The notes under the pieces were generated by a model, which saw only the letters and a list, made by a program, of their open reading frames with translations, had not been told where the DNA came from and ran no database searches. Shown here one piece after another: positions 1-64,000 of a DNA stretch of 64,000 nucleotides (within the stretch, counting starts at the first letter, position 1; each line of letters starts with the position of its first letter). Made by a program: the position numbers and the translations under genes. Source of the DNA: Oricola sp. (GTDB lineage: Bacteria; Pseudomonadota; Alphaproteobacteria; Rhizobiales; Rhizobiaceae); the NCBI RefSeq assembly GCF_022763245.1, contig NZ_JALEGV010000041.1, positions 186,001 to 250,000 on the forward strand, given 5' to 3'.

Positions 1-1
1 G

Positions 2-544
2 GCGCTGTTCGACGCGGGCAGGATTCCCATGCCCGACCCCGATCGCGCGGCCGACCTGTTCGATCTGACGAGCGCGGTGACCGCCGATCTTGGTTTGCCG
101 GCTTATGAAATCTCCAATCATGCCGTTCCCGGCGCGGAATCGCGCCACAACCTGACCTATTGGCGCTATGGCGACTATGTCGGCCTCGGCGCCGGCGCCC
201 ATGGGCGTTTCTCGCTCGACGGCGGCCGCAAGCGCGTCACCATTGCCGAGCGCATGCCCGAGACCTGGGCGTCGCGCGTCGAAGCCGCCGGCCATGGCGT
301 GGTCGAGGAAGAATGGCTGGATGCCGAGGCCCAGGGCGACGAAATGCTGCTGATGGGCCTGCGCCTTGCCGAGGGCATCGACGTCGCCCGCTACGAGATG
401 TTGTCCGGCCGCGCCTTCGATCCCGCCCGCCTCGCCATGCTGCAGGCCGAAAAGCTGGTCGAACACGTCGCCAACAGCCGCCTGCGCGCAACGCCGGCCG
501 GCCGGCTGGTGCTCAACGCCCTGGTCGCGGAACTGGCGGCATGA
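2..544 (+). CDS. hemW: HemW, radical SAM family heme chaperone (3' part only)
   Basis: The reading frame is open from base 2, so the gene starts upstream of the window and only about 180 C-terminal residues are seen. They cover the end of the radical SAM barrel (YEISNHA, then HNLTYWRYGDYVGLGAGAH) and the HemN_C-like domain with its RLAEGID segment. HemW is a cytoplasmic protein that carries heme to target proteins and resembles coproporphyrinogen dehydrogenase HemN. The SAM-cluster cysteines lie outside the window, so HemW versus HemN rests on sequence style and on the neighbour rsmI, which follows hemW in many Rhizobiales. The stop codon overlaps the rsmI start (ATGA), so the two are translationally coupled. 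Confidence 0.9.
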   Translation, partial: ALFDAGRIPMPDPDRAADLFDLTSAVTADLGLPAYEISNHAVPGAESRHNLTYWRYGDYVGLGAGAHGRFSLDGGRKRVTIAERMPETWASRVEAAGHGVVEEEWLDAEAQGDEMLLMGLRLAEGIDVARYEMLSGRAFDPARLAMLQAEKLVEHVANSRLRATPAGRLVLNALVAELAA

Positions 545-1434
545 GCGGCGACGACCGCAGTTTCCTGATTGCGGGCCACAAGATCGCCGCGCCGCCGCTC
601 GAACCCGGCCTCTACATCGTCGCCACGCCGATCGGCAATCTGGGCGACATCTCCGTCCGCGCGCTGGAGACGCTGGCCGCCTGCGACGTGCTCGCCTGCG
701 AGGACACGCGCGTCACCCGGCGCTTGCTCGACCGCTACGGCATCCGCGCCCATCCTGTCGCCTATCACGAGCACAATGCCGAGACCGCCGGCCCGAAGCT
801 GATCGCCGCGCTGAAAGAGGGCAGGGCCGTCGCGCTGGTGTCGGACGCCGGAACGCCGCTCGTCTCCGACCCCGGTTTCCGCCTCGTGCAGTCGGCGCGC
901 GACGAAGGCCTCCGCGTCATCCCGATCCCCGGCGCGTCGGCGACGCTTGCGGCGCTTGCCGCCTCCGGCCTGCCGAGCGACGATTTCCGCTTCATCGGGT
1001 TCCTGCCGGTCAAGGACGGCGCGCGCCGCGCCCGGCTGGCGGATCTGGCCCATGCGCCGTCGACCCTCATCGCCTTCGAATCGCCCAACCGCCTGGTCGC
1101 GACGCTGATGGCGATCGCCGACACGCTGGGGCCCGACCGCATGGTCACCGTCGCCCGCGAACTGACCAAGCGCTTCGAGACGATCCGCACCGGCGCTGCC
1201 TCGCAAATCGCAGATCAATTCGCCACCGAAACGATCAAGGGCGAAATCGTGATCCTGATCGCGCCGGCGCCTGCCGGCGAGACGGAATGGACGCCGGACA
1301 CGGTCGATGCGCTGCTGCGCGACCTGCTCGCCTCCATGCCGGTATCCCGTGCCGCCCGCGAGGCGGCGGCGGCCACGGGCCTGTCGAAATCCGATCTCTA
1401 CGCCCGCCTCCTGGACTTGAAGGGTGACAGCTGA
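541..1434 (+). CDS. rsmI: 16S rRNA (cytidine(1402)-2'-O)-methyltransferase RsmI
   Basis: RsmI methylates the 2'-OH of C1402 in the decoding centre of 16S rRNA using S-adenosylmethionine. The 297-residue protein has the tetrapyrrole-methylase fold signatures: [10 protein letters not shown] at about 27-36, CEDTR at 53-57, VSDAGTP at 100-106 and the PIPGASA loop after that. Length is normal for the family. The ATG at 541 is chosen because it overlaps the hemW stop by four bases; the frame is open further upstream, but that part lies over hemW. yraN begins inside its last codons, so hemW-rsmI-yraN looks like one transcription unit. Confidence 0.97.
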
Positions 1435-1795
1435 TCCGGCGACCCGCAAGCGCCGCGCCGCCCATGGCCGAGGCCATCGCGGCGAGCGTTTCGCCGCCTT
1501 CGCGCTGCGGCTGAAGGGCTTTCGCATCCTGGCGCGGCGCTATCGCACGAAGGCCGGCGAGATCGACCTCATCGCCCGGCGCGGCGATCTCGTCGCCATC
1601 GTCGAGGTCAAGGCCCGCCCGACGCTTGCCGAGGCGATGGACGCCGTCACGCCCCATGCGCTGCGCCGCATCGAATCGGCCGCCGATCTGTGGCTCGCCC
1701 GCCAGCCCGACCGCGCCCGCCTGTCGCTGCGTTTCGACCTCGTCGCGATCCTGCCGCGTCGCTGGCCGGTTCACGTGCCTGCGATTTATCCCTGA
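1424..1795 (+). CDS. YraN family (UPF0102) endonuclease-like protein
   Basis: This 123-residue protein belongs to the small YraN/UPF0102 family, which has a restriction-endonuclease-like fold. The core is seen at about residues 44-65: GEIDLIA followed by VEVKAR, giving the D...E-x-K arrangement of that fold. Its cellular role is not settled; links to DNA processing have been suggested for relatives. It starts with GTG at 1424, overlapping the end of rsmI by 11 bases, which supports coupled translation. rsmI-yraN adjacency is widespread in proteobacteria and strengthens the call. Confidence 0.9.
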
Positions 1796-1863
1796 TTGAT
1801 TTTCACCGCCGAACGCGCCACCTAACGAACGCATTCAACGCGAACACGCCCGGGAAGAAGCAC

Positions 1864-2802
1864 ATGTCTCTCAAGGTCGCGGTCCAGATGGACCATATCT
1901 CCACCGTGCAGATCGCCGGCGACACCACATTCGCGCTGTGCCTTGAGGCGCAGGCGCGCGGGCACGAGCTGTTCCACTACACGCCCGACCGGCTGACGCT
2001 GCACGGCAACACCGTCACGGCACGCGTCGAGCCGCTCTCCGTGCGCGACGTGAAGGGCGATCATTTCACGCTCGGCGAGGCCGTGCGCACGGATCTCGCG
2101 GAGATGGACGTCGTCCTGCTGCGCCAGGACCCGCCCTTCGACATGAATTACATCACCACGACGCATCTGCTGGAGCGCATTCACCCGCAGACGCTGGTCG
2201 TCAACGACCCGGCCTGGGTGCGCAATTCTCCCGAGAAGATCTTCGTGATGGATTTCGCCGATCTGATGCCGGAGACGCTGATCACCAAGGACATCGCCGA
2301 GATCCGCGAGTTCCGCCGCCAGTACGGCGACATCATCCTCAAGCCGCTCTACGGCAATGGTGGCGCCGGTGTCTTCCACCTGCGCGACGGCGACCGCAAC
2401 CTGACCTCGCTTCTGGAGATGTTCGCCCAGCTCGGCCCCGAGCCGATCATCGCCCAGCGCTATCTCGACGACGTGCGCGCCGGCGACAAGCGCATCATCC
2501 TGATCGAGGGCGAACCGGTCGGCGCCATCAACCGCGTGCCGGACGAGGGCGACGCCCGCTCCAACATGCATGTCGGCGGCAGGGCGGTCGAAACCATGAT
2601 GACCGAGCGCGAAAAGGAAATCTGCGACCGCATCGGCCCGTCGCTCCGCGAACGCGGCTTCACCCTTGTCGGCATCGACGTGATTGGCGGCCTGATGACC
2701 GAGATCAACGTGACCTCGCCGACGGGCGTGCGCGAAGTCAAGAAATTCGGCGGCGCCGACATCGCCGCGCTGTTCTGGGACGCCGTGGAGGCGAAGCGGT
2801 AG
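1864..2802 (+). CDS. gshB: Glutathione synthetase
   Basis: GshB joins gamma-glutamylcysteine and glycine using ATP, the second step of glutathione synthesis in the cytoplasm. The 312-residue protein has the family start ([12 protein letters not shown]), the [11 protein letters not shown] segment near residue 90, and the glycine-rich ATP-grasp loop GNGGAGVF. The ATG at 1864 is chosen because AAGAAG lies just upstream and the start matches the family; an open frame continues further upstream only over yraN. It lies 68 bases after yraN and may share its transcript. A short GGCGG-GAA-CCGCC hairpin (2813-2825) follows the stop, but there is no T tract. Confidence 0.97.
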
Positions 2803-2837
2803 GTCTCGCCAGGGCGGGAACCGCCTATGACCCGAGC

Positions 2838-3506
2838 CTAGCGGTCCCTGTACAGACAGACATTGACATAGCTGTCCCATCGCGTGGTCTGCGTTCGCCA
2901 GAGGTCCTCCTGCGCGAGCGCCAACCTGTGAAGCGGGATGATCGGCCAGAAGAGCTGAAGGCCCAGACCGTCGAACAATACCCGGTATTCGCGGGCTATA
3001 GACCGAACTATACCGATCGGGCGTCCGTTCCTGTCGACGATTCTGACTCCGAACAGTAACTTGCCAAGTGTGAAACCGTTTGTTCCGCAGACCAACCCGT
3101 TTGCGACGGGCATGACGATCCACACGGCCGCGAAGAAAGTGGCCAGGATGAAGACACCGACGCGTTCTTCCACTGAGAGGCCCGCTGGGAGCAGTGTTTG
3201 AAGGGGCGACGCGAAAATCGCGGTCGCTCCCCAGAAAATGGCGGTGTCGAATGTGCGGGACCAGAAGCGGCGCCACGGCCTCACCGGTAGCGTGCTCCAG
3301 CCGACAAGCTCGGTCTGATCGAGTATCTCTGCGCGTCCGTCTGCTCCGAACCAAAACCGGGCCCTGCCGTACTCTTCTTTCAGCTGAAATACCGCCCGTG
3401 CTGCGATGTATACTGCTTCAATAGGGCTCCTTTTGCGGGGAGTGCAACAATATCTCCCTGTTGGACGTTTGTTCCGCCGCCACAACCCGTTGCAACCTGT
3501 CTTCAA
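2838..3506 (-). CDS. RDD family membrane protein, start uncertain
   Basis: The name-giving RDD motif is present as RPWRRFWSRTFD, leading into the first membrane segment. Two or three hydrophobic helices follow (FWGATAIFASPL, VGVFILATFFAAVWIVMPVANG), then the TLGKLLFGVRIVD loop typical of RDD proteins. Function is unknown; some RDD proteins act in ion or solute transport. The first in-frame ATG (3506) has no good ribosome-binding site and lies inside a long inverted repeat (3490-3528), so the true start may be lower. A strong AAAAGGAG (minus strand, 3434-3427) sits four bases before an in-frame ATT codon at 3422, a rare but known start codon. Convergent with gshB. Confidence 0.6.
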   Translation of the reverse strand: MKTGCNGLWRRNKRPTGRYCCTPRKRSPIEAVYIAARAVFQLKEEYGRARFWFGADGRAEILDQTELVGWSTLPVRPWRRFWSRTFDTAIFWGATAIFASPLQTLLPAGLSVEERVGVFILATFFAAVWIVMPVANGLVCGTNGFTLGKLLFGVRIVDRNGRPIGIVRSIAREYRVLFDGLGLQLFWPIIPLHRLALAQEDLWRTQTTRWDSYVNVCLYRDR

Positions 3507-3528
3507 GCGTCACGTGCAAAGGTTGCAA
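3490..3528. repeat. 9-bp inverted repeat with 21-bp spacer
   Basis: TTGCAACCT (3490-3498) and AGGTTGCAA (3520-3528) are exact reverse complements across 21 bases. They lie in the divergent gap between the RDD gene (minus) and comM (plus). The arms may be an operator or form an RNA stem in a comM leader. A short TTTTG run follows the right arm. Confidence 0.5.
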
Positions 3529-3591
3529 TTTTGTTCTTGCTTCGTTCGTATCAATGTGGCTTGATGGTCCTGTCCAGCGGGGGTGTGGCCG

Positions 3592-5124
3592 ATGGTTTCG
3601 CGCATTTCGACAGTATCGTTTCAGGGCATCGAGGCCGTGCCGGTCGATGTCCAGGTCATGGTCGCGCCCGGCAAGATGGGCATTCACATCGTCGGCCTGC
3701 CCGACAAGGCGGTGGCCGAGAGCCGCGAGCGGGTGCAGTCGGCGCTGCATGCCTCCGGCCTGTCGATGCCGCCCAAGAAGGTCACGGTCAATCTCGCGCC
3801 AGCCGACCTGCCGAAGGAGGGGTCGCATTTCGACCTGCCGATCGCGCTTGGGCTGATGGCCGCGCTCGGTGCCGTGCCGGCGGACGCGCTGACCGGCTAT
3901 GTCGTGCTCGGCGAATTGTCGCTCGACGGGACGATCGCCCCCGTCGCCGGCGTCCTGCCGGCCGCGATCGCCGCCAACGGGCGGGGCAAGGGGTTGATCT
4001 GCCCGCGTGAATGCGGCCCTGAGGCCGCGTGGGCGGGCGAGGGTGTCGATATCGTCGCCCCGGCGAGCCTCATCTCGCTCGCCAATCACTTCCGCGGCAC
4101 GCAGGCCCTGTCCCGCCCGCAGCCGGCGCGGCGCGAATTGCCGTCCAACCTGCCCGATCTCGCCGACATCAAGGGCCAGGAAACCGCCAAGCGCGCGCTG
4201 GAAGTCGCCGCAGCCGGCGGCCACAATCTGTTGATGGTCGGTCCGCCCGGTTCGGGCAAGTCGATGCTGGCGCAGCGCCTGCCCTCGATCCTGCCGCCGC
4301 TGTCGGCGGCCGAACTGCTCGACGTGTCGATGGTCGCCTCCATCGCCGGCGAACTGGCCGGCGGCAAATTGTCGGACCGCCGCCCCTTCCGCGCCCCGCA
4401 TCATTCCGCCTCCATGGCGGCCATGGTCGGCGGCGGCTTGCGCGTGCGTCCCGGCGAGGTCTCGCTTGCCCATAACGGGGTGCTGTTTCTCGACGAATTT
4501 CCCGAATTCACGCCGCAGGTGCTCGATTCGCTGCGCCAGCCGCTCGAAACCGCCGAATGCGTCATCGCGCGGGCCAATCACCGCGTCTCCTATCCGGCAC
4601 GCATCCAGCTTGTCGCCGCGATGAATCCCTGTCGCTGTGGCATGGCGGGCGAGCCGGGCCATGTCTGCGCGCGTGGTCCCCGCTGCCGGGCCGATTACCA
4701 GGCCCGCATTTCCGGCCCGCTGATGGATCGCATCGACCTGCGCGTCGAGGTCCCGGCCGTGATGCCGGGCGACCTGATCCGCTCGCGTCCGGGCGAACCG
4801 AGCGCGTCGGTCGCCGAGCGCGTGGCGTCCGCGCGGACGATCCAGACCGAGCGCTACGCGGCCCTTGGCGTCACCGGCGTTTCGACCAACGCCCATTGCC
4901 CGACGGCGCTGGTCGAAGAGGTCGCGGATGTCGATGCGGGCGGGCTGCAACTGCTCAGCGACGCCGCCGACCAGATGAAATTCTCCGCCCGCGCCTATCA
5001 CCGCATCATGAAGGTCGCCCGCACGCTGGCCGATCTCGACGCCACGCCCCAGACCGGCCGCATCCATGTCGCCGAGGCCATCTCGTACCGCATCGCCGGC
5101 GAACGCCTCGCCTCCGCGGCCTGA
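3592..5124 (+). CDS. comM: ComM/YifB family Mg-chelatase-like AAA+ ATPase
   Basis: The 510-residue protein has the three-part layout of this family: an N-terminal Lon-like domain (VSRISTVSFQGIEAVPVDV, then GLPDKAV), an AAA+ domain with Walker A GPPGSGKS near residue 217 and Walker B-type LFLDEFPEF, and a C-terminal helical domain. A cysteine-rich insert (CRCGMAGEPGHVC) lies after the NPC motif. In Vibrio, ComM is a hexameric helicase that drives branch migration during natural transformation; the role in this lineage is inferred. ATG 3592 is preferred over GTG 3583 because relatives begin MVSR and a purine-rich AGCGGGGG precedes it. No partner competence genes are present nearby. Confidence 0.95.
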   Translation: MVSRISTVSFQGIEAVPVDVQVMVAPGKMGIHIVGLPDKAVAESRERVQSALHASGLSMPPKKVTVNLAPADLPKEGSHFDLPIALGLMAALGAVPADALTGYVVLGELSLDGTIAPVAGVLPAAIAANGRGKGLICPRECGPEAAWAGEGVDIVAPASLISLANHFRGTQALSRPQPARRELPSNLPDLADIKGQETAKRALEVAAAGGHNLLMVGPPGSGKSMLAQRLPSILPPLSAAELLDVSMVASIAGELAGGKLSDRRPFRAPHHSASMAAMVGGGLRVRPGEVSLAHNGVLFLDEFPEFTPQVLDSLRQPLETAECVIARANHRVSYPARIQLVAAMNPCRCGMAGEPGHVCARGPRCRADYQARISGPLMDRIDLRVEVPAVMPGDLIRSRPGEPSASVAERVASARTIQTERYAALGVTGVSTNAHCPTALVEEVADVDAGGLQLLSDAADQMKFSARAYHRIMKVARTLADLDATPQTGRIHVAEAISYRIAGERLASAA

Positions 5125-5131
5125 TTCATGC

Positions 5132-5152
5132 GCCGGACTTCGTTCGTCCGGC
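5132..5152 (+). terminator. Stem-loop after comM
   Basis: GCCGGAC and GTCCGGC form a perfect 7-bp stem around TTCGTTC, eight bases after the comM stop. There is no T run, so a terminator role is only likely, not shown. Confidence 0.35.
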
Positions 5153-5424
5153 CCCTCATCGGCCGTCGCCGAGACGAGTGCGGGTCACTCGGGCACCGGT
5201 GTCTCGCGCTGCTGTTGTCGCCGTGCTCGCCACAGGGCCTGTTCTTGCGATAACGGCGTGCCGCTCGATGCGAACTTGCGCCGTCATCCTGAGCATTGAA
5301 CTCGGGTTTCATTCCGTGAGGCGCGCACAAGCGGCGGTTTAGGCCGCATCGCGGCAGGTGGAATGGCGGCACCGTATCGTGCTGCTTCGTCCGTGATGGA
5401 TCGGTCGGCGTGCTCACGGATTGG

Positions 5425-5447
5425 ATCCTCGGTTCAAGGCCGAGGAT
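5425..5447. repeat. Palindromic intergenic repeat, alphaproteobacterial type
   Basis: ATCCTCGG (5425-5432), loop TTCAAGG, CCGAGGAT (5440-5447) form a perfect 8-bp stem. The flanking GATTGG...GATGACGG wording resembles the dispersed palindromes common between genes in Rhizobiales and related orders. This is recognition by memory of style; a genome-wide copy count would confirm it. Confidence 0.55.
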
Positions 5448-5924
5448 GACGGCCTGCATTTGCCGCTGCGGGCAGCCGCCGAAGGCGCGCCTCGAAAGAA
5501 TGCTTGCCGAATCTGATCCAACGCGGGATCGACCCCTGCAATCCTCGAAGTCTTCACATCGCGGCTTTGGCGCATACGGGCTCACGGGGAGTACGGCGTT
5601 GCCTGGATGAATGACGGGTGCGCGGCCGTTGACGACACAGGAGGCGTCACGTCGTGATGAGCCTCCAAGCCACGGCGGTACCTGGCCGTGACGCGACATT
5701 CCGGCGGAGGAACAGGGGTGCGCGAAAGCGCCGAGCGCGCGGATGAACGCCCAACAGGGCGAACAGCAGTCCGCCCTCTGGCCGAAGCCAGTCCTACCGC
5801 CAGCCGCTGAGCCTTCGTACGCGGTTCCGCAAACCCGCCCCGCCGATTGACCCGCATCAAGCCGCACAGGGCGGTTCGGCGCTAGGGAAACGGTGGAGAG
5901 AGACGAAACCGAGAGGGACGGGCG

Positions 5925-6269
5925 ATGGCCGAGACAGACTGGACTGCATTCACCGATCAGACCAACAGGCGCATGGCCGAGTTGCGCAAGGCGATGCCCG
6001 AGCCGGCCAAGGGCTTCGGCGCGTTGGCCCAGGCGGCGATCGCGCCGGGCGTGCTGGATTCCAAGACCAAGGAACTGATCGCGCTTGCCATCGGCATCAC
6101 GGCGCGCTGCGACGGATGTCTCGCCTTCCATGCCAAGGCCGCCAGGAAGCATGGCGCGACGCGCGAGGAAGTGGTCGAGACGATCGGCGTCGCGCTCTAT
6201 ATGGGCGGCGGCCCCTCGATGATCTACGGCGCCGAGGCGCTGTCCTGCTTCGACGCCTTGGATGAATAG
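5925..6269 (+). CDS. AhpD-like carboxymuconolactone decarboxylase family protein
   Basis: This 114-residue all-helical protein carries the AhpD redox motif in canonical spacing: Glu, 11 residues, then Cys-x2-Cys-x3-His (KELIALAIGITARCDGC then LAFH). In AhpD these residues form the peroxidatic and resolving thiol pair with a proton-relay Glu and His, so a disulfide reductase or alkylhydroperoxidase-type activity is likely. The partner is unknown; true AhpC is not in the window. GAGAGGGACGGGCG precedes the ATG. It converges with the OsmC gene and is part of a small thiol-peroxide cluster with osmC-like and msrA genes. Confidence 0.85.
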   Translation: MAETDWTAFTDQTNRRMAELRKAMPEPAKGFGALAQAAIAPGVLDSKTKELIALAIGITARCDGCLAFHAKAARKHGATREEVVETIGVALYMGGGPSMIYGAEALSCFDALDE

Positions 6270-6317
6270 GGCCGTCCCGGCTTCGAAACGAGCCGGGACA
6301 ATGCCCGGATCGGTCGC

Positions 6318-6743
6318 CTAGACCAGCTGCGCGTCGAGCGTGATGGTGATCGCCGACAGCGCGCCGGAGACCGGGCATCCGGCCTTCGCCTTTTCCGCCA
6401 GTTCCTGGAACGTGTCCGGATCGATGCCGCGCACGTCCGCCTTCAGCACGAGCGCCGAGCCCTTGATGCCCTCGCCGGGCTTCACCTCGACGGTGGCGGT
6501 CGCTTCCAGCTTTTCAGCCGGGGTGCCGTTCTCGGCGAGGAAATGCGAAAGCTGCATGGCGAAGCAGCCGGCATGGGCCGCGGCGATCAGCTCTTCCGGG
6601 TTGGTGCCGGCCGTGCCGTCTTCGTCCTCGAAGCGGCCGCGGAAATCGTAGCGTTTCTCGTTGAGCGCCCCGCTCTGCGTCGTCAATGCGCCGCGCCCGT
6701 CCTGAAGAGCGCCCTGCCAGACTGCCGTTGCGTGCCGTTTCAT
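6318..6743 (-). CDS. OsmC family peroxiredoxin-like protein
   Basis: The 141-residue protein has both OsmC cysteines: Cys60 in AAHAGCFAM and Cys123 in AKAGCPVSGAL. Together with the NPEELIAAAHAGC block these define the OsmC/Ohr hydroperoxide reductases, which detoxify organic peroxides with lipoylated or thiol partners. The TTQSGALNEKRYDF opening places it nearer OsmC than Ohr. ATG 6743 is chosen because AAAGGGGG lies at the right distance upstream on this strand; a longer frame to 6836 adds residues unlike the family. It shares a 170-bp divergent region (6744-6913) with msrA. Confidence 0.9.
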   Translation of the reverse strand: MKRHATAVWQGALQDGRGALTTQSGALNEKRYDFRGRFEDEDGTAGTNPEELIAAAHAGCFAMQLSHFLAENGTPAEKLEATATVEVKPGEGIKGSALVLKADVRGIDPDTFQELAEKAKAGCPVSGALSAITITLDAQLV

Positions 6744-6913
6744 GTCGTTTCCCCCTTTGTGATGGATCGAGAATTTCCAGCCCTTACCTGCGTTCCGCGC
6801 GGCCGGTTTCAAGGGGGTGCGCGAAACACCGCTCACGCATCCGTGTTCAAATCTGATTGGGCGCGCGCCCGGTCACGTGGTTTGAGGGATGTCAAAGCAA
6901 CGGAGGATCCGTC

Positions 6914-7561
6914 ATGACCCGTCTGAAATCTGCCGTCGCCGCGCTCTCTTTCGCTGCGACCGCCCTCGCCACCCTGCCGGCAAACGCCGAAATCCGCTCG
7001 CTCGTCGTCGCCGGCGGCTGCTTCTGGTGCGTGGAAAGCGACTTCGACCACATGCAGGGCGTCGTCGCCACGACGTCGGGCTATGCCGGTGGCGAGAAGG
7101 AGAACCCGACCTATCGCAGCCACGGCAGCCATCGCGAGGTGGTCAAGGTCGATTATGACGACACCAAGACCGATTATCGCACGCTGGTGACCCAGTTCCT
7201 GCGCACCATCGACGTCACCGACGCGGGCGGCCAGTTCTGCGACCGCGGCCACTCCTACACGACCGCGGTCCACGCGGCGACCGACGAGGAGGCGGCCGTC
7301 GCGCGCGCGGCGATCGCCGAGGCGGCTGAGACGCTCGGCCGCACGGTCGTCACCCCGGTCGAGGGTCCGGCCACCTTCTGGGAGGCCGAGGACTATCACC
7401 AGGGCTACTACGCAAGCCAGGAAAAGGTGCTCACCCGCTTCGGTCTCGTCACCCGCGCCCGCGCCTACAAGGGCTATCGCAAGGGGTGCGGCCGCGACGC
7501 GCGGGTCAACGAGCTGTGGGGCGCGCAGGCCTATCGCGGCGTCGATCACGCCGGCAGCTGA
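6914..7561 (+). CDS. msrA: Peptide-methionine (S)-S-oxide reductase MsrA, exported
   Basis: MsrA reduces methionine S-sulfoxide in damaged proteins. The catalytic motif GGCFWC is at 34-39 with Cys36 as the nucleophile, and the YHQGYY block and a late Cys (GYRKGCG) support catalysis and recycling. Residues 1 to about 25 (MTRLKSAVAALSF... ending ANA) look like a Sec signal peptide, so this copy should work in the periplasm. GGAGG sits seven bases before ATG 6914. It is divergent from the OsmC gene. Mature length of about 190 residues is usual. Confidence 0.95.
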   Translation: MTRLKSAVAALSFAATALATLPANAEIRSLVVAGGCFWCVESDFDHMQGVVATTSGYAGGEKENPTYRSHGSHREVVKVDYDDTKTDYRTLVTQFLRTIDVTDAGGQFCDRGHSYTTAVHAATDEEAAVARAAIAEAAETLGRTVVTPVEGPATFWEAEDYHQGYYASQEKVLTRFGLVTRARAYKGYRKGCGRDARVNELWGAQAYRGVDHAGS

Positions 7562-7575
7562 TCACCCAGACCGAC

Positions 7576-7607
7576 GCCGCCCGCGCCGGCTCGTTCCGGC
7601 GGGCGGC
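7576..7607 (+). terminator. GC-rich stem-loop after msrA
   Basis: GCCGCCCG plus CGG pair with CCG plus CGGGCGGC across a short loop, with a small bulge. It lies 15 bases after msrA. No T tract follows, so the call is weak. Confidence 0.3.
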
Positions 7608-7765
7608 GCGGGCCCGCATGCATTTCGCTTGCGAACCTCGACGATTCCATGAAAAATCCCGCTTCGGCGTCATATGTCACAGTGGGAAGATTCGTTGTTG
7701 TCGGCTATGTGTCATACTATCGATACACAAATCGGTAAGAGGAGGCGGCGACGCCCACCGGACCT

Positions 7766-8671
7766 ATGGCCATGGAATTCCAGACAGCATCGTCGACTTT
7801 TTCCGACATCGTGACCGGACGAAGCAACGCGAGCACGCGCAAGAACCTGCACATCGTCGATCAGCTGATCGAGGAACGTGGGCAGACCCTGGTGCGCCAT
7901 CCGCTCTGGCCGATCATCCGGCCGGCGCTCTACAAGGTCTTGTATTACCGGCAAGCCGTGCGCATGGCCGACGAGGTCTCCGAGCTCAGCGGCATCGACT
8001 GTTTCGAATATGTCAGCCGGCTGCTCGATCTCGACATCGCCGTCGAGGGCAAGGAGAACCTGCCGGCCGATGGCGGCTTCATCCTGGTGTCGAACCACCC
8101 GACCGGCATCGCCGACGGCATCGCGGTCTACGACATGATCAAGGACGTCCGCCCGGACCTGGTGTTCTTCGCCAACCGTGACGCGATCCGCGTCAATCAG
8201 CGGCTTTCCGAAATCATCATCCCGGTGGAATGGCGCACGACGGAAAAGTCGCACGCCAAGAGCCGCGAGACGCTGGTGCGCACCAGCCGCGCCTTCTCCG
8301 ACGGCCGGGCCATCATCCTGTTCCCGTCGGGCCGCATCGCCTACTGGGCCAAGGGCAAGCTCAACGAGCGTCCGTGGCAGGCCACCGGCGTGCAGATGGC
8401 GCGCCGCTACAATGTGCCGGTGATCCCGATGCACACGAGCGCGCGCAACTCACGCCTGTTCTATCTCCTGTCGCACCGCACGCCGGAACTGCGCGACATG
8501 ACGGTCTTCCACGAACTGCTCAACAAGAAGGGCCAGGCCTTCAAGATGACGATCGGCAAGCCGATCGATCCGGCCAGCCTGGAAGGTGATGTGCAAGACA
8601 TCACAGTGCGCATGCAGGATCATTGCGAATATGTGCTGCGCGACGATCCGAAGGCCGAATTCGACAAGTAA
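7766..8671 (+). CDS. PlsC-like lysophospholipid acyltransferase family protein
   Basis: The 301-residue protein has glycerolipid acyltransferase motifs: NHPTGIADG, a variant of the NH-x4-D catalytic block, near residue 112, and FPSGRIAYW in place of FPEGTR near 188. Such enzymes transfer acyl chains from acyl-ACP or acyl-CoA to lysolipids at the inner membrane. There is no clear membrane helix, so it is probably peripheral. The exact acceptor (phosphatidate, ornithine lipid or other) cannot be told from sequence. GAGGAGG lies about 20 bases before ATG 7766, which is far; ATG 7772 is the alternative. The upstream 100 bases are AT-rich and probably hold the promoter. Confidence 0.8.
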   Translation: MAMEFQTASSTFSDIVTGRSNASTRKNLHIVDQLIEERGQTLVRHPLWPIIRPALYKVLYYRQAVRMADEVSELSGIDCFEYVSRLLDLDIAVEGKENLPADGGFILVSNHPTGIADGIAVYDMIKDVRPDLVFFANRDAIRVNQRLSEIIIPVEWRTTEKSHAKSRETLVRTSRAFSDGRAIILFPSGRIAYWAKGKLNERPWQATGVQMARRYNVPVIPMHTSARNSRLFYLLSHRTPELRDMTVFHELLNKKGQAFKMTIGKPIDPASLEGDVQDITVRMQDHCEYVLRDDPKAEFDK

Positions 8672-8781
8672 CGCGTTTCCGGCAGACGGTTCTCGCAAGT
8701 CTCTCGACAATTGACTCGGGCAGCCGCCCGTGTTTGATAAGTCGAGGGCTTTGTCGATGCTTTTCTACGCTGGAGCACCTC

Positions 8782-9315
8782 TTGCATATACTTGTCTTGA
8801 TATTGGGCGCTGTCGCTGCCGCCGGCTTCTGGTGGTATCGCATTCGCGCAGCCGGCCAGGTCGCCGGCGAAGTGGTCGACGCGGCCCAGAGGGCGCGCGG
8901 CGCAATCACCCGCAAGCGGTTTCGCGACAAGGCGAACAAGAGCCCCTACACCGCCATCGACGATCCGGTGGTCGCGGCCGCCACGCTCATCATCGCGATG
9001 GCCGAGGATCAGGGCCGGTTCGACGATCGTGCGGAAGCCTCTCTTCGCGAGGCGCTGGGTCCCGTTTCACGCGATGCGGAACTGGTCGAAGAGGCGATCG
9101 TCTACGGAAAATGGGCGGCGGCGCAGAGCGTCGACGCGTCGACGCCGATGCGGCTGATTTCGCCCTATCTGGTCGAGACGCTGTCGGTCGAAGAGCGTGA
9201 ACAGCTGATGGCGATCGCCGAACATGTCATGGCCGCGAGCGGCGGCGACCGGGGCGCGCAGGAGCGGCTCATCGACCGCCTGAGAAACCGGCTCGGCTTC
9301 GCCTCCACTCGCTGA
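8782..9315 (+). CDS. Membrane-anchored TerB-like protein, unknown function
   Basis: The likely start is TTG at 8782, with GGAG seven bases upstream; it gives 177 residues beginning with a membrane helix (LVLILGAVAAAGFWWY, about 5-20). The frame is open further upstream but that part lacks protein-like content. The soluble part (about 60-175) has the helical, acidic look of TerB-like domains: DDPVVAAATLIIAMAEDQG, then repeated amphipathic helices. TerB domains occur in stress and tellurite-related proteins, but function here is unknown. Convergent with fsa across a shared hairpin. Confidence 0.6.
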   Translation: MHILVLILGAVAAAGFWWYRIRAAGQVAGEVVDAAQRARGAITRKRFRDKANKSPYTAIDDPVVAAATLIIAMAEDQGRFDDRAEASLREALGPVSRDAELVEEAIVYGKWAAAQSVDASTPMRLISPYLVETLSVEEREQLMAIAEHVMAASGGDRGAQERLIDRLRNRLGFASTR

Positions 9316-9331
9316 GCGCGATGCTGAAACG

Positions 9332-9357
9332 AAAAAGCCCGCCGGACCGGCGGGCTT
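9332..9357 (-). terminator. Intrinsic terminator of fsa
   Basis: AAGCCCGCCGG and CCGGCGGGCTT form a perfect 11-bp stem with a one-base centre as written (9335-9357). On the minus strand it is followed by a T run (complement of the A run at 9332-9336), which suits fsa. It may also end the TerB-like gene on the plus strand. Confidence 0.85.
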
Positions 9358-9379
9358 CATGCGTTTGTGGGAACCGTGG

Positions 9380-10033
9380 TCAGAGGATCTTCTGGCCGGT
9401 CTTCGCCCAATCGGCGAGGAAGGCCTCGAGGCCCTTGTCGGTCAGTGGGTGCTTGACCAGCGCCTTGAGCACGGAGGGCGGCACGGTCGCGACGTCGGAA
9501 CCGATCAGGGCGGCTTCCTTGACGTGGTTGACGGTGCGGATCGAGGCCGCGAGGATTTCCGTCTGGAAGCCGTAATTGTCGTAGATCGTGCGGATCTCGC
9601 CGATCAGCTCCATGCCGTTGATGCCGATGTCGTCGAGCCGGCCGAGGAAGGGCGAGATGTAGGTCGCGCCGGCCTTGGCGGCGAGCAGCGCCTGGTTGGC
9701 CGAGAAGCACAGCGTCACATTGGTCTTGAAGCCTTCAGAGGTCAGCGCCTTGCAGGCCTTCAGGCCCTCGAAGGTGAGCGGAAGCTTGATGCAGATGTTG
9801 TCGGCGATCTTCGCCAGCACCTTGCCCTCGGCCATCATGCCGTCGAAGTCGGTCGCGGTGACTTCCGCCGAAACCGGACCGTCGATCATGTCGCAGATCT
9901 CCTTGGTCACCTCGGTGATGTCACGCCCGGACTTCATGATCAGCGACGGATTGGTGGTCACGCCGTCCACGAGGCCGATCTCGTTGAGTTCGCGGATTTC
10001 GTTGGTGTCCGCAGTGTCGACAAAAAACTTCAT
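9380..10033 (-). CDS. fsa: Fructose-6-phosphate aldolase / small transaldolase
   Basis: This 217-residue protein is a class I aldolase of the FSA/small transaldolase group. The family start [15 protein letters not shown] is clear, and Lys83 in CIKLPLT is the Schiff-base lysine. Members either split fructose 6-phosphate to dihydroxyacetone and glyceraldehyde 3-phosphate or act as transaldolase (sedoheptulose 7-phosphate with glyceraldehyde 3-phosphate). Which activity dominates cannot be read safely here; in Rhizobiales the only transaldolase is often of this type, so a pentose phosphate role is plausible. It ends at a strong terminator and is divergent from priA. Confidence 0.93.
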
Positions 10034-10117
10034 GGCTGGATCCCTGTGTTCTGTGCCTAGCCGGTCAATTCAATCGGGCTTCCGTTTAGACCAAAGAGGC
10101 GGCAAGGTCACGGGGTA

Positions 10118-12304
10118 ATGCCGTCAGATTCGCCCCATCCCTCCCGCGTCGTTCCGGTGCTCGTTCCAACGCCCTCGGAACGGCCCTACAGCTATGTCGT
10201 GCCGGACGGCATGGCGGTCGTGCCGGGTTCGATCGTCGCGATCCCGCTCGGCCCGCGCCTCGTCGCGGGCGTGGTGTGGGACGGGGTCACGGCCGACACC
10301 GTCGATCCGGTGAAGCTGCGCGCCATCGAACATCTGTATGAATGTCCGCCGCTCACCCGCGAGATGCGCCGCTTCATCGACTGGGTCGCGCGCTACACCT
10401 TGACGGCGCCGGGCATGGTGGCGCGCATGGTTCTGCGCGTGCCCGCGGCCTTCGATCCGGAACCGCCCATGCCAGGGCTGCGGCGCACGACTGCGGAGCC
10501 GGAACGCATGACGGCGGCGCGTGGCCGCGTGCTGGAATTGGCCCGCGACGGCTTCGGCTGGACCCGTTCCGGGCTCGCCCATGCCGCTGGGGTGTCGGTC
10601 TCGGTCGTCGATGGTCTCGCCAAGGCGGGGTGTTTCGACGAGATCGCGCTGCCGCCGCCGCCGGTCGCCGCGGCGCCGGATCCGGAATTCTCGGCCGCGA
10701 CGCTGTCGGACGACCAGACGCATGCGGCCGAGGCGCTCTGCGCGCCGGTGGAGGCGGGAGGCTACGCGGCGACGCTTCTCGAGGGCGTGACAGGCTCCGG
10801 CAAGACCGAAGTCTATTTCGAGGCCGTCGCGGCCGCATTGAAACAGGGCCGGCAGGTGCTGGTCATGCTGCCGGAAATCGCGCTGACCCAGAGCGTGCTA
10901 GAGCGCTTTCACGACCGCTTCGGCGCGCCGCCGGCGGAGTGGCATTCCGACCTGTCGCCGAAGATGCGCGAGCGCGTCTGGCGGCAGGTGGCCGACGGGC
11001 GCGTGCGCGTCGTCGCCGGCGCGCGGTCGGCGCTGTTCCTGCCGTTTCGCGAACTCGGTCTGATCGTGGTCGATGAGGAACACGATCCCGCCTACAAGCA
11101 GGAGGACCGCGTTTTCTACCATGCCCGCGACATGGCGGTGGTGCGCGCCCATATCGGCGGCTGTTCGGTGATCCTGTCGAGCGCGACGCCGTCGGTGGAG
11201 ACGCGCTACAACGCCGAGGCGGGCCGCTACGGGCATGTGCGGATGGAGCGGCGCTACGCCGAGGCGGCCTTGCCCGACCTGAAGGCCGTCGACATGCGGC
11301 GCACGCCGCCGGCGCGCGGCGGCTTCCTGTCCCCGCCGCTTCTCAAGGCGGTCGAGCAGACGCTGGAGCGCGGCGAGCAGTCGCTGCTGTTTCTCAATCG
11401 ACGGGGCTACGCGCCTTTGACGCTGTGCCGTGTGTGCGGGCACCGGTTCCAGTGCCCGGATTGTTCGGCCTGGCTGGTCGAGCACCGGTTCCGCGGCCAG
11501 CTCATGTGCCACCATTGCGGCCACCACGAGCCGGTGCCGCAGGCCTGCCCCGAATGCGGCACGCTCGACCACCTGGTCGCCTGCGGACCGGGCATCGAGC
11601 GCATCGCGGAAGAGGTCGTGCAGCGCTTCCCCGACGCCCGCGCGCTCGTCCTGTCGTCGGACATGCTGGGCGGGGTGAAGCGCCTGCGGCTGGAACTGGA
11701 GGCGGTGGAGAAGGGCGACGTCGATATCGTCATCGGCACGCAGCTTGTCGCCAAGGGGCACAACTTTCCGAACATGACGCTGGTCGGCGTGGTGGATGCC
11801 GATCTCGGCCTTGCCAATGGCGATCCGCGCGCCGCCGAACGCACGTTCCAGCTCCTCAGCCAGGTCACGGGCCGGGCCGGGCGAACCGGCAAGAAGAGCC
11901 AAGGCCTGATCCAGACCTTCCAGCCGGAGCATCCGGCGATGCGCGCCATCGTCTCGGGCGACGCGCAGGCCTTCTATGAAAACCAGATCGCCGAGCGCGA
12001 GCGCGGCCACCTGCCGCCCTTCGGCCGGCTCGCCGCGATCATCGTCTCGGCGGCGAGCCGGGCGGAGGCGGAAATGCACGGCCGGGCGCTGCGTGCCGCC
12101 GCGCCGGCCGGCGACATCATGGTGCTCGGGCCGGCCGAAGCGCCGCTGGCGCTGATTCGCGGACGGCATCGCTTTCGCCTGCTCGTCCACGGCCCGCAGC
12201 GTGCCGACATGCAGGCCTTCCTGCGCCGGATGATCACCGACGCGCCGCGCCCGCGCGGATCGGTACGGGTCAGCGTCGATATCGACCCGCAATCATTCCT
12301 GTGA
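10118..12304 (+). CDS. priA: Primosomal protein N' (PriA helicase)
   Basis: PriA recognises stalled replication forks and reloads the replisome. The 728-residue protein has the N-terminal DNA-binding region, a superfamily 2 helicase core with Walker A GVTGSGKTE (near 225), DEEHD as Walker B, and the paired zinc-binding cysteines starting CRVCGHRFQCPDC, then CHHC and CPEC (about 438-483). Helicase motifs GTQLVAKGH and GRAGR follow. Length is normal. The ATG at 10118 stands 84 bases from the divergent fsa start. Its last 12 bases overlap the 3' end of the opposite START-type gene. Confidence 0.97.
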   Translation: MPSDSPHPSRVVPVLVPTPSERPYSYVVPDGMAVVPGSIVAIPLGPRLVAGVVWDGVTADTVDPVKLRAIEHLYECPPLTREMRRFIDWVARYTLTAPGMVARMVLRVPAAFDPEPPMPGLRRTTAEPERMTAARGRVLELARDGFGWTRSGLAHAAGVSVSVVDGLAKAGCFDEIALPPPPVAAAPDPEFSAATLSDDQTHAAEALCAPVEAGGYAATLLEGVTGSGKTEVYFEAVAAALKQGRQVLVMLPEIALTQSVLERFHDRFGAPPAEWHSDLSPKMRERVWRQVADGRVRVVAGARSALFLPFRELGLIVVDEEHDPAYKQEDRVFYHARDMAVVRAHIGGCSVILSSATPSVETRYNAEAGRYGHVRMERRYAEAALPDLKAVDMRRTPPARGGFLSPPLLKAVEQTLERGEQSLLFLNRRGYAPLTLCRVCGHRFQCPDCSAWLVEHRFRGQLMCHHCGHHEPVPQACPECGTLDHLVACGPGIERIAEEVVQRFPDARALVLSSDMLGGVKRLRLELEAVEKGDVDIVIGTQLVAKGHNFPNMTLVGVVDADLGLANGDPRAAERTFQLLSQVTGRAGRTGKKSQGLIQTFQPEHPAMRAIVSGDAQAFYENQIAERERGHLPPFGRLAAIIVSAASRAEAEMHGRALRAAAPAGDIMVLGPAEAPLALIRGRHRFRLLVHGPQRADMQAFLRRMITDAPRPRGSVRVSVDIDPQSFL

Positions 12305-13177
12305 GGATGCGACGAAGCTGTCGAGCTTGCCGAGGGTCTGGTATCCCAGTTCCACCGCGCCGAAGCCTTTGGCCTCTTGGAACTCGGCCGCCGTCGAGAA
12401 GACCATGCCGAGCGTGACCTTAGTCGCCCCGTCCTCGTCCTCGAACGAGGCCCAGGCGTCGGCGTGTTTCGGCCCGTTTTCGCCCCACAGCAGGGCGTAG
12501 CCGAAGCGTTCCTCGGGCTGCACGTCGTGATAGAGATGGTGGTTGGGGAAGACGGTGCCGTCGGGGGCGATCATGTCGAACACCCATTCGCCGCCGGAGC
12601 GCAGGTCGATCCGCTGCGTGCGGCAGGAAAACCCGTCCGGGCCCCACCATTGCGGCAGCGTCTCCGGGTTCATCCACGCGCCCCAGACGACGGATCGCGG
12701 CGCCCGGATGACGCGCTGCAAGATCATGGTGCGCTCGGCCACGCCGGCGAGATTGTCCATGCCGGCGCCGAAGCCCGCGCGATAGCCGGCCTCCATGTCC
12801 GCCGCCAGCGAGGAGAGCTGGACCGTCACGACCAGCCGGCTGCGTTCGCCGTCGCCGGTGAAATCCGCCGTCACCAGGGCGGCCGATTGGGTCGTGCCCT
12901 GCGACGAGACCACCTCGTAATTCACGCTGCGAACCTCCGGCTCCATGGCGAGCCAGCCGATGTCGCAGCGCATGTCCGGCTCGCCCTCGACCTTGCAGAT
13001 GGAGACCTCCCGGCCGCCGACGCGCGCATCGGCCTCCAGGAATTCCACGGTCACCGACGGCGAGGGAGGCGACCAGACGGCGCGGGCGGCAGGAGCCGTC
13101 CAGGCCGCCCACGACACGGAAAGCGGTGCGGCCATCTCCCGTTCGAACGTTAGCGTCGCGAAGCCCGGGCGCATCAC
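12293..13177 (-). CDS. Tandem SRPBCC (AHSA1-like) protein, two START-type domains
   Basis: The 294-residue protein has two AHSA1/SRPBCC domains in tandem. The second (about 150-294) is clear: RVIRAPRSVVWGAWMNPE, PQWWGP, then SGGEWVFDMIAPDG. The first (about 8-145) is more diverged but keeps the strand pattern (FEREMAAPLSVSWAAWTAP and VRSVNYEVV). These folds bind hydrophobic ligands; the physiological ligand is unknown. It begins GTGATG, overlapping the upstream SRPBCC stop by four bases, and its 3' end overlaps priA by 12 bases. It is third in an arsR-SRPBCC-SRPBCC operon. Confidence 0.8.
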   Translation of the reverse strand: MMRPGFATLTFEREMAAPLSVSWAAWTAPAARAVWSPPSPSVTVEFLEADARVGGREVSICKVEGEPDMRCDIGWLAMEPEVRSVNYEVVSSQGTTQSAALVTADFTGDGERSRLVVTVQLSSLAADMEAGYRAGFGAGMDNLAGVAERTMILQRVIRAPRSVVWGAWMNPETLPQWWGPDGFSCRTQRIDLRSGGEWVFDMIAPDGTVFPNHHLYHDVQPEERFGYALLWGENGPKHADAWASFEDEDGATKVTLGMVFSTAAEFQEAKGFGAVELGYQTLGKLDSFVASSQE

Positions 13178-13647
13178 ATCAACCCCTTCGCATAGGCTTC
13201 CAGCTGCGTCGCCACCGTGCCCCAGCCGTCATAGAAGCCCATGTCCTCATGCGTCTTGCGGGTGTCGGGCGTGCGATGGCGGGCGATCGCGTTGTAGGTC
13301 GTCTGGCCCCCCGGAGCATCCCCGAGGAGAAGGATCGCGGTCATGAACGGGTCGGGCGCAGGCTTCCAGCCTTCCGAATAGGCGTCCGTGAAGACGAGCT
13401 TCTCGCCGTCGACAACGTCCAGATAGACGCCGTTGTTCTCCATCGTCTGGCCTTCGACCTCGAAGGTCGTGTTGAACCGTCCGCCGACCCGAAGGTCGAT
13501 GTCCACCGCGGTCACCTTGTGGGGGGCGGGAACGAAGAAATGCGGAATGTGCTCCGGCTTCGTCCAGCATTCCCAAATAAGACGCCGTGGCGCGGCCAGC
13601 GTGCGGGTGAAGCTCAGGTCGGTCTGTGGGTCGAGATCCGGTATCAT
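13174..13647 (-). CDS. SRPBCC (AHSA1-like) domain protein
   Basis: A 157-residue single-domain SRPBCC protein. The signatures are FTRTLAAPRRLIWECWTKPEH, HFFVPAP, then RVGGRFNTTFEVEG, and a helix at the C terminus (WGTVATQLEAYAKGL). The small AHSA1-like proteins next to ArsR regulators are common in bacteria and are thought to bind small hydrophobic molecules; no substrate is known. ATG 13647 overlaps the ArsR stop by four bases, so it is coupled to the regulator. Confidence 0.85.
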   Translation of the reverse strand: MIPDLDPQTDLSFTRTLAAPRRLIWECWTKPEHIPHFFVPAPHKVTAVDIDLRVGGRFNTTFEVEGQTMENNGVYLDVVDGEKLVFTDAYSEGWKPAPDPFMTAILLLGDAPGGQTTYNAIARHRTPDTRKTHEDMGFYDGWGTVATQLEAYAKGLM

Positions 13648-13985
13648 GAATGGCGTTCCTTCATCAGTTTCATCACGTAGTCGTCGAGGCGGTCGAGACG
13701 CGCCTCCCAGATGGCCCGCTGTTCGTCGAGCCATGTCCGCGCCGGTTCGAGCGCTTCGGGAACGATGGCGCAGGTTCGCACCCGTCCCTCCTTGGACGTG
13801 GTGATCAATCCGGCCTCCTCCAGCACCGAGAGGTGACGCATCACCGTCGGCAGGCGCAGCCCCGTCGGCTCGGCCAGATCCGTCACCCGTGCGGGCGAAT
13901 CGCCGAGCTGCGACAGGATCGACCGGCGCGTCGGATCGGCGAGGGCGTGGAAGATCAGCGAGAGTTCGGTATCATGCTTAGCCAT
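13644..13985 (-). CDS. ArsR family transcriptional regulator
   Basis: A 113-residue winged-helix repressor-type protein. The domain begins IFHALADPTRRSILSQLGDS and the recognition region is LRLPTVMRHLSVLEEAGLI. No metal-binding ELCVCDL-type cysteine box is present, so it does not look like an arsenic or cadmium sensor. This subgroup usually controls an adjacent SRPBCC gene, as here, through ATGA overlap. ATG 13985 fits the family start (MAKHDTELS). An inverted repeat across its own start codon suggests autoregulation. Confidence 0.9.
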   Translation of the reverse strand: MAKHDTELSLIFHALADPTRRSILSQLGDSPARVTDLAEPTGLRLPTVMRHLSVLEEAGLITTSKEGRVRTCAIVPEALEPARTWLDEQRAIWEARLDRLDDYVMKLMKERHS

Positions 13986-13995
13986 GTTGCTAAGT
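13976..13995. promoter_or_regulatory. Candidate ArsR operator
   Basis: GCTTAGC (13976-13982) and GCTAAGT (13989-13995) form a near-perfect dyad with a six-base centre that includes the arsR start codon. A further GGCTAAG occurs at 14037-14043. Such repeated half-sites upstream of an arsR gene are typical of autoregulation. Confidence 0.45.
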
Positions 13996-14066
13996 ATCAA
14001 TCCGCGACGGTCCGCGCAAGGAAAACTTCGCAATCTGGCTAAGTTTTTGACGGACGGGGTTTGCGC

Positions 14067-14276
14067 TTACGCCCGCGCCTTGCGTCCCCAGCGGATGCGG
14101 CCCCAGGCGCGTTCGTGCAGGACGTAGAATCCGATGCTGGTCAGGCTGGCCGAGAGGGCGAGCGAGACGGCGCTGCCGATCGAGCCTGTCTGCCAGAATG
14201 CGAGCGTGCTCATCGTGACGAGGCCGAGGATCTGCCAGGTGACCGCCTTGGCGACGGTTCGGATTTTCGTGTCCAT
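14067..14276 (-). CDS. DUF2061 family small membrane protein
   Basis: The 69-residue protein matches the DUF2061 pattern: a basic start (MDTKIRTVAKAVTWQILG), two membrane helices (about 12-30 and 33-52) and the closing HERAWGRIRWG. DUF2061 proteins are of unknown function; they sometimes stand near sulfate or nucleotide metabolism genes, which is not the case here. It is divergent from the XRE regulator, so the two may share a control region of 127 bases. Confidence 0.8.
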   Translation of the reverse strand: MDTKIRTVAKAVTWQILGLVTMSTLAFWQTGSIGSAVSLALSASLTSIGFYVLHERAWGRIRWGRKARA

Positions 14277-14368
14277 TTGCTGTTGCTTTCGGTTCGGGTT
14301 GCAGCCCTCGCCTAGGCTTCCCGCGATTTGACGGCAATTTGTAATTCTCGAAACTTTTTTCCGAAATG

Positions 14369-14397
14369 TTGAGAAAAATCACCAATCTGTGTAGATA
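14369..14397 (+). promoter_or_regulatory. Promoter of the XRE gene, giving a leaderless transcript
   Basis: TTGAGA (14369-14374), 17 bases, TAGATA (14392-14397). The expected start of transcription, six bases after the -10 box, is base 14404, which is the A of the ATG. No ribosome-binding site is present before that ATG. Confidence 0.6.
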
Positions 14398-14403
14398 CTG
14401 CGC

Positions 14404-15243
14404 ATGCGCAAGGAAGATCGGGCGGATCTGTTTCGAAGACGCGTCAGCGAACGCATGGCCGCGACCGGCATCTCGCGCAGCGGGCTGGCGCGCAGCTGCC
14501 ATGTCGACCGCTCGACCGTCGCGCAGATCCTCAATGGCGACGATCCGCGCCTTCCCAATGCGCATCTGGCGGCGGAATTCGCGACCGCGCTCGGCGTCAG
14601 CGCCGACTGGCTGCTCGGCCTGACCGAGCGCAGCGAGACGGCGGCCGATCTCCTGTCGACCAGCTTCCGCATCGCCGATGCCCATCGCGCCCCGGCCGAC
14701 GACCAGATCATCGCCTGGCACCGCGAGGCCGCCGGCCACAAGATCAGGCATGTTTCCGCGACCCTGCCGGACATCCTCAAGACCGAGGAGGTGCTGGGCT
14801 GGGAATATGCCGCCTTCCTTTCGAAGACGCCGGAACAGGCGATGCAGTCCTTGCGCGACACGGTCGAGTGGCTGCGCGCGCCCGGCAGCGACTACGAGAT
14901 CTGCGTTTCGCGCGACATGGTGGAATCGCTGGCGCGCGGTGAGGGCTACTGGAAGGGCCTGCCGCGGGACGTGGCGCGCCGGCAGATCGAGGGAATGGCG
15001 GAGAGCTGCGCTCGGCTCTATCCGTCACTCAGGGTCTATCTCTACGACAGCAAGCGCGTCTTTTCCGCGCCGATCACGGTGTTCGGGCCGCTGCTCGCGG
15101 TCGTCTATGTCGGACAGTTCTACATGGTGTTTCGGGAGAACCGGCAGGTGCGCGCGCTGACCCAGCATTTCGACCAGCTGGTGCGCGAATCCGATATCGA
15201 TGCGCGCTCCGTGCCCGACGAGATCCTCTCCTATCTCGGATAG
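14404..15243 (+). CDS. XRE family transcriptional regulator with C-terminal sensor-like domain
   Basis: The 279-residue protein has an N-terminal helix-turn-helix of the Cro/C1 kind (MAATGISRSGLARSCHV, then STVAQILNG) at about 19-60, followed by a region of about 200 residues ending in GPLLAVVYVGQFYMVF. The C-terminal part resembles domains seen in rhizobial XRE proteins but has no assigned ligand. Its ATG appears to coincide with the transcription start, so translation should be leaderless. Divergent from DUF2061; the EamA transporter lies 71 bases downstream and may be a target or part of the same transcript. Confidence 0.85.
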   Translation: MRKEDRADLFRRRVSERMAATGISRSGLARSCHVDRSTVAQILNGDDPRLPNAHLAAEFATALGVSADWLLGLTERSETAADLLSTSFRIADAHRAPADDQIIAWHREAAGHKIRHVSATLPDILKTEEVLGWEYAAFLSKTPEQAMQSLRDTVEWLRAPGSDYEICVSRDMVESLARGEGYWKGLPRDVARRQIEGMAESCARLYPSLRVYLYDSKRVFSAPITVFGPLLAVVYVGQFYMVFRENRQVRALTQHFDQLVRESDIDARSVPDEILSYLG

Positions 15244-15314
15244 GACCGCCGCGCTTTTTCTTTGACTTCGCCCCCGCCCGGGCGCATGCACGCAAGGACA
15301 CCGAAAGCCCCGAC

Positions 15315-16241
15315 TTGTCTCCCAACACCGTCCGCAGAGATATCGACACAGAAGCGATGCCGCCTGTCGCGCTCACGCTGGCGCTCGGCATGTTCTTCCT
15401 GTTCGCGCTCCTCGACACGTCGGGTAAATATCTGATCGCGTCCGGATTGACGGCGACCTTCGTCGTCTGGTGCCGCTTCCTGTCGCAGGCGCTCGTCCAG
15501 TTCGTGCTGTCCCGGGCATGGTCGAACCCGGACGTCTGGCGGATGAACAACATCGCGCTGCAATTGCTGCGCGGCATCGCCCTGCCGTCGACGACGCTTC
15601 TGAACTTCAAGGCGCTAGAAACGCTGCAGCTCGCCCAGACCGTGTCGGTCTTCCTGTCCGCGCCGATGGTGATCACGGCGCTCGCCGGTCCGATGCTCGG
15701 CGAATGGGCTGGCATGCGCCGCTGGGCGGCCATCATCACCGGCTTTGTCGGCGTTCTGGTCGTCGTGCGCCCCGGCACGGGCATGTTCGATCCGGCGATC
15801 CTCTATTCCGTCGCCGCGACCCTGGTCTACGCGATCTACGGCATCCTGACCCGCAAGCTCGCCGGCAGCGAGACCGAGGCCAGCCTCGTCTTTTATCCGT
15901 CCCTTGTCGGCATCCTTCTCCTCGGGCCGGTCGCCGTCATGCAGGCGCAGGTGCCGGCGACGCTGTTCGATTCGGGCCTGCTGCTTGTCTTCGGCGTGTT
16001 CGGCCTGATCGGGCACACCATGTTCATCAAGGCCAGCCGCATCGCCTCGGCGGCCAAGCTGGCGCCCTTCGTCTACAGCCAGCTCTTGTGGATGACCCTG
16101 CTGGGCTTCATTGTGTTCGGCGATCTGCCGGATGGCTGGACAGTGCTTGGCGCGGCGATCATCTGCGCCAGCGGCCTCTATCTGATGTATCGCGAGCGCC
16201 GGCTGCGGCTGGCGCGGGTCTCGGCGCCGGTGGAGCGCTGA
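15315..16241 (+). CDS. EamA family (DMT superfamily) transporter
   Basis: About 308 residues with ten hydrophobic helices arranged as two EamA repeats; the repeats begin near VALTLALGMFFLFALLDT and AILYSVAATLVYAIYGILT. DMT transporters export amino acids, metabolites or drugs across the inner membrane, and the substrate cannot be deduced. The start is uncertain: TTG at 15315 gives MSPNTVRR..., while ATG at 15357 begins just before the first helix (MPPVALTLALG) and has AGAAG nearby. It follows the XRE gene by 71 bases and precedes a DUF4345-like gene by 26 bases. Confidence 0.85.
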   Translation: MSPNTVRRDIDTEAMPPVALTLALGMFFLFALLDTSGKYLIASGLTATFVVWCRFLSQALVQFVLSRAWSNPDVWRMNNIALQLLRGIALPSTTLLNFKALETLQLAQTVSVFLSAPMVITALAGPMLGEWAGMRRWAAIITGFVGVLVVVRPGTGMFDPAILYSVAATLVYAIYGILTRKLAGSETEASLVFYPSLVGILLLGPVAVMQAQVPATLFDSGLLLVFGVFGLIGHTMFIKASRIASAAKLAPFVYSQLLWMTLLGFIVFGDLPDGWTVLGAAIICASGLYLMYRERRLRLARVSAPVER

Positions 16242-16267
16242 CGCCGCAAACGGGAGGAGCCGTCGCC

Positions 16268-16660
16268 ATGTTTTCCATCATTCCCCCGCAATCGCCCGGT
16301 GAATGGCTGGCCTGGGCGTCCGCTCTCGTCACGCTCGGCTTCGGCCTGATCTGCCTTTTGACGCCCGGTCTCGCCTTTCGCATCATGCGGCTTCGCACCG
16401 CGGAAGGCATTCCGCAGGCGGTGTCGGAAAGCAGGGCGACGATGGCCGGCTTCTATTTGGGGGTGTCGATCTTCGCGATCCTGGTCAACCAGCCCTTTGT
16501 CTGGATGACGCTCGGCGCGGGATGGGCGTTCACCGCCTTCGGCCGGCTGGTGTCGATCCTGGTCGATCGCGGCAACACGTCGTTCAACTGGATCTCGATC
16601 GTGATCGAGGCGGCGCTGGCGGCCGCGCCCCTGCTCTTCGCATTGGGCGTCGTGGCCTGA
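16268..16660 (+). CDS. DUF4345-like four-helix membrane protein
   Basis: A 130-residue protein with four membrane helices (about 14-32, 60-76, 78-92 and 108-128). The central wording, SRATMAGFYLGVSIFA then GRLVSILVDRG, agrees with DUF4345-type proteins, whose function is unknown. GGGAGGAG stands eight to ten bases before ATG 16268. It lies close behind the EamA gene and is probably cotranscribed. A short TGAGCCG/CGGCTCA hairpin covers its stop codon. Confidence 0.65.
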   Translation: MFSIIPPQSPGEWLAWASALVTLGFGLICLLTPGLAFRIMRLRTAEGIPQAVSESRATMAGFYLGVSIFAILVNQPFVWMTLGAGWAFTAFGRLVSILVDRGNTSFNWISIVIEAALAAAPLLFALGVVA

Positions 16661-16896
16661 GCCGTTCAGGCGGCTCAAACCGTTCCATGTGACGCCTGAA
16701 TCAGGCCTTTCTGCGACAAAAGGCGAGTGGCGTCGTGTTGCACGCGCGAAAAGCATGTGCTAGACGGCTCGCAATTCGCAGGCGGGGTGCGATTGCCGTG
16801 CCATGTTGCGATTCAGAAATATCAACAAGATCAATGCGTTGCGCATGGCCCTTCGGCTTCATTCAGTGCGCGCATTGAGGCTAGACAGAGAAGCGA
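16661..16896. other. Leader and promoter region of the atp operon
   Basis: 236 bases without a gene. It holds a 13-bp palindrome (GCCTGAATCAGGC, 16694-16706) followed by CTTTCT, a candidate promoter at 16738-16766, and AGAGAAG just before the atpH start. Confidence 0.5.
16738..16766 (+). promoter_or_regulatory. Candidate atp operon promoter
   Basis: TTGCAC (16738-16743) and CTAGAC or TAGACG (from 16760) are 16-17 bases apart. This would leave a leader of about 125 bases before atpH. The -10 match is moderate. Confidence 0.35.
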
Positions 16897-17460
16897 TTGC
16901 CTGTGGCTACCTCATCTCTCACTTCCGGTGTAGCTTCCCGATACGCTCAGTCCCTTTTTGACATCGCGCTCGAGTCCGGCGTCCTCGCCACTGTCGAGGA
17001 TCAGCTCGGTGCGTTCGAGGCGCTGCTCGGCGAAAGCGAAGACCTGCGGCGTCTGATCGCCAGCCCGGTTTTCTCGACCGACGAGCAGGTCAAGGCGATC
17101 GGGACGATCATCGAGCGGGCGGGTCTTCAGGGCGTGTTCGGCAACTTCCTCAAGGTCGTTGCTTCCAACCGCCGTTTGTTCGCCCTGCCCGGCATGATCG
17201 AGGCGTTCCGGGTGATCGCGGCCGAGCACAAGGGCATTGTCTCGGCTCAGGTGGCCAGCGCGTTCGCGCTGACCGCCGAACAGGAACAGGATTTGAAGGC
17301 GGCGTTGAAGGACGTCGCCGGCAAGGATGTGGAGATCGCCGTGACCGTCGATCCGTCGCTTCTTGGCGGACTGATCGTCAAGATGGGCTCGCGTCAGATC
17401 GACACATCGCTTCGCACCAAATTGTCATCAATGAAGCTCGCGCTGAAAGAGGTCGGCTGA
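16897..17460 (+). CDS. atpH: ATP synthase F1 subunit delta
   Basis: AtpH forms the peripheral stalk cap that joins F1 to the F0 b subunits. The 187-residue protein has the delta/OSCP pattern: [19 protein letters not shown] at the start and the [20 protein letters not shown] signature at the end. TTG 16897 (MPVATSS) is chosen because rhizobial relatives begin MPVA and AGAGAAG lies four bases upstream; GTG 16903 is possible. It is first in an F1-only operon, as usual in alphaproteobacteria. Its stop overlaps the atpA start by one base. Confidence 0.95.
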
Positions 17461-18989
17461 TGGATATTCGCGCCGCGGAAATTTCCGCAATCCTTAAAGA
17501 CCAAATCAAGAATTTCGGACAGGAAGCGGAAGTCTCCGAAGTCGGTTCCGTTCTGTCGGTGGGTGACGGTATCGCCCGCGTCTACGGTCTGGACAACGTC
17601 CAGGCCGGTGAGATGGTCGAATTCCCCGGCGGCATTCGCGGCATGGCCCTGAACCTCGAAACCGACAATGTCGGCGTCGTGATCTTCGGTGCCGACCGTG
17701 ACATCAAGGAAGGCGACACCGTCAAGCGGACCGGCGCCATCGTGGACGTGCCGGTTGGCAAGGGCCTGCTCGGCCGCGTCGTCGACGCTCTCGGCAACCC
17801 GATCGACGGCAAGGGCCCGATCTATTACGAAAGCCGTTCGCGCGTCGACGTGAAGGCTCCCGGCATCATCCCCCGCAAGTCGGTGCATGAGCCGATGTCG
17901 ACCGGCCTGAAGGCCATCGACGCCCTGATCCCGGTCGGCCGCGGCCAGCGCGAGCTGGTCATCGGCGACCGCCAGACCGGCAAGACCGCGATCATTCTCG
18001 ACACCTTCCTGAACCAGAAGCCGATCCACGAGAACGGCCCTGAGAAGGACAAGCTCTACTGCGTCTACGTCGCCATCGGCCAGAAGCGTTCGACCGTCGC
18101 CCAGTTCGTGAAGGTGCTCGAAGAGCGCGGCGCGCTGGAATATTCGGTCGTCATCGCCGCGACCGCGTCCGACCCGGCTCCGATGCAGTATCTCGCACCG
18201 TTCGCCGGCTGCGCGATCGGCGAGTATTTCCGCGACAACGGCATGCATGCCTTGATCGGCTACGACGATCTGTCCAAGCAGGCCGTCGCCTACCGCCAGA
18301 TGTCCCTGCTGCTGCGCCGCCCGCCGGGCCGCGAAGCCTATCCGGGCGACGTCTTCTACCTTCACTCGCGCCTGCTTGAGCGCGCCGCGAAGCTGAACGA
18401 CGACCACGGCGCCGGTTCGCTGACCGCTCTGCCGGTCATCGAAACCCAAGGCAACGACGTCTCGGCCTTCATTCCGACCAACGTGATCTCGATCACCGAC
18501 GGCCAGATCTTCCTCGAGACCGACCTGTTCTTCCAGGGCATCCGTCCGGCCGTGAACGTCGGCCTGTCGGTGTCGCGCGTCGGCTCCTCGGCCCAGATCA
18601 AGGCGATGAAGCAGGTTGCAGGCTCGATCAAGGGCGAGCTGGCGCAGTACCGCGAGATGGCGGCCTTCGCGCAGTTCGGCTCCGACCTCGACGCCGCGAC
18701 GCAGCGCCTCCTCAACCGTGGCGCGCGCCTGACCGAACTCCTGAAGCAGCCGCAGTTCTCGCCGCTGAAGACGGAAGAGCAGGTCTCCGTGATCTACGCC
18801 GGCGTGAAGGGCTATCTCGACAAGCTGGCCGTCTCCGACGTCGGCAAGTTCGAACAGGGCCTGCTTGCCTATCTCCGCAGCGAAGGCAAGGACGTGCTGG
18901 AAGCGATCCGCACCGAGCAGAAGCTGTCCGACGAGATCGAAGCCAAGCTGAAGGCGCAGATCGACGCATTCGCGAAGACCTTCGCGTAA
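17460..18989 (+). CDS. atpA: ATP synthase F1 subunit alpha
   Basis: The 509-residue regulatory nucleotide-binding subunit of F1. Seen motifs are the beta-barrel start ([19 protein letters not shown]), Walker A GDRQTGKT at about 169-176, and the signature [17 protein letters not shown]. Length is normal. Together with AtpD it forms the alpha3beta3 ring that makes ATP. Second gene of the operon, with a TGATG junction to atpH. Confidence 0.98.
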
Positions 18990-19025
18990 GGCACGGGCCG
19001 AAACTCAAACACGGAACGATCGGGC

Positions 19026-21361
<2,336 letters not shown>

Positions 21362-21393
21362 TCGACGCGGGGGACGGGAACGCCGGAACGATC

Positions 21394-21591
21394 ATGAACA
21401 ACCGACTGGTCACCATCGCCGAAATTGCCTTGGCCGGTGCCTTTGTCGGGTTCCTGATCGGACCGGACTCCCTGGATCAGTTCTTCGGCTGGACCTACTC
21501 CAACAGCGTCGCGTTCAACGTGGCCGCAGGAACCGCGATCGGCGTGGTTCTGGGGCTCGTCGCGGCGGTTATGCAACCACAGTCTGAGTGA
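21394..21591 (+). CDS. Small two-helix membrane protein inside the atp operon
   Basis: A 65-residue protein that I do not recognise. It has two glycine- and alanine-rich hydrophobic segments (about 7-24, IAEIALAGAFVGFLIG; and 39-60, VAFNVAAGTAIGVVLGLVAA) linked by a short acidic loop (PDSLDQFFGWTYSN), with a polar tail. It starts 32 bases after atpD and ends eight bases before the atpC ATG, all on the same strand, so it must be cotranscribed with F1 genes. The AtpI and zeta-subunit families do not fit its length or composition as far as I can tell. The ribosome-binding site is weak (GGAACGATC). Confidence 0.7.
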   Translation: MNNRLVTIAEIALAGAFVGFLIGPDSLDQFFGWTYSNSVAFNVAAGTAIGVVLGLVAAVMQPQSE

Positions 21592-21599
21592 GCGGACCC

Positions 21600-22007
21600 A
21601 TGGCTGACGCATTCAAATTCGAACTGGTTTCTCCGGAACGTCTTCTGGTTTCCGAGGACGTTCTCGAGGTCGTCGTGCCGGGGCAGGAAGGCTATTTCAC
21701 GGTCCTCGCCCAGCATGCGCCGGTGATGGCGACACTTCAGCCGGGCGTGGTCGAGGTGAAGAATGCCAGCGGACAGGCCGAGCGCTATTGCGTGTTCGGC
21801 GGCTTCATCGACATCATGCCGGATTCCTGCACCCTGCTCGCCGAATCGGCGGTCAATGTGAAGGATATCGACCGGGCCGAGATCGAGCAGCGCATCTCCG
21901 ACGCGCGTGAAGACGTCTCCGACGCCAGGGACGACGAGGGCCGCGCCAAGGCGCAGATGTATCTCGACCAGCTGACCACGCTGCAGGGTGCAATCCTTCC
22001 GGCCTGA
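21600..22007 (+). CDS. atpC: ATP synthase F1 subunit epsilon
   Basis: The 135-residue epsilon subunit, part of the rotor and able to inhibit ATP hydrolysis. It has the beta-sandwich start (FKFELVSPERLLVSEDVLEVVVPG) and the two-helix C-terminal domain (IDRAEIEQRISDAREDV). ATG 21600 is preferred; GTG 21588 overlaps the stop of the preceding small ORF and would add four residues. Last gene of the operon, followed by a strong terminator. Confidence 0.96.
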   Translation: MADAFKFELVSPERLLVSEDVLEVVVPGQEGYFTVLAQHAPVMATLQPGVVEVKNASGQAERYCVFGGFIDIMPDSCTLLAESAVNVKDIDRAEIEQRISDAREDVSDARDDEGRAKAQMYLDQLTTLQGAILPA

Positions 22008-22032
22008 GGCCCGCAGCGCAAAGCAAATGACG

Positions 22033-22065
22033 ACGGCTCGCGGTGACGCGGGCCGTTTTGCGTTT
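22033..22065 (+). terminator. Intrinsic terminator of the atp operon
   Basis: ACGGCTCGCG and CGCGGGCCGT pair over ten positions (one G-U) around GTGA, followed by TTTGCGTTTT. It lies 25 bases after atpC and abuts the stop of the opposing GNAT gene. Confidence 0.8.
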
Positions 22066-22566
22066 TCAGACGCCTTCGAACGCCTCGGCGTAGCGCACGT
22101 CGCCGCGATAGTCGGCAACGGCACCCGGCACCAGTTCCAGCGCCATGAAATGCGGCCCGGGATAGGGCGTTCCCACATGCTCCGCCAGGTCCGCCTTGAA
22201 GCCGAAACGGCCGTAATAGACCGGATCGCCGACCACGAAGATCGCATGCCAGTCTTCGTCACGCGCCTTGGCGATGGCGCGGTTGGTGAGTTCCGTGCCG
22301 ATGAGGAAATCGCGCCACTCCGGATCGACGCCGAGCGGGGCGAGCGCCAGCGCCCGTTCAGGGCCAACGAGCCGGCTCAGCAGGACATGGCCGACGATCA
22401 TGCCGTCGAGTTCCGCCACCATGGAGATGCACTCGAGCGGCCCGTCAAGCAACGCGTCGACCAGTTGGGCCTCTCCTTCGCCGCCGAATGCGCGGCGCTG
22501 AAGCGCAAGGATCGCGTAGCGGTCTTCCGGCTCGCATGGTCGAAACTTCGTCTTCTGCAAGATCAC
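22066..22566 (-). CDS. GNAT family N-acetyltransferase
   Basis: A 166-residue acetyltransferase fold protein of the YhbS-like kind: DRYAILALQRRAFGGEGE at the start, GMIVGHVLLSRLVG in strand 3-4, and YYGRFGFK near the C terminus. The acetyl-CoA loop (PEWRDFLIGTELTNRAI) is diverged from the RxxGxG/A pattern, having RDFLIG. Substrate unknown. It starts with GTG 22566, 43 bases after the racemase on the same strand, so it is probably the last gene of a yibQ-rppH-racemase-GNAT unit. Confidence 0.8.
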   Translation of the reverse strand: MILQKTKFRPCEPEDRYAILALQRRAFGGEGEAQLVDALLDGPLECISMVAELDGMIVGHVLLSRLVGPERALALAPLGVDPEWRDFLIGTELTNRAIAKARDEDWHAIFVVGDPVYYGRFGFKADLAEHVGTPYPGPHFMALELVPGAVADYRGDVRYAEAFEGV

Positions 22567-22609
22567 GGCTTATCCGCTCCTTCGGTTTCGCGCCGCCCGC
22601 TCGAGGGCG

Positions 22610-23326
22610 TCAGTCCTTCAACCCGATCAGTTCGCCCTGCAGCGCCAGCCCGACCGCAGCCTGCGCATGCAAAGCGGTCGTGTCGAACACGGGCAGGGGA
22701 GACGAATCGGCCGACACCAGCATGCCGATTTCCGTGCACCCGAGTATGACGGCCTCGCACCCAGACCACTTCAGGTGATCGATGATTTGCCGAAAACGGG
22801 CCGCGGACGTGTCGATCACGGTGCCGTGACACAGCTCATCGTAGATGATGCCGTGGATGTCGGCGCGTTCCTCCTCGTCGGGCACGACGACGTCGAAGTG
22901 ATAGCGGCTTTCGAGGCGGTGACGGTAGAACCGCTCCTCCATGGTGAAGCGGGTGGCCAGAAGGCCGATCCTGGTGTGTCCGGCCCGCTGCAGCGCGTCG
23001 CCCGTCGGGTCGGCGATATGCAGCATCGGCAGGCCGGACCCTTCCTCGATCTCGTCGGCGAGCTTGTGCATGGTGTTGGTGGCGAGCACGAGGAACGACG
23101 CGCCGCCGGCCTTCAGCGAGCGTCCGGCCTCAACGAGGATCCGGGCGCATTCGCCCCATTTGCCGTCATGCTGGCACCGCTGGATGTGTTCGAAATCGAC
23201 GGAGTGCATCAGGATCCGGGCGGAATGCAGGCCGCCGAGACTGCGGTTCGCCGCGCGGTTCATCTCGCGATAGTAGATCGCGGTCGATTCCCAGCTCATT
23301 CCGCCGAGCAGGCCGATCAGCATCAT
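22610..23326 (-). CDS. Aspartate/glutamate racemase family protein, YgeA-like
   Basis: The 238-residue protein belongs to the amino acid racemase family. In the usual two-cysteine enzymes both catalytic residues are Cys; here they are Thr83 (LATNTMHK) and Cys197 (LGCTEIG). E. coli YgeA, a broad L/D amino-acid racemase, has the same pair at the same numbers. So a low-specificity racemase is more likely than an aspartate racemase. It starts ATGATG, overlapping the rppH stop by four bases. Confidence 0.85.
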
Positions 23327-23853
23327 GACGCCTCCGGCCCGGCAAGATGGCTGAATACGCGCACGACCTCTTCATAGACGCCACGTTTGAAGGGAACGAT
23401 CAACTCGGGCAGATCCGCCATCGGCAGCCAGGCCCACTCCTCGAATTCGCGCTCATGGCCGTCCGGCGGCGGGTCGATCTGGACCTCGCTCTCCAGGCCG
23501 GTGAAGCGAAAGGCGAACCATTTCTGGGTCTGGCCGCGATACTTCCCCTTCAGCCCGATGCCGATCATGTCTTCGGGCAGGTCGTAATTGATCCAGTCCG
23601 GCGCCTCGGCGATCAACTCGACCGACGCGATGCCGGTCTCCTCGTAGAGTTCCCGATACGCCGCCGGCAAGGGATCCTCGCCCTTGTCGATGCCGCCCTG
23701 GGGCATCTGCCAGAGCTTGGGATGGCCCGAATATTCGGTGTTGCCGTCCTTCGCCCGTTTGCCCGCCCAGACGAGGCCCCGATCGTTCAGCACCATGATG
23801 CCGACACAGGGCCGGTAGGGCAGGTCTTGCGCTTTGATCTTCTCTTTCCCCAT
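23323..23853 (-). CDS. rppH: RNA pyrophosphohydrolase RppH
   Basis: RppH removes pyrophosphate from the 5' end of mRNA and so opens it to decay. The 176-residue Nudix protein has the complete box from [20 protein letters not shown] to TG at about 52-72, and the RppH-type start ([13 protein letters not shown]) and [13 protein letters not shown] 23853 fits the family; the frame runs on upstream only over yibQ. It follows yibQ by eight bases and overlaps the racemase start. rppH next to a divergent deacetylase gene and ctpA is usual in Rhizobiales. Confidence 0.95.
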
Positions 23854-23861
23854 GCTTCCCT

Positions 23862-25088
23862 CTATCGCGCCAGCGCCGAGATGCCGACGATCTCGAAGCC
23901 GCGTTTCTTGGCGCCGTTCGCCCAATCGGCGACGGCATCCACGGTCACTTCCAGCGCCGAACCGGTGCCGACGGCAAAGCCGTTCACCGCGGCGCGCTTT
24001 TCGAGCTCCTTCAGCCGATCGGTGATCGCGGCCGGATCGCGTGTCTCGTCCAACGTGACGTCTCCGGAGACATAAGGCACGTCGAGCGCGCTGGCGAGCG
24101 CCCCGAGTTTCTCGCCGCCGGCGGTTCCGTCGTTGAAATAGAGGAGGCCCCGCGCGCCGATCTCGCGCAGCACCGGCGCGATCGCGGCGTCGGCATTGCC
24201 GAACCGGCCGCCGAGATAATTCACGACACCGGTGTAGTTGGTGATCTGGGCGAGCGCCCAGCGCAGATTGTCCAGATTGGCCTCGGTGTCTGCCCCGACC
24301 GTCAGCGTGTGCGGACCCGGGTCGTTCGCCGGATAGCCGAAGGGTTCCATCGGCACCTGCAGGAGAAGTTCGTGGCCCTGCTTGCGTGCCTGCCGCATCC
24401 ACCGCGTCAGGCTGTTGCCCTCGGGCGAGAATGCGAGCGTCACTTCCGGCGGCAATGCCTCCAGGGCGTGCAAGGTGCCCGACTGCGACAGGCCGAGCCC
24501 GCCGATCACGATGGCGATGCGCTTGCCGCCGGCCTCCGACCAGGGGCGGGCATAGATGTCCATCGGCCGCCGACCCTCGTCGGTGCGAACCGGCAAGGGC
24601 CCCCAGGCGCTGTCCTCGATCGCCCCGTCATCCGGCAGATGCGCGATCTGGGCCGGCTGCCCGACCGATGCGGCGGCGGGATCGCGGATCACGATCACCT
24701 TGGGCCCGCCTTCGGAGACGCGGCCCTCCGGCATTGTCGGATCGGGTTCTGCGCGCACCGTCTCGGTCTCCGGCTGCGCGGCGTCCCGGCGTGGCTCGGC
24801 ATAGATCACCTCCACACCGGTGTCGTTGGCACGCTTCGGCGCGGACGCGGCCTCCGCGACGGCCGTTTGCGCGTTTGTCTCGGCGAGGCTGATTGACGCC
24901 GCGCGCGGCAGGGGAGCGCGCTCGAGAAAGGCGTAGGCGTTGAGCGTTGCGACGGTGGCGAAGATGGCGATGGCGGCGAAGGGAGCGCCGAAGGAGGGCT
25001 CTTTCCGGGGAGGGCGCGGGGATGACGAGCCCTTGCCGCCGGCAGGCTTCCTGCCGGTCTGTCCAAGGGGGGCGTTCAGGTCGGTCAT
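23862..25088 (-). CDS. Divergent polysaccharide deacetylase family protein (YibQ-like)
   Basis: A 408-residue protein with a cytoplasmic proline- and lysine-rich head, one membrane helix (about 37-54), a long low-complexity linker, and a C-terminal NodB-like barrel (about 190-405). Barrel motifs are [29 protein letters not shown] and [14 protein letters not shown], the wording of the DUF610/YibQ group. The usual metal-binding HxxxH is not evident, so catalysis is doubtful. The domain should lie in the periplasm. It is first in its unit, separated from ctpA by a terminator. Confidence 0.88.
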
Positions 25089-25109
25089 CGTCGGGGTCCG
25101 CCGCGAATC

Positions 25110-25136
25110 AAAAAGGCCACCGGAAACGGTGGCCTT
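25110..25136 (-). terminator. Intrinsic terminator of the rsfS-ctpA unit
   Basis: AAGGCCACCG (25113-25122), loop GAAA, CGGTGGCCTT (25127-25136): a perfect ten-bp stem. On the minus strand it ends with a run of five T. It lies 52 bases after the ctpA stop. Confidence 0.85.
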
Positions 25137-25188
25137 TGTAGCATGTGTCCTCGGCCCTTTGGCAACGCTGGCCGGATGCGGGTCCGGC

Positions 25189-26511
25189 TCAGTTCGGCAG
25201 CGCCGTGGCCGGGTCCGGCGGGAAGGCCGGGTCGGTCTTCTCGCCGCGGATCAGCGCGAGCGCGAAGGCGAGCTGATCGTCTTCCTCGGGATCCTTCGGC
25301 ACATAGGCGATCGAGCCGGAGCCCTCTTCGTCTTCCTCGGCGCCGGTGATGTGGCCGCGCAAATCCGATTCGCCGCGCGACAGGTCACGGCCGAGCAGTT
25401 CCTCCGGAATGGTCTGGTTGACCTTGATGTCCGGCGTGATGCCCTTGCCCTGGATCGAGATGCCGGCCGGCGTGTAGTAGAGCGCCGTCGTCAGGCGCAG
25501 CGCGCCATTGTCGCCGAGCGGGATGATCGTCTGCACGGACCCCTTGCCGAAGGACTGGGTGCCGACCACGGTGGCGCGGCGGTGGTCCTGCAGGGCGCCG
25601 GCGACGATTTCCGATGCGCTCGCCGAGCCGCCATTGATCAGGACGATGACGGGCTTGCCGTTCGTCAGATCACCGGGACGGGCGGAATAGCGCCGCGTGT
25701 CGCGATCGTCGCGGCCGCGCGTGGAGACGACCAGACCCTTGTCCAGGAACGCGTCGGACACGTTGATCGCCTGGTCGAGCAGGCCGCCCGGATTGAGGCG
25801 CAGATCCAGCACGAAGCCCTTGAGCTTGTCCTCGCCGATTTCCTCGGTGAGCTTTTCGATGCCTTCCTGCAGGTTGTCGTAGGTCTGTTCGGTGAACGAG
25901 GTGACACGCAGGTAACCGACATCGCCCTCGGAGCGGAAGCGCACCGCCTGCATCTTGATGATGTCGCGGACGATCGTGATCGTCAGCGGCTTGTCGGCGC
26001 CCTCGCGCAGGATGGTCAGTTCGATCGGCGTGTTGACCGCGCCGCGCATGCGGTCGACGGCTTCTTCCAGCGACAGGCCGCGAACTTCCTCGCCGTCGAT
26101 CTCGGCGATCAGGTCACCGGCGAGGACCCCGGCTTTTTCGGCCGGCGTGCCGTACATCGGCGTGATCACCTTGACGAGTTCGTCTTCCATGGTGACCTCG
26201 ATGCCGAGCCCGCCGAACTCGCCCCGGGTCTGGGTGCGCATGTCGGCCGCGTCGTCGGCGTTGAGGAAGGACGAATGCGGATCAAGCGCGGTGAGCATGC
26301 CGTTGATGGCGCTCTCGATCAGCTCCTTGTCGCTCGGCTCTTCGACGTAATTGGCGCGAACCCGCTCGAAGATGTCGCCAAAGATCGAAAGCTGCTTGTA
26401 GGTGTCGCTTCCGGCGGCATTCGCCGGACCCACGCCATTGCCGGAGAATGCCAGCACTGAGGCGGCACCCATCAGGGCTCCCGCAAACAGCAACGATAAT
26501 TTGCGCATCAT
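25189..26511 (-). CDS. ctpA: S41 family C-terminal processing peptidase
   Basis: A 440-residue serine protease exported to the periplasm. A signal peptide covers about 1-32 (KLSLLFAGALMGAASVLAF). Then come the CTP N-terminal helices, a PDZ domain (about 85-160, GGLGIEVTMED...AGDLIAEIDG) and the catalytic domain with Ser in NGGSASASEIVAGAL and Lys in GTQSFGKGSVQ. CtpA-type enzymes trim envelope proteins, including peptidoglycan hydrolases. ATG 26511 is chosen because GGAAGGACGTGAG precedes it; ATG 26508 is the alternative. It begins four bases after envC, so a hydrolase activator and a processing protease are coupled. Confidence 0.95.
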   Translation of the reverse strand: MMRKLSLLFAGALMGAASVLAFSGNGVGPANAAGSDTYKQLSIFGDIFERVRANYVEEPSDKELIESAINGMLTALDPHSSFLNADDAADMRTQTRGEFGGLGIEVTMEDELVKVITPMYGTPAEKAGVLAGDLIAEIDGEEVRGLSLEEAVDRMRGAVNTPIELTILREGADKPLTITIVRDIIKMQAVRFRSEGDVGYLRVTSFTEQTYDNLQEGIEKLTEEIGEDKLKGFVLDLRLNPGGLLDQAINVSDAFLDKGLVVSTRGRDDRDTRRYSARPGDLTNGKPVIVLINGGSASASEIVAGALQDHRRATVVGTQSFGKGSVQTIIPLGDNGALRLTTALYYTPAGISIQGKGITPDIKVNQTIPEELLGRDLSRGESDLRGHITGAEEDEEGSGSIAYVPKDPEEDDQLAFALALIRGEKTDPAFPPDPATALPN

Positions 26512-26515
26512 GATC

Positions 26516-27826
26516 TCACGTCCTTCCGGATCCGGCATCTTCCCACCACGGGGCTGGGTCGACCGGCTCTTTGTTTCGCCTGAATTCTATATAGAGCGTC
26601 GGGTTCTCGTTTGCAGCAGCCGCAGCCGACACACTGGCCAAGTGAACCCTTCCCATCGTACCTATCGGCTCTCCGGCCAAAACGAACTGACCCTGCCCGA
26701 CATCGATACGCTCCATTCCGGCGAGCACCACATGATAGTCGTCTCCGACATTCAGGATCAAGAGTTGTCCGTAGGACCGGAACGGTCCGGCATAGAGAAC
26801 CCATCCGTCAGCCGGGGCGGTGACATAGGCGCCCGGCTCGGCATCGATCGTCTCTCCCTGCGCCCGGCTCCCGAGACCGTCATCATCGCCAAATGCGGTG
26901 ATTGTACGGCCAATGACCGGTTTGGCGAGCTTGTTGCGCAATTCGGAGAACGCGAAGGCCGGGGTGATTCGCGCGGTGGAAAGGTCCTGGTTTTCAGCGC
27001 GTTCGCGTCCTTCTTCCGCCCGGCGCTCCGCATCCAGCCGCGCGGCTTCAGCGGCCTGGCGCGCGGACTGGATCTCCTTTTCGATCGAGGCGATCAGGTC
27101 CTGGAGCGTCGCCGCCTGGTTGGCGAGTTCGGCCGCGCGCTTCTGTTCGGTGGCGAGATCCTCGGCCCGGCGGCTTTCCAGCGCCTTCTTCTGATCAAGC
27201 AAAAGTGACAGCCGGGTCTGTTCTTCCTTCTGCTCTGTCATCGTCTGGCGCAATTCCTCGCGCTCGGCCCGGAAGGTTTCCGTGAGCCGGTTGAGTTCCC
27301 TCAGATCCGCGATCAGCACCAGCGTTTCCTCGCGCATGTCGGGCACGACGGCACTCAACAGGATGGAACTGCGAACCGAAGACAGCGCGTCCTCCGGTCG
27401 CACCAGGATGGCCGGCGGCGGATTGAGCCCCATGCGCTGCAGCGCCGCCAGCACCTCGGCCAGAAGCGCGCGGCGCTCGTGCAGGCTGATGCGCACCGCG
27501 TCCGCCCTACGCCCCGTGGAGACGAGCCGTTCCTCGAGATCGCGCACGTCGCCCGCGAGTTTCTTCTCCGTCTTGGCGGCCTGGATGACGGCGGTGTTCA
27601 GCGAGGCGCGATCCTTGCGGATGCGGGCGACCTCCTCTTCCAGCTCCCGGCTGCGCTGTTCGGAGATGGCGTGTTCGCGCAGGATTTCGGCGAGATCGCC
27701 GGCATTCTGTTCGAGGCTCACGGCCAGCGCGTCGGGATCCGTCAGGCCGCCGCTCTCCTGCGCACCCGCCGGCACCACGGCAAGGCCGGCGATCAGCATC
27801 AGGGCAAGACGGGAACGAAGGCGCAT
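26516..27826 (-). CDS. envC: EnvC-like murein hydrolase activator
   Basis: The 436-residue protein has a signal peptide (1 to about 22, ending AGAQE), a long coiled coil (about 35-270, rich in E, K, R, A) and a C-terminal LytM/M23 domain (about 330-420, ITAFGDDDGLGSRAQGETID). The M23 metal ligands HxxxD and HxH are not intact (DDYHVVLAGM stands where the last His pair would be), which is typical of EnvC activators that switch on amidases during cell division rather than cut peptidoglycan. It lies between rlmH and ctpA in a conserved rhizobial order. Confidence 0.92.
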   Translation of the reverse strand: MRLRSRLALMLIAGLAVVPAGAQESGGLTDPDALAVSLEQNAGDLAEILREHAISEQRSRELEEEVARIRKDRASLNTAVIQAAKTEKKLAGDVRDLEERLVSTGRRADAVRISLHERRALLAEVLAALQRMGLNPPPAILVRPEDALSSVRSSILLSAVVPDMREETLVLIADLRELNRLTETFRAEREELRQTMTEQKEEQTRLSLLLDQKKALESRRAEDLATEQKRAAELANQAATLQDLIASIEKEIQSARQAAEAARLDAERRAEEGRERAENQDLSTARITPAFAFSELRNKLAKPVIGRTITAFGDDDGLGSRAQGETIDAEPGAYVTAPADGWVLYAGPFRSYGQLLILNVGDDYHVVLAGMERIDVGQGQFVLAGEPIGTMGRVHLASVSAAAAANENPTLYIEFRRNKEPVDPAPWWEDAGSGRT

Positions 27827-27926
27827 CGGGCGTCGGTTCGACGAATCGTTGGAAATCGGACGGCAACTCTAGCGGAGCGTGCCGGCAATGAAACCGGCAA
27901 AACCGGCCAGAACATGGCCTGGAGGC

Positions 27927-28412
27927 TCAATCGCGATGATAGGGATGGCCGGCAAGGATGGTGACGGCGCGGTAGAGCTGTTCGGCCAGCATGATGCGGG
28001 CAAGCTGATGCGGCCAGGTCAGTTCGCCGAAGGACAGCACGAGATCGGCGCGCTTGCGCAAATCCGGGTCGTGCCCGTCCGGTCCGCCGATGGCGAAGAT
28101 CGCGCGGCTGGTTCCGCCGTCGCGCCAGCCGGCGATGCGGTCTGAGAAATCTCGCGACGAGAGCGATTTGCCGCGTTCGTCGAGCAGGACCAGCACGGTG
28201 GACGGTTCCTGCGCGAGGGCTGCGCAACGGGCGCTTTCCTCGGCCTTGCGTTGCGCTGCGGTCTGCGCGCGGCTCTCGGTGATTTCCGTCAGGCCGTCAT
28301 AATCCAGGCCGAGCGCCCTGCCGGCCTTGGCCAGTCGGTCCGCATAACGCGACACAAGCTCAGCGTCAGGGCCGGATTTCATGCGGCCCACCGCAAATAT
28401 GGTCAATCGCAT
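27927..28412 (-). CDS. rlmH: 23S rRNA (pseudouridine(1915)-N3)-methyltransferase RlmH
   Basis: RlmH methylates pseudouridine 1915 in helix 69 of 23S rRNA. The 161-residue SPOUT enzyme has the VLLDERGKSLSSRDFSD block, the knot motif FAIGGPDGH, and the ending FGELTWPHQLARIMLAEQLYRA, then HPYHRD. It follows rsfS by 34 bases, the same order as in most bacteria. Confidence 0.96.
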   Translation of the reverse strand: MRLTIFAVGRMKSGPDAELVSRYADRLAKAGRALGLDYDGLTEITESRAQTAAQRKAEESARCAALAQEPSTVLVLLDERGKSLSSRDFSDRIAGWRDGGTSRAIFAIGGPDGHDPDLRKRADLVLSFGELTWPHQLARIMLAEQLYRAVTILAGHPYHRD

Positions 28413-28446
28413 CGCGCTTCAGAAGCGGGAGGGAGTACCCTTGACC

Positions 28447-28857
28447 CTAGTGAAGGGTGCCGGGGGCGTCCTCGGGCTCCTGCCAGATTTTCTCGAGCGC
28501 GTAGAAGTCGCGGACTTCCGGACGGAAGACATGCACGATCACGTCGCCGGCGTCGATCAGAACCCAGTCCGCAGCGGACAGGCCCTCGACCTTCGCGGTT
28601 CCCAGACCGGCTTCCTTCAACGCCCGCAGCAAATGATCCGCCACCGCGCCCACATGACGATGGGAACGGCCCGACGCGATCACCATGTAATCGGCCATCG
28701 CGGATTTGCCCTGGATGTTGATGGAGACGATGTCTTCGGCCTTGGAGTCGTCCAGACTTTCCATGACCAGTTCAAGTGCCCGGTCCGCGGCGTCTGTTTC
28801 GCCGATATCGGGCGTCGAAGGCGTGAGTTCGGCCTTCTTCAGAGTCGTTGTTCTCAA
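28447..28857 (-). CDS. rsfS: Ribosome silencing factor RsfS
   Basis: RsfS binds ribosomal protein uL14 and blocks subunit joining in starved cells. The core is clear: VMESLDDSKAEDIVSINIQGKS is followed by ADYMVIASGRSHRHVGA, then DWVLIDAGDVIVHVFRPE. I place the start at TTG 28857, preceded by AAAGGA with five bases between; it gives 136 residues. The frame is open up to GTG 28926, but a strong promoter (28917-28945) lies across that GTG, so the upstream codons would not be transcribed from it. First gene of rsfS-rlmH-envC-ctpA. Confidence 0.9.
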   Translation of the reverse strand: MRTTTLKKAELTPSTPDIGETDAADRALELVMESLDDSKAEDIVSINIQGKSAMADYMVIASGRSHRHVGAVADHLLRALKEAGLGTAKVEGLSAADWVLIDAGDVIVHVFRPEVRDFYALEKIWQEPEDAPGTLH

Positions 28858-28916
28858 AGGTTTCCTTTCAGTTCGGAACAAACGAGGGGAAGTGATTCGA
28901 CCTTCCCACACCACAA

Positions 28917-28945
28917 AGATAGTCACGCTGCCTTGACACTTTCAA
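28917..28945 (-). promoter_or_regulatory. Promoter of rsfS-rlmH-envC-ctpA
   Basis: On the minus strand: TTGAAA (28945-28940), exactly 17 bases, CTATCT (28922-28917). The predicted transcript begins near 28910, leaving about 53 bases before TTG 28857. It lies directly after the nadD stop. Confidence 0.65.
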
Positions 28946-28956
28946 GACAGGCCCGA

Positions 28957-29610
28957 TCAACCTTTCTTAACGCCACGCCTGTCGCCGTTTCGGATCGCCG
29001 TCGAAGAGACCGGCGAACGGGGGCCGTGAAGGAAGGTCCAGGCCGGCGCGGACATCGAGGGCAGCAGCGCGGCGTCGCTCTCGTCGACGCGGGCATAGTC
29101 GAACGTCTTTGCCATCTTCGAGGAGAGATAGGAGAGCGTGGCACCCGGCCGGTCCACCACCGCGATGGGGAATGTGAGCGCGATGTCGCGCCAGCTCTGC
29201 CAGCGGTGGAAGCTCGCCAGATTGTCGGCGCCCATGATCCAGACGAAGCGCACCGCGGGATTGTAGCGGCGTATGACGGCGAGCGTGTCGGCGGTGAAGC
29301 GCACGTCGTGGCTCGCCTCGAAGGCGGTGACCTTGACGTGCGGATCGTGGTTGATCGCTTCCGACCACGCGATCCGGTCGGCCAGCGGCGGCAGGTCGGT
29401 GGTGTCCTTCAGCGGATTGCCGGGGGTGACCATCCACCAGAGCTGGTCGAGCTTCAGCCGGCGGATCGCCGTTTCCGTCACCAGCACATGGCCGTCATGC
29501 GGCGGGTTGAACGACCCGCCGAACAGGCCGACCGTCATGCCCGGCTCGACATGCGGCATACGCAGATATGTGCGGGCGACGCCCGGAAAGAGATCCGCGG
29601 TGTCGCTCAT
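28957..29610 (-). CDS. nadD: Nicotinate-nucleotide adenylyltransferase
   Basis: NadD adenylates nicotinate mononucleotide in NAD synthesis. The 217-residue protein has the nucleotidyltransferase signature GLFGGSFNPPHDGH near residue 28-41 and the late SSTAIRNG block corresponding to the ISSTxIR motif. GAGGAG stands before ATG 29610. It follows proA by seven bases. proB-proA-nadD-rsfS is a common rhizobial order. Confidence 0.95.
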   Translation of the reverse strand: MSDTADLFPGVARTYLRMPHVEPGMTVGLFGGSFNPPHDGHVLVTETAIRRLKLDQLWWMVTPGNPLKDTTDLPPLADRIAWSEAINHDPHVKVTAFEASHDVRFTADTLAVIRRYNPAVRFVWIMGADNLASFHRWQSWRDIALTFPIAVVDRPGATLSYLSSKMAKTFDYARVDESDAALLPSMSAPAWTFLHGPRSPVSSTAIRNGDRRGVKKG

Positions 29611-29617
29611 GATCTCC

Positions 29618-30904
29618 TCAGGGGCGCGTCTGGCCGTCGCCGCGCACGCGATACTTGAACGAGGTCAGCTGCTCCACGCCGACGGGACCGCGCGCATGCA
29701 TCTTGCCGGTGGCGATGCCGATCTCCGCGCCCATGCCGAATTCGCCGCCGTCTGCGAACTGCGTCGAGGCGTTGTGCAGCAGGATGGCGCTGTCGATTTC
29801 CTCGAAGAAACGGGCGACGACGATCGGATCCTCGGCGATGACCGCCTCGGTGTGGTTCGACGAATAATGCCCGATATGGGCGATGGCGCCGTCGATCCCG
29901 TCCACCAGCGCGACCGAGATGATCGGCGCCAGATATTCCGTGCTCCAATCGGCCTCCACCGCCGGCGTCGCCTTCGGCCACATGCGGCAGACGTCGCCGT
30001 CGCCGCGGATCTCGCAGCCGGCCGCATCCAGCGCGTCGAGAACCGGCGCGAGGAGCGTGTCGGCGGCGGCGCGATCGACCAGCAGGGTCTCCGCGGACCC
30101 GCAGATGCCGGTGCGCCGCATCTTGGAATTGACCGTCACCGTCACCGCCATGTCGAGATCGGCGGACTTGTCGAGATAGACGTGCACCAGGCCTTCCAGA
30201 TGCGCGAAGACCGGCACGCGCGCGTCCCTCTGCACGCGCTCGACGAGGCTGCGGCCGCCGCGCGGCACGATCACGTCGATGGTGCCGTCGAGACCCGCCA
30301 GCATCTCGCCGACGGCGGCGCGATCCGTCACCGGCACGAGCTGAATGGCGTCCTCCGGCAGCCCGGCCTTGCGCAGGCCTTCCTGCAGGCAGGCATGGAT
30401 GGCGCCGGACGAATGGATGGAATCCGATCCGCCGCGCAGGATCACGGCATTGCCGGCCTTCAGGCAGAGCGCGCCGGCATCCGCAGTCACATTGGGCCGG
30501 CTTTCGTAGATCACGCCGATCACGCCGAGCGGCGTGCGCACGCGCTCGATGCGGAGCCCGTTCGGACGGTCCCAGGAGGCGATCACGCTGCCGACCGGAT
30601 CTGCCAGATCGGCGATCGCGCGGATTCCGTCGGCCATGCCCTGAATGCGCTCCGCGGTCAGCTTCAGCCGGTCCTTGAAGGAATCGGTCAGGCCGCTTTC
30701 CTCGGCATTTTCCATGTCGATGGCATTGGCGGCGAGAATGTCGTCGCGGCCGGCCTCTATGGCCGCGGCCATCGCGATCAGGGAGGTGTGCTTGCGCTCG
30801 GCCGAGGCGATCGACAATGGGCCGCTGGCGGCTTTCGCGCGCGTTCCCATGTCCGCCATCAGGGCGGCGATGTCGTCACTCGTGATTTCAGCCTTGGTCA
30901 GCAT
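29618..30904 (-). CDS. proA: Glutamate-5-semialdehyde dehydrogenase
   Basis: ProA reduces gamma-glutamyl phosphate to the semialdehyde, the second step of proline synthesis. The 427-residue protein belongs to the aldehyde dehydrogenase fold; the catalytic cysteine is in [15 protein letters not shown] and the NADP-binding region includes [20 protein letters not shown] 30904 with AAGGA upstream is chosen; TTG 30925 would add seven residues. Directly upstream on the same strand is proB, its pathway partner. Confidence 0.96.
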
Positions 30905-30984
30905 TGGCTCAAGTCCTTTCCGCAAGGCGTTTCTTTACCCGCGCGCGCTGCGAAGGGCAATCCGGCGGCGGTCTGCGGCGCCGG

Positions 30985-32103
30985 TCAGGTTTTCACCACC
31001 ATGTCGTCGCGATGGATCATGGCCGCGCGGGGCTCGTGGCCGAGAATGACCTCGATTTCCGACGTCCGGCGTCCGGTGATGCGGACCGCCTCGTCGGAAT
31101 CGTAACCGGCCAGGCCGCGGGCGATTTCCGTGTCGGTTCCGTCCAGCACGACCGCCAGCGTGTCGCCGCGCTGGAACGCGCCCTCGACGCGCCGCACACC
31201 GGCGGGCAACAGGCTCTTGCCGGATTGCAGCGCGCGGGCCGCGCCTGCGTCCACGACGAGCCGGCCCTGCGGCTCCAGCTGGCCGGCGATCCAGCTCTTC
31301 CAGGCGGAGACCGGCGCCTTGGCGGCGTGAAAGAGAGAGCACGTCGCGCCGTCGTCGAGCGCGCCGAGCGGATGCTCGATCGTGCCCTTGGTGATGATCA
31401 TCGCCGTGCCGGCCTGGGTCGCGATCTTGGCGGCCTCGACCTTGGTGCGCATGCCGCCGCGCGACAGTTCCGACGCCGCTTCGCCCGCCATCGCCTCGAT
31501 CGCCGGCGTGATCGCCTCGATCTCCGGCAGGTGCCGGGCCTCCGGATCGACGGCCGGCGAGGCGGTATAGAGCCCGTCGACGTCCGACAGGATGATCAGG
31601 AGATCGGCATTCATCATCGTCGCCACGCGCGCGGCAAGCCGGTCATTGTCGCCGTAGCGGATTTCCGACGTGGCCACGGTGTCGTTTTCGTTGATCACTG
31701 GGACCGCGCCCATGCGCAACAATGCCCCGATCGTCGCGCGGGCATTGAGGTAGCGGCGGCGCGATTCCGTGTCGTCGATCGTCACCAGAACCTGGCCCGT
31801 CGTGATGGTTTCGGCGTCCAGCGCTTCCGACCAGGCCCGCGCCAGCGCGATCTGGCCGACGGCGGCGGCGGCCTGGCTTTCCTCAAGCCGCAACGAGCCG
31901 GAGCGCATGTCGAGTACGGTGCGACCCATCGCGACGGCGCCCGACGAGACCACAAGCACTTCATGCCCGCGGCCGCGCAACCCGGCGATGTCGCGCGCCA
32001 GGCTCGTCAGCCAGGCCCGCTTCAGGCCCGATGCGCGATCGACCAGCAGCGCGGAACCGATCTTGACGACGATGCGCTTGTAGGCGGAGAGGCGACCGGT
32101 CAT
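30985..32103 (-). CDS. proB: Glutamate 5-kinase
   Basis: ProB phosphorylates glutamate, the first and feedback-controlled step of proline synthesis. The 372-residue protein has the amino acid kinase domain ([13 protein letters not shown] near 10-22, VSSGAVAMG near 53-61, VINENDT near 137) and a C-terminal PUA domain (about 280-365). Full length, so proline inhibition as in the family is likely. Four bases separate it from obgE. Confidence 0.97.
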
Positions 32104-32107
32104 CGCG

Positions 32108-33178
<1,071 letters not shown>

Positions 33179-33224
33179 CTATCGCAAAGAGGCGATGAGC
33201 GCGAGGTAGAATTCGGGGAATGAC

Positions 33225-34049
33225 ATGGCCTTCACGGTTGTCACATACAATATTCAATACGGCATCGGGCTGGACGGGGCCTATGATCTTCAACGCATCG
33301 TCGATGCGGTGAAGGAGGCCGACATCATCGCCCTGCAGGAAGTCACGCGCGGCTTCATGCGCAATGACGGCCGCGACATGGTCGCCGAAATCGAAGCCCT
33401 GCTGCCGGACCGCTTCGCCGTCCACCACATGCCCGCCGATGTCGATTTCGGCAGCGCGGTGATTGACGGCAAGGCGATGCAGAACCGCTTCCAGTTCGGC
33501 AACATGATCCTGTCGCGCTGGCCGATCCTGTCGGCACGCGGCCATCTCCTGCCGCGTTTCCTGCGCAATTCGTCGCTCAACCTGCAGCGCGGCGCGCTCG
33601 AGGCCCTGATCGTCACGCCGTCCGGCCCGCTGCGTTTCTACTCCGTCCATCTCGATCACATCGATCCGCAGGAACGGCTCGAGCAGATCGCGGCGCTCAA
33701 GGAGATCGCCTTCGCCGCGCCGCATAGCGGCCTCGCCGTCACCGGGCTGGCCGAATACGGGTTCCCCGAACTTCCGCAAGCGGAGGATTTCGTCCTGCTC
33801 GGCGACTTCAACCTGGAGCCCGATCTCGACGAATATCGCGACATGCTCGTCGAAAACGGCCACCTCGTCGACGTTTCCGCCACCGACACCGGCTGGAGCT
33901 GGACCGACCCGAGCAACCGCGACCTGGTCAAGCGCCTCGATTACGGCTTCGCGACACAGGGCTTTGCGGATCGTGTCAGCGACGCGCGGGTGGACCGTGA
34001 AGCCGAAGGCTCCGACCACATGCCCGTCTGGCTTCACCTCGGCGATTAG
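33225..34049 (+). CDS. Endonuclease/exonuclease/phosphatase family protein
   Basis: A 274-residue protein of the DNase I-like fold. Landmarks are TYNIQYG (Asn), ALQEVTRG (catalytic Glu near 40), SVHLDHID, LLGDFNLEP (Asp/Asn near 190) and GSDHMPV (final Asp-His). All metal and catalytic residues are kept, so it should hydrolyse a phosphodiester or phosphomonoester; substrate unknown. There is no signal peptide. It is the only plus-strand gene between rplU and ctpA, inserted in an otherwise uniform minus-strand order. Confidence 0.88.
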   Translation: MAFTVVTYNIQYGIGLDGAYDLQRIVDAVKEADIIALQEVTRGFMRNDGRDMVAEIEALLPDRFAVHHMPADVDFGSAVIDGKAMQNRFQFGNMILSRWPILSARGHLLPRFLRNSSLNLQRGALEALIVTPSGPLRFYSVHLDHIDPQERLEQIAALKEIAFAAPHSGLAVTGLAEYGFPELPQAEDFVLLGDFNLEPDLDEYRDMLVENGHLVDVSATDTGWSWTDPSNRDLVKRLDYGFATQGFADRVSDARVDREAEGSDHMPVWLHLGD

Positions 34050-34070
34050 GCGGCGTGCCGCTCCAGGTCG

Positions 34071-34667
34071 TCAGCGTTCCTTGCGGGCGAACCAGCTTGC
34101 GCGGTTGAGCGTGTAGCGCTCGACCGGCACGCGGCCGGCGCTGACCGTGTCGATCTCGTCCAGCCCGATGAAGGTGAAGCCGCATTTGACGAGCACGTTG
34201 CGCGACGCCGGATTGACCGTGCGGCAGACCGCATGAACCACCTCGGCGCCGGTCGACCGGAACGCCTGGTCGATCACGGCATTCGCCGCCTCCGTGGCGT
34301 AGCCGAGGCCCCAATAGGCCTCGCCGAGCCAGAAGCCGATCTCGAACCCGCCGCTGCGCTGGCGCAGTTCCAGGCCGGTGAAGCCGATCAGGTGGCCGGT
34401 ATCGGCAAGGGTGACCGCGTAGATGTAGCCGTCATGCTCGCCGTCGACGCAGCGCGCGAGGAACTCCTGCGCGTCGCTCATCCGGTAGGGAAACGGCATG
34501 CGCGACGTCATCTCGGTGATCTGGCGGTTGTTGGCGATTGCCGCCAATTCGTCGGCGTCGTCGCTATGCGGCGGACGCAGGACGAGCCGCTCGGTCACGA
34601 GGACGGGCGTGTCGTAGGTCAGATCCGGCAATTCGGATTCGTGGAATCGCGGGGCTGTCTGGATCAT
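34071..34667 (-). CDS. RimJ/RimL-type GNAT acetyltransferase
   Basis: A 198-residue GNAT protein with the RimJ/RimL layout: LVTERLVLRPPHSDDADELA at the start, IGFWLGEAYWGLGYATEAA with the acetyl-CoA loop near residue 115, and NPASRNVLVKCGF near 158. Such enzymes acetylate protein N termini or small molecules; substrate unknown. GNAT genes between rpmA and obgE are common in Rhizobiales. A terminator separates it from rpmA. Confidence 0.88.
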   Translation of the reverse strand: MIQTAPRFHESELPDLTYDTPVLVTERLVLRPPHSDDADELAAIANNRQITEMTSRMPFPYRMSDAQEFLARCVDGEHDGYIYAVTLADTGHLIGFTGLELRQRSGGFEIGFWLGEAYWGLGYATEAANAVIDQAFRSTGAEVVHAVCRTVNPASRNVLVKCGFTFIGLDEIDTVSAGRVPVERYTLNRASWFARKER

Positions 34668-34687
34668 CGGGTCCCTGCCTTGAATCG

Positions 34688-34717
34688 AAAAGGGAGATGG
34701 TGGCGTCCCATCTCCCT
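34688..34717 (-). terminator. Intrinsic terminator of rplU-rpmA
   Basis: AGGGAGATGG (34691-34700) and CCATCTCCCT (34708-34717) form a perfect ten-bp stem around seven bases. On the minus strand TTTTCG follows, and the site lies 61 bases after the rpmA stop. Confidence 0.8.
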
Positions 34718-34777
34718 CTTGTCTTTCGGCCTTGCCGGTTCCGGGGTCTGAGACGCCGGACTATGGAGTTATCCGGC

Positions 34778-35047
34778 TTATTCCGCTGCTTCCTGAAGAG
34801 GCGTGACGGACACGTAGGTTCGGCCATTGGCCTTGGCTCGGAATTCCACCGCACCTTCGACCTTGGCGAAGATCGTGTGGTCCTTGCCGATGCCGACATT
34901 GACGCCCGGATGCCATTTGGTGCCGCGCTGGCGCACGATGATGTTGCCCGGAACGACGCGCTCGCCGCCGAACTTCTTCACGCCAAGACGTTTGGATTCC
35001 GATTCGCGACCGTTACGCGAAGAACCACCGGCTTTCTTGTGTGCCAT
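34778..35047 (-). CDS. rpmA: 50S ribosomal protein L27
   Basis: An 89-residue L27 protein. The start [16 protein letters not shown] is the normal form without the cleaved extension of Firmicutes; the N-terminal tail reaches the peptidyl transferase centre. The core ([19 protein letters not shown]) is intact. Second gene of the rplU-rpmA unit, 97 bases after rplU. Confidence 0.98.
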
Positions 35048-35144
35048 TTTCTGTCTCCTGCCGCGCGTCCCCGCGCGTTTCCTTCCTTATGGTAACAAGG
35101 CCGGGGAATTACAACCCCTGCAACCTTGCCCCCGGGTTCCTGTC

Positions 35145-35801
35145 TCAGCCGGCGATGAGCGCCTTGGCCTGTTCCTGCCAGTCGCGGATCTGGTCGGCGC
35201 TGAACGGCATGTACTCGTCGACCTTGGCGATCTCGTCCTCGGTCAGAGCGGCGATCTGGGCGTAGGTGGTGATGCCCTGCTCGTTGAGCTGGCGCTCGGC
35301 GACCGGGCCGATGCCCTTGATCTTGGTCAGCTTGTCGGCGTCGCCTTCCGGAGCGGTGAACAGCGGAGCTGCGGCGGCCGGTGCGGCTGCCTCTTCCTTC
35401 TTGGCGGCCTTCGGGGCTTCGGCCTTGGGGGCCTCTTCCTTCGCCGGGGCCGGCTTCTTGGCTGCGGCCTTCTTCGACGGCTTGGCGCCACCGGTCAGGA
35501 TCTCGGAGATCCGCACGGTGGTCAGGTGCTGGCGGTGGCCGCGGGTGCGCTTGGAGTTCTGGCGGCGGCGCTTCTTGAAGGCGATGACCTTGCGCGCACG
35601 GCCCTGCTCGACGACCTCGGCGGTCACCAGGGCGCCATCGACGAGCGGCGCGCCCACGGTTGCGTCGGCGCCTTCGCCGACCATCAGCACTTCGCTGAAC
35701 TCGATGATGTCGCCGGTCTCGCCGTCGATCTTCTCGATTTTCAGAATGTCCTCGGCGGCGACGCGATACTGCTTGCCACCGGTCTTGATGACTGCGAACA
35801 T
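35145..35801 (-). CDS. rplU: 50S ribosomal protein L21 with C-terminal helix-hairpin-helix extension
   Basis: The 218-residue protein is twice the usual L21 length. Residues 1 to about 103 are L21 ([18 protein letters not shown], then [11 protein letters not shown]). An alanine-, lysine- and proline-rich linker (about 108-150) leads to a helix-hairpin-helix-type domain (about 160-215, [19 protein letters not shown] then [12 protein letters not shown]). Similar extensions are seen on L21 of many Rhizobiales. The linker sequence suggests a flexible tether at the ribosome surface; its role is unknown. ATG 35801 matches the L21 family start. Confidence 0.95.
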
Positions 35802-35962
35802 CGTTTTTCCTTTCGTGTTCGGTCCGGCTCTCGCCATTCGCCGATCGTGCCGGCGGGGCAGGCCGTCTTTTTGGTCAGTCGTGACGGTTTCGGTTCGATG
35901 CTGCGTCCAACATTGGCTGGACGCAAAAGAAAGCGGCGCGGAATTTCCGCGCCAGCGGGCCT

Positions 35963-35991
35963 CCTATGCTGTGGAGCGCGCGAAAAGTCAA
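35963..35991 (-). promoter_or_regulatory. Candidate rplU-rpmA promoter
   Basis: On the minus strand: TTGACT (35991-35986) inside CTTGACTTTT, 17 bases, CATAGG (35968-35963). The -35 is strong and the -10 weak. It would give a leader of about 155 bases before rplU, long enough for ribosomal-protein autoregulation, though I cannot assign a known leader. Confidence 0.45.
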
Positions 35992-36064
35992 GCAATTCGA
36001 TAGCACAAGGCTTGTTTTCGCCGCCATTGGGGGCTATGGAGCGGCCCGCTTGACCAAGCGCCGC

Positions 36065-36154
36065 GGAGAGGTGGCAGAGAGGTCGAATGCACCGCACTCG
36101 AAATGCGGCATACGGGCAACCGTATCGGGGGTTCGAATCCCCCTCTCTCCGCCA
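36065..36154 (+). tRNA. tRNA-Ser (anticodon CGA)
   Basis: A 90-base class II tRNA with encoded CCA. The acceptor GGAGAGG (36065-36071) pairs with the 3' strand before discriminator G36151. The anticodon arm CCGCA-CTCGAAA-TGCGG has anticodon CGA at 36099-36101, reading UCG. A long variable arm (TACGG-GCAA-CCGTA) and the T arm GGGGG-TTCGAAT-CCCCC follow. It is divergent from rplU. Confidence 0.97.
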
Positions 36155-36595
36155 TTATTTGTTCACGCCTTGCCGCCGGCCAACCCAAGGCGCATGGCTC
36201 CGGGTTCGGACTTCGTCCTCTCTCCTCCGCCATCTTCTGACCTCGCGCTGTCGCCCCTCGGGCTTCGCTCCGGTCGGGGCCTCGCAAAGGCTGGGGCGGC
36301 CGTTGGCCTTGCGAACACTGCGTGTTCGAACGTTGTCCTTCGACTCTCCACGATCCTCCGGCCTTGCTTCATAGAGCGAAACTCCCATTCGCATGGCCTT
36401 TTGGCGTGTTGGGCAGGTCGGGGCAATCAGAGCCCAATCCGCCTACTGAACCAGTCTGACGCTCCGCCCTGCGCGCCAAGCGCGGTGCTCGGCGCTGCGA
36501 CCGGGCATCGTTCGCCCGCATTTCATTTGAGCCATCCAGTCCTGCCGGCGTGCGGCGAGGACGCGCGTCTTTGTGTCCGTCTCCAAACTTTGCTC
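36155..36595. other. Non-coding stretch after tRNA-Ser
   Basis: About 440 bases with no credible gene. It contains a perfect palindrome CGAACAC-TGC-GTGTTCG (36312-36328) and a nearby pair TCGCAAaGGC / GGCCTTGCGA (36283-36315). I see no integrase, no direct repeat of the tRNA 3' end, and no other element. Base composition is like the neighbours. Confidence 0.5.
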
Positions 36596-36624
36596 TTGAA
36601 TTCAGTCAATCGTTTGATTTAATA
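36596..36624 (+). promoter_or_regulatory. Promoter and operator of the TetR-ABC exporter operon
   Basis: TTGAAT (36596-36601), 17 bases, TTAATA (36619-36624). The spacer holds TCAATCGTTTGA (36606-36617), symmetrical at 10 of 12 positions. A repressor bound there would block the promoter, as expected for an autoregulated TetR gene. Confidence 0.5.
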
Positions 36625-36677
36625 GACTGCGCAGACACAGCGCCACGACACCGCGGCGTGGCGCATGAGAGCCGGGA

Positions 36678-37394
36678 ATGAAACGCACAGAGCCCCCAAA
36701 ACCGGAGACGACGAAGGACGGCGACACGTCGCGCAAGGGCGCGTCTCGCAAGCGCAGCGATCGCGGCGCCGAAACCCGCGCGCAGCTGATCGAGGCGGCG
36801 CTCGATATCTTCGGGCGGCTTGGCTACGAGGGTGCCACCACCCGCCAGATCGCCAAGGCGGCGAACGCCAATCTGGCGGCGATCGTCTATCATTTCGGCA
36901 GCAAGGAAGCGCTGCATCTCGCGGTCGCCGAACACGTCGTCAAGAGCATTCTCGCCCGGATCGGACCGACGCTGGCGGTTGTCGCCACGCCGGAGGCCGC
37001 CGCGACGCCGCAATCGGCGCGCGATGCCCTGCACAGGCTGATCGGCACCGTGGCCGATGTGCTGCTCGGCTCGGCGGAGGCGGAGCGCTGGGCGCGGTTC
37101 ATCGTGCGCGAGCAGCTCCAGCCGACGGCCGCCTTCGACGTGATCTACGGCTACATGGACCATGCCATATCGACCGCCCTGCGGCTGGTCTCGGTCGTTC
37201 TGGACGTTCCCGAGGACGACGATTTGCGCCTGCGCGCGATCACGGTGCTCGGCCAGGTTCTCGTTTTCCGCGTCGCCCAGACGCTGGTGCTGAGGCGCAT
37301 GAACTGGACAGTCATCGGCGAGCCCGAACGCAAAGCGATAAAAAAGGTCATCCTCCAGAACCTGGATGCCATTCTCGAAGGGACCAAGTCATGA
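36678..37394 (+). CDS. TetR/AcrR family regulator, CecR (YbiH)-like
   Basis: A 238-residue repressor-type protein. After a charged, disordered head (1 to about 30) comes the TetR helix-turn-helix (TRAQLIEAALDIFGRLGYEG, then TRQIAKAANANLAAIVYHFGSKEAL). The C-terminal half (RFIVREQLQPTAAFDVIYGY) matches the CecR/DUF1956 ligand domain. E. coli CecR controls ybhGFSR, and the same gene order follows here. The stop overlaps the start of the next gene by four bases. Confidence 0.9.
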   Translation: MKRTEPPKPETTKDGDTSRKGASRKRSDRGAETRAQLIEAALDIFGRLGYEGATTRQIAKAANANLAAIVYHFGSKEALHLAVAEHVVKSILARIGPTLAVVATPEAAATPQSARDALHRLIGTVADVLLGSAEAERWARFIVREQLQPTAAFDVIYGYMDHAISTALRLVSVVLDVPEDDDLRLRAITVLGQVLVFRVAQTLVLRRMNWTVIGEPERKAIKKVILQNLDAILEGTKS

Positions 37395-38389
37395 GGCGGA
37401 TCGTCATCCTCCTGATCCTCGTCGTCGCGGCGGGCAGTGCCTCCGCCTGGTGGTGGCAGAACCATGACGGCAATGGCGACGGTCCGCTGGTGCTCTACGG
37501 CAATGTCGACCTGCGCCAGATCGACCTCGCCTTCATCGGCAGCGGCCGGATCGCCGAGGTGCTCGTCGACGAGGGCGCCGCCGTGGAGAAGGGCGATATT
37601 GTCGCCCGTCTCGACACCAGCCTCATCGAACCGCAGGTGGCCCAGGCCGAGGCCGGCGTGGCGGCCCAGGCGGCAACGGTAGAAAAGCTGCAGAACGGCT
37701 CGCGACCGGAGGAGATCGCCCAGGCCGAAGCCAATGTCGATGCGGCCAGGGCGAATGCCCGCAATGCCAGCCTGAGCTACGATCGAGCGATCCAGCTCCA
37801 GAAGAACGGCAGCCCGTCCGTGACACAGAGCCAGATCGACTCCGCCAAGGCCGCGGAGGATGCCGCTACGGCCCAGCTCAAGGTCGCCGAGCAGGCGCTG
37901 ATCCTGGCCCAGGCCGGACCGCGCGCGGAAGACATTGCCGCGGCGCAGGCCCAGCTCAAGGCGAGCGAGGCGGCGCTGGACCTGCTGCGCCGGCAACTGG
38001 ACGATGCAGAGCTCGTCGCGCCGGCCGGTGGCGTCATCCGTTCCCGCCTGCTGGAACCGGGCGAGATGGCCTCGGCCGCAAAGCCGGTCGTCTCCATCGC
38101 GATCGTCGATCCGAAATGGGTGCGCGCCTACATCTCCGAGCCGGACCTGCCGAAGGTCGCGCCGGGCGCCGAGGCGAGCGTCACCGTCGACGGCCATGAC
38201 GAAGCCTTTGCCGGAAGCGTCGGCTTCATCTCGTCGGTCGCCGAGTTCACCCCGCATGCCATCCAGACGGAGGAACTGCGCACCAGCCTTGTCTACGAGG
38301 TGCGGATCCTGGTCGAGGACAAGGACGACATCCTGCGGCTCGGCATGCCGGCGACCGTGACCCTCACATCCGACGAGACGGCGCAGTAA
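37391..38389 (+). CDS. HlyD family periplasmic adaptor subunit, YbhG-like
   Basis: A 332-residue membrane fusion protein. One N-terminal signal or anchor helix (RIVILLILVVAAGSASAW) leads to the biotinyl-lipoyl domain (LYGNVDLRQIDLAFIGSGRI), a long coiled-coil hairpin (about 85-205, rich in A, E, Q) and the return lipoyl and barrel domains (DAELVAPAGGVIRSRLLEPG). Residue number equals that of E. coli YbhG as I recall it. It should bridge the ABC exporter to an outer-membrane channel; no TolC-type gene is in the window. Confidence 0.93.
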   Translation: MRRIVILLILVVAAGSASAWWWQNHDGNGDGPLVLYGNVDLRQIDLAFIGSGRIAEVLVDEGAAVEKGDIVARLDTSLIEPQVAQAEAGVAAQAATVEKLQNGSRPEEIAQAEANVDAARANARNASLSYDRAIQLQKNGSPSVTQSQIDSAKAAEDAATAQLKVAEQALILAQAGPRAEDIAAAQAQLKASEAALDLLRRQLDDAELVAPAGGVIRSRLLEPGEMASAAKPVVSIAIVDPKWVRAYISEPDLPKVAPGAEASVTVDGHDEAFAGSVGFISSVAEFTPHAIQTEELRTSLVYEVRILVEDKDDILRLGMPATVTLTSDETAQ

Positions 38390-40146
38390 TGGATGTCGCG
38401 CGTCCGGCCATCGAAGGCAGCGACATCGTCAAGCGCTTCAACCGGGCCGGCGGCGAATTGGTGACCGCGCTGGACGGGGTGTCGCTGACCGTCAACCATG
38501 GCGGCCTCGCCGCGCTCGTCGGCCCGGACGGCGCCGGCAAGACGACGCTGATCCGGCTGATGGCGGGATTGTTGACGCCCGACGAGGGCAGCCTCTCCGT
38601 GCTCGGTATCGACATCGCCCGCGACCCGCAGGCGGTGCAGGACCGGATCGGCTACATGCCGCAGAAATTCGGCCTCTACGAGGATCTCAGCGTTCAGGAA
38701 AACCTCGATCTCTACGCCGATCTGCACGGCGTGACGGCCGAAGAGCGCCGCAAGGTCTATCCGCAGCTCATGGACATGACCGCGCTCGGGCCTTTCGCCA
38801 AACGCCTGGCCGGCCGTCTGTCGGGCGGCATGAAGCAGAAGCTCGGTCTCGCCTGCACGCTGGTGCGCGCGCCCGACCTTTTGCTGCTCGACGAACCGAC
38901 GGTCGGCGTCGATCCGCTGTCGCGGCGCGAATTGTGGGAGATCATCCTGCATCTGGTGCGCGAGCAGGGCCTGACGGTTCTGGTCAGCACCTCCTATCTC
39001 GACGAGGCGGAGCGCTGCGAACGTGCGATCGTGATGCATGACGGGACGGTTCTCGCCAAAGGGCCGCCACGCTCGATCACCGAGATCGCTGCCGGGCGCG
39101 CCTTTCTGGCGACCCCGCCGGAGGGCCAGCCGGCACGGCTGCTGCAGGCCCGCCTGCTCAACGACCCCGGCGTGACCGACGCCGTGCCGCAGGGCGGCCG
39201 CGTGCGCCTCGTCAAGGCGAGCGCCGACGGTGACGGACCCGACGGCGTCGATGTCACGGCGGTCGAGCCGCGCTTCGAGGACGGTTTCATGGCGCTGCTG
39301 CACGAGGCCGCCGATCCGGGCCAGACGGCGTCCCTGTCGCTTGGCCGCAAGGAGCGCCGTCGCGACGGCGAAACCGTCGTCGAGGTCAGCGACCTGGTCC
39401 GCCAGTTCGGCCCCTTCACCGCTGTCGATCATGTCAGCTTCGCGGTGAAGACCGGCGAGATCTTCGGCCTGCTCGGACCGAACGGAGCCGGCAAGACGAC
39501 GACGTTCCGCATGTTGTGCGGGTTGCTGCCGGCCAGCGGCGGCACGTTGCGCGTCGCCGGCGTCGATTTGCGCAAGGCGCGGGCGTCGGCACGCCAGCGC
39601 GTTGGCTATGTGGCGCAGAAATTCTCTCTCTACGGCCAGCTTTCGGTCACCCAGAACCTCGAATTCTTCGCCGGCGCCTACGGACTGTCCGGCCGCCGCC
39701 GCAAGGAGCGCATCGCCTGGGCGATGGAGCAGTTCGAACTCGCGCCGCTTGCGAAACTGCCGAGCGGCCAGTTGCCCGGCGGCTACAAACAGCGCCTGGC
39801 CATGGCGGCCGCACTCCTGCACGAGCCGGAGATCCTGTTTCTCGACGAGCCGACCAGCGGCGCCGACCCGCTCGCCCGCCGCGAGTTCTGGCAGCGCATC
39901 ACGGCGCTGGCCGAGGAAGGCGTCACGATCATCGTGACCACCCATTTCATGGAGGAAGCCGAATATTGCGACCGCGTCATCATTCTCGATGCCGGTCAGG
40001 TGCTCGCGCGCGGCACGCCCGCCGAGATCCGAGGCCATGCGCCCGACAATGAAGAGCGCGAGCCGACGATGGAGGACGCCTTCATAGCGATCGTCGAGGA
40101 GGCGCGGCGCGAACACGGCCGCCCGGGCGAACGGAGCGCGGCATGA
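38389..40146 (+). CDS. ABC transporter ATP-binding protein with two NBDs, YbhF-like
   Basis: A 585-residue protein of two fused nucleotide-binding domains and no membrane part. NBD1 (about 10-230) has Walker A GPDGAGKTT and signature LSGGMKQ; NBD2 (about 320-560) has Walker A GPNGAGKTT, Walker B ILFLDEPTSGADP, and a diverged signature LPGGYKQ. Weak second signatures are also found in E. coli YbhF, so this is a family trait. It works with the two permeases that follow. Its ATG overlaps the HlyD stop (TAATG). Confidence 0.95.
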   Translation: MDVARPAIEGSDIVKRFNRAGGELVTALDGVSLTVNHGGLAALVGPDGAGKTTLIRLMAGLLTPDEGSLSVLGIDIARDPQAVQDRIGYMPQKFGLYEDLSVQENLDLYADLHGVTAEERRKVYPQLMDMTALGPFAKRLAGRLSGGMKQKLGLACTLVRAPDLLLLDEPTVGVDPLSRRELWEIILHLVREQGLTVLVSTSYLDEAERCERAIVMHDGTVLAKGPPRSITEIAAGRAFLATPPEGQPARLLQARLLNDPGVTDAVPQGGRVRLVKASADGDGPDGVDVTAVEPRFEDGFMALLHEAADPGQTASLSLGRKERRRDGETVVEVSDLVRQFGPFTAVDHVSFAVKTGEIFGLLGPNGAGKTTTFRMLCGLLPASGGTLRVAGVDLRKARASARQRVGYVAQKFSLYGQLSVTQNLEFFAGAYGLSGRRRKERIAWAMEQFELAPLAKLPSGQLPGGYKQRLAMAAALLHEPEILFLDEPTSGADPLARREFWQRITALAEEGVTIIVTTHFMEEAEYCDRVIILDAGQVLARGTPAEIRGHAPDNEEREPTMEDAFIAIVEEARREHGRPGERSAA

Positions 40147-41312
40147 GCGAGCCGGCCGATACCGCACCCGTCGATGCCGCGCCCGACCGCGTTGCGGGGC
40201 GCATGCGGCGCGTGCGGGCGCTGATCGTCAAGGAAAGCCGCCAGATCATGCGCGATCCGAGCTCGATCGCGCTCGGCATCGTCATGCCGGTGATCCTCAT
40301 CCTGCTCTTCGGTTACGCTCTGTCGCTCGATGTCCGCAACGCGCCGATCGCGCTGGTGATCGAGCAGCCCTCGGCCATGGCGACCGAGATCGCCACCGGC
40401 TTCCGCCTGTCGCCCTATTTCGAGGCGCGCACCGTCACCTCCATGGCAGAGGCCGAAACGCTGATGCGCGCCCACGAGATCGACGGCATCGTGCATGTGC
40501 GCAGCGATTTCGCCCGCAACGTGGCCTCGGGCGACGCCAGCGTCCAGGTTCTGCTGCACGGCACCGACGCCAACACCGCGCGCATCATCGAGAACTACGC
40601 GCTCGGCACGATCGGACTGGCCGCGCAGCGCCTTTCCGACGAGGGAAACCCCGTCGCCGGCAACGGCCCGGTGAAGATCAGGAGCCGCATCTGGTACAAT
40701 GAAAGCGGCAACAGCCAGTATTTCCTCGTGCCCGGCCTGATCGTGCTGATCATGACGCTGACCGGCGCCTTCCTGACGGCGCTGGTGATGGCGCGCGAAT
40801 GGGAGCGCGGAACGCTGGAGGCGATCTTCGTGACGCCCGTCAGGGCAAACGAGATCCTGCTCGGCAAGATCGTTCCCTATTTCGGCCTGGGCATGATCGG
40901 CTTCGCGCTGTGCGTCTTCGCCGCCGAGGTCCTGTTCCGCGTGCCGCTTCGCGGTTCGTTTGCCGTGCTGACCGGCGTGTCGATGCTCTACATGCTGGTT
41001 TCGGTCGGCTTCGGGCTGTTCATCTCGTCGGTCGCCAAGAGCCAGTTCGTCGCCTCGCAGATCGCGCTGATCGCCTCCTTCCTGCCGGCCATGCTCCTGT
41101 CCGGCTTCCTGTTCGACATCCGCTCCATGCCGGTCGCCCTGCAGATCTTCACCCAGATCCTGCCGGCGCGCTATTTCGTGACGCTCCTGCAGACGATCTT
41201 CCTGGCGGGCGACATCTGGAGCGTGATCCTGCCCAACACGGCGGTGCTCGCGCTGATGGCGTTCGTCCTGTTCGCCGCCACGCTGCGCGCCACCCGCAAG
41301 AAGCTCGCCTGA
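40143..41312 (+). CDS. ABC-2 type permease, YbhS-like
   Basis: A 389-residue ABC-2 permease with one N-terminal helix (VMPVILILLFGYALSL), a large periplasmic domain (about 75-195), and five C-terminal helices. The LTGAFLTALVMAREWERGTLEAIFVTPV segment is the ABC-2 coupling region. It overlaps the ATPase gene by four bases. With the next gene it probably makes a heterodimer for drug or lipid export. Confidence 0.93.
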   Translation: MSEPADTAPVDAAPDRVAGRMRRVRALIVKESRQIMRDPSSIALGIVMPVILILLFGYALSLDVRNAPIALVIEQPSAMATEIATGFRLSPYFEARTVTSMAEAETLMRAHEIDGIVHVRSDFARNVASGDASVQVLLHGTDANTARIIENYALGTIGLAAQRLSDEGNPVAGNGPVKIRSRIWYNESGNSQYFLVPGLIVLIMTLTGAFLTALVMAREWERGTLEAIFVTPVRANEILLGKIVPYFGLGMIGFALCVFAAEVLFRVPLRGSFAVLTGVSMLYMLVSVGFGLFISSVAKSQFVASQIALIASFLPAMLLSGFLFDIRSMPVALQIFTQILPARYFVTLLQTIFLAGDIWSVILPNTAVLALMAFVLFAATLRATRKKLA

Positions 41313-41321
41313 GGTGCCCCG

Positions 41322-42440
41322 ATGAGAGACAGCCTGCTGCGCATCGTCAGCCTCGTCCGCAAGGAGGTCCTCGCCCTGGTGCGCGATCCTCGCAGCCGGG
41401 TCATCCTCTTCGTGCCGCCGCTGCTGCAATCCATGTTGTTCGGCTACGCCGCCACCTTCGACCTCAACCACGCCCCCTATGCGATCTACGACGAGGACCG
41501 CAGCGCCGCCTCGGGCGATCTCGTGGCGCGGCTGGAGGGTTCGGGCGTGTTCGAGCGTGTCGCCACGATCCAGCGATCCTCCGACATCGCCCGCCTGATT
41601 GACGACCGCGACGCCTTGCTGGTCGTCCATATCGGCCCGGACTTCGCGCGCAAGCTCTCCGCCGGCCAGAAGACGGACATCCAGGTGATCGCCGACGGCC
41701 GCAATTCCAACACCGCCGGCACGGCCGTCGCCTATGTCAGCGCCATCGTCGACGGTTTCAACGCGGACTGGCGGGCGGCCCACGGCATGGTCGATCCGCC
41801 GGTCACGGCCAATGTGCGCGCCTGGTACAACGGCAATCTGGAAACGAGCTGGAACATGATCCCGGGCCTGATCGGCACGATCACCATGCTGCAGGTCTTG
41901 ATGCTGACGGCGCTGTCGGTGGCGCGAGAGCGCGAGGACGGCACCTTCGACCAGTTGCTGGTGACCCCCATCCGCCCGGCCGAGATCATGCTCGGCAAGG
42001 CCCTGCCTTCGACGGCGATCGGCCTCATTCAGGCGACGATCATCCTGCTGGTCGCGCAACTCTGGTTCCGCATCCCGTTCGCGGGCTCGCTGCTCACCCT
42101 TTACGGCGGGCTCATTCCCTTCGTGATCGCCAATGTCGGCATCGGCCTGTTCATCTCCTCGCTGGTGGCGAACATGCAGCAGGCGATGCTGTTTTCCTTC
42201 GTCATCCTGATGCCCTTCATCCTGCTCTCGGGCCTGGCGACGCCGGTCGCCAACATGCCGGACGTGTTCCAGTGGCTGACCCTGATCGATCCCCTGCGCT
42301 ACGCCCTCGACATCACCCGGCGGGTCTATCTGGAGGGCGCTACGCTCGGCCAGCTCGTCGGCGATCTCTGGCCGATGATCCTGATCAGCGCGGTGACCCT
42401 GCCGATCGCCGCCTGGATGTTCCGCAACCGGCTTTCATAG
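41322..42440 (+). CDS. ABC-2 type permease, YbhR-like
   Basis: A 372-residue ABC-2 permease of the same design as its neighbour: an N-terminal helix (VILFVPPLLQSMLFGYAATF), a periplasmic domain, then TALSVAREREDGTFDQLLVTPI as the coupling helix and five more membrane helices. It starts nine bases after the first permease and ends the operon. E. coli YbhFSR is linked to cefoperazone and chloramphenicol tolerance and to cation/proton exchange; the substrate here is not known. Confidence 0.93.
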   Translation: MRDSLLRIVSLVRKEVLALVRDPRSRVILFVPPLLQSMLFGYAATFDLNHAPYAIYDEDRSAASGDLVARLEGSGVFERVATIQRSSDIARLIDDRDALLVVHIGPDFARKLSAGQKTDIQVIADGRNSNTAGTAVAYVSAIVDGFNADWRAAHGMVDPPVTANVRAWYNGNLETSWNMIPGLIGTITMLQVLMLTALSVAREREDGTFDQLLVTPIRPAEIMLGKALPSTAIGLIQATIILLVAQLWFRIPFAGSLLTLYGGLIPFVIANVGIGLFISSLVANMQQAMLFSFVILMPFILLSGLATPVANMPDVFQWLTLIDPLRYALDITRRVYLEGATLGQLVGDLWPMILISAVTLPIAAWMFRNRLS

Positions 42441-42585
42441 GCCAGCGGCACCTTTCGCCCTCCGTCCTGCGTCGGTTTCCACACATGCGTGCAATCTTGC
42501 CGCACCCGGATTGCGGCATCGCGCGGGTGGGCATAGTCTCGCCATTCGTGCCGGGAGGGGAAAATTGCTCAACAAGGACATTGCA

Positions 42586-43557
42586 ATGACCGACACGATA
42601 CCAGTCATCGATCTCAAGCCGCTGCTGGAAGGCGGCGCGGAGGGGCGCGAAGCCGTAGCGAAACAGATCGGCGAGGCGTGCCGCGGGATCGGCTTCTTCT
42701 ACCTGTCCGGCCACGGCGTGCCGGCCGAACTGCGCGAGGCGGTCTTCGACCGGTCGAACGCGTTCTTCGAAACCGGCGAGGACGAGAAGCGCCGCTCGCT
42801 CTTCTCCGCGGCCACGGGCAATCGCGGCTTCATCCCGATGAAAGGTGAATCGCTCGACCCCACCAAGGCGCCGGATCTGAAGGAAGCGTTCAACATCGGT
42901 CTCGATCTCGCGCCCGACGATCCGGAGATCCTGGCCGGCGCCCGCTTCCGCGCGCTGAACCTGTGGCCCGAAACGCCCGGCTTCAAGAAGACCATGCTCG
43001 ACTATTTCGACGCGGTCTGCTCGCTGGGTCGCGTGCTTCACGAAGCCTTCGCCACCGAACTCGGCCTGCCGATCGACTTCTTCGCCGACAAGCTGGACAA
43101 GCCGCTGGCGACGTTGCGCCTGCTGCACTATCCGGAAAGCCCGGCACAGCTGGAAGACGGCCAGTACGGCGCCGGCGAGCATACCGATTACGGCTGCGTC
43201 ACGCTTCTGGCGACCGACGATGCCGGCGGGCTGGAAGTGCGCACGCGAGACGGCCAGTGGCTGCCCGCGCCCTACATCCCCGACACCTTCGTCTGCAACA
43301 TCGGCGACTGCCTGATGCGCTGGACCAACGACATCTATGTCTCGACACCGCATCGCGTGGTCAATCCGTCGGGGCGCGAGCGCTATTCTGTCGCCTTCTT
43401 CCTCGACCCCAACCCGGATGCCATCGTCGAATGCCTGCCGGGCTGCGCGACCGAGGACAATCCGGCCAAGTATCCGCCAATTCGCGGCGACGACTATCTC
43501 CTGAGCAAGCTCAATCCAACCTACGAGAAAGCCGGGCTGATGGCCGAAGCGTCCTGA
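42586..43557 (+). CDS. Isopenicillin N synthase-like 2-oxoglutarate/Fe(II) dioxygenase
   Basis: A 323-residue cytoplasmic oxygenase. The N-terminal DIOX_N segment (IPVIDLKPLLEGG) and the core with the iron-binding HxD in GEHTDYG and the distal His in HRVVNPSGRERYSVAFF, including the co-substrate RxS, are intact. Substrates in this family vary from amino acids to pollutants and cannot be told. AAGGA lies nine bases before ATG 42586. It stands alone between the ABC operon and a small-peptide gene. Confidence 0.9.
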   Translation: MTDTIPVIDLKPLLEGGAEGREAVAKQIGEACRGIGFFYLSGHGVPAELREAVFDRSNAFFETGEDEKRRSLFSAATGNRGFIPMKGESLDPTKAPDLKEAFNIGLDLAPDDPEILAGARFRALNLWPETPGFKKTMLDYFDAVCSLGRVLHEAFATELGLPIDFFADKLDKPLATLRLLHYPESPAQLEDGQYGAGEHTDYGCVTLLATDDAGGLEVRTRDGQWLPAPYIPDTFVCNIGDCLMRWTNDIYVSTPHRVVNPSGRERYSVAFFLDPNPDAIVECLPGCATEDNPAKYPPIRGDDYLLSKLNPTYEKAGLMAEAS

Positions 43558-43641
43558 TCCGGGACAGCAACATGGCGCGTTTTACGAGGGATTAACCCAA
43601 CTGAGCGACGATTGACCTGTCATCGAAGAAGGTAGGTCACG

Positions 43642-43728
43642 ATGATCTGGTTGGTTGCGTTCGCGTTGAGTGCGTTTGTTTCGGGATGTGCGGTGTCGGC
43701 GTTTCTGCTGCAGCGCAGGCCTTATTGA
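43642..43728 (+). CDS. 28-residue single-helix membrane peptide
   Basis: An ORF of 28 codons begins ATGATC at 43642 after a strong ribosome-binding region (AGAAGGTAGGT). The peptide is almost wholly hydrophobic (IWLVAFALSAFVSG, then CAVSAFLL) and ends in the basic QRRPY, the pattern of a single membrane helix with the C terminus inside. VSGC resembles a lipobox, but there is no basic N-terminus, so lipoprotein processing is unlikely. It stands free between the oxygenase and thioredoxin genes. I know no family name. Confidence 0.55.
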   Translation: MIWLVAFALSAFVSGCAVSAFLLQRRPY

Positions 43729-43832
43729 CGGCCGGTTCCCGCATCTCTGCCCTTGGCGCGCCCGCGCTAACGGCATTTTGATTTGGGCGTCTTCGCGCCT
43801 CGTGCCTAGACTTGGCGCGGGAGGATTGCGCC

Positions 43833-44408
43833 ATGATCGATCGCAGGCGTTTCACATTGGCAATGGGCGCGTGCGCGGCTGTTGCGGCAATGCCCGTCCA
43901 TGCCGCCGAGGTCGGCGAAGACGGTCTGCATGTCCAGCCATGGTTCATGCAGACATTTCTCGACCTTTCCGAGGACAAGGCGGAGGCCGAAGCCGAGGGC
44001 AGGCATTTCGCCGTCCTGTTCGAGCAGCGCGGCTGCCCATATTGCCGCGAGATGCACCAGGTGAATTTCGCCCGGTCCGAGATCGCCGATTTCGTCTCGG
44101 CCAATTTCAGTGTGCTGCAGTTGAACATGTGGGGGTCGCGCGCGGTCACGGATTTCGACGGCGAGGAAATGGAAGAAAAGAACCTCGCGCGCAAATGGGG
44201 GGTGAACTTCACTCCCACGATCGTGTTCTTCGGTCCGGACGGCACGGAGGAAGTTATCCGCATGCCCGGCTATTTCAAGCCGTTCCACTTCCTCTCGATG
44301 TTCGAATACGTGGCCGGCGATCACTATGCCGACGAGGGCTTCCAGCGCTTCCTGCAAGCCCGCTTCGACCGGCTGGAGGAAGAGGGCAAGAAGCCGGACC
44401 TCTGGTAG
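43833..44408 (+). CDS. Thioredoxin-fold protein with Tat-type signal (SoxW-like)
   Basis: A 191-residue exported thioredoxin-like protein. The signal DRRRFTLAMGACAAVAA followed by a cleavage region near VHA (22-24) has a twin-arginine look (RRRF at 4-7), suggesting Tat export, though Sec is not excluded. The redox motif is CPYC at 68-71 in QRGCPYCREMH, and the cis-proline is in NFTPTIVFFG. The CPYC type is grouped with SoxW/DsbE-like reductases. No sox genes are near. GGGAGGA precedes ATG 43833. Confidence 0.85.
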   Translation: MIDRRRFTLAMGACAAVAAMPVHAAEVGEDGLHVQPWFMQTFLDLSEDKAEAEAEGRHFAVLFEQRGCPYCREMHQVNFARSEIADFVSANFSVLQLNMWGSRAVTDFDGEEMEEKNLARKWGVNFTPTIVFFGPDGTEEVIRMPGYFKPFHFLSMFEYVAGDHYADEGFQRFLQARFDRLEEEGKKPDLW

Positions 44409-44417
44409 GGCTGGTGT

Positions 44418-45167
44418 TCAGAACCGCCCGAGCCACCCGCGCTGGATCGCCAGGGCCACCGACTGCACCTTGTTTCGCGCGTCCAGCTTCTTCTGCGCAT
44501 TGGCGAGGTGATAATTGACCGTGTGGGTCGTGATCGCGATCAGCTTGCTCGTTTCCTGAACGCTCAAGCCGCGCGCGGCCGCCTTGAGGCACTCGATCTC
44601 CCGGTCGCTCAGCGGATTTTCCCGCGCTCCGTCATTGCCGAGGATGCTCACCAGCCGCTCGAAGGCGTGTTCGGCGACGAAATTGAGGTTCATCGTCTCG
44701 CCGATCGTCACCATCTCGCGCTTGCCGCTGAACGACACCACGCCGGTCTGGTCGCCCATGCCCCGCGTGGGCAGGTGCACGAACGCGTCATGCCCCCTCT
44801 CGAGCATGAACTGCGCGAGCTCGCCATTGTTGGTCCCGCCATCCGCCACCTCGCTCAGCGCGGCGCAGCGCGGCAGCACGGACGCCCGAAGTTCGCTGAC
44901 GAACGACCAGTGGTAGTAGTCGGCTTCCATGCAGCGATGGATGACCTCGCTGTCCCAATTGGTCAGGACCACCCGGTCGTCCAGCGCCGTCGCGCCGTCC
45001 TTGTTGGACAGGAATATGATGAAAAAATCGAGCCGGAAGGACGGAATGTATTCCTTTAGTATTTTAAATATGTCGTAACTGGTCTGCGCGTCTTCCAGTC
45101 GTTGCAAGACCTCGCTCGTCTCCAGTGTGATGTCGGTATGCTGGCTAACGGATGGATTCATCGCCAT
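44418..45167 (-). CDS. LuxR family regulator with diverged autoinducer-binding domain
   Basis: A 249-residue orphan LuxR protein. The C-terminal GerE helix-turn-helix (about 185-247) is good: LSDREIECLKAAARGLSVQE, then HTVNYHLANAQKKL, with the conserved Glu, Leu and Gly. The N-terminal autoinducer-type domain is diverged: by ungapped alignment to TraR the pocket residues Trp57, Tyr61, Asp70 and Pro71 are Val, Cys, Ser and Phe here. No luxI gene is in the window. ATG 45167 is the first possible start, because a TAG stands in frame at 45188-45186. A 17-codon upstream ORF overlaps this start. Confidence 0.88.
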   Translation of the reverse strand: MAMNPSVSQHTDITLETSEVLQRLEDAQTSYDIFKILKEYIPSFRLDFFIIFLSNKDGATALDDRVVLTNWDSEVIHRCMEADYYHWSFVSELRASVLPRCAALSEVADGGTNNGELAQFMLERGHDAFVHLPTRGMGDQTGVVSFSGKREMVTIGETMNLNFVAEHAFERLVSILGNDGARENPLSDREIECLKAAARGLSVQETSKLIAITTHTVNYHLANAQKKLDARNKVQSVALAIQRGWLGRF

Positions 45168-45198
45168 GGGCTTTCGCTGACGCCTCTATTGCACGCAT
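45145..45198 (-). CDS. 17-codon upstream ORF overlapping luxR start
   Basis: ATG at 45198 follows a near-ideal GGAGGAG (45213-45207) by eight bases. The frame runs MRAIEASAKAHGDESIR and stops with TAG (45147-45145), inside luxR but in another frame. luxR itself has no comparable ribosome-binding site, so translation of this leader may be what brings ribosomes to luxR. Confidence 0.5.
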   Translation of the reverse strand: MRAIEASAKAHGDESIR

Positions 45199-45229
45199 CG
45201 ATTGAACTCCTCCGTTCCGTAGCACAAAA

Positions 45230-45277
45230 TACTAGCATGAATATTGAGCGAGCGCATTGCATAATTATTTCTTGCAA
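45230..45277 (-). promoter_or_regulatory. Candidate luxR promoter with lux-box-like dyad
   Basis: A -10-like CTAGTA (45235-45230) has a poor -35 (AATGCG). A dyad TTGCA-N11-TGCAA (45257-45277) is centred about 44 bases before the expected start near 45223, where a class II activator would bind. This fits autoactivation but is inferred only. Confidence 0.35.
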
Positions 45278-45285
45278 TACTATAG
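45257..45285 (+). promoter_or_regulatory. Strong plus-strand promoter-like site, no downstream sense gene
   Basis: TTGCAT (45257-45262), 17 bases, CTATAG (45280-45285). Transcription would start near 45292 and run antisense into the SLC13 permease gene. No plus-strand ORF of credible quality follows. Confidence 0.4.
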
Positions 45286-45355
45286 ACGCATGACTTGACG
45301 CTTGGTCATTTCTAAGCGCTTTGGATGCGGAACGGCGGCGCGGTCGCGGCCGCGA

Positions 45356-47146
45356 TCAGAAGGGCCAGACCCGGGGGATGACGACCATGGCGACGGCAAA
45401 GGCGGTCAGGTCCATCAGGAAGCCCAGCCGCAGGAAATCGGCGAAACGGTAGCCGCCGGCATTGTAGACCAGCGTGTTCGTCTGATAGCCGATCGGCGTC
45501 ATGAAGCTTGCCGACGCCGCGATCATGACCGCGATCACGAAGGGCCGCGCGTCGAGGCCGAGCGTCGTGGCGAGGCTGACGGCCACTGGCGTGACGATTA
45601 CCGCGACCGCATTGTTCGTGACGATCTCGGTGAGCACGGTCGCCAGCAGGTAGACCGCCGCGAGCGCCGCGAGCGGCGGCAGGCCGGTCAGCCACGGCGC
45701 GACCGCATCGACCAGGATCGTGACGAGATCGGTCTTCTCCATCGCCACGCCGACCGACAGCATCGCGAAGATCAGCCCGAGAATGCGCCAGTCCACCGAC
45801 TGTACCGCCTCGTCGATCTCGACGCATCGCAGCGCCAGCGCCAGGACGGCGGCGATGAGCGCCAGCGCGGCGATCGGCATCACGCCCAGCGCGGCGCCGA
45901 TGACGACGCCCGCCGTGATCGCGACCGCATAGGGCGCCTTGGCGCGCCGGAATCCGCGCGCGTTCGGCTGCGCGACATTGACGAGATTGTTGTCCTCGGC
46001 AAAGCGCGCGAGATCGTCCGGCGCGCCTTCGACCAGCAGCGTGTCGCCCACGGAAAGCGGCGTCGTCTCGAAGCGGTCGGCCATGTTCATCCCGCCGCGA
46101 TGCAGCGCCATCGGATAGACGCCATAGCGCCGCCACAGGCGCAGGTGCCGAAGGGTGCGGCCGAGCATGCGCGTGTCGGGACCGATCAGGATCTCCACGA
46201 TTTCCGACGAGCGCGCGGCCGTCTGGTGCATGCGGCTGGAGGCGCCCAGCGTCACGCCGCCTTCCTCCTTCATCGACAGGATCTCCGCGATCGGCGTGCG
46301 CAGCACGACGATGTCGCCGGGTTCCAGCATCGTCTCGTCCAGTTCGCGGCGCAGCGAAACGTTGGCACGGATGACGTCGACGAGCCGGCGGTCAGACCGG
46401 TTGAAGGCGGCGATGGTGCGCACCAGCGCGCCGACATGCGGCGAATCCTCGTCGATGACGGCCTGGACGATGAATTTCCGTCCGGACGCCGCCGTGGAGA
46501 CGCTGGAGACGGTCTGGCGATCGGGAAGCACCTTTCGTCCGACCAGCATGACCATGATGCCGAGCGCCGTGACGACGATGCCGACGGGCGCGATCTCGAA
46601 GATGCCGAAGGGTTCAAGGCCGAGATCGCGCGCCACGCCGTCGACCAGCAGGTTGGTCGAGGTGCCGATCAGCGTGCACGCCCCGCCGAGGATCGCCGCG
46701 TAGGACAGCGGAATGAGGACGCGAGACGGCGTCTCGCCCATCTCGCGGGCCATGGAGGTGGCAACCGGGATCATCAGCATGACCAGCGGCGTGTTGTTCA
46801 TGAAGGCGGAGGCGGCGGCCACGGCGACGAGGAAGGACGCGTAGGTCACGAGCGGCGAGGTGCGCGCCCGGGTCGTGACGACGCGCGCGAACGCCTCCAC
46901 CGCGCCGGTGCGCACCAGCGCCGCCGAAAGCACGAACATCGCCGCGATCGTCGCCGGCGCGCTGGAGGAGAGAACGCCAAGCACGTCGGCGATGTCGAGA
47001 ATGCCGGTCACCAGCAGCGCCGAAACGGCGAGCCCGGCAATGATCTCCGGCGTACGCCATTCGGCGATGAAGCCGGCCAGCATCGCGACGATGACGAGCC
47101 CGACGAATGCGGGCGCCAGGAAGCCGTAATCCATGAGCGTCAGCAC
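45356..47146 (-). CDS. SLC13 family permease with two TrkA-C domains
   Basis: A 596-residue inner-membrane anion transporter. Two halves of about five or six helices each flank a cytoplasmic insert (about 205-400) that holds two RCK_C/TrkA-C domains (the second near LSVGDTLLVEGAPDDLARFA). The paired substrate loops FMNNTPLV then TLIGTSTN, and TNNAVAVI then SFMTPIGYQTN, are of the DASS/SLC13 type. Members carry dicarboxylates, sulfate or other anions with Na+; the substrate is unknown. GTG 47146 or ATG 47134 may be the start. slyX precedes it by 18 bases. Confidence 0.9.
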   Translation of the reverse strand: MLTLMDYGFLAPAFVGLVIVAMLAGFIAEWRTPEIIAGLAVSALLVTGILDIADVLGVLSSSAPATIAAMFVLSAALVRTGAVEAFARVVTTRARTSPLVTYASFLVAVAAASAFMNNTPLVMLMIPVATSMAREMGETPSRVLIPLSYAAILGGACTLIGTSTNLLVDGVARDLGLEPFGIFEIAPVGIVVTALGIMVMLVGRKVLPDRQTVSSVSTAASGRKFIVQAVIDEDSPHVGALVRTIAAFNRSDRRLVDVIRANVSLRRELDETMLEPGDIVVLRTPIAEILSMKEEGGVTLGASSRMHQTAARSSEIVEILIGPDTRMLGRTLRHLRLWRRYGVYPMALHRGGMNMADRFETTPLSVGDTLLVEGAPDDLARFAEDNNLVNVAQPNARGFRRAKAPYAVAITAGVVIGAALGVMPIAALALIAAVLALALRCVEIDEAVQSVDWRILGLIFAMLSVGVAMEKTDLVTILVDAVAPWLTGLPPLAALAAVYLLATVLTEIVTNNAVAVIVTPVAVSLATTLGLDARPFVIAVMIAASASFMTPIGYQTNTLVYNAGGYRFADFLRLGFLMDLTAFAVAMVVIPRVWPF

Positions 47147-47164
47147 GATCGCCTGACCCTCGTC

Positions 47165-47377
47165 CTACCAGTGCGGCGGCTTGGTGGCGGCGATTTCCGG
47201 CTGTACATGGTCCTCGACCGCCTTGAACCGCTTGACCAGCGCCTCGACCAGCCGTTCCAGGCGGTCGATGTCCTTGCCCTGGCGAATGATCGTTTCGTTC
47301 AGATCCTCGATGGTGCGCGCCTGATGGGCGGCGAGAATTTCCAACTCGTCCAGACGATCTGTATCGTTCTGCGCCAT
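47165..47377 (-). CDS. slyX: SlyX family protein
   Basis: A 70-residue coiled-coil protein. The SlyX pattern is clear: DRLDELEILAAHQARTIEDL, then KDIDRLERLVEALVKR and the proline-containing end (TKPPHW). Function is unknown. AAGGAGG stands five bases before ATG 47377. It is followed closely by the SLC13 gene, so the two probably share a transcript. Confidence 0.9.
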   Translation of the reverse strand: MAQNDTDRLDELEILAAHQARTIEDLNETIIRQGKDIDRLERLVEALVKRFKAVEDHVQPEIAATKPPHW

Positions 47378-47456
47378 GTGCGCCTCCTTGCGGTGGGAAG
47401 AGAGCTTAGCGCCCTTGCTGCGATGCGAAAAGATGCAGCCATTGACCCCCGTCGCG

Positions 47457-48266
47457 TCAGCCTGCCTCGAGCAGCGCCCTGAGCCGGGCCTTCGCGCCGA
47501 CCTTTCTCTCGCGGGGGCCAGGAAGGACATGGGCACGCAGATATTCCCCGACTGTGCGCATCGTGCGGGACCGGCGAAGGCCGTATTTCTCCCAAAGATA
47601 CAGCTTGGACTTCATCGCCGAATATTCCTTCAGGTCGGTCAGCGCGTCGCTTGGTGGCGACGACTGTCCCTCCAGATGGTGCACCACGGCGTCGTGCACG
47701 TAATATAGCTTGTGCCCGGCGCGCAGGATGCGCGCGCTGATGTCGTCATCTTCGTAATAGAGGAATATATTTTCATCGAACCCGCCCAGTTCGCCGAAGA
47801 TATTGCGCCGGATCGCAAGCGCCCCGCCGCAGAGGAATGCCATTTCCTCATCGGCCTGCGGCAGCCCGGCCTGAAACAGCCGGCGGCGCGGCAGCACCTT
47901 GTTCCTGCGCTGCAGGGATTGACGCCCGTCGCCGTCGAGCATCCTGGGATTGGCAGCGCCCGCCCGCGGGTGCCGGTCGAAGGCCGCCGCGAGACGGTCG
48001 AGCGTGGACGGCTCCAGCCTGGCGTCCGGATTGAGGAAGAAGAGGATGTCACCGGTCGCGATCTCCGCGCCCCGGTTGCACGCCGTCCCGAAGCCGGCAT
48101 TGGCGGACAACGCCATCACGCGCGCGCCGAAATCGCTTGCGACATCGGCGCTCCCGTCCGCGCTGGCATTGTCGACGACGATCACCTCGTGCCCGGCCGG
48201 AATGGAGGCCAGCGCCTGCGGCAGCACCGCCGCGCTTTCATAGGTCACGATCACGACCGAGAACAT
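47457..48266 (-). CDS. Family 2 glycosyltransferase
   Basis: A 269-residue GT2 enzyme of the rhamnosyltransferase-like WbbL group. The GT-A fold is marked by SVVIVTYESAAVLPQAL, VIVVDNASADGS, LFFLNPDAR (the DxD-equivalent Asp) and CGGALAIRRNIFGELGGFDE, followed by LYYEDDDISAR. It probably adds a sugar to an envelope polysaccharide or lipid. It has no membrane helix and no sugar-synthesis neighbours, so the acceptor is unknown. Confidence 0.9.
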   Translation of the reverse strand: MFSVVIVTYESAAVLPQALASIPAGHEVIVVDNASADGSADVASDFGARVMALSANAGFGTACNRGAEIATGDILFFLNPDARLEPSTLDRLAAAFDRHPRAGAANPRMLDGDGRQSLQRRNKVLPRRRLFQAGLPQADEEMAFLCGGALAIRRNIFGELGGFDENIFLYYEDDDISARILRAGHKLYYVHDAVVHHLEGQSSPPSDALTDLKEYSAMKSKLYLWEKYGLRRSRTMRTVGEYLRAHVLPGPRERKVGAKARLRALLEAG

Positions 48267-48561
48267 TCACCGGTCCCCGTTGCCGTCGGCGGCCGGCGCC
48301 GCGCGGGCGACGATCGGTCGGGCGTGATCCGGGTCGAGCTTCGATTTTGGCATGGAATGCGACCGTCCCGTTTGCGTCCGGAGGATTGACCCCGGCCAAC
48401 AAGCCTTGTGCTCGGCTAGGCTCGGACGTGTCAATGGACCGGCGCGGCAGGCGGCCGACAGGCGCCGGGTTCATTTCCGGCTGGAATCGGTCACAAGCCA
48501 TGCTACGGTCGCGTCCAAAACGACCGGACCTTTGGCGACCGGTCCATCGGGACATGACGGG
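48267..48561. other. Intergenic region before the nucleoside salvage operon
   Basis: 295 bases between the divergent glycosyltransferase and cdd genes. A dyad GACCGG-N11-CCGGTC (48522-48544) stands 18 bases before cdd and could be an operator. I see no convincing promoter hexamers and no gene. Confidence 0.4.
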
Positions 48562-48960
48562 ATGACACTCGACGAACTCTTTGACGCCGCGCGCGGCGCG
48601 ATGGCGAAATCGCATTCGCCCTATTCGAAATTCCCCGTCGGGGCGGCGATCCTCACGGAAGACGGGTCCGTCTTTGCGGGCGCGAACATGGAAGTGATCT
48701 CCTTTCCCGAAGGCTGGTGCGCCGAGACCAGCGCGCTCGCCCATTACGTCATGGCCGGCGGCGGACGGATCACCGACATCTGCGTCACCGCGTCGAGGAT
48801 GGACGAATGCACGCCGTGCGGCGGTTGCCGCCAGCGGCTGGCCGAATTCGCGCCGCCGGACGCCCGCATTCACCTGACCGACCAGGCCGGCATCACGAAG
48901 ACGATCACCATGGCCGAGCTCCTGCCGCTCGGTTTCGAGACGGAGGTGCTTTCGTCATGA
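48562..48960 (+). CDS. cdd: Cytidine deaminase
   Basis: Cdd converts cytidine and deoxycytidine to uridine and deoxyuridine. The 132-residue tetrameric-type enzyme has zinc motifs CAETSAL (near 53) and PCGGCRQ (near 88), with three cysteines as ligands, and the substrate segment PYSKFPVGAA. It is first in cdd-punA-deoC-deoA and overlaps punA by four bases. ATG 48562 is the only start that keeps the family N terminus. Confidence 0.95.
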   Translation: MTLDELFDAARGAMAKSHSPYSKFPVGAAILTEDGSVFAGANMEVISFPEGWCAETSALAHYVMAGGGRITDICVTASRMDECTPCGGCRQRLAEFAPPDARIHLTDQAGITKTITMAELLPLGFETEVLSS

Positions 48961-49754
48961 CGACGCCGAGCGACATCATCATCGAGGCGCTGAACGGGCT
49001 GGTGCCCCGCGTCGCGCTGGTCCTGGGGTCGGGCCTTGGCGGGCTGGTCGCCGCCGTCGACGATGCCGTCCACGTGCCATATGCCCGGCTCGAGGGCTTC
49101 CCGAAGAGCGGCGTCAGCGGCCATGCCGGCGAGGTCGTCGCCGGCACGATCGGCGGCACGCCGGTGCTGCTCCTGTCGGGGCGGGTGCATTATTACGAGA
49201 AGGGTGACGCGGCCGCGATGCGGCCGGTGCTGGAGGTCCTGCAGGGGCTTGGCATCGAGAAGCTGATCCTGACCAACGCCGCCGGTTCGCTGCGCGAGGA
49301 CCTGCCACCCGGCTCGGTGATGCTGATCGAGGACCACATCAACTTCTCCGGCACCAATCCGCTGATCGGCGAGGAAACAGACGCCCGGTTCGTCGGCCTG
49401 ACATCGGCCTACGATGCGGGCCTGCGCGCGGCCATCGAAAAGGCCGCCGACGAGGAAGGGATCGCGATCGGACACGGCGTCTATATGTGGTTCTCCGGAC
49501 CGTCCTTCGAAACGCCGGCCGAAATCCGCATGGCCCGCGTGATGGGCGCCGACGCCGTCGGCATGTCGACGGTGCCGGAAGTCATCCTCGGCCGCTTCCT
49601 CGGCCTCGACTGCGCCGCCTGCTCGGTGATCACCAACTACGCCGCCGGCATGACGGGCGGCGAACTGTCTCATACGGAAACCAAGGACATGGCGCCCATC
49701 GGCGGAAGCAAGCTGCAGGCGATCCTGACACGCGCCATCGCGGAAATGGAGTAG
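48957..49754 (+). CDS. punA: Purine nucleoside phosphorylase, trimeric PNP/MTAP type
   Basis: The enzyme splits inosine, guanosine and deoxy forms with phosphate. The 265-residue protein has the PNP/MTAP signature: LVLGSGLGGL for phosphate at the start, SGRVHYYE, TNAAGSL, and SVITNYAAGM with the purine-binding Asn. It differs from the hexameric DeoD type. It is coupled by ATGA overlap to cdd and followed by deoC. Confidence 0.95.
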   Translation: MTTPSDIIIEALNGLVPRVALVLGSGLGGLVAAVDDAVHVPYARLEGFPKSGVSGHAGEVVAGTIGGTPVLLLSGRVHYYEKGDAAAMRPVLEVLQGLGIEKLILTNAAGSLREDLPPGSVMLIEDHINFSGTNPLIGEETDARFVGLTSAYDAGLRAAIEKAADEEGIAIGHGVYMWFSGPSFETPAEIRMARVMGADAVGMSTVPEVILGRFLGLDCAACSVITNYAAGMTGGELSHTETKDMAPIGGSKLQAILTRAIAEME

Positions 49755-49757
49755 AGT

Positions 49758-50528
49758 TTGCCTTCACGCAAGGAAATCGCCGGGCGCGCGCTCGGCCTGA
49801 TCGACCTGACCAATCTGAACGAGGATTGCACCGAAGACGCCATCGACGCGCTGTGCGACCAGGCGGCGACGCCGTTCGGTCCGGTGGCGGCGATCTGCAT
49901 CTGGCCGCGTTTCGTGGCGCAGGCACGCGCCAGGCTCGGCGTCGGCAACGCGATCCGCATCGCGACGGTGGTCAATTTTCCCTCCGGCGACGCCGCCGTG
50001 GAGTCCGTGCTGGAGGAAACGCGCGGCGCCATCGCGGACGGAGCGGACGAGATTGATTTGGTCATCCCCTACAAGGCCCTTGCGGCGGGCGACGAGGCCG
50101 CTTTGCGCGCGATGGTCGCGGCAATCCGCGCCGAGACCGAGGGCAAGGCGCTCCTGAAGGTGATCGTCGAATCGGGAGAACTGAAGGACCCGGCGCTCAT
50201 CAGCACGGCCTCGACCGTCGCCCTGGAAGAGGGCACGGATTTCATCAAGACCTCCACCGGCAAGGTCGCGGTCAACGCGACACCGGAAACCGCCGAGATC
50301 ATGCTGACGGCGCTCAAGGCGTTCGGCGACGAAAAGCGCGGCTTCAAGCCGGCCGGCGGCATTCGCACGGTTGCCGAGGCCGGCGATTATCTCGCGATCG
50401 CCGACCGGATCATGGGCGAAGGCTGGGCCACGGCGAAAACCTTTCGCTTTGGCGCGTCGAGCCTCCTGAAGGACGTGCTCGCCGCCCTTCAGGGCGACGG
50501 GGCCGTCGCCCCGGGCGCGGATTACTGA
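49758..50528 (+). CDS. deoC: Deoxyribose-phosphate aldolase
   Basis: DeoC splits deoxyribose 5-phosphate to glyceraldehyde 3-phosphate and acetaldehyde. The 256-residue class I aldolase has the Schiff-base lysine in DFIKTSTGK and the second active-site lysine in RGFKPAGGIR. It starts with TTG 49758, preceded by GGAG across seven bases. Phosphopentomutase (deoB), which feeds it, is not in the window. Confidence 0.95.
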   Translation: MPSRKEIAGRALGLIDLTNLNEDCTEDAIDALCDQAATPFGPVAAICIWPRFVAQARARLGVGNAIRIATVVNFPSGDAAVESVLEETRGAIADGADEIDLVIPYKALAAGDEAALRAMVAAIRAETEGKALLKVIVESGELKDPALISTASTVALEEGTDFIKTSTGKVAVNATPETAEIMLTALKAFGDEKRGFKPAGGIRTVAEAGDYLAIADRIMGEGWATAKTFRFGASSLLKDVLAALQGDGAVAPGADY

Positions 50529-50530
50529 CG

Positions 50531-51844
50531 ATGCTGGCTCAGGAATTCATCCGGCTCAAGCGCGACGGCAAGCCGCTGACCGAGGAGATGATCGCCGAAT
50601 TCGTCCGGGGCATCACCGACGACACCGTCACCGACGCGCAGATCTCCGCCTTTGCCATGGCGGTGTTCTTCAACGGTCTCTCCGCCGACGAGACGGTGGC
50701 GCTGACGCTGGCGATGCGCGATTCCGGCGACGTGATCGACTGGTCGGACATCGACCGGCCGGTCTGCGACAAGCACTCCACCGGCGGGGTCGGCGACAAC
50801 GTCTCGCTGATGCTTGCGCCGATCGCCACGGCCTGCGGCCTTGCCGTGCCGATGATCTCCGGACGCGGCCTCGGTCACACCGGAGGCACGCTCGACAAGA
50901 TGGATTCCATCCCCGGCTACGCCACCCAGCCGGACACGGCCCTGTTTCGGCGCACGGTCGAGACGGTGGGCTGCGCGATCATCGGTCAGACCGCCAATCT
51001 CGCTCCGGCCGACAAGCGCTTTTACGGCGTGCGCGACGTGACCGCGACCGTGGAAAGCCTTGAGCTCATCACGGCCTCGATCCTGTCGAAGAAACTCGCC
51101 GCCGGGCTGCCCTCGCTGGTGGTGGACGTCAAGTTCGGCAACGGCGCCTTCATGGCCGATTTCGACAAGGCCCGCGATCTCGCCAAGACCCTGGTGCGCG
51201 TCGCCAACGGCGCCGGCACGAGGACCACGGCGCTGATGACCGGCATGAACCAGCCGCTGGCCTCTGCGGCCGGCAATGCGGTCGAGGTGACGAACGCGGT
51301 CGAGTTCCTGACGGGCGCGCATCGCGATCCCCGCCTCGAGGCGGTGACGCTGGCGCTTGCCGCCGAAATGCTCGTGGTGGCGCAGGTGGACGATTCGCCG
51401 GCGACAGCGCTGGAGCGCTCGCGCGAGGCGCTGGTCAGCGGCAAGGCGGCCGAGGTTTTCGGCCGCATGGTGCAGGCGCTTGGCGGGCCGGCGGATTTCG
51501 TCGAACGGCACGACGCCTATCTGGCCGAGGCGCCGCTCAGCGTGCCCGTGGTTGCGCCACGCGCCGGCCATGTCGGCGCGATCGGAACCCGCGACATTGG
51601 CGTCGCCGTCGTTGAACTCGGCGGCGGGCGGCGTCGCCGCGAGGACGACATTGACCACGCCGTTGGGATCACCCGCCTGCTCGATATCGGGACTCGTGTG
51701 GAGGAAGGCGATCCGATCGCGATCGTGCATGCCCGCACCGAGTCCGCCGCCGAGGCGGCAAGGGCGCGCGTGCTGGCGGCCTACGACATCGTCGATGAGA
51801 AGCCGGATGTTGCCGAGCCGATCGCGGAACGGATCGCCGGCTGA
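50531..51844 (+). CDS. deoA: Thymidine phosphorylase
   Basis: DeoA splits thymidine and deoxyuridine with phosphate. The 437-residue protein shows the glycosyltransferase family 3 design: helical domain (VRGITDDTVTDAQISAFAMA), phosphate motif DKHSTGGVGD near 80-90, and the C-terminal PYNP domain. The GHTGGTLDK substrate loop is intact. It ends the operon two bases after deoC and is convergent with the protease gene. Confidence 0.96.
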   Translation: MLAQEFIRLKRDGKPLTEEMIAEFVRGITDDTVTDAQISAFAMAVFFNGLSADETVALTLAMRDSGDVIDWSDIDRPVCDKHSTGGVGDNVSLMLAPIATACGLAVPMISGRGLGHTGGTLDKMDSIPGYATQPDTALFRRTVETVGCAIIGQTANLAPADKRFYGVRDVTATVESLELITASILSKKLAAGLPSLVVDVKFGNGAFMADFDKARDLAKTLVRVANGAGTRTTALMTGMNQPLASAAGNAVEVTNAVEFLTGAHRDPRLEAVTLALAAEMLVVAQVDDSPATALERSREALVSGKAAEVFGRMVQALGGPADFVERHDAYLAEAPLSVPVVAPRAGHVGAIGTRDIGVAVVELGGGRRRREDDIDHAVGITRLLDIGTRVEEGDPIAIVHARTESAAEAARARVLAAYDIVDEKPDVAEPIAERIAG

Positions 51845-51853
51845 CGCTCCCGT

Positions 51854-52402
51854 CTACAGCGTCATTTCCAGCGTGCCGTTGGTGACGCGGAAGTCGCGCA
51901 GGCGCTTGAGGAAACTCATGCCGATCAGCACGGTGTCGAGCGCTTCGTCTTCCAGGATGATCGCTTCGACGTCGCGCACCCGGATCGTGCCGATCCGCAC
52001 CTCGCGAATGATCGCGCGCGCGGCCTTCACGGTGCCGTTCGCGGTGTTGACCCCGTAAACGAACTCGCTCGGCCTGACGCTGATGCCGATGCTGCGGGCT
52101 TGCGACCGGTTCATGGCGATCAGCGTCGCGCCCGTATCCACCACGCCGGTGACCCGGCGCGAATTCAGGCTGAACTCAGCGACATAGTGACCGCGCGAAT
52201 CGGCGCGCAGCCTCTCCGTGCCCGAGTAGCTTTGCGACGTCCTCTTTTGCGATGTGGTGTTGCGATGCGCGGATTGCTGCTCGGCGCGGTCCTTCAACAC
52301 CGTGGCGGCCGTGTCCACGACCTGCGGATTGCCGTCGAGAAACGACGCCATGGACAGCGCCGAGAGCGAAATCGCCACCACCAGGAAAATGTAACGCTGC
52401 AT
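51854..52402 (-). CDS. TIGR02281-type clan AA aspartic protease
   Basis: A 182-residue membrane-anchored retropepsin-like protein. An N-terminal helix (YIFLVVAISLSALSMASF) leads to a polar linker and the protease fold with the active-site GVVDTGATL near 92-100 and LIGMSFLKRL near 166. The single Asp-Thr-Gly unit means it works as a dimer, as in this family. Targets are unknown; the domain should face the periplasm. ATG 52402 is chosen over an in-frame codon six residues upstream. Confidence 0.88.
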   Translation of the reverse strand: MQRYIFLVVAISLSALSMASFLDGNPQVVDTAATVLKDRAEQQSAHRNTTSQKRTSQSYSGTERLRADSRGHYVAEFSLNSRRVTGVVDTGATLIAMNRSQARSIGISVRPSEFVYGVNTANGTVKAARAIIREVRIGTIRVRDVEAIILEDEALDTVLIGMSFLKRLRDFRVTNGTLEMTL

Positions 52403-52493
52403 CGCGCGGCCTCCTGGCACGCATATGCCGGCAAACGCGTGATCAGCCGATTAAGCCAGCAGCCCTAACGGTCGCCTTGGTTATCGATCCCTT

Positions 52494-53406
<913 letters not shown>

Positions 53407-53420
<14 letters not shown>

Positions 53421-54036
53421 ACATCCGGTCGCCGGCATCGCCGAGGCCCGGCACGATGTAGCCGTGTTCGTTCAGCCGCTCGTCGATCGAGGCGGTGACG
53501 ACCGGAACGTCGGGATGCGACGAGGTGAATTTCTCGATGCCCTCCGGCGCCGCCAGCAGGCAGACGAAGCGCAGGTCTTTCGCGCCACGCTCCTTCAGCT
53601 TGGTCACGGCGGCGATGGCCGAATTGGCGGTCGCCAGCATCGGATCGACGACGATGGTCAGCCGGTCGGAGAGGTCCTCCGGCGCCTTGAAATAGTATTC
53701 CACCGGTTCCAGCGTCTCGTGGTCCCGGTAAAGGCCGATATGGGCGACGCGCGCCGAGGGCACGAGGTCGAGCATGCCTTCAAGCAGGCCGTTGCCGGCG
53801 CGCAGCACCGACGCGAAGACGAGCTTCTTGCCCTCGAGAACGGGCGATTGCATTTCGGCGAGCGGCGTGTCGATGGTCTCCATCGTCATCGGCATCTCGC
53901 GCGTCACCTCGTAGCAGAGGAGCAGCGAAATCTCGCGCAGAAGCCGGCGAAACCCGGCTGTCGACGTCTCCTTCTTGCGCATGAAGGTGAGCTTGTGCTG
54001 GACGAGCGGGTGATCGACGACGGTTACGGTTTTCAT
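53407..54036 (-). CDS. upp: Uracil phosphoribosyltransferase
   Basis: Upp makes UMP from uracil and PRPP. The 209-residue protein has the family start ([17 protein letters not shown]), the PRPP motif [11 protein letters not shown] near 130, and the uracil-binding end ([17 protein letters not shown]). It takes up uracil released by DeoA. ATG 54036 with GAGG upstream fits the family; the frame runs on upstream without support. It follows add by 101 bases. Confidence 0.96.
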
Positions 54037-54137
54037 GGGATGCCTCGCAGAAATGTGCCGCGCCCACCCTAGCCGCCGCAACCCGGCGGGAAAAGCCATT
54101 GCGCGCCATCCGGCCGCGCAATCCAAAGGCGGATCGC

Positions 54138-55100
54138 TCAGCCGAGCCGGGCAAGCAGCGTGTCGCGGGTTTCCTCGTCGACGAAGGCGGCCTCGATAGA
54201 CGTGCGGGTCATGTCCAGGAGCGCTGCGTCGTCCATGCCGAAATGCCTGCGCGCCGTCTCGTATTCCTGCGCCAGCGAGGTGTGGAAGAAGGGCGGATCG
54301 TCGGAAGACAGCGTGACCCGGACGCCCGCGTCGCGCAGGCGCGGCAGGGGATGGGCGTCATAGGAGGCGAAGACCCCGAGCGCGATGTTGGAGCCGGGGC
54401 AGACCTCCAGCACGATCTCGTCGCGGGCGAGCCGTTCCACCAGCGCCGGATCCTCGATGGCCCGCACGCCATGGCCGATGCGGGACGGCCTCAAATGGTC
54501 AAGTGCGCCGCGCACGCTGTCCGCGCCGCACAATTCGCCGGCATGGACGGTGATCGCCAGGCCCGCATCGCGGGCAATGTCGAAGGCGCGGGCGAAATCC
54601 TTCGGTTCGTGCATCCGTTCGTCGCCTGCCATACCGAAACCGGTGACCAGCGGATGCGGATGATCCGCGATCCAGCGCGCCGCGCGCTCCACCCCTTGCG
54701 GACCTTCGTGGCGCAATCCGGTGGCGATCATACGCGCTTCGATGCCGGTTGCCGCCCGGGCGCGCAGCATGCCCTCGGCAAGGCCGTCGACATAGGCTTC
54801 GGGCGTCAGGCCGGCACTGATCGCATGGTCGGTGGAAATGAAGAACTCAGAATAGATCGCACCCTGCGCGGCAAGATCGCGCAGATAGGTCTCCGCCAGA
54901 AGCGCGTAGTCCTCCTGCGAGCGGAACAGCCGTGAGGCGATGTCGTAGCACTGCAGGAACGTGGTGAAATCCGACCAGACATAGGCGTCGTCGCGGATGA
55001 TCACGGAAATGTCGGCCCCGTATTTCTCCGCCTGCGTCCGCACCAGCGCGGGGCCGGCCGCGCCCTCGATATGGCAGTGGATTTCGGCTTTTGCGACCAT
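54138..55100 (-). CDS. add: Adenosine deaminase
   Basis: Add converts adenosine and deoxyadenosine to inosine forms. The 320-residue amidohydrolase has the zinc HxH in [10 protein letters not shown], the catalytic HAGE near 198, and SSDDPPFF near 275. The wording is that of rhizobial adenosine deaminases rather than adenine deaminases of the same fold. ATG 55100 follows AAAGG. First gene of add-upp-APH, divergent from ubiE. Confidence 0.94.
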
Positions 55101-55233
55101 GGATTGACCTTTGCACCTCGGGGGACCATTTCCGTGACACGATGGCGCGGCTTGCGCAATGGCCCCGTTTGCCTGCATAGGCTAGCCTGCGCTTTCGTGG
55201 CGAAACAAACGCAAACCGAGACGGATCGATCCC

Positions 55234-56010
55234 ATGTCGCAATCGAGAACCACCGCTGGCGGGGCGATGAAGACGTCATTCGGATTCGCCCAGGTCGGCG
55301 AAGGCGAGAAGCAGACGCGCGTCAATGACGTGTTCCACTCCGTCGCCCGGCGCTACGACGTCATGAACGACCTGATGTCGGGCGGCATGCATCGTGTCTG
55401 GAAGGACGCGATGGTCACCGCGCTCAACCCGCCGCGCAAGCATCACTGGCGCACGCTCGACGTTGCCGGCGGCACCGGCGACATCGCGTTCCGCATCGTC
55501 GACGCCGCGCGCGGCAACGCCCATGTCACCGTGCTCGACATCAACGGCTCGATGCTGGAGGTCGGAAGCGAACGGGCGGAAAAACGCGGCATCGCCGACA
55601 ATCTCGCCTTCGTGGAAGCCAATGCGGAGGACCTGCCCTTCGAGGACGGAAGCTTCGACGCCTACACGATCGCGTTCGGCATCCGAAACGTCCCGGATAT
55701 CGGCAAGGCGCTCCGCGAGGCCTATCGCGTGCTGAAGCGCGGCGGCCGCTTCCTGTGCCTGGAGTTCTCCGAGGTCGATACGCCGCTGCTCGAGACGATC
55801 TATGAAAAGTGGTCGTTCAACGCCATTCCGCAGATCGGCCGCGCCGTGACCGGCGACGGCGAGCCCTATCGCTATCTGGTCGAATCGATTGCCAAGTTCC
55901 CCAATCAGGAGAATTTCGCCGCGATGATCCGCCAGGCGGGCTTCGGCCGCGTGACCTACACGAATTACACGGGCGGGATCGCCGCGCTGCATTCCGCCTG
56001 GAAGCTCTAG
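55234..56010 (+). CDS. ubiE: Demethylmenaquinone/ubiquinone methyltransferase UbiE
   Basis: UbiE carries out the C-methylation in ubiquinone synthesis. The 258-residue enzyme has the SAM-binding motif [13 protein letters not shown] near 75-87, the YDVMNDLMS(GGMHR) block and the late motif [15 protein letters not shown]. It precedes ubiB by four bases. An AGGCTAGCCT palindrome lies upstream at 55179-55188, of unknown meaning. Confidence 0.96.
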
Positions 56011-56014
56011 CTTC

Positions 56015-57592
56015 ATGAACCAGGTGATGGCGACATTGCGGCTGATGCGGGCCGGCTGGGTGCTGGTTCGCGAAGGCGTCATCGCCGGCCTTCCGGCGCA
56101 GGGGCTGACCGGTCCGGCCGCAACCGGCCACCGTCTCGCCACCGCGCTGGCGCGCAAGCGCTCGAAATCACTCGACAATGCCGAGCGCATGTCGAAGGCG
56201 ATCGCCCGGCTTGGCCCGTCCTATGCCAAGCTCGGCCAGTTTCTGGCCACGCGACCCGACGTGATCGGCCTCGACCTCGCGCTTGATCTCGCCCATCTGC
56301 AGGACCGGATGGACAGTTTCCCGATGGCCCAGTCGATGGCCCGCATCGAGGATTCGCTGGGCCGCCCGGTCGATGAACTGTTCGAGGAGATCGGCGAGCC
56401 GGTGGCCGCCGCCTCGATCGCTCAAGTGCATCCGGCGACCATCCGCGACGAGGACGGCACGCTGCGCAAGGTCGCCGTGAAAGTGATCCGGCCGGGCGTC
56501 CGCCGCCGCTTCGCCGCCGATCTCGACGCCTTCTTCCTGTTCGCCCAGCTGCAGGAAAAGCACATTCCCTCCTCGCGCCGGCTGCGGCCGGTGGCCATCG
56601 CCGAAACGCTGGCGCAGTCGACCAAGATCGAGATGGATCTGCGGCTTGAGGCCGCCGCGCTCGCCGAGATGCACGAAAACACGGTCGACGATCCCGGTTT
56701 CAGGGTGCCGAAGGTGGACTGGCTGCGCACCGGCCGCGACGTGCTGACGCTCGAATGGGTCGACGGCATCAAGATGTCGGAGGTCGATCAACTGCGCGCC
56801 GCCGGGCACGATCTCGACGCGCTCGCCGACGCGCTGGTGCAGAATTTCCTGCGCCAGGCCATGCGCGACGGCTTCTTCCACGCCGACATGCATCCCGGCA
56901 ATCTCTTCGTCGACCCGAAGGGCGACATCGTCGCCGTCGATCTGGGCATTGCCGGCCGCATCGGGCTGAAGGAACGTCGCTTCCTCGCAGAAATCCTGTT
57001 CGGTTTCATCCGCCGCGACTTCCAGCGCGTCGCCCGGGTGCATTTCGAAGCCGGTTATGTGCCGCCGCATCACGATGTCGAGGCTTTCGCCCAGGCCATC
57101 CGCGCCATCGGCGAGCCGATCCACGGCCAGCCGGCCGAGACCATCTCGATGGCCAACCTGCTGACGCTCCTCTTCGAGGTCACCGACATCTTCGACATGC
57201 AGACCCGGCCCGAGCTTCTCCTGCTTCAAAAGACCATGGTCGTGGTGGAGGGCAACGCGCGCACGCTCAATCCGCGCTTCAACATGTGGAAGGCGTCGGA
57301 ACCGGTGGTGGGCGACTGGATCGCGCGCAATCTCGGACCCGCGGCGATCCTGACGGACGCACGCGGCGGCCTGGAATCGCTCGGCCGCCTGGCCCGTGCC
57401 CTGCCGGAATTGGCCGACCGCACCGAACGCCTGTCGCACGAGGTCGGCGATATGGCGGAAAACGGCATGAAGCTCGATCCGGAAACCGTCACCGCCATCG
57501 GCAAGGCGGAAGCGCGCCAGTCGCGCTCGGGCCGCGTCGCGCTCTGGGTCATCGCGCTCGCCATGCTCTGGATCGCCTGGCAGGTGAGCTGA
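56015..57592 (+). CDS. ubiB: Ubiquinone biosynthesis regulatory protein kinase-like UbiB
   Basis: A 525-residue atypical kinase-like ATPase needed for ubiquinone synthesis. The family marks are KxGQ in SYAKLGQFLATRPDV, the alanine-rich loop AAASIAQVHPA in place of the glycine-rich loop, GFFHADMHPGNLF, and AVDLGIAGRI. A hydrophobic helix ends the protein (LWVIALAMLWIAWQ), so it is membrane-bound. In most relatives coaBC follows directly; here a toxin-antitoxin pair intervenes. Confidence 0.96.
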   Translation: MNQVMATLRLMRAGWVLVREGVIAGLPAQGLTGPAATGHRLATALARKRSKSLDNAERMSKAIARLGPSYAKLGQFLATRPDVIGLDLALDLAHLQDRMDSFPMAQSMARIEDSLGRPVDELFEEIGEPVAAASIAQVHPATIRDEDGTLRKVAVKVIRPGVRRRFAADLDAFFLFAQLQEKHIPSSRRLRPVAIAETLAQSTKIEMDLRLEAAALAEMHENTVDDPGFRVPKVDWLRTGRDVLTLEWVDGIKMSEVDQLRAAGHDLDALADALVQNFLRQAMRDGFFHADMHPGNLFVDPKGDIVAVDLGIAGRIGLKERRFLAEILFGFIRRDFQRVARVHFEAGYVPPHHDVEAFAQAIRAIGEPIHGQPAETISMANLLTLLFEVTDIFDMQTRPELLLLQKTMVVVEGNARTLNPRFNMWKASEPVVGDWIARNLGPAAILTDARGGLESLGRLARALPELADRTERLSHEVGDMAENGMKLDPETVTAIGKAEARQSRSGRVALWVIALAMLWIAWQVS

Positions 57593-57598
57593 GCAAAT

Positions 57599-57636
57599 TT
57601 GACTGCATTGCAGTCAATGCCTACATTGAATGCAAT
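57599..57636 (+). promoter_or_regulatory. Promoter and nested operators of the toxin-antitoxin operon
   Basis: TTGACT (57599-57604), 17 bases, TACATT (57622-57627). TTGACTGC-ATT-GCAGTCAA (57599-57617) is a perfect palindrome covering the -35. ATTGCAGTCAATG (57607-57619) also pairs with CATTGAATGCAAT (57624-57636) at 12 of 13 positions over the -10. Such nested sites suit a ribbon-helix-helix antitoxin. Confidence 0.65.
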
Positions 57637-57650
57637 CAATGGAGGCGATC

Positions 57651-57893
57651 ATGGCGACGCTGACGATCCGCAATCTCGACGATCAGGTCAAACAGGCTCT
57701 CCGCGAGCAGGCCGCCCGTCACGGCGTGTCGATGGAGGAGGAAGTCCGCACGTTGCTGACGAAGGCCGTTTCGAGTGGCGGACGGCGCAGGCTGACCGCA
57801 GAGGAAATCGTCGCCAAACATGCGCGGTCGCCGGACAAGCCGGTCGATCAGAAGGCATTGTCCGACGCGATGTGGGAGGAGTCCTTTGACTAG
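57651..57893 (+). CDS. FitA-like ribbon-helix-helix antitoxin
   Basis: An 80-residue antitoxin. The N-terminal ribbon-helix-helix (MATLTIRNLDDQVKQALREQ) is the FitA type and binds the operator; the C-terminal tail (residues about 50-80) should wrap the toxin. GGAGG lies five bases before ATG 57651; ATG 57630 upstream is less likely because it lies at the expected transcription start. Its end overlaps the toxin start by eight bases. Confidence 0.9.
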   Translation: MATLTIRNLDDQVKQALREQAARHGVSMEEEVRTLLTKAVSSGGRRRLTAEEIVAKHARSPDKPVDQKALSDAMWEESFD

Positions 57894-58299
57894 TTTGGTC
57901 GTCGATACATCGGCTCTCATCGCGATCCTAGCGAACGAAGAGGAAGCCCTGTCCTTCAGCCGGGCGATCGTTTCCGCGCATTCTGCCATGGTGAGCAGTG
58001 CAACCGTTCACGAAGCCAATTGCGTGGTGGCGCGCGGGAGTTTCGGCCGAAGCGCCACGGACGTGGCTGACCTGATCTCCGATCTCGACATCCGCCAGAT
58101 CAGCTTCGCGCGGGAGCAGGTCGATGCGGCCAGAGACGCCTATGTTGCGTTCGGCCGCGGCTCCGGCCATCCGGCGCGGCTGAACATGGGCGACTGCTTT
58201 TCCTACGCGCTGGCGAGAACGCGCGACCTGCCGCTGCTTTTCAAGGGCGACGATTTCATCCATACCGACATCCGCCCGGCACTGGCGGTGGACCCATGA
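57886..58299 (+). CDS. FitB/VapC-like PIN domain toxin
   Basis: A 137-residue PIN ribonuclease. The acidic metal-binding residues are in place: Asp in VVDTSALIAI, Glu in VHEANCVV, Asp in NMGDCFSYALA and Asp in FKGDDF. It therefore looks active. VapC-type toxins cut tRNA or rRNA loops. TTG 57886 is the start because GGAGGAG precedes it by five bases. Its stop overlaps the coaBC start (ATGA), which couples a toxin to an essential gene. Confidence 0.9.
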   Translation: MTSLVVDTSALIAILANEEEALSFSRAIVSAHSAMVSSATVHEANCVVARGSFGRSATDVADLISDLDIRQISFAREQVDAARDAYVAFGRGSGHPARLNMGDCFSYALARTRDLPLLFKGDDFIHTDIRPALAVDP

Positions 58300-59543
58300 C
58301 GATCACGCAGACCCTCTCCGGAAAACGCATCCTGCTGATCATCGGCGGCGGGATCGCGGCCTATAAATGCCTCGACCTGATCCGTCGGCTGCGCGAGCGC
58401 GGCGCGACCGTGCGCCCGGTGATGACGCGCGCCGCCGCCGAATTCGTGACCCCGCTGTCGGTCGGCGCGCTCGCCGCGACGAAGGTGTTCACCGAGTTGT
58501 TCGACCGCGATGACGAGCAGGATGTCGGTCACATCCGCCTGGCGCGCGAGACCGATCTGATCGTGGTCGCCCCGGCGACCGCCGACCTCATGGCGAAAAT
58601 GGCGACGGGCCTTGCCAACGATCTCGCCTCCACCATCCTGCTCGCCGCCGGATCGCCCGTGCTGGTCGCGCCGGCGATGAACCCGCATATGTGGAGGCAC
58701 CCGGCGACGCGTCGCAACCGCGAGGCGCTTGCCCGCGACGGCATTCGCTTCGTCGGGCCCAATGCCGGTGAAATGGCCGAATCGGGCGAGGCGGGCGAGG
58801 GCCGCATGGCCGAACCGTTGGAAATTGTCGCCGCGATCGAACAGGTCTGCGCGGCCGCGCCGAAACCCCTGTCCGGCAAGCGGATCGTCATCACCTCCGG
58901 ACCGACGCATGAGCCGATCGATCCGGTGCGCTACATCGCCAACCGTTCCTCCGGCAAGCAGGGCCACGCGATTGCCGCCGCCTTGGCCCGGCTCGGCGCC
59001 GACGTGCAGTTGGTCTCCGGCCCGGTCTCCATCGCCGATCCCGACGGCGTGACAGTCACCCGAGTGGAGACGGCGCGGCAGATGCAAGCCTCCGTGGAAC
59101 GCCTGTTGCCTGCCGACGCGGCGATCTTCGCCGCCGCGGTCGCGGACTGGCGTGCCGCGACCGAAGCCGCCGACAAGATGAAGAAGGACGGCGGCAAGGG
59201 GCCGGAATCGCTGCCGTTGACGGAAAATCCCGACATCCTCGCAGGCATCGGAACGCACGGGTCGCTGCGCCCCGGCTTGGTCATCGGTTTTGCCGCCGAG
59301 ACGGAAAAGCTGATCGAACACGCCACCGCCAAGCTCAAACGCAAGGGTGCGGATCTTATCGTCGCCAATGACGTGTCGCCGGATTCAGGCATCGGCGGTT
59401 CGGGCGTGATGGGCGGAGACCGCAACCGCATCACGCTCCTGTCGCAAGATGGCGCCGAGGCATGGCCGGAAATGGGCAAGGACGAGGTCGCCGAACGCCT
59501 GGCCGCACTGGTGGCGGAACGGCTGTCCGGCAGCGAGCGCTGA
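58296..59543 (+). CDS. coaBC: Bifunctional phosphopantothenoylcysteine decarboxylase/synthetase
   Basis: CoaBC makes 4'-phosphopantetheine in coenzyme A synthesis. The 415-residue protein has the flavin-binding CoaC half (ILLIIGGGIAAYKCLDLI, the catalytic His in VGHIRLA, PAMNPHMW) and the CoaB half (TSGPTHEPIDPVRYIANRSSGKQG). The E. coli catalytic Cys158 position reads GEMAESGEAGEGRM, without Cys; this form is usual in alphaproteobacteria as I recall. There is no room for its own promoter, so it depends on ubiE/ubiB read-through and the toxin-antitoxin promoter. Confidence 0.95.
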   Translation: MTITQTLSGKRILLIIGGGIAAYKCLDLIRRLRERGATVRPVMTRAAAEFVTPLSVGALAATKVFTELFDRDDEQDVGHIRLARETDLIVVAPATADLMAKMATGLANDLASTILLAAGSPVLVAPAMNPHMWRHPATRRNREALARDGIRFVGPNAGEMAESGEAGEGRMAEPLEIVAAIEQVCAAAPKPLSGKRIVITSGPTHEPIDPVRYIANRSSGKQGHAIAAALARLGADVQLVSGPVSIADPDGVTVTRVETARQMQASVERLLPADAAIFAAAVADWRAATEAADKMKKDGGKGPESLPLTENPDILAGIGTHGSLRPGLVIGFAAETEKLIEHATAKLKRKGADLIVANDVSPDSGIGGSGVMGGDRNRITLLSQDGAEAWPEMGKDEVAERLAALVAERLSGSER

Positions 59544-59583
59544 ACAATCCGCAGGCCCGTCTTCACCGGGTGAACAATCCGTC

Positions 59584-59626
59584 TCACAACCGCGAAATTG
59601 TGAACACGGCGCCTGTCGCCCTATCT
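59584..59626 (+). promoter_or_regulatory. Pirin gene promoter with dyad
   Basis: TTGTGA (59598-59603), 17 bases, CTATCT (59621-59626). TCACAA (59584-59589) and TTGTGA (59598-59603) form a perfect dyad with eight bases between, covering the -35. A repressor or other regulator may bind there. Confidence 0.55.
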
Positions 59627-59649
59627 GTTGGCCAGAAAGGAGACATTCC

Positions 59650-60567
59650 ATGTCCATTCGACCCGTGAAACAGATTTCCGGCACGCAGCCGACGCTGGAA
59701 GGCGCCGGGGTGAAGCTGCACCGCGTCTTCGGCTTCGGCGATCCGTCGATGACCGACCCGTTCCTGATGATGGACGATTTCCGCAACGATCGTCCGGAGG
59801 ACTACAAGGCCGGGTTCCCCTGGCACCCGCATCGCGGCATCGAGACGATCACCTATGTGCTGGAAGGCACGGTGGATCATGCCGACAGCCTCGGCAATGC
59901 CGGTTCGCTCGGGCCGGGCAGCGTCCAGTGGATGACGGCCGGCTCCGGCATCATGCACCAGGAAATGCCGAAGGGCGATGCCAAGGGACGCATGCACGGC
60001 TTCCAGCTATGGGCCAACCTGCCCTCCAGCCTGAAGATGACGACACCGCGCTATCAGGACATTTCCGGCGGCGACATTCCCGAGATCATAGACGATGACG
60101 GCACGCGGGTGCGCGTGGTGATCGGCGAGTTCTGGGGCAAGCGCGGACCTGTCGACGGGATCGCGGCCGACCCGCAATATCTCGACATCTACGTGCCGCC
60201 GGGCAAGCGCAAGGTGCTGCCGGTCGATACCTATCGTCAGGCCTTTGCCTACATCTTCCAGGGCTCGGCCTCTTTCCGCGACGCGTCGAACCCCTTCGGC
60301 GTCCTGGTGGAAAAGGAGGTCGCCGGCGAGGAAGTCCACATTCGCGACATGAGCGGCAACCGCACGCTCGTCGTGTTCGACACCGGTGACGAGATCGTCG
60401 TCCAGGCCGGCGACGAGGGCGTGCGCTTCCTGCTGGTCTCGGGCGCGCCGATCCGCGAACCGGTCGCCTGGCACGGTCCGATCGTGATGAACACGCGCGA
60501 GGAGCTGATGCAGGCCTTCACCGAGCTGCGAAACGGCAACTTCATCCGCGAAAGCGCCCGCATGTGA
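59650..60567 (+). CDS. Pirin family protein
   Basis: A 305-residue bicupin. The N-terminal cupin has the metal ligands in WHPHRGIETITY (two His) and GIMHQEMP (His and Glu); the C-terminal cupin (about 175-285) lacks such a set. Bacterial pirins can act as quercetin dioxygenases or regulators; no activity can be assigned here. GAAAGGAGA precedes ATG 59650. It has its own promoter and follows coaBC, where dut is found in many relatives. Confidence 0.9.
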   Translation: MSIRPVKQISGTQPTLEGAGVKLHRVFGFGDPSMTDPFLMMDDFRNDRPEDYKAGFPWHPHRGIETITYVLEGTVDHADSLGNAGSLGPGSVQWMTAGSGIMHQEMPKGDAKGRMHGFQLWANLPSSLKMTTPRYQDISGGDIPEIIDDDGTRVRVVIGEFWGKRGPVDGIAADPQYLDIYVPPGKRKVLPVDTYRQAFAYIFQGSASFRDASNPFGVLVEKEVAGEEVHIRDMSGNRTLVVFDTGDEIVVQAGDEGVRFLLVSGAPIREPVAWHGPIVMNTREELMQAFTELRNGNFIRESARM

Positions 60568-60683
60568 TCGCAGGCGCAGGGTCTCCCCGCGCCTCCCTAC
60601 CTGATCGACAATCCGCTTGCCGGTGATAGTCTCTCGCCGAAACCGCGCCGCATATCGGCGGCGCGGACCGGTGAGGACAGATC

Positions 60684-61280
60684 ATGACGCATTCCGTTCT
60701 GGAAGACCTGCAGGCGCGGCTCGCCGCCACCCGGCGCGACATCGAGACCGAGATGGAAACGCAGCTCGCCCAGCAGCGCGAGCGGTTTCGCTACTCCCTG
60801 CATCGCGGCAAGGTGCGGTTCGAGAACGACGTGCGCGAATTGCAGCGCCGCTATCGTGTCGGTCTCCTGAAATACATCATCGGCGCGCGCCTCGGCTACG
60901 TGTTGTCGGCGCCGGTGATCTACAGCCTGATCGTGCCGCTGGTCCTGCTCGACGTGATGGTGACGATCTACCAGCACATCTGCTTCCGCATCTACCAGAT
61001 CCCGCTGGTGCGTCGCAGCGACCACATCGTCGTCGACCGCCACCACCTCGCCTATCTGAACGGGCTCGAGAAGCTGAACTGCATCTATTGCGGTTATGCC
61101 AACGGCCTGATCGCCTATGTGCGCGAGATCGCCGGCCGCACCGAGCGGTTCTGGTGCCCGATCAAGCACGCCCGCCGCGCCGCCGACCCGCATGACCATG
61201 TCGAGGCTTTCGTCGATTACGGCGACGCCGAGGCCTATCGCGGCAATCTCCAGACCATCAGAGACGCCTGGAAGGATTGA
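60684..61280 (+). CDS. Conserved membrane protein with CxxC motif, function unknown
   Basis: A 198-residue protein that I do not recognise by name. Residues 1-60 form a charged amphipathic helix (LEDLQARLAATRRDIETEME), then one or two membrane helices (about 70-100, YVLSAPVIYSLIVPLVLLDV), then a cytoplasmic part with CIYCGYANGL near 132 and FWCPIKHA near 154. The three cysteines and the nearby His suggest a bound metal. It stands alone between pirin and the SDR gene. Confidence 0.65.
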   Translation: MTHSVLEDLQARLAATRRDIETEMETQLAQQRERFRYSLHRGKVRFENDVRELQRRYRVGLLKYIIGARLGYVLSAPVIYSLIVPLVLLDVMVTIYQHICFRIYQIPLVRRSDHIVVDRHHLAYLNGLEKLNCIYCGYANGLIAYVREIAGRTERFWCPIKHARRAADPHDHVEAFVDYGDAEAYRGNLQTIRDAWKD

Positions 61281-61304
61281 CGCGGCCGCGCGCCGCCGCA
61301 CTCG

Positions 61305-62069
61305 TCAGCCGAACACCAGGCCGCCGTCGACGATCAGGTTCTGGCCGGTCACCGCCCGCGCCCAGGGGCTGGCGAAGAAGACCACCGCGTCGGCGGCCTC
61401 GGCCGGCGTCGTCACGCGCCTCAACGGGGTGTTCTGCGCGATCAGGTCGAACACGGCTTCCGGCGTCGCGCTGCTCGCATCCGTGGTCCGCAACAAACCG
61501 CCGGAGACCATGTTGACGGTGATGCCGTCCGGGCCGAGCTCGGCGGCGGCGGTGCGGGTCAGCGACAGAAGCGATGCCTTGGCCGCGGTGTAGTCGTGAT
61601 AGGGCACCACGGGGTTCTGGAAGAGATTGGTGCCGATCGAAACGATCCGGCCGAAGCCCGCCTCGGCCATGCTGGGCCGAACCGCCTGGATCAGATTGAG
61701 AAGACCCTTGAGGCCGGTTTCCAGATGCGCCGACATTTCCGGCCATTGCATCGTCGCAAGCGACGACCTTGCATCGCCGTTGAAGGAGAAATCGGCCAGC
61801 GCGTTGTGGACAGCGGTGGTCGGCGCGCCGAGCGTGTCGGTCACCTCGCCGACAAGGCGCTTCACGGCGTCCGGATCCCTGACGTCGGCGTGGAAGGCGC
61901 GGGCCTTGTCGCCCAGCCTGTCCGCCAGCGCCTCGGCCTCGTCGCGGCTGTTGCGGTAGTTGATCGCCACCGATGCGCCTTCACGCGCAAAGGCCTCGGC
62001 GATCGCCGCCCCCAGCCCGCGGCCCGCGCCGGTGACGAGGACGACCTGTTGATCGATCGGACAACTCAT
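61305..62069 (-). CDS. SDR family oxidoreductase in the thiamine operon
   Basis: A 254-residue short-chain dehydrogenase, FabG-like. The cofactor loop TGAGRGLG is intact and the catalytic pair is Tyr and Lys in HDYTAAKAS. The catalytic Ser position, 13 residues before Tyr, is Thr (SIGTNLF), and the usual NNAG is VHNALA. NADP-type binding is suggested by NYRNS after strand 2. Its ATG overlaps the thiD stop by four bases, so a role in thiamine precursor salvage is possible but not shown. Confidence 0.88.
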   Translation of the reverse strand: MSCPIDQQVVLVTGAGRGLGAAIAEAFAREGASVAINYRNSRDEAEALADRLGDKARAFHADVRDPDAVKRLVGEVTDTLGAPTTAVHNALADFSFNGDARSSLATMQWPEMSAHLETGLKGLLNLIQAVRPSMAEAGFGRIVSIGTNLFQNPVVPYHDYTAAKASLLSLTRTAAAELGPDGITVNMVSGGLLRTTDASSATPEAVFDLIAQNTPLRRVTTPAEAADAVVFFASPWARAVTGQNLIVDGGLVFG

Positions 62070-62884
62070 TTGGCATTCCCTTCTTCTGTCCAGAGTGTGT
62101 GGAAGTGATGGACGGGCCCGTGGCCCGAGCCGACATCGAGCCGGTCGGCCGAAGCGATCGCCCCGGCGAGCCAGCTCTTGGCGGTGGAGGCGGCCTGTTC
62201 GAACGAACGGCCCTTGGCGAGCCCGGCGGCAAGCGCGCTCGACAGGGTGCAGCCTGTGCCATGCGTGTTGGCGCCCGGCAGGCGGTCTCCGTCGAGCCAG
62301 ACGGCGTGGTCGGCCATCGCCAGGATGTCCGGGCTTTCGCTGCCCCCGAGATGTCCGCCCTTCACGAGAACGGCGCGCGGACCGAGCCCGAGCAGAGACT
62401 CGGCCTGGGCCTGCATGGCGCCGCGGTCCGTGGCCGGATCGACGCCCAGAAGCGCGGCGGCTTCCGGCAGGTTGGGCGTCAGCACGGTGGCCAGCGGCAG
62501 GAGGCGTTCGACGAGCGCCGCAACCGCCGCGGGGTCGAGCAGTGCCGCTCCGCCCTTGGCGATCATCACCGGGTCGAGAACGATCATGCAGTCGCGATAC
62601 GCGGCCAGGACGTCGGCGACGGCCTCGGCGATTCGCGCATTGGCGATCATGCCGATCTTGACCGCGTCGACGCGGATGTCGGCGAAGACCATGCGGATCT
62701 GCTCGACGACGAAGTCCGGCGGCAGCGGGTGCACGGCGGACACGCCCTGCGTGTTCTGGGCCGTCAGCGCGGTCAGCGCCGCCATGCCGTAGACGCCATG
62801 CGCCGAGAAGGTCTTTAGGTCGGCCTGAATGCCGGCGCCGCCCGACGGGTCGGACCCGGCGATGGAAAGAACGTTCCTGATCAT
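62066..62884 (-). CDS. thiD: Hydroxymethylpyrimidine/phosphomethylpyrimidine kinase
   Basis: ThiD phosphorylates HMP and HMP-phosphate for thiamine synthesis. The 272-residue ribokinase-fold enzyme has the family start (VLSIAGSDPSGGAGIQADLK), the LDPVMIAKGG motif and the anion hole GTGCTLSSALAAGLA. It overlaps thiE by four bases. A C-terminal HFHTLW(TEEG) is also typical. Confidence 0.96.
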   Translation of the reverse strand: MIRNVLSIAGSDPSGGAGIQADLKTFSAHGVYGMAALTALTAQNTQGVSAVHPLPPDFVVEQIRMVFADIRVDAVKIGMIANARIAEAVADVLAAYRDCMIVLDPVMIAKGGAALLDPAAVAALVERLLPLATVLTPNLPEAAALLGVDPATDRGAMQAQAESLLGLGPRAVLVKGGHLGGSESPDILAMADHAVWLDGDRLPGANTHGTGCTLSSALAAGLAKGRSFEQAASTAKSWLAGAIASADRLDVGSGHGPVHHFHTLWTEEGNAK

Positions 62885-63516
62885 GACTGTGCGCTCCTCA
62901 TCGAGCGGCTGAGTTGCCGGGCGGCGGCCTGCGGGTCCGCGCTGGCGCAGATCGCCGACACGACGGCCATGCCGGCGGCGCCGGCCTTTCGCACCGATGC
63001 GGCGTGTTCGGCCTTCAGGCCGCCAATGGCGACGGCCGGCAGGGGGCTTGCCGCGACCAGCCGGGCGAGACCTGCAAACCCGATGGGCGGCTTGTGTCCG
63101 GGCTTGGTCGGCGTGGCGAAGACCGGCCCGAGGCCGAGATAGTCGACGATGGCGGGGTCGGCCGCCGCGGCCAGCGCCTCGGTCTCCGCCGTCAGGCCGA
63201 GGATGCGGCTCGCGCCGATTCGCCCCCGAGCCTCCTGCGGCGTCATGTCGGATTGGCCGATATGCAGCCCCTCGGCGTCGATCGCGATCGCGGCCCCGCA
63301 ATCGTCATTGACAATCAGCGGCACGCCGGTGCCGGCAAGCACGGTCTTCAGCGCGCGGCCGGTCTCGACCAGGGTCGCGGTGCCGGCGTGTTTCTCGCGC
63401 AGCTGCACCATCGTCGCGCCGCCGGCGACGGCCGCGCGGGTCGTTTCCAGCATGCCGCGCGCGCCGCACAGATCGGCATCGAGCACGAGGTAGACGGAGA
63501 GGTCGAAGTGCGTCAT
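62881..63516 (-). CDS. thiE: Thiamine phosphate synthase
   Basis: ThiE joins HMP-pyrophosphate and thiazole phosphate. The 211-residue TIM-barrel enzyme has MVQLREKHAG, LIVNDDCGAAIAIDAEGLHIG and GLGPVFATPTKPGH, and the closing AIGGLKAEH. All are as in the family. It overlaps thiM by four bases and thiD by four. Confidence 0.96.
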   Translation of the reverse strand: MTHFDLSVYLVLDADLCGARGMLETTRAAVAGGATMVQLREKHAGTATLVETGRALKTVLAGTGVPLIVNDDCGAAIAIDAEGLHIGQSDMTPQEARGRIGASRILGLTAETEALAAAADPAIVDYLGLGPVFATPTKPGHKPPIGFAGLARLVAASPLPAVAIGGLKAEHAASVRKAGAAGMAVVSAICASADPQAAARQLSRSMRSAQS

Positions 63517-64000
63517 GAGCGCTTGATCCGCACGGCTTCGAGGCCGCTGGAATCCAGCGCCGCCAACGCGTCCAGGAACCGCCAGGCGAAGCTGCCCGGC
63601 CCGTTTGCCTGCTGTGCCGCTGCGCTTCCTGCAGCCGCGAACATCGCGAGCGCGGCGAGCGTCGCCTCGAAACGGTCCTCCCTGCAGGCCGCAAGCGTCG
63701 CGCCGGTGAGGCAGGTCAGCGAACAGCCGAGCGCGGTGACCTGCGGCATCAAGGGCGAGCCGCCGTGGATTGTCGCCTGGCGGACGCCGTCGGTGACGAA
63801 ATCGGTTTCGCCGGTGACCGCGACGACCGCCTTCGCCGTCTGCGCCAGCGCGACGGCCCGCTCGCGGGCCGCGATGACCGTGTCGCCCGCATCGACGCCC
63901 TTTCCGGCGCTGTCCCCGCCGGCGAGCGCGATGATTTCCGACGCGTTGCCGCGGATGACGGCCGGTTGCATCGCCAACAGCTCGGCCATGGCGTCGCGAC
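63513..64000 (-). CDS. thiM: Hydroxyethylthiazole kinase ThiM (5' end outside window)
   Basis: ThiM phosphorylates salvaged hydroxyethylthiazole. The frame is open to the window edge, so about 162 C-terminal residues are seen. They include PAVIRGNASEI, VAVTGETDFVTDG and the anion hole TALGCSLTCL. The start and any TPP riboswitch would lie beyond base 64000. With thiE and thiD it makes a salvage-type thiamine operon. Confidence 0.93.
   Translation of the reverse strand, partial: RDAMAELLAMQPAVIRGNASEIIALAGGDSAGKGVDAGDTVIAARERAVALAQTAKAVVAVTGETDFVTDGVRQATIHGGSPLMPQVTALGCSLTCLTGATLAACREDRFEATLAALAMFAAAGSAAAQQANGPGSFAWRFLDALAALDSSGLEAVRIKRS

Follow-up and report, generated by a model that had tools for sequence, protein, structure and literature searches.

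Several described systems bear on the locus considered here. The operator of FitAB from Neisseria gonorrhoeae consists of inverted repeats in the promoter, as do the candidate operator sequences of our locus, whose antitoxin is a ribbon-helix-helix (RHH) protein of the Pfam FitA-like family; we know of no instance in which FitAB drives a metabolic gene. VapBC30 of Mycobacterium tuberculosis and VapBC10 of Sinorhizobium meliloti resemble the locus in possessing a PIN toxin of the VapC30 kind and an overlapping antitoxin gene, but differ from it in that the pair described below stands in line with an essential biosynthetic gene, coaBC. In the published account, VapC10 is described as VapC30-like, both toxins as cleaving tRNA-Ser and VapBC operons as autoregulated, and a term search of it found no mention of coaBC (PMC10945364). 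A different precedent is trifunctional PutA, which unites an RHH domain with proline dehydrogenase and P5C dehydrogenase and which, as a flavoenzyme bearing its RHH at the N-terminus, acts as the repressor of its own regulon (PMC5293562). The RHH-CoaBC proteins found in relatives of our organism likewise carry an N-terminal RHH on a flavoenzyme, although the enzyme and pathway are different, the RHH is of the antitoxin type, and CoaBC of the locus itself is unfused. Finally, HigA-type and phage Cro/C2-type helix-turn-helix (HTH) repressors are similar to the modelled N-terminal domain of four Oricola CoaBCs, with the differences that the HTH is there fused to CoaBC and that no PIN match was detected in the stretch before coaBC in these genomes. 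Nothing linking CoaBC with an RHH was found in the literature searched, which was largely open access, and CoaBC, antitoxin and operon together led only to a Microcystis transcriptome; a term search of PMC2701414 gave no occurrence of pantothen, Dfp or coaBC. For Brucella ovis CoaBC, a table in PMC9045290 places the flavoprotein domain at residues 7-180, so the protein as annotated there has no room for an RHH.

The window, that is, the whole 64-kb stretch of a 5.6-Mb Oricola sp. genome that was analysed, carries ubiB and, after it, the antitoxin gene, the PIN toxin gene and coaBC as one overlapping gene string, with the following features.

56015-57592, forward strand: ubiB, the upstream neighbour (NCBIfam TIGR01982, 524.3 bits against a cut-off of 487.55)
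57599-57627, forward strand: promoter-like site TTGACT-17-TACATT (a consensus match only; the single such site in 57400-58500, where shuffled sequences gave 0.1 on average)
57600-57616, no strand: operator-like perfect 17-bp palindrome TGACTGCATTGCAGTCA, overlapping the promoter-like site; single match in the 64-kb window
57626-57639, no strand: second, imperfect inverted repeat TTGAATGCAATCAA, read from the sequence by eye
57651-57893, forward strand: FitA/VapB-type RHH antitoxin, 80 aa (Pfam FitA-like_RHH PF22513, 73.1 bits against a cut-off of 27)
57886-58299, forward strand: VapC-type PIN toxin, VapC30-like, 137 aa, TTG start (Pfam PIN PF01850, 58.6 bits against a cut-off of 23.6)
58296-59543, forward strand: coaBC, 415 aa (TIGR00521, 401.4 bits against a cut-off of 219.7)

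A first-pass annotation had placed a FitA-like antitoxin and a PIN toxin with all of its metal-binding acids between ubiB and coaBC, the toxin stop overlapping the coaBC start as ATGA. The profile matches confirmed the identities and the gene order; the acids D7, E43, D103 and D123 are invariant in an alignment of nine toxins from the site before coaBC; and the ATGA was located at 58296-58299, a 4-bp overlap of the toxin stop with the coaBC ATG. The antitoxin frame runs from an ATG at 57651, with GGAGG closely 5' of it, to a TAG ending at 57893, and overlaps by 8 bp (57886-57893) the toxin frame, which ends with the TGA at 58299 and most likely starts at the TTG at 57886, with GGAGGAG at 57875-57881. 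Two features of VapBC systems are thus present, a PIN toxin with conserved acids and a small RHH antitoxin gene directly upstream and overlapping it. Within that group VapC30 is the nearest solved relative by sequence: a profile of the toxin family matched PDB 4xgq (VapC30) at E 1e-39, the next match being at 9e-4, and by analogy with VapC30 and VapC10 the toxin may cleave tRNA-Ser. CoaBC starts at 58296 without an RHH, the antitoxin being a separate gene, so a PutA-like layout is absent from the window. A search of the genome at E <= 0.001 gave a single coaBC match, and among named CoaBCs the closest, at 88% identity, belongs to Oricola nitratireducens (L178).

A VapBC-type operator is suggested by the palindrome TGACTGCATTGCAGTCA, a candidate recognized from sequence that overlaps the promoter-like site and ends 34 bp from the antitoxin ATG; it is unique in the 64 kb with up to two mismatches, and 100 shuffles yielded none. 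The TTGAATGCAATCAA repeat is possibly part of the same operator. Within 57400-58500, scans found no terminator-like site and, by consensus matching, no separate promoter between the pair and coaBC. Read-through from ubiB or a weak promoter within the toxin gene could nevertheless feed coaBC unregulated.

To place this arrangement among its relatives, the junction before coaBC was compared across genomes, as the first-pass annotation had proposed. A CoaBC search gave a match in 100 of 101 genomes, 61 from the window's family and 40 from other families of the order. The family sample comprised the window, five congeners and one genome per other genus, and 59 of its 61 genomes were classed; of the other two, G048 offered only a fragment, and in G036, which also carries the pair, the contigs break inside coaBC. 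The 59 classed genomes comprise 15 RHH-CoaBC fusions, eight pairs, four HTH-CoaBC fusions, three lone antitoxins, one lone antitoxin with a toxin scrap, one toxin scrap and 27 without a module; among these 27, ubiB adjoins coaBC in 13 and was not found beside coaBC in 14. The module is therefore dispensable, and an ancient arrangement fixed in nearly all relatives can be ruled out. In the other families of the order, where 32 of 40 genomes were classed and one of the remaining eight had no CoaBC match, there were one fusion, one lone antitoxin and 30 junctions with neither. An insertion unique to the window genome was likewise rejected, since whole pairs stand at 69 distinct loci in a larger set, in which 320 of 357 fetched loci had a usable coaBC start and 272 were distinct. 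This set was selected rather than random, fusion- and toxin-search matches having been fetched deliberately; it holds 106 fused loci, two fused loci behind an intact pair, the 69 pairs of antitoxin and whole toxin, 11 lone antitoxins, one antitoxin with a toxin scrap (L070), two toxin scraps, four HTH fusions and 77 loci with none of these.

Two properties of these loci bear on how the pair relates to coaBC. In 66 of 68 toxin-antitoxin loci, toxin and coaBC overlap or lie no more than 20 bp apart, and 17 of the 68 share the 4-bp overlap. Because of this tight spacing, shared translation and transcription of toxin and coaBC is the likely state, and of the earlier proposal that coaBC is coupled to the toxin and to the antitoxin promoter, the tight arrangement and the lack of a visible separate promoter hold, the promoter itself standing at the level of a consensus match; coupling in the window is likely on these grounds. 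The companion proposal, that coupling stabilises the module, finds no support: toxins have been lost while coaBC stayed. Nitratireductor luteus and G029 have toxin scraps of 20 and 22 residues in front of an intact coaBC, and the Oricola relative G002 has one of 18 residues that is a weaker match (E 0.005); these C-terminal PIN remnants lie right before intact coaBC at L179:2915-2974, L070:2411-2476 and, for the weak one, L007:1433-1486.

Other variants of the junction were also seen. Eight loci (L159, L160, L165, L172, L203, L258, L263 and L267) carry double antitoxin-type RHH genes followed by one PIN toxin and coaBC. Lone antitoxins with another C-terminal type lie about 600-700 bp 5' of coaBC at L350, L353 and L356 (genomes G344, G300 and G382), and the two partial RHH matches at L246 more likely represent one broken or misread antitoxin than two.

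A PutA-like layout occurs in relatives, and across the selected set of distinct loci the antitoxin RHH is in frame with CoaBC in 108 of 272. A Pfam scan of eight fusion proteins showed PF22513 (52.6-66.9 bits, cut-off 27) and Flavoprotein PF02441 in one chain in seven, with DFP PF04127 also present in six of these and the seventh cut by the fetched stretch; the eighth protein is the HTH form. The two fusions scored against the CoaBC equivalog model reached 398 and 374 bits, above its cut-off of 219.7. With a query consisting of RHH, linker and the start of CoaBC, one open frame across the whole query was found in at least 89 of 394 family genomes from at least 27 genera; carriers include Phyllobacterium, many Mesorhizobium, Ahrensia kielensis, Zhengella mangrovi, Oceaniradius stylonematis and a Notoacmeibacter MAG. 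An order-wide draw of 297 genomes added ten fusion genomes outside the family, from two other families, nine in one (with genomes of 6.1-8.8 Mb) and one in the other. A class-wide search returned 0 of 289 genomes at E 1e-26, a strict limit applied to a sample that included no known-positive genome, so that absence beyond the order is not implied.

The fused RHH is under purifying selection and the linker far less so: in pairs of equal linker length, pN/pS was 0.09 for the RHH, against 0.13 over the start of CoaBC and 0.54 in the linker, a contrast resting on 284 of 2097 pairs, mostly from Mesorhizobium, and over all 2097 pairs the values were 0.34 for the RHH and 0.29 for CoaBC. An AlphaFold model built with 16 sequences (mean pLDDT 78) has helices at residues 11-24 and 28-40 followed by the enzyme, with low confidence at residues 1-4 and 41-55. 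By eye, the toxin-binding tail of the antitoxin is mostly gone in the aligned fusions and a variable linker stands in its place, L337 being one of the exceptions. Upstream of the CoaBC core, an in-frame ATG lies within 20 codons in 21 of 108 fused loci, one of four HTH loci and 141 of 160 unfused ones; once GTG and TTG are counted too, the numbers rise to 66 of 108, three of four and 156 of 160, which leaves room for some internal starts in the fused genes. In the Mesorhizobium-type loci L185, L205 and L337, a pair-type antitoxin tail reads directly into CoaBC, and these are apparently young, separate fusions. At L200 (2090-3001) and L287 (623-1599, both coaBC-oriented), an intact antitoxin-toxin pair lies directly 5' of an RHH-CoaBC gene; the pair has its own operator-like repeats, and the RHH-CoaBC behind it has differently spelled ones.

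A second, unrelated DNA-binding fusion occurs within Oricola itself, where four congeners carry a lambda-repressor-like HTH fused N-terminally to CoaBC (L003, L004, L005 and L006, from 1234-1246 to about 1450, coaBC-oriented, with an inverted repeat before the gene). The first approximately 69 residues form five helices in one AlphaFold model from two sequences, with pLDDT 79-90 over residues 1-70; this model is the best of five, the other four averaging 49-66. Foldseek placed 434 Cro, P22 C2, SinR and HigA near the top for this model (best E 0.006, probability 1.00), with no match at E 0.001. By profiles, nothing in Pfam matched the domain and HigA TIGR02607 stayed below its cut-off; matches to TALE proteins were set aside as they look like repeat artefacts. 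Inverted repeats resembling TTCCAA...TTGGAA precede all four HTH-coaBC genes, one with a mismatch and that of L004 with matched changes in both arms (judged by eye), and a perfect 7-bp inverted repeat precedes three of the four (17% of shuffled sequences).

In the relatives, as in PutA, the self-repressing enzyme would have an operator before its own gene, and at the sequence level operator-like sites are indeed present there. Two patterns, the direct form TGATTGCANTGATTGCA and the palindrome TGATTGCANTGCAATCA, were scored with a match of at least 13/16. They were found, respectively, in 84 and 62 of 106 fused loci, 23 and 30 of 69 pairs, four and four of nine lone antitoxins, and none and two of the two loci with pair plus fusion, the patterns having been derived from the same sequences that were later scored. 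Neither occurred in the four HTH loci or in 79 loci without RHH or HTH, for which scoring covered the 150 bp upstream of coaBC, in many cases coding sequence of ubiB, and which include the two loci with only a toxin scrap; shuffled sequences reached at most 0.8%. Ten fusions came from the order-wide search, eight of them from other families; nine reach 13/16 to one pattern, four exactly, and the tenth, L361, a fusion of a pair-type antitoxin, reaches 12/16. Across 40 whole genomes with fusions, 57 sites matched with up to one mismatch, 32 of them (in 31 genomes) lying 18-76 bp 5' of the fused start and 25 elsewhere; nine of the 40 have no such site before coaBC, ten of the 11 exact sites lie directly before coaBC, and a reversed control pattern gave a single site over the 40 together. 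The patterns derive from these upstream regions, which makes the count near coaBC partly circular; this does not apply to the rarity elsewhere. Sigma-70-like sites (at least 9/12, within 110 bp upstream of the antitoxin or fused gene) precede 27 of 69 pairs (shuffled 2.3%), only 14 of these 27 with an operator core, 28 of 106 fused genes (shuffled 9.3%), 23 of them with the core, and three of nine lone antitoxins; none was found before the four HTH genes, the two loci with pair plus fusion or the 79 without RHH or HTH.

Covariation between protein and DNA gives a further line of evidence. Residue 3 of the RHH, which we take to sit in the DNA-reading strand, goes with the half-site GATTGCA: in fused loci the half-site accompanies Ser3 in 94 of 97 cases against two of nine without it, and a weaker contrast is seen in toxin-antitoxin pairs (five of 11 with Ser3 vs nine of 58 without, p 0.04). 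The CoaBC tree supplies 11 independent pairs that differ in Ser3; in 8.0 of them the half-site follows the residue and in 0.1 it runs opposite (median p 0.008, range 0.004-0.07). The half-site is associated with fusion as well (10 independent pairs, on average 6.9 the same way and 0.0 opposite), so the effects of Ser3 and of architecture are not fully separable. More broadly, operator-like sites accompany an RHH at the locus in 119 of 177 cases and occur in two of 34 without one; on the tree, this association runs the same way in 6.0 of nine independent pairs and the other way in 0.1 (median p 0.03, range 0.008-0.6). These patterns suggest residue 3 as a determinant of operator specificity.

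The history of the junction can be read in part from this tree, which was built with FastTree from 214 of the 272 loci, 58 being left out for a CoaBC stretch shorter than 360 aa. In it, the window clusters with the four HTH-CoaBC congeners (99), and G002 joins this group next (96), so that one genus seems to show a pair, an HTH fusion and a decayed pair. The fused state changes at least 22 times, 14 of the changes being forced by the starred branches, and the toxin-antitoxin state about 30 times; repeated capture and exchange of modules before coaBC, whichever form came first, is the likely course. In a comparison of 40 residues, which has little resolution, the nearest RHH of a fused RHH is another fused one in 103 of 108 cases, an antitoxin in three and a tie in two. 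The main fused lineage accordingly seems old, and only young cases still show descent from a pair at the coaBC junction.

We consider it probable that the window holds a VapBC/FitAB-type pair whose autorepressed promoter also drives coaBC, and that relatives hard-wire the same logic by fusing the RHH to CoaBC. The antitoxin, alone or with the toxin, would bind the palindrome TGACTGCATTGCAGTCA and repress, and its loss or dilution would raise expression of the whole string, coaBC included. The first-pass suggestion that CoA supply answers to antitoxin level gains independent support from the relatives' RHH-CoaBC genes with their operator-like sites, and for the window itself stands as a prediction. 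In these relatives the antitoxin RHH is joined to CoaBC through a variable linker with operator-like sites retained in front, so RHH-CoaBC, like PutA, most likely acts as the repressor of its own gene. Pair, lone antitoxin and RHH-CoaBC, as well as HTH-CoaBC in Oricola, would thereby replace one another before coaBC, and every form would put coaBC behind an autorepressor of antitoxin or phage-repressor type. The best reading is that antitoxin autorepression has been repeatedly recruited for control of coaBC, the window probably representing the unfused form.

Other explanations account for some of these observations. The patchy presence of the pair, its roughly 30 changes of state on the CoaBC tree and the toxin scraps beside intact coaBC would all be expected if the pair were a selfish passenger that comes and goes at a tolerant intergenic site, with coaBC served by read-through or its own promoter and unregulated by the pair; this is unlikely, given that in the window promoter- and operator-like sites lie in front of the pair and none was seen between it and coaBC, that spacing is so tight in nearly all toxin-antitoxin loci, and that fused genes retain operator-like sites and a selected RHH. 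Those same scraps, together with the lone antitoxins and module-free loci, weigh also against the idea that coupling to an essential gene shields the pair from loss, to which the tight overlap in the window and the 4-bp overlaps elsewhere lend some colour and which we regard as quite improbable.

For the fusions, it might be supposed that the RHH is a harmless deletion scar that does not bind DNA, as fusion by deletion is easy at coaBC and the recent cases L337, L185 and L205 keep antitoxin-type tails. Purifying selection on the RHH, the retained operator-like sites and the residue-base covariation make this highly improbable. That RHH-CoaBC acts mainly in trans on other genes, or as an antidote to other VapC toxins, seems more improbable again: the 25 additional sites with up to one mismatch elsewhere in the 40 genomes would suit a trans-acting role, but just one of the 11 exact sites lies away from coaBC, and in the aligned fusions the variable linker replaces the toxin-binding tail, with L337 among the exceptions. 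Autorepression inherited from an antitoxin thus continues to be the reading that we prefer for both the paired and the fused loci.

To our knowledge, little is known about the transcriptional control of CoA synthesis in bacteria. The loci described here offer a concrete candidate regulator of this pathway in many rhizobial relatives, with a putative operator sequence given in full and one residue proposed to set specificity. They also present, at one gene place in living relatives, the pair, the lone antitoxin, toxin scraps, the pair with a fusion and the fusion, and so may illustrate a way for addiction modules to turn into ordinary regulation. For the Hyphomicrobiales as a whole, we judge it fairly likely that toxin-antitoxin modules have been a recurrent source of autorepressors for CoA biosynthesis. 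The antitoxin RHH would have been fused to CoaBC several times, in an old MASITIRNLD-type lineage and in separate young Mesorhizobium fusions, and Oricola would have arrived at a similar arrangement through a phage-repressor/HigA-like HTH. CoaBC in these organisms would then be a self-sensing repressor, the PutA or NadR of CoA synthesis, and the window would preserve its unfused operon form.
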